Origin: an uncultured Ignavibacteria bacterium
GTDB taxonomy: Bacteria; Bacteroidota; Ignavibacteria; Kapaibacteriales; Kapaibacteriaceae
Length of the DNA: 37,437 bases
Reading direction: 5' to 3'
NCBI GenBank assembly: GCA_903939735.1
Contig: CAJAIA010000044.1
Location: forward strand, 1 to 37,437
Positions 1 to 37,437 of this stretch are shown here, in pieces. Positions within the stretch are counted from its first letter, which is position 1. Every line of letters begins with the position of its first letter. The notes under the pieces were generated by a model. The model saw nothing but the letters and a program-made list of their open reading frames with translations, ran no database searches and had not been told where the DNA came from. Made by a program: the position numbers and the translations under genes.

Positions 1-121
1 CGCTCGGGTGATGACGCGTGTGCGCAATGTGGGGTGAAGTCACCCTTCGCTCCGCTCGGGTGATGACGCGTGTGCGCAATGTGGGGTGAAGTCACCCTTC
101 GCTCCGCTCGGGTGATGACGC
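1..121. repeat. 52-bp tandem repeat containing a REP-like palindrome
   Basis: The unit recurs with a period of exactly 52 bases: its 'gggtgatgacgcg' core starts at about 6, 58 and 110. Two units are complete and a partial one begins at the window edge, so the array may continue to the left. Each unit holds a 31-base palindromic segment (39-69 and 91-121) in which TCACCC pairs with GGGTGA around a CG-rich loop. The rest of the unit contains 'gtgtgcgcaatgtggggtg'. The last copy overlaps the 3' end of the GIY-YIG gene and supplies its stop codon. It lacks the spacer diversity of a CRISPR array. Confidence 0.9.
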
Positions 122-424
122 GTTTCGAGTCGGAAGAAAGAAGAAAGGCGGCTTGAGTTCGACCATCTCTGGATTTGATGCAATGATAATTGCAAGTTTT
201 TGAGCGCGGGATCGACGTTTGAGTCGCTTCTCCCGAGCAATTGCTCGTACAATCTGATCGAACCACTCTACGTACACAACGTCGTAGATCCTATGACGAC
301 CGCAATAGTGCTCGGGGCCTTCAATGAGATGCTCATTTCTGCGGCGCGCTAGATTATTTGTGACGCCGATGTAGAACTTATTACGCTGCTTGTCAGCCAT
401 GATGTAGATGCAATTTCGCTTCAT
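92..424 (-). CDS. Small GIY-YIG domain nuclease-like protein
   Basis: The predicted protein has 110 residues. It opens with the split GIY-YIG signature (CIYIMADKQRNKFYIGVTN), followed by NLARRRNEH with the usual Arg and His. A later IAREKRLKRRSRAQK segment matches the RExxLKxW-like part of stand-alone UvrC-N/YhbQ-type domains, and the metal-binding Glu is probably in this AREK stretch. Such domains cut or nick DNA; the substrate here is unknown. I chose ATG at 424 because the domain starts at once; 463 would add 13 unlikely residues. The tail ASSPERSEG and the TGA stop are encoded by the palindromic repeat. The gene lies exactly between inverted 31-bp repeats (91-121 and 476-506), which suggests a mobile or recently inserted unit. 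Confidence 0.82.
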   Translation of the reverse strand: MKRNCIYIMADKQRNKFYIGVTNNLARRRNEHLIEGPEHYCGRHRIYDVVYVEWFDQIVRAIAREKRLKRRSRAQKLAIIIASNPEMVELKPPFFFLPTRNASSPERSEG

Positions 425-475
425 ACCCCAAAGGGCAATCGGACAGCGAATCCGTGACAACACCCGATCACAAGT

Positions 476-506
476 GCGTCATCACCCGAGCGGAGCGAAG
501 GGTGAC
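476..506. repeat. Inverted copy of the 31-bp REP-like palindrome
   Basis: Bases 476-506 are the exact reverse complement of 91-121 and of 39-69. Together with the left copy they bracket the GIY-YIG gene. The copy lies inside the end of argH: the last seven or so codons (SPFAPLG) and the TGA stop at 482-484 are repeat sequence. Confidence 0.93.
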
Positions 507-1762
507 AGTGCCTCTATCCCCGGATTCCCTACGCTCCCCAACGCACTGCCTTCAACGATGGTGGTCGGACGTGCGAAGGTGCCGTTCTTGAGTTCATCGG
601 CGACCATGCGATAGGCGTCGCGGAACGGCACACCTGTGCGGACGAGTTCTTCTACGCGTGCAACGCTGAATACCGCATCGTACGACGGATCTTGCAGCAG
701 ATTCTCGACAGGCGTGATGTGTGGCACAACGTGCAGCGCAACGTCAAGCAGGAGTTGCGTCTCATCGATCGCATCAACGATAACGTCCTTGATGAACTGC
801 ATGTCACGGTGATATCCCGACGGCAGATTGCTCAACATCGTTGCGATCTCGTGGGGCACAGACTGCATACGATTGCAACGCGCACGCAGCACCTCGAACA
901 CATCCGGGTTGCGCTTATGCGGCATGATGCTTGATCCTGTCGTAAAAGCTTCCGGCAACGTGATGAAGCCGTAGTTCTGACTCGCATACTGCACAACATC
1001 GGCAGCGAAACGTGCAAGTGTAGAAAGGGGCTGAGCAAGCGCAATGGCAGCAAGCTTCTCGGTACGTCCGCGTGACATTTGCGCAAATGTGCTGGTAACG
1101 TGTACCCGATCGAAATTCAATGAGCGCGTCGTCAGCTCACGATCAAGCGGCAGCGATGTACCAAAGCCTGCAGCACTGCCAAGCGGATTGGCATTCGCTG
1201 CATCGATGCCCATGTCAAGCACACGCAAGTCTTCAATCAGCGCCTCGGCGTACCCACCGAACCACAGTCCAAAGCTTGAGGGCATGGCGATCTGGAAGTG
1301 CGTATATCCTGGCAGCTCAACATTGACGTGCTTCTTGGCGAGCCTGATGAGCAGCTCGGCGAGTTCCTTGACGCGCATGCGCGTACTGCGAAGCTCATGT
1401 CGGAGGAAGAGTTTGAGGTCGACCAGCACTTGGTCATTGCGGCTGCGTCCGGTATGGATCTTCTTACCTACATCACCCAGCTTACGCGTGAGCATAGCTT
1501 CGACATGCGAATGAATGTCCTCGCATGCGGGGTCGATGACAATGCCATCACGGTCTATCTCTTCGAGCATATCAGAAAGCGCAGTCGTGAGCTGACGTCG
1601 CTCATCGTCGGAGATGAGGCCGACAGCGCCAAGCATTTCCGCATGCGCAATCGACCCAACGACATCCCATCGTGCAAGGCGCACATCAACGTCGCGATCA
1701 CGTCCAACGGTGAAGGATTCCATCAGTGCGTCGATGGGGGCCCCTTTATCCCATGGCTTCAT
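482..1762 (-). CDS. argH: Argininosuccinate lyase
   Basis: This enzyme splits argininosuccinate into arginine and fumarate, the last step of arginine synthesis in the cytoplasm. The 426-residue protein carries the fumarase/aspartase superfamily signature GSSIMPHKRNPD near residue 280, the HTGRSRNDQ substrate loop near residue 104, and ELPGYTHFQ near residue 150. The ATG at 1762 overlaps the argE stop as ATGA, so translation is probably coupled. It is the last gene of the operon. The C-terminus is odd: after the family-typical EGSALGSVGN stretch, the residues LSPFAPLG and the stop come from an inserted palindromic repeat, so the native tail has been replaced. The core fold and catalytic motifs are intact, so it is probably active. 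Confidence 0.96.
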   Translation of the reverse strand: MKPWDKGAPIDALMESFTVGRDRDVDVRLARWDVVGSIAHAEMLGAVGLISDDERRQLTTALSDMLEEIDRDGIVIDPACEDIHSHVEAMLTRKLGDVGKKIHTGRSRNDQVLVDLKLFLRHELRSTRMRVKELAELLIRLAKKHVNVELPGYTHFQIAMPSSFGLWFGGYAEALIEDLRVLDMGIDAANANPLGSAAGFGTSLPLDRELTTRSLNFDRVHVTSTFAQMSRGRTEKLAAIALAQPLSTLARFAADVVQYASQNYGFITLPEAFTTGSSIMPHKRNPDVFEVLRARCNRMQSVPHEIATMLSNLPSGYHRDMQFIKDVIVDAIDETQLLLDVALHVVPHITPVENLLQDPSYDAVFSVARVEELVRTGVPFRDAYRMVADELKNGTFARPTTIVEGSALGSVGNPGIEALSPFAPLG

Positions 1763-2793
1763 TGCAAACTCCGAAGTGTTGATTCGAGGAGATGAATAAA
1801 CGTCGTGATGCCATTCTCTACTTCATCGATACCGATCCATTCGTCTGGCGTGTGTGATCGTGCACTATCGCCGGGTCCGATCTTGAGCGATGGCACGCCA
1901 ATAGGCAACAGCGCTTGGTCCGACATCGTCGGACTTGCATACGTGTGCATGCCGAGGGCAATACCAGTCTGCACAAGCGCATGATCAAGTGTAATCGATG
2001 ATGATCGCAGTCGCATCGAACGCGGCACGCATGTACATGCAACGTGCTGCTGAATCACCGCAAGTACTTCTTCATGCGTATGCGATCCTGGTATGCGCAC
2101 GTCGACAACAGCAGTACAGGCATCGGGCACAACGTTGTGCTGCGACCCTGCATTGATCTGCGTTACCGTCATCGAGACGTCACCGAATTCATACGTACGG
2201 AACCATGCGAGATCCGGCAGTGCTTCGTAGATGGCGTTGATGCCTTCCTTGCGCGCTGCATGCCCCGTGCGTCCGTGCCATGTGCAATCAAGCACCATGA
2301 GGCCGCGTTCGGCGATTGCCATGTGCATCTGCGTTGGCTCACCAACAAGTGCGCAGGCAATGGGATACGTCGGGAACTCATCGCGTGTAAGCAGCGCCAT
2401 ACCATGCTCACCGCTAATTTCTTCTTCTGCAGTTGCAGCGAAGGCAAACTGCACAGGCGTGTCTGTGCGTGTTGCGAAGTGCAGATACGCAGCGAGCATC
2501 ATGACAAGTGCACCGCCAGCGTCGTTAGAGCCCAGACCATACAGACGTCCGTCAACGATGGTGGGAGTAAACGGGTCAACAGTCCACCCGCCCCCTGGCC
2601 GCACAGTGTCATGATGGGAATTCAAAAGCCATACAGGACGTCCGTCTGCGGGAGGCAGTGACACGACATTGTTGCCGATACGCGTTGCAGGACATCCAGC
2701 GTTGCGCAATGCGGCTTCGATGATGTCCGCCGTTGCGTGTTCTTCTCGCGAGAAGGACTGCGTAGCGATGAGGTTCGTGAGGAGGTCGATCAT
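1759..2793 (-). CDS. argE: M20-family deacylase, probable N-acyl-ornithine/citrulline deacetylase
   Basis: The M20 metallopeptidase protein has 344 residues. Visible metal and catalytic elements are SHHDTV (HxD), the bridging Asp in GSNDAGG, the Glu pair in TAEEEISGEHG, a downstream GEPT Glu, and the C-terminal His in ARSHTPDEW. The dimerisation insert follows HGRTGHAA. Family members remove the acyl group from acetyl-ornithine or acetyl-citrulline, or from succinyl-diaminopimelate. Its place between argB and argH, with an acyl-ornithine transcarbamylase nearby and no argJ, points to deacylation of N-acyl-citrulline before argG and argH act. Start and stop overlap argB and argH as ATGA. The acyl group, acetyl or succinyl, cannot be read from the sequence. 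Confidence 0.9.
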   Translation of the reverse strand: MIDLLTNLIATQSFSREEHATADIIEAALRNAGCPATRIGNNVVSLPPADGRPVWLLNSHHDTVRPGGGWTVDPFTPTIVDGRLYGLGSNDAGGALVMMLAAYLHFATRTDTPVQFAFAATAEEEISGEHGMALLTRDEFPTYPIACALVGEPTQMHMAIAERGLMVLDCTWHGRTGHAARKEGINAIYEALPDLAWFRTYEFGDVSMTVTQINAGSQHNVVPDACTAVVDVRIPGSHTHEEVLAVIQQHVACTCVPRSMRLRSSSITLDHALVQTGIALGMHTYASPTMSDQALLPIGVPSLKIGPGDSARSHTPDEWIGIDEVENGITTFIHLLESTLRSLQ

Positions 2794-3560
2794 ACGACGC
2801 GCGTCCCATTGAATGTTCCGCAGGCCTCTACATGCTGAATCACTGTGGCGACACCCGCAGCCGATGCGCGAAGTGCATTCGAGATCTTCGGCATCATGCC
2901 CTTCGTGATCACACCACGCTCGATGAGAGCAGCGACATCATCAGCCGTGAGTTCAGCGATACGCGACTGTGGATCGTCAATCGATGCGAGCACGCCGTGA
3001 TGTTCGAAGACGAAGTGGAGTGATACTGTTTCATCATGATGCGTTCGAGTTGCTGCGAGCGAGATAGCGATCTCCGCAGCCATTGTATCGGCATTGGTGT
3101 TGAGCAGTTGCCCGTTTCCATCATGCGTGATGGGCGCAACGACGACGCTGACCCCCTGTTGCAAGAACATGCGCAGGCGGTCCGCATCGACGTGATCGAT
3201 ATCACCTACAAATCCGAAGTCAATCGTCGGGTGCTGTCGACGATGCGCACGCACGAGATCGGCATCTGCGCCAGTAACGCCGATACTCGGACATCCAGAT
3301 GCATGTAGCTCGGCGACGAGAGTCTTGTTAACACTGCCAGCATATGCCATTACAACGATTTCAAGTGTTGCTGCATCGGTGACGCGACGCCCTTCTATCA
3401 TGGTCTGCGATACGTTGAGCTGTTGCGCAAGTCGCGTGGCGATCACACCACCGCCATGCACAACCACGCATGGTTCTCCAAGCTGTGCAATCGCAGATAG
3501 CACCTGCTGTCGCAGCTCGGGTGTATCGAGCACTGCCCCACCGATCTTGATCACCTTCAT
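2790..3560 (-). CDS. argB: Acetylglutamate kinase
   Basis: The amino-acid kinase family protein has 256 residues. It phosphorylates the gamma-carboxyl of N-acylglutamate with ATP, the second step of arginine synthesis. The N-terminal KIGGAVL lysine/glycine loop, VVHGGGVIATRLA (acylglutamate and phosphate binding) and VVAPITHDGNGQLLNTNADTMA near residue 150 are all visible. It lacks the long N-terminal helix typical of arginine-feedback-inhibited hexameric kinases, which suggests a dimeric, arginine-insensitive enzyme (inference). The ATG at 3560 overlaps the argF' stop, and its own TGA overlaps the argE start, so it is translationally coupled on both sides. Confidence 0.95.
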   Translation of the reverse strand: MKVIKIGGAVLDTPELRQQVLSAIAQLGEPCVVVHGGGVIATRLAQQLNVSQTMIEGRRVTDAATLEIVVMAYAGSVNKTLVAELHASGCPSIGVTGADADLVRAHRRQHPTIDFGFVGDIDHVDADRLRMFLQQGVSVVVAPITHDGNGQLLNTNADTMAAEIAISLAATRTHHDETVSLHFVFEHHGVLASIDDPQSRIAELTADDVAALIERGVITKGMMPKISNALRASAAGVATVIQHVEACGTFNGTRVV

Positions 3561-4519
3561 GTGTGCGCTCCTGCAAGCAATCGCGCGAGGACGGTTTGTG
3601 CAGACACAACGCGGTTGGCTGCCTGTGGGATAACGATCGACATCGGACTGTCCAATACATCGTCAGTGACGATCATGTTGCGTCGCACAGGTAAGCAGTG
3701 CATGAACTTTGCATTATCTGTGAGCGCCATCTTTTCAGCACTCACTGTCCATGACATGTCGCGAGAGAGAATCGCTCCATACTCGGCATAGCTCGACCAA
3801 TTCTTTGCGTACACAAAGTGTGCACCTCGAAGTGCTTCATCTTGATCATGCGTCACCGTTGCGTCGCCGATAAACGATGCATCGAGTTCGTAGCCCTTCG
3901 GATGTGCAACGACGAGGTCGACATCCACATGTCGCATCCACTCAACGAATGAATTCGCTACTGCCTGTGGTAGCGCCTTCGGATGCGGCGCCCACGTAAG
4001 AACGACCTTTGGTCGCGCTACTGTTTTGTGCTGTTCGATTGTGATCAAGTCTGCAAAGCTCTGCAGCGGGTGACGCGTCGCACTCTCGAGACTCACAACC
4101 GGACGTCCAGCGTAGGCGATGAACTTCTCAAGCACATCTTCAGCGTAGTCGGCATCACGATCAGTGAGTGAGGCGAACGTGCGCAGACCGAGCACGTCGC
4201 AGTATGCACCCATCACTGCCGCTGCTTCCTTCATGTGTTCTGTTGTGGTGCCATCCATGATCACACCATCGCGTGTTTCGAGTGTCCACGAGTCGCTACC
4301 TGCATTCAACACGATCACATCTGCTCCAAGCATCGTGGCAGCCTTATGCGTGCTCATACGCGTGCGGAGTGATGGATTCATGAAGAGCAACCCAACCGTC
4401 TTGCGAGCACCAAGCTCGGGTGTACGCCAGGGGTCCTGCGCATACGCTCGTGCTTCGCTCAGCAGTGCGTGCAGACCGGGTTCGGCAACAACATCGTGTA
4501 CAGATGTGAATCGCTTCAT
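3557..4519 (-). CDS. argF': N-acyl-ornithine transcarbamylase (SOTCase/AOTCase-like)
   Basis: The protein has 320 residues from ATG 4519, which has GGGAG just upstream; an in-frame ATG at 4552 lies inside argC and is less likely. FMNPSLRTRMST is the carbamoyl-phosphate loop, ATRHPLQSFAD the HPxQ element, and FMHCLPVRRNMIV the HCLP motif. The whole sequence closely follows the Bacteroidetes N-succinyl-ornithine transcarbamylase family rather than ordinary ArgF; for example it has TWAPHPKALPQAV and YAKNWSSY. It would make N-acyl-citrulline. The residue that separates the two known types (Pro90 in succinyl, Glu92 in acetyl enzymes) lies just before EHMKEAA and is Thr93 here, so the acyl preference is open. 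Ten bases separate it from argC. Confidence 0.92.
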   Translation of the reverse strand: MKRFTSVHDVVAEPGLHALLSEARAYAQDPWRTPELGARKTVGLLFMNPSLRTRMSTHKAATMLGADVIVLNAGSDSWTLETRDGVIMDGTTTEHMKEAAAVMGAYCDVLGLRTFASLTDRDADYAEDVLEKFIAYAGRPVVSLESATRHPLQSFADLITIEQHKTVARPKVVLTWAPHPKALPQAVANSFVEWMRHVDVDLVVAHPKGYELDASFIGDATVTHDQDEALRGAHFVYAKNWSSYAEYGAILSRDMSWTVSAEKMALTDNAKFMHCLPVRRNMIVTDDVLDSPMSIVIPQAANRVVSAQTVLARLLAGAHT

Positions 4520-4529
4520 CGTAGCTCCC

Positions 4530-5477
4530 TTAGTAGGCGAGTGGTTTAGCAAACAGACCCAACGTCTCCTCGAAGCCGCACATCAGATTCAGATTCTGGA
4601 TTGCCTGTCCGGCAGCCCCTTTACCAAGATTGTCGATCACGCTCGTGATCACGAGCGCCGAATCACTCGCTGCAATACCGACACGACAGAGCGACGTATT
4701 CACTACCGACTTCAAGTCGGGCGATCCATCCATCACGCGCACCATCGGATGCGATGCATACACCTCGCGATACTGCGCGAGCACTGCATCACGATTGAAT
4801 TCGCCTAGAAGAACGATCGACGCATAAATACCGCGCGTGAACGGACCCCGTACGGGCACGAAGTGCATTCGCACGTCACCGAGTGTTTGACGCATCTCTG
4901 GTTCGTGCTGGTGTTCGAACACCTTGTATGCCTGCATGTTATGCTCACGCCACGAATAATGCGACGTTGGCGAAGGGGCTTGCCCAGCGCCTGTTGAGCC
5001 CGTCACAGCATTCACCACAACATCCCCCGTGCACTGTCCGCTCGCTGCGAGCGGTAGCAGCCCGAGTTGAATCGCGGTAGCAAAGCACCCAGGGTTCGCC
5101 ACACGTGTTGCCGTGCGAATTCGCTCGCGGTGCACTTCAGGTAATCCGTAGACCCAAGGTGATGATGCATGTTCTATGCGGAAGTCGTTGCCAAGATCAA
5201 TCACGCGGTCACTCGCAGACACGTCGTGCTCGGACATCCACGCTGTGGAAGCCCCATGACCAAGACACAGGATTGTCGCATCAGCGCCAGTGTATGCTTC
5301 AGCAAACACAAGTGGCGTGTATCCCTCGAGATCGCCGTGTGCATGCCACACCGGCTTGCCTGCATGTGATGCGCTTACGACTTCGACATCCCATGTTCGT
5401 AGTTCTGGGTGCTGCAACACGTAGCGCAGCACTTCCCCACCGGTATAACCGGCTCCACCAACAATTGCGAGTTTCAT
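4530..5477 (-). CDS. argC: N-acetyl-gamma-glutamyl-phosphate reductase
   Basis: The NADPH-dependent reductase has 315 residues and makes N-acylglutamate semialdehyde. The Rossmann start MKLAIVGGAGYTGGEVLRY, catalytic Cys in VANPGCFATAI, SHYSWREHNMQAY, and the catalytic-His region FEHQHEPE near residue 200 are visible. The ATG at 5477 is fixed by the Rossmann motif directly after it and by its ATGA overlap with the argG stop; the reading frame runs further upstream only as read-through inside argG. The stop is TAA at 4530, ten bases before argF'. Normally its product goes to ArgD, but no argD is present in this operon. Confidence 0.95.
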   Translation of the reverse strand: MKLAIVGGAGYTGGEVLRYVLQHPELRTWDVEVVSASHAGKPVWHAHGDLEGYTPLVFAEAYTGADATILCLGHGASTAWMSEHDVSASDRVIDLGNDFRIEHASSPWVYGLPEVHRERIRTATRVANPGCFATAIQLGLLPLAASGQCTGDVVVNAVTGSTGAGQAPSPTSHYSWREHNMQAYKVFEHQHEPEMRQTLGDVRMHFVPVRGPFTRGIYASIVLLGEFNRDAVLAQYREVYASHPMVRVMDGSPDLKSVVNTSLCRVGIAASDSALVITSVIDNLGKGAAGQAIQNLNLMCGFEETLGLFAKPLAY

Positions 5478-6679
5478 CGCGCATCCTCTCCGTGGACTGC
5501 ATGCCAGATGCTGGTTTGCATCGCTGCGATGCGCGCGAACCCGCGCACATCGTCGCCCGTCCATGCCTTTTGTTCTTCACCGTAGGTAGCAACAGATGAA
5601 CGCATGAGGTCATTCGTAGACTCAACACCTTCTAGCAAGAAAGATCCCACGCTGCAACGAATAATCACATCACCCGTGACGCATCGCTGTGTACTCTCGA
5701 GGAACGCCTCGATATCGCGCATCGCAGGTTCGAGGGCATTCCCCTCGTGGAGGAGCTGTCCGTACCAGAGTGCAAACTGATCCTTGAACATCAGCTGCCA
5801 CTTTGTGAGTGTGTGCTTTTCAAGCAGGTGATGCGCTTTGATAATCATCATTGCAGCTGGTGCTTCGAAGGCAACGCGCCCCTTGATACCGATGATCGTA
5901 TCGCCCACGTGCATATCACGTCCGATACGCCAGAAGGCGCCACGCTCATTAAGCATACCGATTGCATCGACCGGAGACATACGCGTGCCATTGATTGCCA
6001 CGGGATGTCCGGCTTCGAAGCGGAGTACGATACGTTCATGGTTCGCTGGATCTGGCTCTGGGAGCTGTGATGACGGCCATGCATCGTCTGGCAACGGCTC
6101 GTTCGATGTCAACGTCTCACGTCCACCAACCGATGTGCCCCACAGACCTTGATTGATCGAATATGCAGCCTTTGTCCATTCACCCTCTACACCGTGCTTC
6201 GTCACGTACGCGATTTCATCAGCGCGTGAGAGCTGTTGATCGCGAATCGGCGTCAGCACCGGAAGGTCTGGACAGATAATGCGGAACACCACATCGAATC
6301 GTACTTGGTCGTTCCCCGCTCCCGTGCTGCCATGCGCCAGATGTGTTGCGCCGATCGACAGTGCATGCCGTGCAATTGCTGTTGCTTGCACGATGCGTTC
6401 GGCGCTCACGCTCAGTGGGTACGTTGCATTCTTCAACACGTTTCCTGCGATGCAGAAGCGCAGCACCTGATCATACAAGTCTTGCGTGCAATCGAGTGCA
6501 GTGTGTGATGCAACGCCGCAAGCGTGTGCACGTGCTGCGATGCGGTCGAGTTCGTCTGCGGTAAAACCGCCGGTGTTCACCACCACGGTATGCACTTCCA
6601 TCCCGTGATCCACGGCCAGGTAGCGCGCGCAGTACGTCGTATCGAGTCCACCACTAAAAGCAAGAAGAACGCGGTTCAT
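5474..6679 (-). CDS. argG: Argininosuccinate synthase
   Basis: The protein has 401 residues. It condenses citrulline and aspartate using ATP. The PP-loop SGGLDTTYCARYL near residue 9 binds ATP, and the AHGSTGAGNDQVRFD stretch near residue 116 is the citrulline/aspartate site. The sequence is of the Bacteroidetes type. The ATG at 6679 overlaps the stop of the upstream acyltransferase as ATGA, and its own stop overlaps argC. Its early position in the operon, before the acyl-pathway genes, matches the gene order known from Bacteroidetes arginine clusters. Confidence 0.95.
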   Translation of the reverse strand: MNRVLLAFSGGLDTTYCARYLAVDHGMEVHTVVVNTGGFTADELDRIAARAHACGVASHTALDCTQDLYDQVLRFCIAGNVLKNATYPLSVSAERIVQATAIARHALSIGATHLAHGSTGAGNDQVRFDVVFRIICPDLPVLTPIRDQQLSRADEIAYVTKHGVEGEWTKAAYSINQGLWGTSVGGRETLTSNEPLPDDAWPSSQLPEPDPANHERIVLRFEAGHPVAINGTRMSPVDAIGMLNERGAFWRIGRDMHVGDTIIGIKGRVAFEAPAAMMIIKAHHLLEKHTLTKWQLMFKDQFALWYGQLLHEGNALEPAMRDIEAFLESTQRCVTGDVIIRCSVGSFLLEGVESTNDLMRSSVATYGEEQKAWTGDDVRGFARIAAMQTSIWHAVHGEDAR

Positions 6680-7218
6680 CGTTGTGTCTCCGTTGGATCA
6701 TACAGCATGCCAGTGCACAGACACATCGCTTGATGTGTGCGCTGAAGAATGTCGTAGTTCGGGCACGACTTACAACCCTTCCAGAAAGCTTCGTCGGTAG
6801 TGAGCGCTGAGAAGTGCACCGGACGATATCCCAGATCGGCATTGATCTTCATTACTGCAGCACTCGTCGTGATGCCGAAGATCTTCGCGTCGGGATACTT
6901 CGCGCGCGACAAATCGAACGCCGCGCGTTTAATGCGTCGTGCAAGATGATGCTTGCGGTACTCTGGCTTTACGATCAGACCCGAGTTTGCCACGTATCGA
7001 TTGTGTTCCCACGTCTCGATGTAGCAGAACCCTGCGAACGCGCCGTCCTCGGTGAGTGCAATAATTGCTTTTCCCTCGTGCATCTTCTGCGTGATGTACT
7101 CGGGTGTACGTTTGGCGATGCCGGTTCCACGCTGCTGTGCAGCTGTAAAGATCGTTTCAACGATCTCTTCCGCATAGGAGAAATGACGGTCATCGGCCAC
7201 CATGATGTCGAACGTCAT
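6676..7218 (-). CDS. GNAT acyltransferase, probable N-acylglutamate synthase of the arginine operon
   Basis: The protein has 180 residues. The GNAT core can be seen from about residue 30 to 140, including RTPEYI, a beta strand FAGFCYIETW, and an acetyl-CoA loop region around YRKHHLARRIKRAA. The C-terminal part holds a cysteine cluster, CKSC and CLC. GNAT genes heading Bacteroidetes arginine operons are thought to do the first step, acylation of glutamate, in place of classical ArgA or ArgJ; that role is inferred from context. I chose ATG 7218 because of the GAAGGGA SD sequence. An upstream in-frame ATG at 7290 would translate a hairpin and is unlikely. It is the first gene of the operon. Confidence 0.85.
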   Translation of the reverse strand: MTFDIMVADDRHFSYAEEIVETIFTAAQQRGTGIAKRTPEYITQKMHEGKAIIALTEDGAFAGFCYIETWEHNRYVANSGLIVKPEYRKHHLARRIKRAAFDLSRAKYPDAKIFGITTSAAVMKINADLGYRPVHFSALTTDEAFWKGCKSCPNYDILQRTHQAMCLCTGMLYDPTETQR

Positions 7219-7338
7219 GGCAGTCCCTTCTATGATCTTCGGTTTGCTGAGAAGTCGCGGTCGATGAGCGCATACACTGCAGATGCTCATCGAGGGGGCT
7301 TCGCTGCGGGGGCGGCTAGCAGAGGGCGCTTAGTGGCG

Positions 7339-7374
7339 CGACTCATGCTGCCGGGCTTCCCGCAGCGTGAGTCG
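7339..7374. repeat. Long imperfect palindrome (hairpin)
   Basis: The arms CGACTCA.GCTGC and GCAGC.TGAGTCG pair with one T-G wobble; a GGG/CCC extension closes on a CTT loop after a one-base bulge. This gives about 16 base pairs in a 36-base element. No T run follows on either side, so it is not an obvious intrinsic terminator. It could be an intergenic REP-like element, an operator, or an mRNA structure in the arginine leader. Confidence 0.75.
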
Positions 7375-7391
7375 TCGTCGTGCCTCAATAT

Positions 7392-7419
7392 GGATGACCG
7401 TGTGCGTCATTGTGGGGTG
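7392..7419. repeat. Diverged copy of part of the left-end repeat unit
   Basis: The stretch reading 'gatgaccgtgtgcg' then 'tcattgtggggtg' matches 10-36 and 62-88 of the tandem repeat ('gatgacgcgtgtgcg' then 'caatgtggggtg'), apart from two single-base indels and one substitution. The palindromic part of the unit is not present next to it. So both flanks of the arginine operon carry relatives of the same element. Confidence 0.6.
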
Positions 7420-7581
7420 CAAAGGTCTGCAAAGTTTAAGACCTGTGCAAGGGGGCATGTGGGGGCGGAGCGAGGGAACTAGCGAGTATTGATTTTCTGA
7501 CGGAATATTTCTACATTTTCAGGGCACAATAAAGTGATATGATTTGGAAAGTATGTTGTGTGACAGTTAGGGAGAAAGATC

Positions 7582-8286
7582 ATGGTGCTCGATAAGCGAG
7601 ATACGGAGCTATGTTTGGCTGGGCGGCCAAATGACATCAACAACATTGGTTTGTTTCGGTTTGCAATCAGGTCATTCTGGGTTGTGACCGTCATGTTGTT
7701 GATGTTATCCTCGAGAGTCGCAACCGCACAGTGTCCGCCTCCGAGTGGTGGATGTACATGGAACTCAACCTGGACGCCGTACTTTACTTACAAAGGCTGC
7801 GTCACAGAAGCCCGCTTTTGCTATCGGAAATGCAATGGAGTGTGCGAAGTACGAATCGTCCAATGGCGTTTCATCGACAAGGTTTGCTTCGAGGGAAAGA
7901 CGGTCGATGAAGACTACTGGCGAATGGCCGAAGAGTACGTACTAGTCGCACTGAAGAATTACGTCTCATGTCTCGACAGCGTCTCAGGATGCCCGGTTGA
8001 AACATTCGTCACAATGCGAACACCAAGTGTTTGCGTTGAGGCATCGACCGATTCCTCTCTTGCGCTTAACATACTCCCCTGCGATACAGGCTACGGTCAC
8101 TGCGAGATTGTGTACGGGCTATGTAACGACCACAGCGTGTCGCCCCCGTTACTGCGAACTAGGCGCGTGTCACTTGCATCGGTCGGTGTTTGTTCGAAGT
8201 CCGCAACATTCGGCCACATCCCGATACCCAACACGCTTCCTCCTAACTGGTTAAGCGGCTGCTATGTTGTGTGCACATCTCCATAG
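7582..8286 (+). CDS. Secreted cysteine-rich protein of unknown function
   Basis: I do not recognise this 234-residue protein. It has a hydrophobic segment FWVVTVMLLML at about residues 32-42 followed by VATAQ, which fits signal peptidase cleavage after residue 49, although the 30-residue N-region is long. An in-frame TTG at about residue 24 would give a more standard signal peptide. I prefer ATG 7582 because GGAG lies just upstream. The mature part holds 16 cysteines, an even number spread over the chain, as expected for a disulfide-rich extracellular protein. There is no lipobox and no T9SS tail. It is followed after 48 bases by a T9SS cargo gene on the same strand, so the two may be expressed together. 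Confidence 0.7.
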   Translation: MVLDKRDTELCLAGRPNDINNIGLFRFAIRSFWVVTVMLLMLSSRVATAQCPPPSGGCTWNSTWTPYFTYKGCVTEARFCYRKCNGVCEVRIVQWRFIDKVCFEGKTVDEDYWRMAEEYVLVALKNYVSCLDSVSGCPVETFVTMRTPSVCVEASTDSSLALNILPCDTGYGHCEIVYGLCNDHSVSPPLLRTRRVSLASVGVCSKSATFGHIPIPNTLPPNWLSGCYVVCTSP

Positions 8287-8334
8287 CACACATCTGATGA
8301 TAGATCCGAATCACCACCTAAATGTAGACCAACC

Positions 8335-10596
8335 ATGTCATCATCCCGATACTGTGCAATCGCAGCAGCAGCATTACTGCTGTCGCATACAATCGTGGCA
8401 TTTAGTCAACCAGCACCAACGAAGGCGGACGTACTTGAACTAACAGGCTCCTTTCTCGCCTCTTGGGCTGAAGAATCGGGTCATGCATACTTACGCTCCG
8501 ATGGCATGATCGCCTATGCTTCGCGCGAAGGTGTGTTTTATCGCGAAGGAATCTCGACGCTTTCAATCAGCCCAATTCAGTTAGCACATCGGAGACAAGA
8601 TGGAAGCACCATCGTACTCCCAACACGAGATAGACGACGCTTATACAGAATTCAGAATGGTGTGATCACGGACTCTTTGAGTTTCTCCACACTTGGCCAG
8701 ATAACAGCGTTGGTTGCTGCCGACGACCGAACGCTGTTCTGCACCACTGACGGCGAGGTCGTTTTGACGAAGGCGGGCTCATTCGATATCGATCAGACGT
8801 GGAGCCAATACTCGGTAACAAGTGCAAGTGCCTCTCGTTCTCACATTACACTTGCAGGACGTGGTTTCGTGCGCGTCATAGGGTACGCTGGCACGAAGAC
8901 TGATACGGTCATCAACATGCCTTTTTTAACAGGGCTGCCGACATCAGTAGCGGCAAATCCGGATGCGTCACTCATTGCTGTGTCAGTGCGAGGTGATACC
9001 GATACAACGTTGCTTGCAGTATCACGAGAATTGGGCCCGTTTTCTGTCGTTGACACTTCAAAGTCAAGCTACCTCCTTGTTCCAGGGGCTGACAACGTTT
9101 TCGCGCTCAGCCGATCCAGTGCGATATCCGTAGTTCGTGATTCCATCAGTTGGCTTACAACTCGCGAGCGAGACCTAGTGAAGCAGGATGTCTTTGCGTT
9201 CGAGCCTCGATCCTATCACGTCGTGGACTCAGCTGTACATGCTTGCGGTGCACATGCATTCATTGGTACATGGGATCGATCGCTGGGGTGGGATGTTCAG
9301 TCATACATTCCGAGTGTTCCATTCCGAGCGTCAACAAGTGTTGGCGCCGCCGACAGAGGGGTATACATTTTCCAAGGCTTTGGCGGAACGCTGTTGCAGC
9401 GTAACAAGCAGAGCGACGCGTGGATTCCCAAGGATATCCGAGGCAGTTGCTTGCCCTCAAACACGTCCTGCCGGTCAGTTAGTGTAGCTCCAGATAGCAC
9501 CATTGCTACATTATGGAATGTCGTCGCGACACGTACTGTTGTGAATCCGAATACGGGCAAGACGGCTTGTGGAACAAGTGAGCAAGTGACGCCATCGTTC
9601 TTCATTGCCAGCAGTATCGATACACTCATTGGGTACAACATCATCAACGCCGCATTTATGTACTCAACCGATCTCGGCGAAAACTGGCGCATCTATGCAA
9701 GACCTCAGTCTCCCCCGAGTTCTACGCTTTCCGTGCTAGCGTTCCAACCCGGCAAGGCAATTTGGACGATAGAAAACGTGCAAGCCTCGGTAGACACAAC
9801 CGTGTATCGTTCATCGTTCATCGTGAAGCTGAGTGAATACCGAGGGAGCGAGCTCGTTCGATCTACTGAGTTTCCAGCGATATCGTCACTACGCTCCTGG
9901 GTAGTGAGAAACGACTCCTTGTATGCTATTACACTGTCGAACGAGATTGCGAGGAACGGGTCGACCTCGCTCGCCCTGTTTTCGCTTTCAGAACACGCAC
10001 ATACTATACTAGCGAGCCAACAAGAAAGCCGCCTCATTGCTCTCGCACTACAGGGCAACAGAGCCTTCGTCTCAGATTACGAGCGTAACGTATACTGTGT
10101 CAACTTCGGCGAGCCGACAGTGTTCAATGTGATTTCGACACGACCACCCTTGCAACATCCGCTGAGTTGGATTGCACTTGTCAACGACACAACACTCGTT
10201 GGACAAACGGCGTCAACGCCATTTCAACAACTTGTGATGCTCAACCTATCCGCAACTACGACATCGATTCGCGATGACGCTGCGCCTCGGGAGGGCTATG
10301 CCAAGGGGGCGAAAATATACTCTCTTGATGTTGCTCCGAATCCCGCGTCATCAATGATTATGATTGCGCTACCATCCATATTGTTTGAAGCGTCGACACA
10401 ATCAGCAAGGATTAGCGTTGTGGACATTCTCGGCAATGAGATACACCAGGAGACCGTCGTAAACTCAGACATGAGCCACAATAGTGGAATAGTTCCGACT
10501 CATCGTATCGATTGCAACAACTGGATACCTGGGGTCTATGCAATCACCGTTACCACTGGCCGTGCAGCAGCGCATGGGCGCGTGATCCGCCACTAA
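8335..10596 (+). CDS. Large secreted protein with type IX secretion sorting domain
   Basis: The protein has 753 residues. A signal peptide (SSRYCAIAAAALLLSHTIVAF, cleavage near residue 24) leads into a long beta-rich region. Repeated strand patterns and an Asp-box-like motif YSTDLGENW near residue 443 suggest a beta-propeller. The last 93 residues, from SLDVAPNP through DILGNEI and WIPGVYAITV, are a classic type A T9SS C-terminal sorting domain, so the protein should cross the outer membrane and be released or anchored to the surface. No catalytic motif is visible and the biological role is unknown. There is no clear SD before ATG 8335. It converges on the next gene with only four bases between stops. 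Confidence 0.88.
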   Translation: MSSSRYCAIAAAALLLSHTIVAFSQPAPTKADVLELTGSFLASWAEESGHAYLRSDGMIAYASREGVFYREGISTLSISPIQLAHRRQDGSTIVLPTRDRRRLYRIQNGVITDSLSFSTLGQITALVAADDRTLFCTTDGEVVLTKAGSFDIDQTWSQYSVTSASASRSHITLAGRGFVRVIGYAGTKTDTVINMPFLTGLPTSVAANPDASLIAVSVRGDTDTTLLAVSRELGPFSVVDTSKSSYLLVPGADNVFALSRSSAISVVRDSISWLTTRERDLVKQDVFAFEPRSYHVVDSAVHACGAHAFIGTWDRSLGWDVQSYIPSVPFRASTSVGAADRGVYIFQGFGGTLLQRNKQSDAWIPKDIRGSCLPSNTSCRSVSVAPDSTIATLWNVVATRTVVNPNTGKTACGTSEQVTPSFFIASSIDTLIGYNIINAAFMYSTDLGENWRIYARPQSPPSSTLSVLAFQPGKAIWTIENVQASVDTTVYRSSFIVKLSEYRGSELVRSTEFPAISSLRSWVVRNDSLYAITLSNEIARNGSTSLALFSLSEHAHTILASQQESRLIALALQGNRAFVSDYERNVYCVNFGEPTVFNVISTRPPLQHPLSWIALVNDTTLVGQTASTPFQQLVMLNLSATTTSIRDDAAPREGYAKGAKIYSLDVAPNPASSMIMIALPSILFEASTQSARISVVDILGNEIHQETVVNSDMSHNSGIVPTHRIDCNNWIPGVYAITVTTGRAAAHGRVIRH

Positions 10597-10600
10597 AGCG

Positions 10601-11044
10601 TTACTTCGTTAGCAACCTCAGGTCTGCACCTGCATTCGCCAGTGGTTTTGTTGCACTGCAAATGCTTGTGCTAAGAACACCGTCTCTGATGTATGCGTAG
10701 ACAAGATATGCGTTGCCGACAGTGAAACTGTACCCACAGGCAGCACCATATGCTGCAGTGACAACTATTACGGTGTCTGACACAGCGCCTTTGTACGCAC
10801 CCTGTGACAAGATCGTATTGCGCACCTCGATTCTAGTCTGGAATGTACTGCTGTATTCCGTCGGAAGATAGTGCACTTCTACTGTGTCCTGTGCTACCAC
10901 CATACCGGAAAACACTACATCCGTTGTGGCGATGTGTTCCTGGAGTGGCACGTTGATGCAGGTACATGGCACTGTCGAAGTGGGCAGTGCCGACGGCCCA
11001 GACGTTAGGATCGCGGCGGTAAGAAGCGCAAGCATCGTCTGCAT
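10601..11044 (-). CDS. Small secreted protein, probable NTR/TIMP-like fold
   Basis: The protein has 147 residues with a signal peptide (LALLTAAILTSGPSA). The mature chain begins with a CTC pair (Cys27, Cys29), and two more cysteines lie at AACGYSF and TSICSAT. An N-terminal CxC with later partners, the phrase VFSGMVV, and YSFTVGNAYLVYAY resemble bacterial proteins with the netrin/TIMP-like domain. The assignment rests on pattern, not on a search. GGAGG precedes ATG 11044. It starts 21 bases after purE, so it is probably carried on the engB-purE transcript although its role looks unrelated. Confidence 0.65.
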   Translation of the reverse strand: MQTMLALLTAAILTSGPSALPTSTVPCTCINVPLQEHIATTDVVFSGMVVAQDTVEVHYLPTEYSSTFQTRIEVRNTILSQGAYKGAVSDTVIVVTAAYGAACGYSFTVGNAYLVYAYIRDGVLSTSICSATKPLANAGADLRLLTK

Positions 11045-11065
11045 GTAATGCCTCCAGAATCCGAT

Positions 11066-11551
11066 CTATAGATTCTCGTTCTTCTTCCGTGACTCTTCAG
11101 CCATTGCCGATTTGAAGGCTGCGAGCTTCGTGCGGAGTTCTGGCAATGCGATGGCGAGCATCTCGATTGCGAGGATACCTGCGTTACGGCCTGCGCCGAT
11201 GGCGACTGTAGCAACGGGCACGCCGCTTGGCATTTGAACGATGCTCATCAATGAGTCGAGTCCGCGGAGTTGCTTGGTAGGAATCGGAACGCCGATCACC
11301 GGCAATGTGGAGTACGATGCAATCATACCTGGCAGGTGGGCTGCGCCACCAGCACCAGCGATAATCACATCAATGCCGCGCTCGTGTGCTGTGCTACCGT
11401 AGGCAGCCATGTCGGCCGGTGTGCGGTGCGCGCTTACGACCTTGATCTCGTATGGGACGCCGAACTCTTCGCAGACATGTGCGGCTTCGCGCATCACAGG
11501 AAGATCGGAATCGCTTCCCATGATGATACCAATGCGTGGTTGCGTTGTCAT
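11066..11551 (-). CDS. purE: N5-carboxyaminoimidazole ribonucleotide mutase
   Basis: The protein has 161 residues. It moves the carboxyl group of N5-CAIR to make CAIR in purine synthesis. Family motifs are [12 protein letters not shown] at the N-terminus, VSAHRTP with the catalytic His near residue 42, and [12 protein letters not shown]. Its length and motifs match class I PurE; the partner purK is not in the window. The ATG overlaps the engB stop as ATGA, so translation is coupled to engB. Confidence 0.95.
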
Positions 11552-12165
11552 GACTCCTCCGTTTGAGAGAGCTGTACGATGCGTTTGATAAGACCCAACA
11601 TATTGTGCCGACCGAGACCAGTTTCACTCGACGTTGGGAGAACATCAACAAAGTGCTGACAGTTCGAGAGGAGATCGCGGACTTGTTGCTCGCGCTCGAC
11701 GAGGGCTTGCGGCTTGAGTTTGTCACACTTGGTGAGGATCACCACAAAACGTCGCTTATTGAACTCCAGCTCTTCGAGCATCGCCATATCAAGCGGCTGT
11801 GGATCATGGCGTGCGTCAACGAGCACACATGTGAGCGCCAGGTTCGGACGGCGCATCACGTAGGCCTTGATGAGATGCGAGAACTGCTCGCGCTGCGTCT
11901 TACTCACGCGTGCGTAGCCATACCCCGGAAGGTCCACCAACATGAAGTTCATGTCGGTCACAAAGAAGTTAATCTCCTGCGTCTTTCCCGGCGTATTCGA
12001 TACGCGTGCAAGTTTTCCGTGCCGCGTCAGCGTGTTGATCAGCGACGACTTTCCAACATTGGAACGACCAATCATGGCTACCTCTGGAAGTGACGTATCC
12101 GGAAAATGCTCCGGCTTGGTCGCCCCCTTTACAAAGGTTGCGTTGAGTTGAATGTCGTGTGCCAT
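11548..12165 (-). CDS. engB: Ribosome biogenesis GTP-binding protein EngB/YsxC
   Basis: This TRAFAC GTPase of 205 residues assists large-subunit assembly. The G motifs are GRSNVGKSS (G1, near residue 33), TPGKTQ (G2), DLPGYGYA (G3), LTKCDKLK (G4) and a TSS segment (G5). The family-typical [10 protein letters not shown] lead-in supports the start at 12165. The ATG lies only a few bases after the T tract of the rplQ terminator, with no SD between, so its translation must rely on read-through transcripts or an SD-less start. It is followed by purE with an ATGA overlap. Confidence 0.94.
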
Positions 12166-12170
12166 GTTGT

Positions 12171-12209
12171 AAAAAACGGAAACGCCGGAAGCTGGTGCTC
12201 CCGGCGTTT
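12171..12209 (-). terminator. Intrinsic terminator after rplQ
   Basis: On the minus strand AAACGCCGGGAGC pairs with GCTTCCGGCGTTT (one G-T wobble) around an ACCA loop, followed by CCG and six T. The 13-bp stem with a T tract 22 bases after the rplQ stop is a strong terminator for the ribosomal protein operon. The T tract ends five bases before the engB start codon. Confidence 0.9.
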
Positions 12210-12230
12210 GATACGGTACAACGTGAAATG

Positions 12231-12905
12231 TTACTCGGCCGATGCTCCGCCGTCTGCACCTGCATCTGCTGTTGAGTCTGCTGCGTCTGTGCCAGTTTCT
12301 GCTGGCGCTTCTGCTGGAGCCTCGACTGGTGCTTCCACCGGTGCTTCTACTGGAGCCTCTGCTGGAGCTTCTTCAGCTACAACGGCTGCTGCAACGACTG
12401 CTTCAGCGACTGGTGCTGGTGCTGCTGGCTTTGGCTTCGCCATTGGCTTTGGCTTTGCTGGGCCCTTCGCGACCTTACGCTTTGTTGACGACGAGCGACC
12501 ATCTTGTGGATTCGACCAATCAACGAGTTCGATCATAGCCGTGTCGGCATTATCGCCGCGACGCTGACCAAGCTTGATGATACGTGTGTATCCACCGTTG
12601 CGCTCGAGAACGAGCGGTGCAATCGTATCGAACAGCTCTTGCAGGACGGCCTTGTTCTTGATGAAGCGACCAACCATACGACGGTTGTGCACGTCAACAC
12701 CAGAAATAGTACCCGTCTTCTCAGAGCGATGAGCGTTACGAGCACGCGTGATCAACTGCTCTGCAAACGGACGAAGTTCCTTCGCCTTTGCAACCGTTGT
12801 AACAACGCGCTTATGTTCGAAAAGTGATGTAGCCATGTTCGCAAGCATCGCGCGCTTGTGGCTCGCGGTACGCTTGAGTTTTCGGCCTGCATACTGGTGA
12901 CGCAT
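12231..12905 (-). CDS. rplQ: 50S ribosomal protein L17 with long low-complexity tail
   Basis: Residues 1-130 are a normal L17, from MRHQYAGRKLKRTASHKRAML to MIELVDW, located near the exit tunnel of the large subunit. After that comes a Lys/Pro-rich stretch (about 140-165) and then an acidic Ala/Pro/Glu tail with repeated EAP(V/A) units at about 180-203. The total of 224 is far beyond the usual 115-170. AAGGAG precedes ATG 12905. It is the last gene of the operon and is followed directly by the terminator. The tail repeats in DNA may vary in copy number. Confidence 0.95.
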   Translation of the reverse strand: MRHQYAGRKLKRTASHKRAMLANMATSLFEHKRVVTTVAKAKELRPFAEQLITRARNAHRSEKTGTISGVDVHNRRMVGRFIKNKAVLQELFDTIAPLVLERNGGYTRIIKLGQRRGDNADTAMIELVDWSNPQDGRSSSTKRKVAKGPAKPKPMAKPKPAAPAPVAEAVVAAAVVAEEAPAEAPVEAPVEAPVEAPAEAPAETGTDAADSTADAGADGGASAE

Positions 12906-12925
12906 GGGGTTCTCCTTAGCCTTCC

Positions 12926-13948
12926 TTAGTCATTCTTCTTGTCGTCGTCGCGCAGGTAGCTGTCGACGTTCATACCAAACTGCAGTCCGTTCTGCACAAC
13001 AACATCAGCGAGTTCCGAGAGTGACTTGCGACCGAAGTTACGGAACTTCAGAAGGTCGGATTCCTGGAGGCTCACGAGATCTGCCAGCGTCTTGATGCTT
13101 GCAGCCTTGAGGCAGTTGTGCGCGCGTACGCTGAGTTCAAGTTCATCTACTGGCTGAAGCAGAATGCGGCGAACACGTGCGCGCTCGCGCTCAGCTTCTG
13201 TGTCGGCAACCGGAGCATCGTTTTGCTCTGGAGCACCGCCACCGATTGATGGGTTTACACCAAGAAACAATGCAACGTGTGAGCGGAGGATGGCTGCAGA
13301 GTGCTCGATAGCTTCCTTTGCAGTAATCGATCCGTCTGTGCTTACATCAAGTACAAGGCGCTCGTAGTCTGTCTTCTGGCCGACGCGGAACGGTTCTACA
13401 TTGTAGATAACATTCTTGATCGGAGTATAGATCGCATCGATTGGAAGCATGCCCAACGGGAAGTCGGCTTGATTCTGCTCTTCTGACGGAACGTAGCCCT
13501 TGCCACGACCGATACGAATCTCTACGTCAAAATCTGCGTCATCAGCAAGTGTTGCGATCTTCTTAGCTGGATCGAGCACCTCGATCGCGCCTGCTGTTGC
13601 ATCCTGAATCATCTGCGCTGTCCAGGTCTTCTGACCCTTTACGCGGAACGAAATCCGGCTTGGCGCCTTAGGATCGACGATACGGAACCGTACTTCCTTC
13701 AGATTCAGAATGATTTCGCACATGTCTTCGACAACACCGGCGATTGTCTGAAACTCATGCTGCACATCGGAGATCTTAACGCCTACGATAGCGGATCCTT
13801 GGATCGACGAGAGGAGTACGCGACGAAACGCGTTGCCAATCGTTGTTCCATAACCTTCTTCGAGGGGATTCAGTACGAATCGAGCATGGTACGGACTGCC
13901 GAGCTCTTCGACGACGATGCCTTCTGGCATCTGCATCTGCATGTTCAT
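12926..13948 (-). CDS. rpoA: DNA-directed RNA polymerase subunit alpha
   Basis: The protein has 340 residues. The N-terminal domain with GTTIGNAFRRVLLSS dimerises and nucleates polymerase assembly. The C-terminal domain (from about LLQPVDELELSVRAHNCL to GLQFGM) carries the helix-hairpin-helix that contacts DNA and activators. I chose ATG 13948 because AAGGAAG precedes it; a GTG at 13972 would add eight residues without an SD. Only 48 bases separate it from rpsK: the rpsD (S4) gene normally found between them is missing. Confidence 0.96.
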   Translation of the reverse strand: MNMQMQMPEGIVVEELGSPYHARFVLNPLEEGYGTTIGNAFRRVLLSSIQGSAIVGVKISDVQHEFQTIAGVVEDMCEIILNLKEVRFRIVDPKAPSRISFRVKGQKTWTAQMIQDATAGAIEVLDPAKKIATLADDADFDVEIRIGRGKGYVPSEEQNQADFPLGMLPIDAIYTPIKNVIYNVEPFRVGQKTDYERLVLDVSTDGSITAKEAIEHSAAILRSHVALFLGVNPSIGGGAPEQNDAPVADTEAERERARVRRILLQPVDELELSVRAHNCLKAASIKTLADLVSLQESDLLKFRNFGRKSLSELADVVVQNGLQFGMNVDSYLRDDDKKND

Positions 13949-13996
13949 GGCCTTCCTTGGGTCAATAGTCACGAGTAATTGATTGAGTCGAAACGA

Positions 13997-14383
13997 TTAG
14001 ACGCGACGCTTCTTTGGCGGGCGGCAACCGTTATGCGGCAGTGGCGTTTGGTCGAGAATCGAGAGGACTTCGAATCCAGCCTGCGTAAGCGCGCGGATAG
14101 CGGCTTCGCGACCTGATCCAGGGCCCTTGACGACCACATCGACCTTGCGAAGGCCCATTTCGAAGGCTTCGCGTGCAGCCTTGTCGGCAGACACTTGGGA
14201 TGCGTAAGGCGTATTCTTCTTCGAGCCACGGAAGCCGTTCTTGCCTGCCGATGACCACGAAAGCGTATTGCCGTACGTGTCGGTGATTGTCACGATTACA
14301 TTGTTGAACGTAGCACGCACAAACACCTTGCCGTGTACATCCGCAACGATTTTGCGCTTTACGCGCTTCTTTGCTGCTGCCAT
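13997..14383 (-). CDS. rpsK: 30S ribosomal protein S11
   Basis: The protein has 128 residues with the family core [19 protein letters not shown] and the C-terminal [12 protein letters not shown]11 sits on the platform of the small subunit next to the mRNA exit. It follows rpsM by 17 bases and is followed by rpoA with no rpsD between. Confidence 0.97.
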
Positions 14384-14400
14384 TGTCGTTCAGTCCTTTC

Positions 14401-14778
14401 TTACTTCTTCACTGCCTTCTTCTTACCGGCCACTGTCTTACGCTTACCCTTACGAGTACGCGCATTCGTACGTGTACGCTGTCCGCGAGCCGGAAGACCA
14501 CGGCGATGGCGCAAGCCACGATAACAACCTACATCCATCAGACGCTTGATGTTCAGCTGCACTTCCGAGCGAAGCTGTCCTTCAACCTTGTAGTCGGCCA
14601 GTACCTGACGGATACGAGCGATTTCATCGTCCGTCCATGTCGATACACGCTTGCTGTGATCAATGCCGGCTTTATCCAACACCTGACCACTCAGCGTCCT
14701 GCCGATGCCGAAGATGTACGTCATCGCGATGATGCCGCGCTTATTTTTTGGGAGGTCGATACCTGCGATACGAGCCAC
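14401..14778 (-). CDS. rpsM: 30S ribosomal protein S13
   Basis: The protein has 125 residues. [14 protein letters not shown] at the N-terminus and [26 protein letters not shown] near the end are S13 signatures; the basic tail reaches the P-site tRNA. The start is GTG at 14778, supported by AGGAG seven bases upstream and by exact agreement with the family N-terminus. Confidence 0.97.
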
Positions 14779-14793
14779 TGTGTGTCTCCTGAA

Positions 14794-14910
14794 TTAGCCT
14801 TGACGTTGCTTGAAGCGAGGGTTCTTCTTGTTGATGATGTACACCCTTCCCTTACGACGAACAATCTTGTCGTCGGGACTGCGCTTCTTCACCGATGCTT
14901 GAACCTTCAT
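14794..14910 (-). CDS. rpmJ: 50S ribosomal protein L36
   Basis: The small basic protein has 38 residues, [14 protein letters not shown] at the start and NPRFKQRQG at the end. It lacks all the Cys/His zinc ligands of the C+ form, so it is a zinc-independent C- type, like the 38-residue L36 of Bacteroidota. It lies between infA and rpsM, its usual place. Confidence 0.96.
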
Positions 14911-14948
14911 GAGAAAACCTTTCGATGTCGATCGAGTTTGTTGCCTAT

Positions 14949-15167
14949 TTACTTGTAGCGGTACACAATGCGACCCTTTGACAGGTCGTATGGTGACATT
15001 TCCACCGTGACTTTATCGCCACGGAAAATCTTGATGAAGTGCATGCGCATCTTCCCGGAGACGTGCGCAAGGATTTTGTGTCCGTTGTCCAGCTTTACGA
15101 TAAACTGGGTGTTCGGCAACGCTTCCTCGATCACACCATCAACCCGTATGACGTCTTCGCGACCCAT
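14949..15167 (-). CDS. infA: Translation initiation factor IF-1
   Basis: The S1/OB-fold protein has 72 residues ([20 protein letters not shown], then [15 protein letters not shown] and [15 protein letters not shown]). It binds the A site of the 30S subunit during initiation. ATG 15167 gives the canonical 72 residues; the TTG one codon upstream is ignored. Confidence 0.97.
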
Positions 15168-15192
15168 CAAAACCTTTGTATGAAAATGACCG

Positions 15193-15990
15193 TTACTCCA
15201 TTGCTGTCAGAATCTTCGGCGTGGTTCCGTCTATCACAATCGTGTGTTCGAAATGTGCTGACGGTTTTCCGTCTGCCGCGTACACCGTCCATCCATCGCT
15301 TGCCGTGTGGACATGGAACAAGCCCATGTTTACCATCGGTTCGATCGCCAATGCCATCCCATTCTTGAGCTTGGCATTTGGGAATCTGCTTCGGTGAAGC
15401 AGACCCGGGACGAAGTTCGGGACAGGGGGCTCTTCGTGCAGATGACGGCCAATGCCGTGTCCGACGAGTTCCCGCACTACCGAAAACCCTTGATTTTCAA
15501 CATACGTTTGGACTGCTTTCGCGATGTCATACACGCGATTTCCGTCCACTGCTTGCTCAATGCCACGTCGGAGTGACTCCTTCGTTACGTCGAGCAGACG
15601 TTGCTTTTCTGTTGAGATCTCGCCCACCGGATAGGTGAACGCGCTATCTCCGTAGTATCCATCGTAACGAACGCCAACGTCAACGGTTACGATCTGTCCT
15701 TCTTTCAATGCACGCTGCCCAGGCATACCGTGCACCACTTCTTCATCGATGCTGATACAGGCTGACGAAGGATACACCTTGCCATCAACCTCGTATCCCT
15801 TGAACGCCGGTTCGCCGCCACGTGTGAGGATGAAATCCTCAACAATCGCATCCAGCTCGCCCGTCGTGACTCCCGGCTTCACAAACCCCTTCATGTGGTT
15901 GAGCACGTCCGCAACAATGCGACACGCCTTTTCCATCTTGACAATCTCATCCGCTGTGAGCGTTGAGATATTGAGGTCTGCTACCGCCAT
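15193..15990 (-). CDS. map: Type I methionine aminopeptidase
   Basis: The protein has 265 residues and removes the initiator methionine from nascent proteins. The pita-bread metalloprotease residues are visible: [17 protein letters not shown] holds two metal-binding Asp, [12 protein letters not shown] holds the metal His, and [12 protein letters not shown] and FEHTIVI hold the Glu ligands and His. It is located between secY and infA; adk, often found between secY and map, is absent. Confidence 0.97.
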
Positions 15991-15995
15991 CGATC

Positions 15996-17342
15996 TTAGG
16001 AGAGCGCACCAGCACGTCCGCGAATCTTGCCCGTCTTCATGAAGCCGTCATAGTGACGCATCAGGAGGAATGACTCAATCTGCTGGAGCGTGTCGAGCGC
16101 TACACCAACAATGATGAGAAGACTTGTACCGCCAAAGAACGAAGCAAAGACTGGTGGAACCTGAAGTACCGACATCGCAAACGTTGGAAGAATCGCGATG
16201 AGAGCAAGGAAGATTGCACCAGGCAATGTGATACGCGTAAGAATGTTCTCGATGTACTCCGACGTAGCTTCACCTGGGCGAACGCCAGGAATGAACCCGC
16301 CGTTACGCTTCATGTTGTCAGCTACTTCCTTCGGGTTGAAGGCAATCGCTGTGTAGAAGTACGTGAAGAACACGATCATCAATCCGAACACAACCGCATA
16401 AAACGGTGATGTTTCGCTGAAGCTTTGCGCAACGCCCTGCCAGAACTTGCTCTCCGGGAAGAACGACGCAAATGTTGCAGGAATGAACAGGATCGATTGA
16501 GCAAAGATGATCGGCATAACGCCAGCTGTGTTCACGCGGAGCGGGATGTACTGCGTAGTACCGCCATACACCTTACGACCAACAACACGCTTAGCGTACT
16601 GAACCGGAATACGACGAGCCCCCTGCGTGATCAAAATCACAGCGGCGATGACTCCCAACAAGAATGTCAGCAACACAAGGTCGACCACAAGCAAGCGCGA
16701 GCCTGCATCGATCAAGCCAATTTCTTGCATGATCGCCGTTGGGAAGCGAGCAATGATGCCGATGAAAATGATAAGCGAGATACCGTTGCCAAGTCCGCGG
16801 TCTGTGATTTGCTCACCGACCCACATCAAACCAACCGTACCTGCCGTCAGAATCAGAATCGAAGAAATCGTAAAGAACATCCCAGGATCTGGAACGACCG
16901 ACATGCCGCCGGCGCCTACTGTTGTCTGGGCAACTTTAACGGTAACGCCCCATGCCTGAAGTGCCGCAATCGGCACTGTAAGCAGACGCGTGTATTGATT
17001 GATCTTGCGACGTCCATCCTCGCCCTCACGCTGGAGCTTCTGCAGACTTGGCAGAACCACACCGGCGATTTGGAGAATGATGCTCGCAGAAATGTATGGC
17101 ATGATACCGAGAGCGAAGATCGCAGCGTTCGAGAACGCTCCACCCACGAACATGTCGTACAGTCCGAAGATCGTGCCTTGGTTTGTAGCCGCAGCATCTT
17201 TGAGCAATGTCACATCGACGCCCGGGATCGTAATAAACGAACCCACGCGAACAGCCAGCAGTGCGATCAGTGTAAACACGATCCGCTGGCGAAGCTCTTC
17301 GATCCGGAACATGTTCCGGAACGTGGTAACGATATTAGCCAT
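15996..17342 (-). CDS. secY: Protein translocase subunit SecY
   Basis: The integral membrane protein has 448 residues and about ten transmembrane helices. It forms the Sec channel with SecE and SecG. IYDMFVGGAFSNAAIFALGIMPYISASI (read as GLYDMFVGG then FALGIMPYISASII) is the typical TM2 plug and lateral-gate region. ATG 17342 overlaps the rplO stop by eight bases (ATGGCTAA). An upstream in-frame start at 17372 would extend into rplO and is not needed. Confidence 0.97.
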   Translation of the reverse strand: MANIVTTFRNMFRIEELRQRIVFTLIALLAVRVGSFITIPGVDVTLLKDAAATNQGTIFGLYDMFVGGAFSNAAIFALGIMPYISASIILQIAGVVLPSLQKLQREGEDGRRKINQYTRLLTVPIAALQAWGVTVKVAQTTVGAGGMSVVPDPGMFFTISSILILTAGTVGLMWVGEQITDRGLGNGISLIIFIGIIARFPTAIMQEIGLIDAGSRLLVVDLVLLTFLLGVIAAVILITQGARRIPVQYAKRVVGRKVYGGTTQYIPLRVNTAGVMPIIFAQSILFIPATFASFFPESKFWQGVAQSFSETSPFYAVVFGLMIVFFTYFYTAIAFNPKEVADNMKRNGGFIPGVRPGEATSEYIENILTRITLPGAIFLALIAILPTFAMSVLQVPPVFASFFGGTSLLIIVGVALDTLQQIESFLLMRHYDGFMKTGKIRGRAGALS

Positions 17343-17796
17343 TGACGGTAACCGCTCCTCCGGCTGATTCAATCTTCTGCTTGGCTGCTTCAGAGATCTT
17401 ATCGCACGTTACAGCAAGCTTCGCGGAAAGCTCACCGTTTCCAAGAATCTTCACAGGTGCTGACTTCTTGCGAATTACACCAAGCGAATACAGGATGTCC
17501 TTGCTTACTACACCATCAGCGATCTGTTTCTCATCGACAAGACGCTGAAGTGTAGCGACATTGACTTCTGAGTATTCGATGCGGTTGATGTTCGTAAAGC
17601 CGAACTTCGGGATACGACGCGTGAGCGTCATCTGTCCGCCTTCGAAGCCGCGGCTTTGGTGTCCGCCACTACGTGACTGGTGACCCTTGTGACCACGTGT
17701 GGATGTACCACCGTGACCAGAGCCTGCACCACGACCAATGCGCTTCTTCTTATGACGTGAGCCCGGAGCGGGCGAAAGATTTCCGATGTGTTTCAT
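17335..17796 (-). CDS. rplO: 50S ribosomal protein L15
   Basis: The protein has 153 residues. The Gly/Arg-rich N-terminus (HKKKRIGRGAGSGHGGTSTR) threads into 23S rRNA, and the QSRGFEGGQMTLTRRIPKFGF region is the family signature. It starts eight bases after rpmD and its end overlaps secY, as in the standard spc operon. Confidence 0.97.
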   Translation of the reverse strand: MKHIGNLSPAPGSRHKKKRIGRGAGSGHGGTSTRGHKGHQSRSGGHQSRGFEGGQMTLTRRIPKFGFTNINRIEYSEVNVATLQRLVDEKQIADGVVSKDILYSLGVIRKKSAPVKILGNGELSAKLAVTCDKISEAAKQKIESAGGAVTVNG

Positions 17797-17804
17797 GATA
17801 GGCC

Positions 17805-17987
17805 TCAGTCTGCGATCTCTTCAACGGTCACAAGGTGGCGAACAGTGTTTACCATGCCAAGCGTTTGAGCATTCTTTGGCTTGATAGAAACATAGTTCGG
17901 GCGGCCAAGGCCAAGAGCCTTGATTGTCGCCTTTTGGTTTTGCAGAGCGCCGATGATCGAACGCACTTGGGTGATCTTCAATTTCAT
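17805..17987 (-). CDS. rpmD: 50S ribosomal protein L30
   Basis: The protein has 60 residues, MKLKITQVRSIIGALQNQ at the N-terminus and LGLGRPN in the middle, as expected for bacterial L30. ATG 17987 is chosen because the family begins here and an SD-like GGAGAACCCC lies upstream; the longer frame reads into rpsE. Confidence 0.96.
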   Translation of the reverse strand: MKLKITQVRSIIGALQNQKATIKALGLGRPNYVSIKPKNAQTLGMVNTVRHLVTVEEIAD

Positions 17988-18006
17988 GTTGGGGTTCTCC
18001 TCTTGC

Positions 18007-18510
18007 TTAGCCTTGAAGCACCTTCTCGAGCGAAACACCGCGGCGCGCAGCGACAGCGGCAGCATCTTCGAGTTGCATCAGAGCGTTCATGGTTGCCTTA
18101 ACCGTGTTGTGCGGGTTCGACGAACCTTGGGACTTTGTCAATACGTCTGTTACGCCAGCAAGCTCAAGGATGGCGCGGACACCACCGGCGGCGATAACAC
18201 CTGTACCAGGAGTCGCAGGGCGGATGAGCACCTTCGCAGCACCGAAGCGACCAATCACTTCGTGTGGGACTGTGCCATTCAACACGCGAACCTTTACGAC
18301 AGACTTCTTCGCTGCCTCAGTTGCCTTTGTCACGGCGTTCGATACTTCGCCCGCCTTGCCAAGACCATAACCAACATGACCGGCTTCGTCACCGACAACA
18401 ACCATTGCTGAGAAGTTGAACCGACGTCCACCCTTCACAACCTTCGCTGTGCGACCGACGTATACGATCTTGTCCTTGAGGTTGAGATCCGATACTTTTT
18501 GCTTTGCCAC
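18007..18510 (-). CDS. rpsE: 30S ribosomal protein S5
   Basis: The protein has 167 residues. It carries the double-stranded RNA-binding-like N-domain ([37 protein letters not shown]) and the C-domain around [19 protein letters not shown]5 lines the mRNA entry channel and affects decoding accuracy. The start is GTG at 18510 with CGGAG upstream. Confidence 0.97.
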
Positions 18511-18536
18511 GTAATCAGCTCCGTTTTCGTTCTGCG

Positions 18537-18905
18537 TTAGAAATCAAGACCGGCTTCGCGCGCAGAGTCTGCAAGCGCTTTCACACGGCCGTGGTAGAGG
18601 AACCCGTTGCGATCAAACGCAACCTTGGAAACCTTCGCTGCCTTTGCACGCTCAGCAAGGAGTGTACCAACCAGACGACTTTCTTCCGTCTTTGTCAAAC
18701 CAGCTGCCTTCGCACGTACATCTGCGTCCATCGTTGAAGCCGACACAACCGTGGTTGCTGCCACGTCGTCGATGATCTGCGCATAGATGTGATTGAGCGA
18801 ACGGAACACCGTCAGGCGTAGTCGTGCTGGCGTACCCGTGATGTCCTTGCGAACACGGCGGTTACGGCGAGCATAGCGTACGTTTTTGAGTTTAATGCGA
18901 TTCAT
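18537..18905 (-). CDS. rplR: 50S ribosomal protein L18
   Basis: The protein has 122 residues. [20 protein letters not shown] followed by HIYAQIIDD and the C-terminal [24 protein letters not shown] are L18 signatures. It binds 5S rRNA together with L5. It lies 14 bases after rplF. Confidence 0.97.
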
Positions 18906-18919
18906 GGTTCGTGTTCTCC

Positions 18920-19459
18920 TTACTTGCCTGCCGACTTACCTGCCTTGCGGCGGATGTATTCACCTTCGTAGCGGATACCCTTGCCCTTGTACGGCTCAGG
19001 TGGACGAAGCTTGCGAACCTTGGCCGCAACTTCACCGACGAGGTGCTTGTTGATACCCTTCACTGCAAATGCTGTTGGCGTAGCAACCGCAAACTCCACG
19101 CCATCTGGTGGCATGAACAAGATTGGGTGCGAATAGCCCAGCGACAGCAGAAGGTTCTTTCCGCGAAGCTCAACCTTGTAACCCACACCTTCTACCTGGA
19201 GGTTGCGCGTGAATCCATTGGAAACACCTTCGACCATCCATGCGATGTGAGCACGCGTGAGACCGTGCAGAGCACGTACCTTCTTGTCGTCGTTTGCGCG
19301 TGTGAACGTCAGCGTCTGACCTTCCATCACCGGAGTGATCGTTGGGTCAACCGTGAACGTGAGTTCTCCCTTTGGTCCCTTCACCGTGCAGAGTCCGCTA
19401 TCGAACTTCACGTTGACGTTAGTTGGGACGGGAATTGGTTTTTTGCCTACTCGTGACAT
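18920..19459 (-). CDS. rplF: 50S ribosomal protein L6
   Basis: The protein has 179 residues and two repeated alpha/beta domains. [11 protein letters not shown] at the start, [12 protein letters not shown], and the C-terminal signature [11 protein letters not shown] are present. It is located near the factor-binding site of the large subunit. Confidence 0.97.
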
Positions 19460-19483
19460 TGTCGTTTGCTCCTGCTTCTCTTC

Positions 19484-19879
19484 TTACCAGATTGTGCACA
19501 GCACTTCACCGCCCACGTTCTCGCGGCGTGCTTGTTTGTCCGTCATCACACCACGAGGTGTAGAGATGATCGCAACACCCAAACCATTGCGTACGCGTGG
19601 GAGCTTGTCGGCCGGTGCGTAGATGCGACGTCCAGGCTTGCTGACGCGACGCACCTCACGTATCACTGGGTCGCCAAGGTGATAGCGCAACTTTAGCGTG
19701 AGAACTCCTTGCTTGTTGTCTTCAACACGCGAGAAGTCGAGGATGAATCCCTGGTCCTTGAGGATCTCAGCGATTGCAACCTTAAGGTTAGACGCGGGCA
19801 CGTCAACGGTCTTATGCTTTGCAGCAGAGGCGTTGCGAATGCGCGTAATGAAATCGGCGATGGTATCTGTGACTGGCAT
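19484..19879 (-). CDS. rpsH: 30S ribosomal protein S8
   Basis: The protein has 131 residues: DTIADFITRIRNASAAKH at the N-terminus and the C-terminal GLGVAIISTPRGVMTDKQARR signature. It binds the central domain of 16S rRNA early in assembly; in other bacteria it represses the spc operon, which has not been shown here. Confidence 0.97.
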   Translation of the reverse strand: MPVTDTIADFITRIRNASAAKHKTVDVPASNLKVAIAEILKDQGFILDFSRVEDNKQGVLTLKLRYHLGDPVIREVRRVSKPGRRIYAPADKLPRVRNGLGVAIISTPRGVMTDKQARRENVGGEVLCTIW

Positions 19880-19924
19880 AGTCGTCGTCTTGGTCGTGTT
19901 CGAAAATCAGGGGGCTAACCTGTG

Positions 19925-20194
19925 TTACCAGCTTGCCTTGCGCATTCCAGGAATCTTGCCTTCGAGGGCGAGAAGCCGGAATACGTTTCGGCAGAGGCCG
20001 AACTTGCGATAGACGCCCTTCCCGCGGCCTGTTACGAGGCAACGGTTGCGGACACGTGTTGGAGAGCTGTTGCGGGGAAGCTTTTGAAGCCCCACCATGT
20101 CGCCTGCCGCCTTGAGTTCGGCACGCTTTGCAGCGTACTTCTCTGCGAGACGGATGCGCTTCTTATTTCGAGCGATGACGGAAGTCTTGGCCAT
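19925..20194 (-). CDS. rpsN: 30S ribosomal protein S14
   Basis: The protein has 89 residues. [13 protein letters not shown] at the start and [24 protein letters not shown], then IPGMRKASW at the end, are S14 signatures. It lacks the CxxC zinc pairs, so it is the zinc-free type, here in the short 89-residue form. ATG 20194 is chosen over 20239, which would read into rplE. Confidence 0.97.
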
Positions 20195-20210
20195 GAAATT
20201 CTCGTGATTC

Positions 20211-20837
20211 TTAGTCGCGTTTACGGAATGGGAACCCAAACTCTTGAAGAAGCGCGTGTGCTTCTTCGTCTGTCGTTGCCGACGTTACGAACGTGATGTC
20301 CATACCGTTGATCTTCGAAACCTTGTCCACATCAATTTCAGGGAAGATGATCTGTTCCTTGACACCGATGGTGTAGTTCCCGCGTCCATCGAAGCTCTTG
20401 TCGCTAAAACCGCGGAAGTCACGGATACGTGGAGCAGCGATGTTGATGAAGCGATCGAGGAACTCATACATGTTCGCACGGCGGAGCGTGACGCGTGCAC
20501 CGATTGGCATGCCTTCACGAAGCTTGAAGTTAGCGATCGACTTGCGTGCGCGCGATACAGCTGGACGCTGACCGACGATCAATTCAAGTTCGTTCACTGC
20601 TGACTGCAGTTGCTTCGTGTCCTGCGTTGCCGCACCGACGCCGATGTTGATCGCGATCTTCTCGATCCGCGGCACCTGCATTGGGCTACCGTAGTTAAAA
20701 CGCTTCATCAGCGCCGGCACCACGTGGTCCTTGTAGAAGGCATGCAGCCGGGCCGGGACGCGCACGTCCTCGATTTCCTCGAGGCGTGGACCCTCTGGCT
20801 TGAACTGGTCCCTCTTTGATGACGTTGCTTTTGCCAT
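20211..20837 (-). CDS. rplE: 50S ribosomal protein L5 with N-terminal extension
   Basis: The protein has 208 residues, against about 180 in most bacteria. The usual start is matched by [19 protein letters not shown] near residue 29; the 25 or so residues before it ([19 protein letters not shown]) are an extra charged arm. Core signatures are [15 protein letters not shown] and the [18 protein letters not shown] loop that contacts the P-site tRNA. ATG 20837 has AAGGAA upstream. A GTG at 20765 with its own GAGGA-like sequence would give the canonical length, so the long form is likely but not certain. Confidence 0.95.
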
Positions 20838-20868
20838 GATCTATCAGTTCCTTCGACGTTCGTCTGGT

Positions 20869-21189
20869 TTAGATTTCTTCGCCTGTGGTCTTCGCAATGC
20901 GCTTAACCACTGTCTTGCCACTGACAACCGAGCGCTCACGCGTTACACGCGTTGGCTTACCCTTCTTGTCGGCAAGTTGGACGTTTGAGTAGTGAATCGG
21001 TGCTTCGACGGAAATGATTCCGCCGTTTGGATGTTGTTGCGATGGGCGAACTGCCTTCTTGCGAAGATTCACGCCTTCGATCAACACCTGCATCGTTGAT
21101 GGATGCACCTGGAGTACGCGTCCAGTTGCTCCCTTGTTGTTTCCTGCGACCACTACAACAGTGTCGCCCTTTTTGATCTTGAGCTTCAT
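20869..21189 (-). CDS. rplX: 50S ribosomal protein L24
   Basis: The KOW-domain protein has 106 residues. KLKIKKGDTVVVVAGNNKGATGRVLQV is the assembly-initiating KOW motif, and the middle part reads VNLRKKAVRPSQQHPNGGI. It follows rplN by eight bases. Confidence 0.97.
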   Translation of the reverse strand: MKLKIKKGDTVVVVAGNNKGATGRVLQVHPSTMQVLIEGVNLRKKAVRPSQQHPNGGIISVEAPIHYSNVQLADKKGKPTRVTRERSVVSGKTVVKRIAKTTGEEI

Positions 21190-21197
21190 CGTATACC

Positions 21198-21566
21198 TCA
21201 GAGCACCTCGGGTGCGAGGGAAATGATCTTCATAAACGAGCGTTCGCGAAGTTCACGGGCAACTGGCCCGAAAATGCGAGTGCCGCGAGGATCGTTGTTG
21301 TTGTTAATGATAACGGCAGCGTTTTCGTCGAAGCGGATGAACGAGCCATCACGGCGGCGTATTTCCTTCTTCGTGCGAACAATCACGGCCTTCACCACTT
21401 CGCCCTTCTTCACAGCGCCGGCTGGCAGTGCTGCCTTCACCGAGCACACAACGATGTCGCCCACCGTTGCATAGCGCTTGCCGTGTCCGCCCAACACACG
21501 GATGCAACGCAGTTTGCGTGCGCCCGAGTTGTCAGCTACCACGAGATTTGACTCTTCTTGAACCAT
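21198..21566 (-). CDS. rplN: 50S ribosomal protein L14
   Basis: The protein has 122 residues. [24 protein letters not shown] and [20 protein letters not shown] are invariant L14 features. It forms bridge B5/B8 with the small subunit. Confidence 0.98.
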
Positions 21567-21578
21567 GTCCGTACTCCC

Positions 21579-21857
21579 TTACTGCGCTCGTTCGATGATC
21601 TCCACAAGCGCCCAACGCTTGCGGGCACTTAGTGGACGGCTCTCGATAACCTTGACAACGTCGCCGATGTTGCACTCATTCTTTTCATCGTGCGCCATCA
21701 CCTTGGTCGTCTGCTTGAAATACTTGCGATACAGCGGATGTGCCACTTGGCGCTCGATCGCGACAACGATAGTCTTGTCCGCCTTGTTGCTCACAACCTT
21801 ACCCGTACGCGTCTTGCGGCGCGTTGTCGGTGTGGTTGTTGGTGTTGCGTCTGCCAT
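21579..21857 (-). CDS. rpsQ: 30S ribosomal protein S17
   Basis: The OB-fold protein has 92 residues. [20 protein letters not shown] and the [18 protein letters not shown] segment identify S17. A short Thr/Pro-rich N-terminal leader ([14 protein letters not shown]) precedes the core. Confidence 0.97.
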
Positions 21858-21871
21858 GATATTAATCCGAT

Positions 21872-22078
21872 TCAGTTGGCGTTGTTCTTGCGCTCGTGGA
21901 GAATAGTCTTCATCCGCGCGATGTCCTTGCGGAGCGTCTTGATGCTTGACGAATCTTGCAGCTGGCTCAGAGCAAGCTGAAAACGCAGACGCGTCACGTT
22001 CTCTTCACTTTCCTTCACGAAGCCTTCAAGTTCTTGCGTGCTGAGCGAGCGGAGGTCTTCTGCCTTACGTGCCTTCAT
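21872..22078 (-). CDS. rpmC: 50S ribosomal protein L29
   Basis: The two-helix protein has 68 residues ([20 protein letters not shown], then [20 protein letters not shown]). It is located at the polypeptide exit and contacts trigger factor and SRP. Its start lies two bases after the rplP stop. Confidence 0.97.
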
Positions 22079-22080
22079 GA

Positions 22081-22503
22081 TTATCCTCCTTCAAGATCTA
22101 CGCGTTGAACGAACTTGCACTTGATCGGCAGCTTGTGGATGGCCAGGCGCACAGCTTCCTGCGCACGCTCCTTAGACACCCCATCGATCTCGAACAAGAT
22201 GCGACCAGGCTTCACCACGGCTACCCAGAATTCTGGATTACCCTTACCGGAACCCATTCGGGTTTCGGCTGGCTTCTTGGTTACCGGCTTGTCCGGGAAG
22301 ATCCGGATCCACACCTTACCATCGCGTCGGAGGTATCGATTGATAGCGATACGTGCCGATTCGATCTGGCGGTTGGTGATCCAGGCTGCTTCCAGCGCCT
22401 TCAAACCGAATGAACCAAATGCGACCGTCGAACCACGGTAGGCCTTACCGCGACGGCGGCCCCGTTGGGTCTTGCGATGCTTAACTCGTTTTGGGATGAG
22501 CAT
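22081..22503 (-). CDS. rplP: 50S ribosomal protein L16
   Basis: The protein has 140 residues. [19 protein letters not shown] and [22 protein letters not shown] are diagnostic. L16 organises the A-site region of the large subunit. Confidence 0.98.
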
Positions 22504-22523
22504 GTCGTTGCCTTACGCCTGAC

Positions 22524-23171
22524 TTACTGTTCCTTGTTCTGTTGCTTGCCGATAACGTCACCACGGCAGATCCACACCTTCACGCCAATCGATCCGTACA
22601 CCGTCTCTGCACGACCTTGTGCATAGTCGATATCTGCGCGGAGTGTATGCAGTGGTACGCGGCCTTCCTTGTACTGTTCCTGACGTGTCATGTCTGCACC
22701 GCCGAGGCGGCCGCTACACATCACACGTACGCCTTCTGCGCCAACACGCATGGTGCTGCTCACTGCGTTCTTCATTGCACGACGGAAGGAAATACGACCT
22801 TCCAATTGCGCTGCAATGTTGTCAGCCACGAGTTGCGCGTCGAGTTCAGGACGCTTGATCTCACTGATGAGAATCTTTACTTCCTTCTTCGTCAACTTGC
22901 GGAGTTCTTCTTCGAGCTGCGCAATGTCCTTGCCCGAGCGACCAATGATCACGCCTGGACGTGATGTGTTGATCGTCACGCGAAGTTGCTTCGCTGTGCG
23001 CTCAACGATGATGCGCGCTACACCGGCCTTCTTAAGACGGCTCTTGATGTAGTTGCGAACCATGAGGTCCTCTTGCAGCTTCTCTGCGACGTTCTTCTCA
23101 TCGAACCAGTTGGCTTCCCACTGGCGAATGATGCCAAGACGCAGACCGATCGGATTTGTCTTCTGACCCAC
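22524..23171 (-). CDS. rpsC: 30S ribosomal protein S3
   Basis: The protein has 215 residues. GQKTNPIGLRLGIIR opens it, a KH domain with PGVIIGRSGKDI follows, and the C-terminal domain holds GRISFRRAMK and GRLGGADMTR. The start is GTG at 23171, supported by GGAG seven bases upstream and by the family N-terminus; the longer frame from 23246 reads into rplV. S3 forms part of the mRNA entry and helicase site. Confidence 0.97.
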   Translation of the reverse strand: MGQKTNPIGLRLGIIRQWEANWFDEKNVAEKLQEDLMVRNYIKSRLKKAGVARIIVERTAKQLRVTINTSRPGVIIGRSGKDIAQLEEELRKLTKKEVKILISEIKRPELDAQLVADNIAAQLEGRISFRRAMKNAVSSTMRVGAEGVRVMCSGRLGGADMTRQEQYKEGRVPLHTLRADIDYAQGRAETVYGSIGVKVWICRGDVIGKQQNKEQ

Positions 23172-23184
23172 TGATGAACTCCGA

Positions 23185-23523
23185 TTACTGTTTCGTTGAA
23201 ACGACGATGGTGAGATGATGCGAGCGCTTGCGGATGCGAAACGCACGGCCCATCGGAGCTGGCGAAATCCGCTTCATCGTCGGACCTGGGTCGACGAAAC
23301 ACTCTTTCACAATAATGGACTCAGGATCGATGCCCGCATCCTTGTTTGTGAGGTTGCTGATCGCAGACTTGAGCGTGAGCTCAGCCACAGATCCGGCAGC
23401 CTTGTCCGAAAATTGCAGAAGGTTCAGAGCCTCCTGTGCTGACTTGCCACGAATCAGGTCGATCACAAGACGCATCTTGCGAGGCGACGACCGGTTGTAG
23501 CGTTTGATAGCGCGTGCTTCCAT
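23185..23523 (-). CDS. rplV: 50S ribosomal protein L22
   Basis: The protein has 112 residues: YNRSSPRKMRLVIDLIRGK at the N-terminus and the tunnel hairpin ending in GRAFRIRKRSHHLTIVV. Its loop lines the exit tunnel, where macrolides and stalling peptides act in other bacteria. Confidence 0.97.
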   Translation of the reverse strand: MEARAIKRYNRSSPRKMRLVIDLIRGKSAQEALNLLQFSDKAAGSVAELTLKSAISNLTNKDAGIDPESIIVKECFVDPGPTMKRISPAPMGRAFRIRKRSHHLTIVVSTKQ

Positions 23524-23532
23524 CGTTCGTCC

Positions 23533-23820
23533 TTACTTCCTACCCGTTTTGAGATCTTTCCGGTTGCCTGCATGACCACGGTATGTACGAGTCGGTGAAA
23601 ATTCGCCGAGCTTGTGACCTACCATGTTTTCTGTTACATACACCGGAATGAACTTGTTGCCGTTGTGAACCGCAAGCGTGTGACCTACGAATTCCGGCGA
23701 AATCGTTGATGCGCGCGACCATGTCTTGATCACGGCCTTCTTGCCCGAGTCATTCATCGCTTCAACCTTCTTTACCAGCTTGAAGCTGACAAACGGCTCT
23801 TTCTTCAGTGAACGTGGCAT
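23533..23820 (-). CDS. rpsS: 30S ribosomal protein S19
   Basis: The protein has 95 residues: [11 protein letters not shown] at the start, then [20 protein letters not shown] and the [14 protein letters not shown] signature near the end. It is located in the head of the small subunit with S13. Confidence 0.97.
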
Positions 23821-23844
23821 TCTCGATTACTCCGTGTTCTACAG

Positions 23845-24681
23845 TTACGCGTTACGACGACGAATGATCATGTCATCCGAAGCATTCTTCTTCTTACGTG
23901 TCTTCAAGCCCTTGGCCAGCTGACCCCATGGCGAACGCAAGTGCTTGCGACCACCACCAGACTTCGAGCGACCTTCACCACCACCGTTCGGGTGATCGAT
24001 TGGGTTCATGGCCATACCGCGAGTCTGCGGACGAACACCGAACCAACGCATGCGACCAGCCTTACCGTACGAGATGTTTTCGTGTGATCCGTTGCTGACG
24101 ACGCCGATCGTTGCCATGCATACAGCAGGAACCATGCGGATTTCACCAGACGGGAGCTTGATTTGAGCCTTACCGTTGTCAACACCAACGAACTGAGCCG
24201 ATGTACCAGCCGAACGAACCATCTGTCCGCCCTTGCCTGGCTTGAGCTCAATGTTGTGGATGAAGTATCCAACAGGAATCTTCGACAATGGGAGCGAGTT
24301 GCCGTCCTTTGGCTCGGCCATCTCACCACTCATGATCTTCTGACCAACCTTGAGCTTATCTGGCGCGATGATGTAGCGCTTTTCTCCATCTGCATACTCA
24401 ACAAGAGCAATGCGGCATGTACGATTTGGATCGTACTCGATCGTCATGACCGTCGCCTCTACACCGAGCTTGTTGCGCTTGAAGTCGATAATGCGGTACA
24501 TACGCTTGTGTCCACCACCGCGGTGACGCGATGTGACACGACCAGTGTTGTTCCGTCCACCCGACTTCTTGATCGGTTCGAGGAGGCTCTTCTCTGGCTT
24601 TGATGTCGTGATCTCGTCGAACGTGCTAATGCTATAGTAGCGCGTTCCAGGCGTGATCGGTTTGAGGTTGCGTGTTGCCAT
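23845..24681 (-). CDS. rplB: 50S ribosomal protein L2
   Basis: The protein has 278 residues. [19 protein letters not shown], the central [17 protein letters not shown] domain, and [20 protein letters not shown] with the conserved peptidyl-transferase-proximal His are all present. Confidence 0.98.
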
Positions 24682-24697
24682 GATTCAAATTCTCCGC

Positions 24698-25000
24698 TTA
24701 GTCTTCCGCGCCTTCGCCGGAAACGATATCGATGGTCTGCCCTTCCTTCAACGTCACGTAGGCCTTCTTCTTCAGGTTCGTACGACCAACCTGAGCGCCG
24801 CGACGTGTCATGCGCGACTTGACCTTACCCTTTGTACGTACCGTGCGGATGGTGATCGCTTCGACATCAAACATTTGCTTGATCGCCGCGCGGATCTGCA
24901 GCTTATTTGAGTTTGGATCAACTTCGAACACATACTGTCGAAGTGCTCCAACCTTCGTTGCCTTCTCTGTGATGATCGGCTTCTTCAAGACTGTGATCAT
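24698..25000 (-). CDS. rplW: 50S ribosomal protein L23
   Basis: The protein has 100 residues: LKKPIITEKATKVGALRQYVFEV and RRGAQVGRTNLKKKAYVTL. It docks trigger factor and SRP at the tunnel exit. Its ATG shares one base with the rplD stop (TAATG). Confidence 0.97.
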   Translation of the reverse strand: MITVLKKPIITEKATKVGALRQYVFEVDPNSNKLQIRAAIKQMFDVEAITIRTVRTKGKVKSRMTRRGAQVGRTNLKKKAYVTLKEGQTIDIVSGEGAED

Positions 25001-25641
25001 TATGCGTCTCCTCCGTTATCGCCGAACGAATCAGCGATCGTTGCGATGGCGCTCTTGAAGATCACGAGCTTACCGTGACTCAGAACATCGTATGCCGAAA
25101 TCTTATCAGCTGGGAAGGTCGTAAGGCCGGCGATGTTACGTGCAGACTTGACGAATGTCTCGTTAGCAGCTGGCAACAGCATCAGAACCTTTGAACCATC
25201 AACCTTGATGTTCTTCAGCATCGTAGCGACGTCACGTGTCTTCGGTGCTGCAATCGCGAAGTCTTCCACAACCACAAGGTTGTTTTCGCGAGCACGCAGC
25301 GTGAGAGCCGACTTCCGTGCAAGGCGCTTGACCTTAACTGGAAGCTCTACACGGTAGAGGTGTGGGAATGGTCCGTGCACCTTGCCACCACCCGGATTGA
25401 GCGGCGAGCGGCTTGTGCCTCGGCGAGCACCACCGGTGCCCTTTTGCTTGAATGGCTTTTTACCACCACCCGAAACCTCAGCGCGTGTCTTTACCTTGTG
25501 CGTGCCTTGGCGACGATGCGCCAAGTATGATCGCACAGCTTGGTACATCGCGTGCTCGCTGGGCTCGATACCGAAGACAGAAGCAGGAAGCTCGATTGAG
25601 CCTGCCTTCGCGCCGTCTTTCGTGAGTACATCCACAGTCAT
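25000..25641 (-). CDS. rplD: 50S ribosomal protein L4
   Basis: The protein has 213 residues. The central loop signature KTRAEVSGGGKKPFKQKGTG followed by RRGTSRSPLNPGGGKVHGP reaches the exit tunnel. ATG 25641 is chosen; the longer frame begins with TTG inside rplC. In other bacteria L4 represses the S10 operon; this is not shown here. Confidence 0.97.
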   Translation of the reverse strand: MTVDVLTKDGAKAGSIELPASVFGIEPSEHAMYQAVRSYLAHRRQGTHKVKTRAEVSGGGKKPFKQKGTGGARRGTSRSPLNPGGGKVHGPFPHLYRVELPVKVKRLARKSALTLRARENNLVVVEDFAIAAPKTRDVATMLKNIKVDGSKVLMLLPAANETFVKSARNIAGLTTFPADKISAYDVLSHGKLVIFKSAIATIADSFGDNGGDA

Positions 25642-25654
25642 GGCAATCTTCTTC

Positions 25655-26275
25655 TTAGAGCTTGACAATTTCAACTAGTGAGTTCATTGCGCCCGGAATG
25701 CTCCCCTTGACAAGGAGAAGATTCTGATCAGGCATTACACGGAGGATTGTGAGGTTGCGCACCGTAATGCGCGTACCACCCATTCGCCCTGCCATTCGCA
25801 TGCCCTTGAAGACACGCGAAGGATACGATGACGAGCCGATCGAGCCCGGGGCACGAGGGCGGTCGCTCTGACCGTGCGTTGCCATACCAACACCACCGAA
25901 GTGGTGACGGCGTACAACACCCTGGAAGCCCTTACCCTTGCTTGTCGCAGACACCTTCACCTTGTCGCCAGTCTCGAAGGAGTCCACCGTGATCACGTCG
26001 CCATTCTTGACTTTGGCAACGAGTTGACGGAATTCCTTGAGATGACGAGCCGGCAAGACGTCATGCTTCGCGAAGTGTCCCGCACGAGGGCGGTTCACCT
26101 TACGCTCAGCAATTGGCTCGTAACCAATTTGAACGGCTTCATAGCCGTCATGTTCTGTAGTTTTTACTTGGACAACTGGGCACGGTCCGGCTTCGATTAC
26201 CGTACACGGCACGAATACTCCATCTTCTGTGAAGATGCTCGTCATGCCCAGCTTACGTCCGAGGATTGCACTCAT
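25655..26275 (-). CDS. rplC: 50S ribosomal protein L3
   Basis: The protein has 206 residues: ILGRKLGMTSIF at the N-terminus and the KGKGFQGVVRRHHFGGVGMATHG signature, whose loop approaches the peptidyl-transferase centre. GAGGAAC lies just before ATG 26275. Confidence 0.98.
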   Translation of the reverse strand: MSAILGRKLGMTSIFTEDGVFVPCTVIEAGPCPVVQVKTTEHDGYEAVQIGYEPIAERKVNRPRAGHFAKHDVLPARHLKEFRQLVAKVKNGDVITVDSFETGDKVKVSATSKGKGFQGVVRRHHFGGVGMATHGQSDRPRAPGSIGSSSYPSRVFKGMRMAGRMGGTRITVRNLTILRVMPDQNLLLVKGSIPGAMNSLVEIVKL

Positions 26276-26290
26276 GTTCCTCTGTTCCTC

Positions 26291-26599
26291 TTAGACTTTC
26301 ACTTCCACATCAACACCCGCCGGGAGCTCTAGGCGCATGAGCGCGTCGATCGTCTTCTGCGTTGAGCTGAAGATATCGATCATGCGCTTGTGCACACGAG
26401 CTTCAAATTGCTCACGTGACTTCTTGTCCACGTGCGGAGACCGCAGCACTGTATACACAGAACGCTCGGTTGGCAATGGAATCGGACCCGATACCACGGC
26501 GCCTGTTTGTTTCACTGTGCGGACGATGCGCTCAGCTGAACGATCAATCAGATTATGATCGTACGAGCGAAGCTTGATGCGAATGCGTTGCGTTGCCAC
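26291..26599 (-). CDS. rpsJ: 30S ribosomal protein S10
   Basis: The protein has 102 residues, [20 protein letters not shown] at the N-terminus, [20 protein letters not shown] in the middle. The start is GTG at 26599 with AGGAG nine bases upstream, which gives the canonical length; the longer frame from 26650 reads through a hairpin and is rejected. S10 is also the NusB/NusG partner in antitermination in other bacteria. Confidence 0.97.
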
Positions 26600-26640
26600 T
26601 CGTTTGTTCTCCTGGTTGGAGGTTCGTTTAGAGACAAACA

Positions 26641-26659
26641 AGGGGGACATACATCCCCC
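26641..26659 (-). terminator. Hairpin between tuf and rpsJ, possible attenuator
   Basis: GGGGGA (26642-26647) pairs with TCCCCC (26654-26659) around a six-base loop. On the minus strand it is followed by CTTGTTTGT, a weak T-rich tract. It lies 24 bases after the tuf stop and before the rpsJ SD, so it could terminate a share of tuf transcripts and set the ratio of EF-Tu to ribosomal proteins. Confidence 0.6.
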
Positions 26660-26683
26660 CTGTCGATCCCTCAGATCAATTTC

Positions 26684-27889
26684 TTATTCAACAATCGAAG
26701 TCACAACACCAGCACCTACAGTGCGGCCACCTTCGCGGATAGCGAAGCGAAGACCTTCATCCATAGCAACCGGCGTGATGAGCGTTACGTCGAGATTATC
26801 AACGTTGTCACCAGGCATGATCATTTCAACGCCTGCAGGAAGATCAAGAACACCTGTCACGTCAGTTGTACGGAAGTAGAACTGTGGACGGTAGTTCGTG
26901 AAGAATGGCGTGTGACGTCCGCCCTCTTCCTTTGTGAGAACGTAAGCTTGCGCCTTGAACTTGTGGTGTGGCTTGATAGAACCTGTCTTTGCGAGAACCA
27001 TGCCGCGCTCAAGTTCTTCCTTGTCAACACCGCGAAGGAGAAGACCAACGTTGTCGCCAGCACGACCTTCGTCGAGAAGCTTGCGGAACATTTCGATACC
27101 AGTGACTGTCGTCTTCTTCTGGAGACCGAAACCAACGATTTCAACTTCTTCGTTAACCTTGACGATACCGCGCTCGATACGGCCTGTACCTACTGTACCG
27201 CGACCAGTGATCGAGAATACGTCTTCTACTGGCATGAGGAACGGCTTATCAACATCACGCTGTGGCGTTGGGATGTATGAGTCAACCGCTGCCATGAGTT
27301 CAAAGATGCACTGCATGTCTGGGCTGTCTGCGCTCTGACCGCCTGAAGCAGCGTCGAGTGCCTTCAGCGCCGAACCCTTGACGATCGGAATGTCGTCGCC
27401 TGGGAAATCGTACTTCGAGAGAAGTTCGCGGATTTCCATTTCAACGAGTTCTACGAGATCTGGGTCTGCGATGTCAACCTTGTTCATGAACACCACGATA
27501 CGTGGCACACCAACCTGACGAGCAAGAAGGATATGCTCGCGTGTTTGTGGCATCGGACCGTCTGTTGCAGCTACAACGAGGATGGCGCCGTCCATCTGTG
27601 CGGCACCTGTGATCATGTTCTTCACATAGTCAGCGTGGCCTGGGCAATCAACGTGTGCGTAGTGACGGTTTTCCGTCTCATACTCAACGTGTGCTGTAGC
27701 AATCGTGATCCCGCGTGCCTTTTCTTCAGGAGCGTTATCGATTGAGTCGAACGAGCGCTTTTCTGAAAGACCCTTTGCTGCCAAACACATTGTGATTGCT
27801 GCAGTAAGTGTTGTCTTGCCGTGGTCAACGTGTCCGATCGTTCCCACATTCACGTGCGGCTTATTCCGCTCAAATTTCTCTTTGGCCAT
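26684..27889 (-). CDS. tuf: Elongation factor Tu
   Basis: The protein has 401 residues and delivers aminoacyl-tRNA to the ribosome. The G domain shows GHVDHGKT (residues 19-26), the effector loop around [24 protein letters not shown], and NKVD; domains 2 and 3 follow with [13 protein letters not shown] and a C-terminal [14 protein letters not shown]. It has a recognisable TAnnTTTG promoter upstream and a hairpin downstream, so it is probably expressed partly as its own unit. GAGGAG precedes ATG 27889. No second tuf copy is seen in the window. Confidence 0.98.
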
Positions 27890-27962
27890 GATGCCTACTC
27901 CTCAGGTTGCGTTGAGTGAGTTGTGAAATGATTAATTGGTTCGTTGTGCTTGAGACAGAAAA

Positions 27963-27996
27963 CAAAGGTACGAAATGTTTCTGACGTAGAAGCAAA
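27963..27996 (-). promoter_or_regulatory. Bacteroidota-type promoter for tuf
   Basis: On the minus strand the -7 box TACCTTTG (27963-27970) fits TAnnTTTG exactly, and a -33 TTTG (27993-27996) lies 22 bases upstream, within the known spacing range. The -33 box overlaps the T tract of the fusA-1 terminator. The start codon lies about 70 bases downstream of the expected transcription start. Confidence 0.75.
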
Positions 27997-28036
27997 AAAA
28001 AGCCCATCCCGGCACCAATCTTTTCAAATTGGCGGG
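27994..28036 (-). terminator. Intrinsic terminator after fusA-1
   Basis: On the minus strand CCCGCCAAT pairs with ATTGGTGCCGGG (one G-T pair, two-base bulge) around TTGAAAAG, followed eight bases later by a run of eight T. It ends the rpsL-rpsG-fusA-1 unit. A second small palindrome, GTCGCTA/TAGCGAC at 28060-28075, spans the fusA-1 stop codon. Confidence 0.7.
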
Positions 28037-28067
28037 TGCGCTGCGTGTCACTGACGCACGTCGCTAC

Positions 28068-30116
28068 TTAGCGACGATGAGACGCCGGCTCGTATCCATG
28101 GAAATGCATGGTATACGACCCACGACCCTGCGTGAGCGATCGCAACTGTGTTACGTAGCCGAATAGTTGGGACAGCGGCACCAAAGCCGTCACAACTTGG
28201 AGGATATCGCGTTGGGAAATTCCCTGAACCATTCCTCCACGTGAGCTGAGATCAGCAATGACCTCACCCACGTAATCCTCGGGCGTAACAACCTCGACAG
28301 CGAAGACGGGCTCCATGATAACAGGACTAGCCTGTCGGGATGCGTCTTTAGCGGCAATCGAGGAGGCGACGGCATAAGCCGTCTCCGTTGCGTCTTCTTC
28401 ATTGTATGCCGCATCTACAAGGACGGCCACGATATCAATCATGGGGTATCCTGAGAGCGGTCCGACCTTGAGGGCTTCGAGAGCCCCCTTCTCTACACTC
28501 TTGACGTACAACTCCGGAAGTGTCCCTGGTGCGAGCTCATTGCTGAACTCGAGACCTTTTCCTGAATCATTTGGTCGTACCTCGATGGTTACTTGTCCGA
28601 ACTGATTCTTTCCTGCGTTACTGCGGACGAACTTGCCTTCCGCACGTGCAACACTGGTAATCGTCTCTCGGTAGGCCACCTGAGGTTTCCCCACTTTAAC
28701 GGGGACGTTGAATTCGCGTTTTAGCCGGTCGACAAGGATCTCCAAGTGGAGCTCACCTACGCCGGAAATAATAATCTGTCCTGATTCAGCATCGGTATGG
28801 AACCGAAACGTCGGATCTTCTTCAGAGAGCCGATGTAAGGATTCCGTCAGTTTATCCTGATCCGCCAGAGTTTTTGCCTCAACCGCTTGGTTAATGACTG
28901 GCTCTGAGAACCGTATGCTTTCGAGAAGGAGTGGCTGTTTTGGGTCACAGAGCGTGTCCCCTGTTCGCGTAAATCGCATTGCAGGAATCGCCACAATGTC
29001 CCCTGCATATGCCGCATCGAGCTCTTCACGCTTATTCGCGCTCATGCGCAGAATCTTACCAGCTCGCTCTTTCTTGTCATTCGTCACGTTGTAGAGTTGT
29101 TCGCCTGCTTTGATTGTTCCGGAGTAGATCCGAACAAACGTCAGTCGTCCAACAAATGGGTCCGTAATGATCTTGAATGCCAGCGCCGAGAATGCTTCAC
29201 CATCTGTTGGCTTTCGCGTTTCTTCGACGTCGTGATCCTTTACGTTGTACCCGTGTGTGTACCCAACATCGTTTGGCGATGGCAAGTATGCCAGGACGCC
29301 GTCGAGAAGTTGCTGTACACCTTTGTTCTTAAAGGCACTTCCGCAAAACACGGGTGTAACCTTTAGGTGGAGTGTCGCTCGTCGTAGTGCCGCACGAAGC
29401 TCAGTTGCTTCGATGTCGTCACCCGAAAGGTAGCGCTCCAGCAATGCATCATCGTGTTCGACGATTGCTTCAACAAGTGCTTGGCGAGCTTCGTTGACAC
29501 TGTCAACCATGTCCGCCGGTACATCTCGCACTTCAAATCGCTCGCCGTTGTCGCGATCAAACACGATCGCTCTGCGATCGATCAAATCAACAACACCAAC
29601 AAACGTGTCTTCAGCTCCAATAGGCAATTGCACCGCAACAGGTGTTGCGCCAAGTCGCGTTCGCATCATCTCGAGAACCCGCAGGAAATTTGCTCCTACC
29701 CGGTCCATCTTGTTGACAAATGCAATGCGCGGTACATGGTATTGGTTTGCTTGGTGCCACACAGTCTCAGATTGCGGTTCTACGCCAGCGACAGCACAAA
29801 AGAGGCCAATCGCTCCATCGAGAACGCGCAACGACCGTTGCACTTCAGCAGTAAAATCGACATGTCCAGGAGTATCGATGATGTTGATCATATGGCCTTG
29901 CCACGTACACGTGACAGCAGCCGAAGTGATCGTGATCCCGCGTTCCTTTTCTTGCTCCATGTAATCGGTGAACGCTGTGCCTTCATGCACTTCGCCCATC
30001 CGGTGGAGCACTCCTGTATAGTACAGGATTCGTTCCGTGGTCGTGGTCTTGCCAGCATCAATGTGAGCCATGATGCCGATGTTTCGCACAAGGCCGATGT
30101 CGACGGAACGAGACAT
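28068..30116 (-). CDS. fusA: Elongation factor G, copy 1 (in the classical str position)
   Basis: This translocation GTPase has 682 residues, with the P-loop [19 protein letters not shown] at residues 17 onward, the switch region [36 protein letters not shown] and five-domain length. Domain IV and V follow ([43 protein letters not shown]). It sits between rpsG and tuf, the ancestral place for fusA. Because a second EF-G of mitochondrial-EFG1 type is encoded nearby, this copy may do canonical translocation, or ribosome recycling as proposed for spdEFG2/mtEFG2 partners. The sequence alone does not decide. Confidence 0.95.
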
Positions 30117-30168
30117 GTCGTCAGTACCTCACGTCTATCTTCACAGTTTCAAAGAACGCTTCTGCTGA

Positions 30169-30636
30169 TTACCAGCGGAAGTGCGCGAATGCGCGGTTAG
30201 CATCTGCCATACGGTGCATTTCGTCACGACGCTTCATCGCTCCACCTTCGCCGTTCGACGCTGCAAGCAACTCGCTGGCAAGCTTCGAGGCCATAGAACG
30301 ATCGCGACGCTCCGATGCATACTTCTTGATCCAACGAATCGCAAGTGCTGAGCGACGCTCTTCGCGTACTTCCATCGGCACTTGATACGTTGCACCACCT
30401 ACACGGCGTGGACGGATCTCGATCGCAGGCGAGACATTCTGAATTGCCTTGCGGAACACTTCGATCGGATCTGTTTCCGTCTTCTTACCCACGATATCAA
30501 GTGCCTCGTACACGATCTTGCGAGCCGTGTTCTTCTTGCCTTGAATCATGATGTTGTTCACAAACTTGGCGATCATCACGTCGTTAAAACGTGGGTCTGC
30601 CATTGTGCGACGTTTGTCTGAACGCTTCTTACGCAT
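30169..30636 (-). CDS. rpsG: 30S ribosomal protein S7
   Basis: The protein has 155 residues: MRKKRSDKRRTMADPRFND at the N-terminus, QGKKNTARKIVYEALDIV, RRVGGATYQVPMEVREERR with the beta-hairpin at the E site, and KRRDEMHRMADANRAFAHFRW at the C-terminus. It starts 12 bases after rpsL. Confidence 0.98.
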   Translation of the reverse strand: MRKKRSDKRRTMADPRFNDVMIAKFVNNIMIQGKKNTARKIVYEALDIVGKKTETDPIEVFRKAIQNVSPAIEIRPRRVGGATYQVPMEVREERRSALAIRWIKKYASERRDRSMASKLASELLAASNGEGGAMKRRDEMHRMADANRAFAHFRW

Positions 30637-30648
30637 AGTGTTTTCTCC

Positions 30649-31047
30649 TTACTTCTTTCCTGCCGGTGCAGCACCAGCCTTTGGCTTCTTCGCTCCGTAC
30701 TTCGAACGCGCCTGACGGCGATTCGCCACACCCTGGGTGTCAGCGCTACCACGAACGATGTGATAACGAACACCAGGAAGGTCCTTTACACGGCCACCAC
30801 GGATGAGCACGATTGAGTGCTCTTGAAGGTTGTGACCTTCACCCGGGATGTACGCCGTTACTTCAATACCGTTCGAAAGGCGCACACGAGCGACCTTGCG
30901 AAGAGCTGAGTTTGGCTTCTTCGGTGTTGTGGTGTACACACGTGTACATACACCACGCCGTTGTGGGCACGATTGAAGAGCTGGTGACTTGCTCTTTTCA
31001 GTTACAACTTCACGTCCTTTACGGACAAGCTGGGCGATCGTAGGCAT
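30649..31047 (-). CDS. rpsL: 30S ribosomal protein S12
   Basis: The protein has 132 residues: [12 protein letters not shown], the decoding-site loop [16 protein letters not shown] with the lysine that is mutated in streptomycin resistance, and [20 protein letters not shown] 31047 matches the family start. Longer starts (31074 or 31125) are less likely because 31125 lies within or upstream of the predicted promoter -7 box. The region upstream holds its own promoter. Confidence 0.97.
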
Positions 31048-31122
31048 TTCGTTCTGCCAGTATGGAGAGTTCATTGATACCGCAACCGGCGCGGATGAGG
31101 GCATACGCGCCAGTAGAGCCTG

Positions 31123-31154
31123 CAAAAGTATGTGGTGGCGGCTTCAAAACCAAA
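31123..31154 (-). promoter_or_regulatory. Bacteroidota-type promoter for rpsL-rpsG-fusA-1
   Basis: On the minus strand the -7 box TACTTTTG (31123-31130) fits TAnnTTTG exactly, and a -33 TTTG lies at 31151-31154 with a 20-base spacer. The expected transcript would have a leader of about 70 bases before rpsL. Confidence 0.75.
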
Positions 31155-31204
31155 TAATTACGGGAAGTTTGTGTGGATATGTTGGATATGGGGCTAAAAC
31201 GAGA

Positions 31205-31248
31205 CTTCCCCGCTACGTATGCGTCGAAACGCCCACATAACGGGGAAG
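31205..31248 (-). terminator. Long hairpin terminator after fusA-2
   Basis: CTTCCCCG (31205-31212) pairs with CGGGGAAG (31241-31248). The inner arms pair almost fully, with some wobbles, down to a closing GCGT-TTCG-ACGC tetraloop on the minus strand. The stem totals about 19 base pairs, and a short TCTCGTTTT stretch follows. It separates fusA-2 from the rpsL promoter 50 bases further on. Confidence 0.75.
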
Positions 31249-31273
31249 ATAGTTGCGTCGGTCTGCCGTTGGC

Positions 31274-33370
31274 TTACTTGTTGCCTTCTGCGCGCTTCTT
31301 CTGGTATTCCTTGACCATTTCTTCCTGGATGTTGCGAGGTACCGGTTGGTACTTCTTGAACTCCATTGAGAACTCGCCCTTACCTTGTGTGGCCGAGCGA
31401 AGGTCAGTTGAATAGCCGAACATTTCCGACAGCGGCACTTCAGATTCAACTGTTACGTAGCCCATATCAGAATCCGTACCCATGATCACGCCACGGCGCT
31501 GGTTGAGCTGTCCGATGACCGAGCCTTGGAATTCTTCAGGAACCGATACTTCAAGCTTCATGATAGGCTCGAGGATGGTTGGCTTCGCAGCAGAGTATGC
31601 TTCACGGAATGCCATGATAGCAGCCGTTTTGAAGGCCATTTCCGACGAGTCAACGGCGTGCGTTGCACCGTCGTTGATCGTTACGCGAACGCGCACAACT
31701 GGCTGGCCGATCAATGAACCTTCGATGATCGACTCACGGAAGCCCTTGTCGCAAGCTGGTACGTATTCACGTGGAATCACACCACCAACGATGTCGTCAA
31801 CGAATTCGTAGTTCTCAATTGCATCACCCGGAAGCGGCTCGATAAAGCCACCAACGCGCGCGAACTGACCCGAACCACCGGTCTGCTTCTTGTGTGTGTA
31901 GTTGAAATCAGCGCGCTGCGTGAGCGTTTCGCGGAAGGCAACCTTCGGACGTCCGACAGTGATTTCTGTGTTGAACTCACGGCGGATACGCTCGATGTAG
32001 ATCTCGAGGTGAAGCTCGCCCATGCCCTTGATGATGGTTTCGCCCGACTCTTCGTCGCGCATAACGCGGAACGTTGGGTCTTCCTTCGTAAAGCGGTTAA
32101 GCGCCTTCGAGAAGTTCACCTGTCCAGCCTTATCCTTTGGCGCAACTGCGAGCTCGATAACTGGCTCTGGAACGAACATCGATGTCATTGTGTAGCTCAC
32201 GGTGCCGTCTGTGAACGTATCACCCGAGGCACAGTCCACACCGAACATCGCCACGATATCGCCAGCAATCGACTCGTCGATATCATGCATTTCGTTCGAG
32301 TGCATACGGACGAGACGTGGAACCTTCACCTTTTTGCCGTTGGCAATGTTGATGATGGTGTCGCCCTTTTTGATCGTGCCTTGGTATACACGCATGTACG
32401 TGAGCTGTCCATAGCGACCGTCTTCAAGCTTAAAGGCAAGCATGACGAGGTTCTTCGATGGATCGCTCTCAAGCGTTACCTTTTGCTCGTTGTTGTCCTG
32501 GTCGAGAGCTTCGTTCTTGATGTCAAATGGAGCTGGAAGAAGCGACGTAATGCCGTCAAGAAGCGTCTGAACGCCCTTGTTCTTGTAGGCTGAACCGCAG
32601 AACACTGGCGTCATCTTCAGCGACAGCGTGCCCTTGCGAACAGCTGCTGTAAGCTCTTCTGCCGTTACCGGCTCGTCCATCAGGAACTTCTCCATCAGCG
32701 TGTCATCAAAGTCCGATGCGACTTCGATGAGCTTGTGACGGAGCTCCTTTGCCTTTGCTTCGAGCGCTGCCGGGATCGGCTCACGACGAACATCAACACC
32801 ACCCTCGCCGTCGAAATACAGCGCTTGCATGTTGATGACGTCAATCACGCCTTCGAGCTTGTCTTCCAAACCGATCGTGTAGGTCACGAAGGCCGGGTTG
32901 TGCGCAAGCTTCTCGCGAAGCTGGTCAGCAACACGGTCTGGGTTTGCCCCTTGACGGTCACACTTGTTGATGAACGCAACACGTGGAACGCTGTAGCGGC
33001 GCATCTGGCGGTCCACCGTAATGGACTGCGACTGGACGCCAGCCACTGAGCACAGAACAAGTACGGCGCCGTCAAGCACGCGAAGCGCACGCTCAACCTC
33101 CACCGTAAAGTCCACGTGACCAGGAGTGTCGATCAGGTTGATGTTGAAGTCGCCCCAGGTGCAATACGTTGCAGCGGATTGAATTGTAATGCCCTTTTCG
33201 CGCTCGAGATCCATCGAGTCCATCTTGGCGCCAACGCCGTCTTTGCCGCGCACTTCATGGATCGCGTGAATCTTTCCCGTGTAGAACAGGATGCGCTCAG
33301 ACAGCGTCGTCTTGCCGGAGTCGATGTGGGCACTAATGCCGATGTTCCGGACTTTCGATAGGTCTGCCAT
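31274..33370 (-). CDS. fusA: Elongation factor G, copy 2 (mitochondrial EFG1/spdEFG1-like)
   Basis: The EF-G has 698 residues, with the P-loop [20 protein letters not shown] at residues 13 onward, then [20 protein letters not shown] and [50 protein letters not shown], and [12 protein letters not shown]. These phrases match mitochondrial EFG1 and the bacterial spdEFG1 group much more closely than ordinary EF-G, which reads [15 protein letters not shown] with [16 protein letters not shown]. In that group spdEFG1 carries out translocation while a partner EF-G does recycling. It has its own TAnnTTTG promoter and a strong terminator, so it is a separate unit upstream of rpsL. Confidence 0.95.
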
Positions 33371-33413
33371 AGCAGGTCACCGAAGAAAAAATGTTGAAAA
33401 GCGGTAAAGACCA

Positions 33414-33444
33414 CAAAGATAGGGGTATTTCGGGAATAAGCGAA
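33414..33444 (-). promoter_or_regulatory. Bacteroidota-type promoter for fusA-2
   Basis: On the minus strand the -7 box TATCTTTG (33414-33421) fits TAnnTTTG exactly. A -33 TTCG (33441-33444, one mismatch from TTTG) lies at the preferred spacing of 19 bases. The start codon is at 33370, giving a leader of about 35-40 bases. Confidence 0.75.
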
Positions 33445-33472
33445 CTGTCCGAGCCCCCTATTCTTGCAGATA

Positions 33473-33964
33473 ATGACTACAGCCTTCGCCCTCGCACTTT
33501 ATGCCGCAGTCCTCGTCGCGGCAAACATGATCATCGGTGTGTTCGGTCCGATGGCAACAGGCATTGTGGCGTTCTTCCTGATTGGGTTCGACCTCACCCT
33601 GCGCGACTGGCTTCAGCTGCGCCTTCGGACATGGCAAATGTTTCTGCTGATCGGGGGATCGGGCTGCATAACGTATCTGCTTGATCGCGCAGCAGGCGAT
33701 ATCGCCCTGGCCTCAGCTGCGTCCTTCGCCCTAGCTGGAATGGCCGACTGGTTTGTGTTCTCGCGCCTACGGGGCTCGTGGCTCCGCAGGGCCAACCTCT
33801 CAAATATTGCTGGGTCAGCCGTCGATTCGTTGGTGTTCCCAACTATGGCCTTTGGCTCCCTCATGCCTCTGGTTGTGCTGATGCAGTTCGGCGCTAAGCT
33901 GGCAGGCGGCGCGTTGTGGTCGATGGTATTCAACAAGGTTGTTCACCCGCCCGACCGCTCGTAG
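33473..33964 (+). CDS. VUT-family membrane transporter (YhhQ/DUF165-like)
   Basis: The protein has 163 residues and about five or six hydrophobic segments (FALALYAAVLVAANMI, GIVAFFLIGFDLTLRD, and later stretches). The family signature is NIAGSAVDSLVFPTMAF near residue 112. Characterised relatives import queuosine precursors, so that is a possible substrate, not shown here. ATG 33473 has no SD. A near-consensus box TATTCTTG lies only six bases before it, so the mRNA may be leaderless. It is divergent from fusA-2 and converges on the MFS gene with seven bases between. Confidence 0.8.
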   Translation: MTTAFALALYAAVLVAANMIIGVFGPMATGIVAFFLIGFDLTLRDWLQLRLRTWQMFLLIGGSGCITYLLDRAAGDIALASAASFALAGMADWFVFSRLRGSWLRRANLSNIAGSAVDSLVFPTMAFGSLMPLVVLMQFGAKLAGGALWSMVFNKVVHPPDRS

Positions 33965-33971
33965 GACGACT

Positions 33972-35198
33972 CTAGCGGTGGTCGATGTGCATGGTGCGCA
34001 GCGATTTGTTGCGCCATGCAACAACCGCAACGACTATCAGCGTTGCAATCCCGCCGAGATAGACGCTTGGCACGGTACCAAAGAACTTGGCCGCTATGCC
34101 ACTTTCAACAGCTCCGAGTTCATTGGAACTGGAAATGAACATGGTGTTGGCTGCGGCTACCCGACCTTTCATTTCGTCGGGCGTTTCGAGCTGCAGAATG
34201 GTGTGTCGGATAACAACGCTTACCGCGTCGAACGCGCCGGCAAGCACAAGGATGGCGACACTTACCCAGAACACAGTGCTCGACGCAAAGGCGAGAATGC
34301 ACACACCAAAGCCTGCTACAGACCACAGAAGATACCGTCCGGCATTGCGCTGAATGGGACGCACGGAGAAGATGGCCATGGCCGTGACACTCCCAACACT
34401 CATCGCAGATCGCAACATGCCGAGGCCGCTCTCCCCTACGTGCAGCACGTCCTTCGCAAACACGGGCAACAGCGCAACAACGCCGCCAAACAATACCGCG
34501 AAGAGATCAAGCGAGAGCGCACCAAGAATCACAGGACGCTGGAGGATGAAACGCAGTCCGAGTGTGAGGTCCTCACGCATTGACGCACGCTGCTGTCCAA
34601 CAATGGGCGGCTTTGGCGTTAGTCGCAACGCGCCAAACGCACCGACGAGCATAAGAGCAACGTAGCTGTATCCCGCAGCATCAGCGCCATATGCGCCATA
34701 GATGATTCCACCGAGCAAGGGGCCTGCAATCATCGCCCCCTGCCACACACTGCTGCTTAACGCCGACGCGCGCGTTACGTCCTCGCGCGTAACGATCTGT
34801 CCGAGCGTGCTGAACATCGACGGACCATACATCGCACGCGCTGCACCGTTGATCATGACCATTGCGAGCAGACCCCACACGATCTGCTGCGACGAAAGCA
34901 CACCCACCGTCTCATCCTGCACAAGAATCGCTGAGACGATCGCAGAGACGATGATCATCACGAGCGCGACGCGAATCCCCTTGCGCTTATCCATTTTGTC
35001 GACCCAATATCCCGACGGCAATGCGAGGCCGATCGCAGGGATCGCCTCGGCAAGTCCGACAAATGCGAGATACACAGGGTCGTTCGTGAGCGCGTACACG
35101 TACCACCCAACGACAAGCGCTTGCATGTGCCAACCCATGGCAACGAACAAACGCAGCTGCAAAAACGCACGAAATTCAACGGTTCGAAACAACGTCAT
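33972..35198 (-). CDS. MFS transporter (EntS/MFS_3-like)
   Basis: The major facilitator protein has 408 residues and about twelve hydrophobic helices. The loop between helices 2 and 3 reads PSGYWVDKMDKRKGI, the MFS motif-A region with Gly, Asp and Arg/Lys. The overall pattern FRAFLQLRLFVAMGWHMQALVVGWYVYALT resembles enterobactin-exporter-like and macrolide-efflux-like members. The substrate is unknown. The upstream sequence TAATATTG just four bases before ATG 35198 could be a -7 box giving a leaderless mRNA. Confidence 0.88.
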   Translation of the reverse strand: MTLFRTVEFRAFLQLRLFVAMGWHMQALVVGWYVYALTNDPVYLAFVGLAEAIPAIGLALPSGYWVDKMDKRKGIRVALVMIIVSAIVSAILVQDETVGVLSSQQIVWGLLAMVMINGAARAMYGPSMFSTLGQIVTREDVTRASALSSSVWQGAMIAGPLLGGIIYGAYGADAAGYSYVALMLVGAFGALRLTPKPPIVGQQRASMREDLTLGLRFILQRPVILGALSLDLFAVLFGGVVALLPVFAKDVLHVGESGLGMLRSAMSVGSVTAMAIFSVRPIQRNAGRYLLWSVAGFGVCILAFASSTVFWVSVAILVLAGAFDAVSVVIRHTILQLETPDEMKGRVAAANTMFISSSNELGAVESGIAAKFFGTVPSVYLGGIATLIVVAVVAWRNKSLRTMHIDHR

Positions 35199-35326
35199 GG
35201 CGCAATATTACGATCGCACGGCAGCGGCGAGCCTATGTGGTCGCCACGACGGTCGCCATAACACAAAATCCGTGCGGTGTTTCGTGTATAAATTGTCGCT
35301 CGCCGAACGAACAACAATGGGCGAGA
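35199..35326. other. Intergenic region between divergent transporter genes
   Basis: I see no gene here. An inverted repeat CTCGCC/GGCGAG (35299-35304 with 35320-35325) and a direct repeat 'ggtcgcc' near 35240-35256 are present. A T/A-rich patch 'tgtataaattg' near 35285 may belong to a symporter promoter, but no box fits well. Confidence 0.4.
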
Positions 35327-35387
35327 CAGGGTCGACCCTGCCGCGTATCGATTGTACCACCGGGTCGACCACACAGGGTCGACCCTG
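35327..35387. repeat. Two identical 14-bp palindromes plus a third GTCGAC site
   Basis: CAGGGTCGACCCTG occurs at 35327-35340 and 35374-35387 as a perfect palindrome; both copies are followed by CCG, and their starts are 47 bases apart. A shorter palindrome GGTCGACC lies between them at 35363-35370. They sit 16-76 bases before the symporter start and could be operator sites for a dimeric regulator or a dispersed repeat family. Confidence 0.9.
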
Positions 35388-35402
35388 CCGTCAGACATAT
35401 CC

Positions 35403-36668
35403 ATGAAATTGTCGTTAACAAAACAGATTCTGATTGGCGTTGCTCTTGGTATTGCCATCGGACATTACGCGCCGGAGTTTGGAACAAGCATCGGTTGGAT
35501 TCGCGACATCTTCATTCACTTGATCAAACTGATCATTGCTCCGCTCGTGTTTGCAACGGTCGTCGTCGGGATCGCAGGTGGAGGGGGCAAGCATATTGGT
35601 CGCATGGGACTGAAGGCGGGGATCTACTTCGAGGTGGTTACGACGTTGGCACTGGTGGTTGGCCTCCTCGTTGTGAATCTCGTGCAGCCGGGTGCGGGCG
35701 TGGTGCTGTCAGGCGATCCAGGTAGCATTGCATCTATCGCAGCAACACAACCGAAGTCCATCATCGAGACCATCCTTCACATTTTCCCGACAAGCATCAT
35801 CGATGCGATGGCCAAGGGTGATGTGCTTCAAATCGTGACATTCTCGGTGATCTTCGCCCTCGCACTTTCCGCAATCGGCGAGCGCGCACGTCCGATGGTC
35901 GAATGGTGCGACACACTCGCACAGACAATGTTCAAGTTCACGAACATCGTGATGATGTTTGCACCAATAGGCATCGGCGCCGCTATGGCAGCCACGATCG
36001 GCCATCAAGGTGTAGAAATTCTTACATCACTCGGCTTGCTGATCGGCTCGCTCTACGGCGCGCTGATCATCTTTGTTGTCCTTGTGTTCGGCGCAGTGGT
36101 TGCAATTACGCGCATACCCCTGGTGCCATTTCTTCGCGCCATCCGCGAGCCATTCACACTGGCATTCGTCACAACATCAAGCGAGAGCGCACTGCCTATG
36201 GCGATGGAGCGCATGGAAGCATTCGGCGTACCGAAGCGCATCGTGGGCTTTGTGATGCCGGCCGGCTATACGTTCAATCTCGATGGCACAACGCTGCATT
36301 TGTCGATGGCGAGCGTGTTTGTGATGCAGGCTATGGCTGCAACTGTGCCGGGCTTCACATTCGGCATCGAGCAGCAGATCATGATGATGCTAACGCTGAT
36401 GATCACGTCGAAGGGTGTTGCTGCGGTACCTCGCGCATCACTCGTGATCCTCCTCGCAACGCTGTCGTCATTCCTTCCAGGTGATCTTCAGAAGTACGGT
36501 CCGATCGCTGTTGCAATGATCTTCGGCGTTGATGAATTCATGGACATGGCGCGCACGAGTGTCAACCTGATGGGCAACTGTCTTGCCTGCATCGTGGTAG
36601 CACGATGGGAAGGCGAGTTCGACGAATCGATGGCTCGGCAATACGGCAGTACGCCGCTTAGCGAATAA
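35403..36668 (+). CDS. Dicarboxylate/amino acid:cation symporter (DAACS family)
   Basis: This membrane protein has 421 residues and belongs to the glutamate/aspartate/C4-dicarboxylate:Na+ or H+ symporter family. Signatures are the HP1 serine motif TTSSESALP near residue 257, NLDGTTLHLSMASVF near 291 (NMDGT motif of TM7), and DEFMDMARTSVNLMGN near 377 (TM8 substrate residues Asp, Arg, Thr, Asn). The typical FxxLIKLIIAPLVFATVVVGIA is near the N-terminus. ATG 35403 gives a normal start; the longer frame reads through the palindromes. Substrate and ion are not determined. The 3' end overlaps the convergent next gene by 11 bases. Confidence 0.93.
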   Translation: MKLSLTKQILIGVALGIAIGHYAPEFGTSIGWIRDIFIHLIKLIIAPLVFATVVVGIAGGGGKHIGRMGLKAGIYFEVVTTLALVVGLLVVNLVQPGAGVVLSGDPGSIASIAATQPKSIIETILHIFPTSIIDAMAKGDVLQIVTFSVIFALALSAIGERARPMVEWCDTLAQTMFKFTNIVMMFAPIGIGAAMAATIGHQGVEILTSLGLLIGSLYGALIIFVVLVFGAVVAITRIPLVPFLRAIREPFTLAFVTTSSESALPMAMERMEAFGVPKRIVGFVMPAGYTFNLDGTTLHLSMASVFVMQAMAATVPGFTFGIEQQIMMMLTLMITSKGVAAVPRASLVILLATLSSFLPGDLQKYGPIAVAMIFGVDEFMDMARTSVNLMGNCLACIVVARWEGEFDESMARQYGSTPLSE

Positions 36669-37437
36669 CGACGAACGATCCGCGAATGCCCTCGCCAACG
36701 AGGTAGTATGTTCCTTGCGGATACGCAGCAACGCTGATCGTGGCCACACGGTCCACGTTGTCGAATGTGAGGCTACCCGTGGTTCGCCCCATCGCATCGA
36801 CGATGCGTGCCGAGCCACCAACGGTTGATGTAAGCCGCACCTGCTCAACCGCCGGCTGTGGCATGGCCGTTACGTTACCGATCTGCGACGCGGCGACTTC
36901 TTCATGCACCGATGTTTCGCCCTCTGGGAACCGCACGTGATAGCGCTCCCACGTATCCGAACACCATTGCGCGAGAATCTCGAGACTGTCGCCTAACGGA
37001 CGGATAATGAGGCAGTCGCCTTCCATGTATTCGGCAGTTGTGATGATTTCGCCGCCACCGTCACGATTGAACACATACTGACACACGCCATCATGCGTGG
37101 AGATGAATCGGTTGCCGTTCGTTGGAACGGTACGAAGATCAGCTAACCGCGATTGTTCCGTTGCGCCTGATGCGCCCCCTCCACCCCAGTGACTTTTGAT
37201 GGTATATCCACCGTGCATTTTCTGGAGCGTCTCCCAACAGCGGCAGGCAGGACTCGTAAAGAGATCACCTACAGGGATGCCGAGCATGCGCTGCTGTGCG
37301 CCAATACCAGTACACTGTTCGCGACCTTCGAAGATGAGGTTGCGGCCAGGGAAGCACTCTGCCGAGGGTCCTGGATCCTTCGATTCCCAGTCGGTCTTTC
37401 CGTGCCGATACATCAGCACTAAGCCCCCTTTACGGAG
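36658..37437 (-). CDS. Secreted histidine phosphatase-like protein with T9SS sorting domain (5' partial)
   Basis: The frame is open to the window edge, so the N-terminus, and presumably a signal peptide, is missing. 259 codons are visible. The first strand LVLMYRHGKTDW carries the RHG motif with the phosphate-accepting His. DLFTSPACRCWETLQKM holds the second-Arg region (SPACR), and STHDGVCQYV holds the second catalytic His. The fold matches the histidine phosphatase superfamily, close to short secreted members. From about residue 180 to the end, NVTAMPQPAVEQVRLT, ARIVDAMGR and YPQGTYYLV form a type A T9SS sorting domain. The substrate is unknown. It converges on the symporter gene. Confidence 0.85.
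   Translation of the reverse strand, partial: LRKGGLVLMYRHGKTDWESKDPGPSAECFPGRNLIFEGREQCTGIGAQQRMLGIPVGDLFTSPACRCWETLQKMHGGYTIKSHWGGGGASGATEQSRLADLRTVPTNGNRFISTHDGVCQYVFNRDGGGEIITTAEYMEGDCLIIRPLGDSLEILAQWCSDTWERYHVRFPEGETSVHEEVAASQIGNVTAMPQPAVEQVRLTSTVGGSARIVDAMGRTTGSLTFDNVDRVATISVAAYPQGTYYLVGEGIRGSFVVIR

Follow-up and report, generated by a model that had tools for sequence, protein, structure and literature searches.

A small GIY-YIG nuclease gene between inverted CGTC-type REPs as a putative minimal mobile unit across bacterial phyla

The DNA analysed here, a 37,437-bp stretch that makes up the whole of contig C44 (the window; source genome G000, 2.47 Mb in 45 contigs), begins with a short gene for a GIY-YIG nuclease enclosed by inverted copies of a REP-like palindrome. 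We consider it likely that this arrangement is one instance of a widespread minimal mobile unit, composed of a GIY-YIG gene of 90-110 residues and inverted CGTC-type REPs, in which the nuclease is cognate to its repeats much as RAYT is to GTAG REPs. The association of gene and repeat, their inverted symmetry, the movement of units from tag to tag, the empty sites and the matching of repeats to nuclease clades are supported by sequence comparison. That the enzyme itself moves the repeats, and by what cutting chemistry, is inferred in the absence of biochemistry. The case rests on comparative evidence because the window's own repeat is weak and low-copy. The first-pass annotation had recognized here the logic of RAYT/REP systems with a GIY-YIG enzyme in place of the usual one, a reading supported by related genes bracketed by inverted tagged REPs across phyla, and one that reaches much further than the window. 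Its suggestion of a mobile unit that moves or multiplies the repeats is supported as well, none of the three outcomes that would have refuted it having been found: movement of the unit and empty sites emerge from the comparisons, and the nuclease as the mover remains an inference.

Results

The locus and its repeats in the source genome

The features of the locus are as follows.

1-123, no strand: tandem array of period 52 bp, 2.4 copies, 100% matches
1-17, within the 52-bp array: partial third repeat copy
39-69, minus strand: REP-like palindrome, a perfect direct copy, with its CGTC tag read on the minus strand
91-121, minus strand: REP-like palindrome that provides the stop and last codons (..SSPERSEG) of the GIY-YIG gene
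92-424, minus strand: small GIY-YIG nuclease gene, 110 aa from the ATG at 424 or 123 aa from the upstream GTG at 463
476-506, plus strand: inverted REP-like palindrome in which the argH-like ORF ends, encoding its final residues (..LSPFAPLG) and stop
482-1762, minus strand: argH-like neighbour gene, whose C-terminus ends in the repeat and marks the insertion site

Most of what had been read from these letters alone is borne out. The copies at 91-121 and 476-506 are exact reverse complements over all 31 nt, the direct copy at 39-69 and the partial third copy do form a tandem array, and the gene lies between the inverted copies and ends inside one of them, its stop codon (92-94) falling within the 91-121 copy. 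The description of each 31-mer as itself palindromic is correct only in outline. The repeat is palindrome-like and imperfect, with a 6-bp outer stem, and its predicted fold is unremarkable (z -1.29; 16 of 200 shuffled sequences fold equally well or better). Read on the plus strand from 477, it starts with CGTC, and this end points toward the gene, opposite to the outward tag of the canonical arrangement. Compared with a canonical CGTC REP, the CGTC end is present, but the 6-bp stem begins two bases later and folds weakly. A covariance model of canonical REPs (R1) gave no match to the window-type repeats in G000. Overall, this repeat is a weak variant present in few copies. Elsewhere in the window, positions 12297-12457 hold adjoining runs of 12-bp and 6-bp tandem repeats.

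The contig starts inside the 52-bp array, and contig C20 of the same genome carries a pap2-like gene followed by the same array at its end. Since both contigs end in that array, we infer an assembly break within it and the order pap2-like gene, array, GIY-YIG gene, repeat, argH-like gene. The names argH and pap2 are our assumption from the appearance of the sequences, with no family search behind either.

Had the repeat occurred nowhere else in the genome, the initial reading would have been refuted. Searching the 2.47-Mb genome for the 30-mer pattern with 3 or fewer mismatches gave 10 matches (backward control, 0): six at this locus, three in the window and three at the end of C20, and four in further places, on C3, C14, C26 and C43. 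The regions on C14 and C43 (L011 and L013) are paralogous and share the window-type repeat together with adjoining sequence; by its similarity, the repeat was either copied together with its neighbourhood or inserted before the duplication.

Of the four PF01541 matches in the genome, two fall within long ORFs and two are small genes, one in the window and the other on C22. Densely packed palindromes follow the C22 gene on one side; by eye, they share the CGCTCGGG and GATGACGC blocks with the window repeat, and neither the 30-mer pattern nor the tagged-hairpin scan matched them. In this genome the expected link between GIY-YIG paralogues and repeats rests on these one-sided palindromes, related by eye. 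In other genomes, related genes are flanked by tagged hairpins.

The nuclease

The window protein belongs to the GIY-YIG superfamily by its PF01541 domain (51.2 bits, cut-off 22.6) and its conserved catalytic residues; 14 alignment columns are invariant over 29 members, the window protein included. Its AlphaFold model (mean pLDDT 86) retrieved Slx1, HIGLE, UPF0213, I-TevI and UvrC N-terminal domains at Z 5-8, which identifies a predicted GIY-YIG fold and nothing more specific. Slx1 and UvrC work on branched or distorted DNA. By sequence profile, the nearest PDB entries are the UPF0213 proteins BH0048 (1zg2) and EF2693 (1ywl), with a best E of 2.5e-6; UPF0213 structures score Z 7.1 and 6.1 by fold, and no NCBIfam UPF0213 model matched.

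Two other identities were considered and rejected. In Pfam, the window protein matches only GIY-YIG and, below threshold, T5orf172, with no HUH/Y1 domain; lacking an HUH domain, the gene is not a local RAYT. An anti-phage defence gene was ruled out on PADLOC, which gave 0 matches for the window protein and one among the 29 members, at E 4e-4.

Association with tagged REPs across phyla

Genome contigs were scanned by protein similarity alone, which gave 573 loci; the best 80 were analysed and, counted by us from record titles, represent about 17 phylum-level groups. The six seed proteins all came from loci already showing tagged hairpins. Among these best 80 of 573, hairpins tagged [CT]GTC lie within 400 bp of the gene at 70 loci and on both sides at 47, at a density of 2.85/kb near the gene versus 0.19/kb more than 1 kb away. 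Although the scan required the YGTC tag, the signal exceeds the wrong-tag controls: reversed, scrambled and complementary tags give 0.05-0.13/kb near the gene (2 to 5 of 80 loci). No GTAG-tagged hairpin was found within 400 bp of the gene in the 80 loci. The tags mostly point outward, with 61 plus and 22 minus upstream, and 65 minus and 29 plus downstream. Adding a relaxed hairpin raises the counts to 73/80 on any side and 51/80 on both (3.17/kb near, 0.33/kb far; tag controls 0.19-0.31/kb, 9 to 13 of 80 loci).

The inverted symmetry does not depend on the hairpin or the tag. Taking the best ungapped inverted match between the 250-bp flanks of the gene, with a score of at least 14, 54 of the 75 loci with enough flank were positive versus 2 of 389 sham positions; Fisher values are overstated, since sham positions within one locus are not independent. 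Among related genes for single-domain GIY-YIG proteins, only yhbQ of E. coli K-12 was examined; it has no flanking inverted repeat by this measure (score 8) and sits on a very long tree branch. Controls were limited to far positions, sham positions and a set of lower-scoring genes described below (set C), and did not include size-matched genes.

Ten of the 80 loci lack a strict hairpin (L060, L073, L076, L087, L095, L098, L102, L108, L115 and L123). Related inverted flanks can be made out by eye in L060, L098, L102, L108, L115 and L123; the other four were left unread. In L115 (Legionella jamestowniensis) the flanking inverted palindromes start with GAAT, not YGTC, a tag variant.

A gap-free alignment of 48 repeats, restricted to 28-nt sequences whose tag is followed by AT, reads YGTCAT..., with a stem of 8, a loop of 4 and the tail CCAG, and the stem letters covary in pairs; the constancy of GTCAT is a selection effect, because only such repeats were kept. 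The tail, which the scan did not require, is CCAG in 124 and CCAT in 27 of 177 near hairpins (151/177). The canonical repeats at related genes thus satisfy the definition of CGTC REPs: an unpaired CGTC or TGTC end, an 8-9-bp stem that starts with AT, a 4-5-nt loop and a CCA tail. The gene is tightly packed between them, the nearest repeat edges often lying 7-50 bp upstream and 5-45 bp downstream. In a plasmid collection, 33 records match the protein; ten of our own choice were read, and eight show clear YGTC-type repeats at the gene, with no YGTC-type flanks at the Rhizobium tumorigenes locus and an ambiguous result for Photobacterium. One Neisseria gonorrhoeae record has a GIY-YIG gene beside dRS3-like repeats.

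Relatives within the order of the window

The window protein has matches in 47 of the 123 genomes of its order. Strict [CT]GTC-tagged hairpins occur within 400 bp of the gene at 13 of 29 fetched loci (the window's own excluded), mostly on the plus strand to the left and the minus strand to the right, with a repeat sequence that differs from genome to genome. The closest relatives include L017 and L019, with arrays of CGTCA(C/T)CC... palindromes on both sides (periods 26-60 bp), L016, whose array lies on the right and whose contig edge holds an inverted copy, and L018, where a 52-bp array flanks one side; the L019 repeat also folds weakly (z -0.24). Several more loci of the order are flanked by TGTCATTCTGAGCGAAGCGAAGAATC-type repeats, in which the inner stem contains mismatches. 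By the relaxed scan, 31 of 43 loci (set B, the mixed hits of two protein searches of the order) carry a hairpin on some side and 24 on both, at 4.10/kb near and 0.18/kb far; the remaining 12 core loci lack a tagged hairpin within 400 bp even on these looser criteria. Cross-gene inverted repeats are present at 27 of 36 loci versus 1 of 77 sham positions.

Set C, made up of 20 lower-scoring GIY-YIG genes, has tagged hairpins at 3 of 20 loci; it is not a clean negative, because 8 of 19 show cross-gene inverted repeats, some of the CTGAGCGGAGCCGAAGGG type. Fragments and intermediate scores (L203-L209) were left out of both sets, and L196 and L198 duplicate set B loci. Six more distant GIY-YIG genes (L180, L182, L183, L188, L191 and L192) are flanked by inverted palindromes of the CTGAGCG-AGTCGAAGGG type, and judging from these flanks the association may extend to a second repeat superfamily. 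The family may have expanded in genome G059, which has seven of its GIY-YIG matches, including two next to each other on C58.

In a tree of the proteins, the window protein groups with L016-L019, L202 and the C22 paralogue (support 100/98), inside a larger and poorly resolved group of core loci. The inverted-repeat label is scattered on the tree, with 21 changes versus a shuffled mean of 24.7; 25 of 500 shuffles were as low.

Movement as a unit and empty sites

For a mobile unit one expects copies with defined ends at more than one site, and relatives in which the site is empty. Both were found, the former in one pair of copies and, for the left end only, in a second. Both pairs come from MAG bins. 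In the first (L090 and L098, one MAG), the copies are 88% identical over a 413-bp unit that begins with the GTC of the left-hand REP and stops at the GAC of the right-hand one, and the sequence outside is unrelated on both sides. In the second (L049 and L088, another MAG), 363 bp are common at 81% identity, and on the left the similarity ceases two bases past the tag; the right side cannot be compared, because the L049 contig ends at the right tag. Between L079 and L092, loci from differently named phyla, a 343-bp stretch reaching from the left-hand REP into the right-hand one is 82% identical. By our own reading, 44 of 46 outward REP pairs 200-700 bp apart, and all 42 of those 250-450 bp apart, enclose a GIY-YIG gene, the two exceptions being longer than 600 bp. 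The motif alone labelled 22 of the 46 pairs, and 22 more were assigned from ORF or gene coordinates. These pairs are weak evidence on cargo, since the loci were chosen for the gene. Units are inherited vertically as well: three Thiobacillus have copies at the same position, as do two Bradyrhizobium. In Bradyrhizobium L086/L104 a REP pair of about 104 bp occupies one site and a different hairpin the other, which does not settle the target.

Empty-site alleles in relatives, anticipated if the unit moves, were found at two places: pap2-argH in relatives of the window genome (G022, G024 and G027) and sufB-sufC in Azospirillum. In G022 and G027, of the same genus, argH and pap2 are convergent neighbours without the GIY-YIG gene or the window-type repeat between them. 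G024, whose ArgH and Pap2 are 96% identical to those of the window genome, has two contig ends that overlap in a different hairpin pair, and the absence of the unit is inferred from this overlap. Compared with these three genomes, the window genome lacks the last few codons of argH and pap2 and carries repeat-coded ones instead, so that the insertion, or what followed it, did not leave junctions clean to the base. Azospirillum lipoferum carries the unit between sufB and sufC, and the junction is without it in A. ramasamyi, A. oryzae and Azospirillum sp. B510 (95-97% identity in the surrounding sequence) and in A. argentinense (91%). No base-exact target sites were obtained at pap2-argH or sufB-sufC, where they are unreadable because the intergenic DNA has diverged, and no target-site duplication was obtained.

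At the intergenic position where the window has its unit, G024 (L126 and L211) instead has a hairpin pair made up of TAGGGGCGAGACCCTGTCTCGCCC and an inverted copy of it, as if convergent gene ends were a landing zone for several unrelated hairpin families. The sufB-sufC match with a GIY-YIG gene inside recurs in Shinella sp. PSBB067 (L236) beside that of A. lipoferum (L224); whether these are independent hits or a transfer is unclear.

Matching of repeats to nucleases

Within the family of 23 genomes, the window-type pattern has 10 matches in G000, one in G024, two in G022 and two in G015, and in the four matches of G022 and G015 CCCC replaces ACCC. The CGTCAYCCTGCGAGCG repeat type is confined to G016, G021 and G023, the carriers of one nuclease clade, and 24 of its 27 matches are on the gene's own contig.

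Across the order, the R1 model has matches in at least 39 of 123 genomes; these counts are lower bounds, because stricter filters were applied in this search and about 61 candidates were scored per genome. Canonical REPs occur in 20 of 34 genomes with a core nuclease (a match over 100 bits) versus 19 of 89 without (p 1e-4), or, counting any GIY-YIG match, in 23 of 46 versus 16 of 77 (p 8e-4). At least 20 REP matches are found in 14 of 34 genomes with a core nuclease versus 5 of 89 without (p 6e-6), a threshold picked after the counts were known. No test here takes phylogeny into account. The more two nuclease proteins differ, the more the stems of their REPs tend to differ as well (69 loci; Mantel r 0.215, a value reached in 0 of 2000 permutations). 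This correlation is unchanged after removing the GC difference, and the nearest protein neighbour has the same stem in 49 of 69 cases (71%) versus 52% of all pairs. The effect is modest.

Discussion

According to the accessible part of the 2013 survey by Di Nocera and co-workers, most REPs fall into GTAG- and CGTC-tagged superfamilies, and the latter "apparently lack a dedicated transposase" (PMC3733652). The same part lists as CGTC hosts Proteobacteria (mostly alpha), Chlorobi, Bacteroidetes, Spirochaetes and Thermotogae, equates Neisseria dRS3 with CGTC-1, includes Rickettsia RPE-4/RPE-6 in the class of CGTC-1 to -4, and reports no CGTC REPs flanking tyrosine transposases (PMC3733652). RepRanger (PMC12306157) cites that paper, and its main text, as far as it was available, contains neither 'nuclease' nor 'transposase'. 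Among the matches listed in the open-access literature, which leaves out subscription journals and preprints, no paper joined GIY-YIG genes to REPs. Our results suggest that the enzyme spreads a repeat class for which no enzyme was known, and that the pairing recurs in many distant groups. In its widest form the proposal is somewhat bolder, and we lean towards it with less assurance: a class of minimal transposons of about 350-420 bp in many phyla, with a GIY-YIG protein of about 95 residues as the missing mobiliser of CGTC REPs, including those of the Neisseria dRS3 type, and the window as a divergent member with a matched repeat.

The closest parallel is with REPtrons (RAYT plus GTAG REPs), in which a single small DNA-processing gene is likewise bracketed by inverted REPs, the repeats are dispersed in the genome, and REP/enzyme pairs are lineage-specific; here, however, the enzyme is GIY-YIG rather than HUH/Y1 and the tag CGTC/TGTC rather than GTAG. 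The repeats at canonical nuclease genes resemble CGTC REPs as described in the accessible part of the survey (PMC3733652) in their YGTC end, stem of about 8 bp, 4-5-nt loop and CCA tail, whereas the window's own repeat is weaker, its 6-bp stem starting two bases later. In size, fold and best PDB sequence match the protein resembles single-domain UPF0213/YhbQ-like proteins, yet E. coli yhbQ lacks a flanking inverted repeat. With GIY-YIG homing endonucleases (I-TevI, phage enzymes) it shares the catalytic domain and selfish-element behaviour, but this is a 110-residue protein without a visible intron or DNA-binding arm, and the ends of the unit are palindromic repeats. Neisseria NIME cassettes are segments bounded by inverted dRS3-type repeats; unlike these, the bounded segment here encodes a nuclease.

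How might such a unit move? The nuclease would recognize the folded REP in single-stranded or branched DNA, at a replication fork or in a cruciform, and would make a structure-specific nick beside the YGTC tag. Host repair or replication would then join or copy the freed hairpin-ended segment at a new site, often a gene end, and the moved segment could be one REP, a REP pair or REP-gene-REP. No covalent intermediate forms when GIY-YIG enzymes cut, so that rejoining would have to be done by the host or by recombination; this host-rejoining step is the weakest in the mechanism.

The same chemistry lends some appeal to the nuclease being a homing endonuclease that breaks REP or empty sites, after which the unit is copied by recombinational repair without any transposition chemistry. 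Weak matches to models of intron and phage homing endonucleases (TIGR01453 in 16 and phrog_5123 in 10 of the 29 members) and the same-place copies in related Thiobacillus and Bradyrhizobium fit this idea. We nevertheless find it quite improbable: the window protein falls far short of the group I intron GIY-YIG endonuclease model TIGR01453 (20.5 bits versus a cut-off of 56.05), and unrelated flanks within one MAG would not be expected from a single allelic site, unless the REP is itself the site. Nor are the palindromes likely to be mere terminator or mRNA-stability hairpins at gene ends, in a coincidental neighbourhood, as their position at the 3' ends of convergent genes in the window genome and the different hairpin pair at the same junction in G024 might have led one to think. 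That reading, rejected on tag specificity and inverted symmetry, is also at odds with the near/far contrast, the tag-to-tag homology and the lineage-matched repeat sequences, and retains very little credibility.

More difficult to dismiss outright, though in our judgement still unlikely, is a GIY-YIG gene that is a passenger or domesticated cargo in REP-bounded cassettes moved by another enzyme, such as an HUH/Y1 transposase. Y1_Tnp genes were found in 21 of the 24 nuclease- and REP-bearing genomes tested, and 5 of the 19 REP-rich genomes (at least 20 matches) have no core nuclease. On the other hand, no Y1_Tnp match was found in G051 (99% complete, 45 REP matches), in G053 or in G047 (76% complete). 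The lack of GTAG-tagged hairpins around the gene in the 80 loci points the same way, as do the 42 outward REP pairs that without exception enclose it, if in loci picked for the gene, and the survey's failure, in its accessible part, to find CGTC REPs beside tyrosine transposases (PMC3733652). A unit mobilised by its own GIY-YIG nuclease remains our preferred explanation.

CGTC REPs are widespread, and their mobiliser was left open by the survey that defined them, as far as the accessible part of that paper goes (PMC3733652); with a candidate enzyme, the question becomes directly testable. If the proposal is true, a second enzyme fold, unrelated to the first, would serve REP mobilisation, and a very small coding mobile element would be defined. 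It would also account for repeats that supply the terminal codons of genes, of which the argH-like gene of the window is an example.
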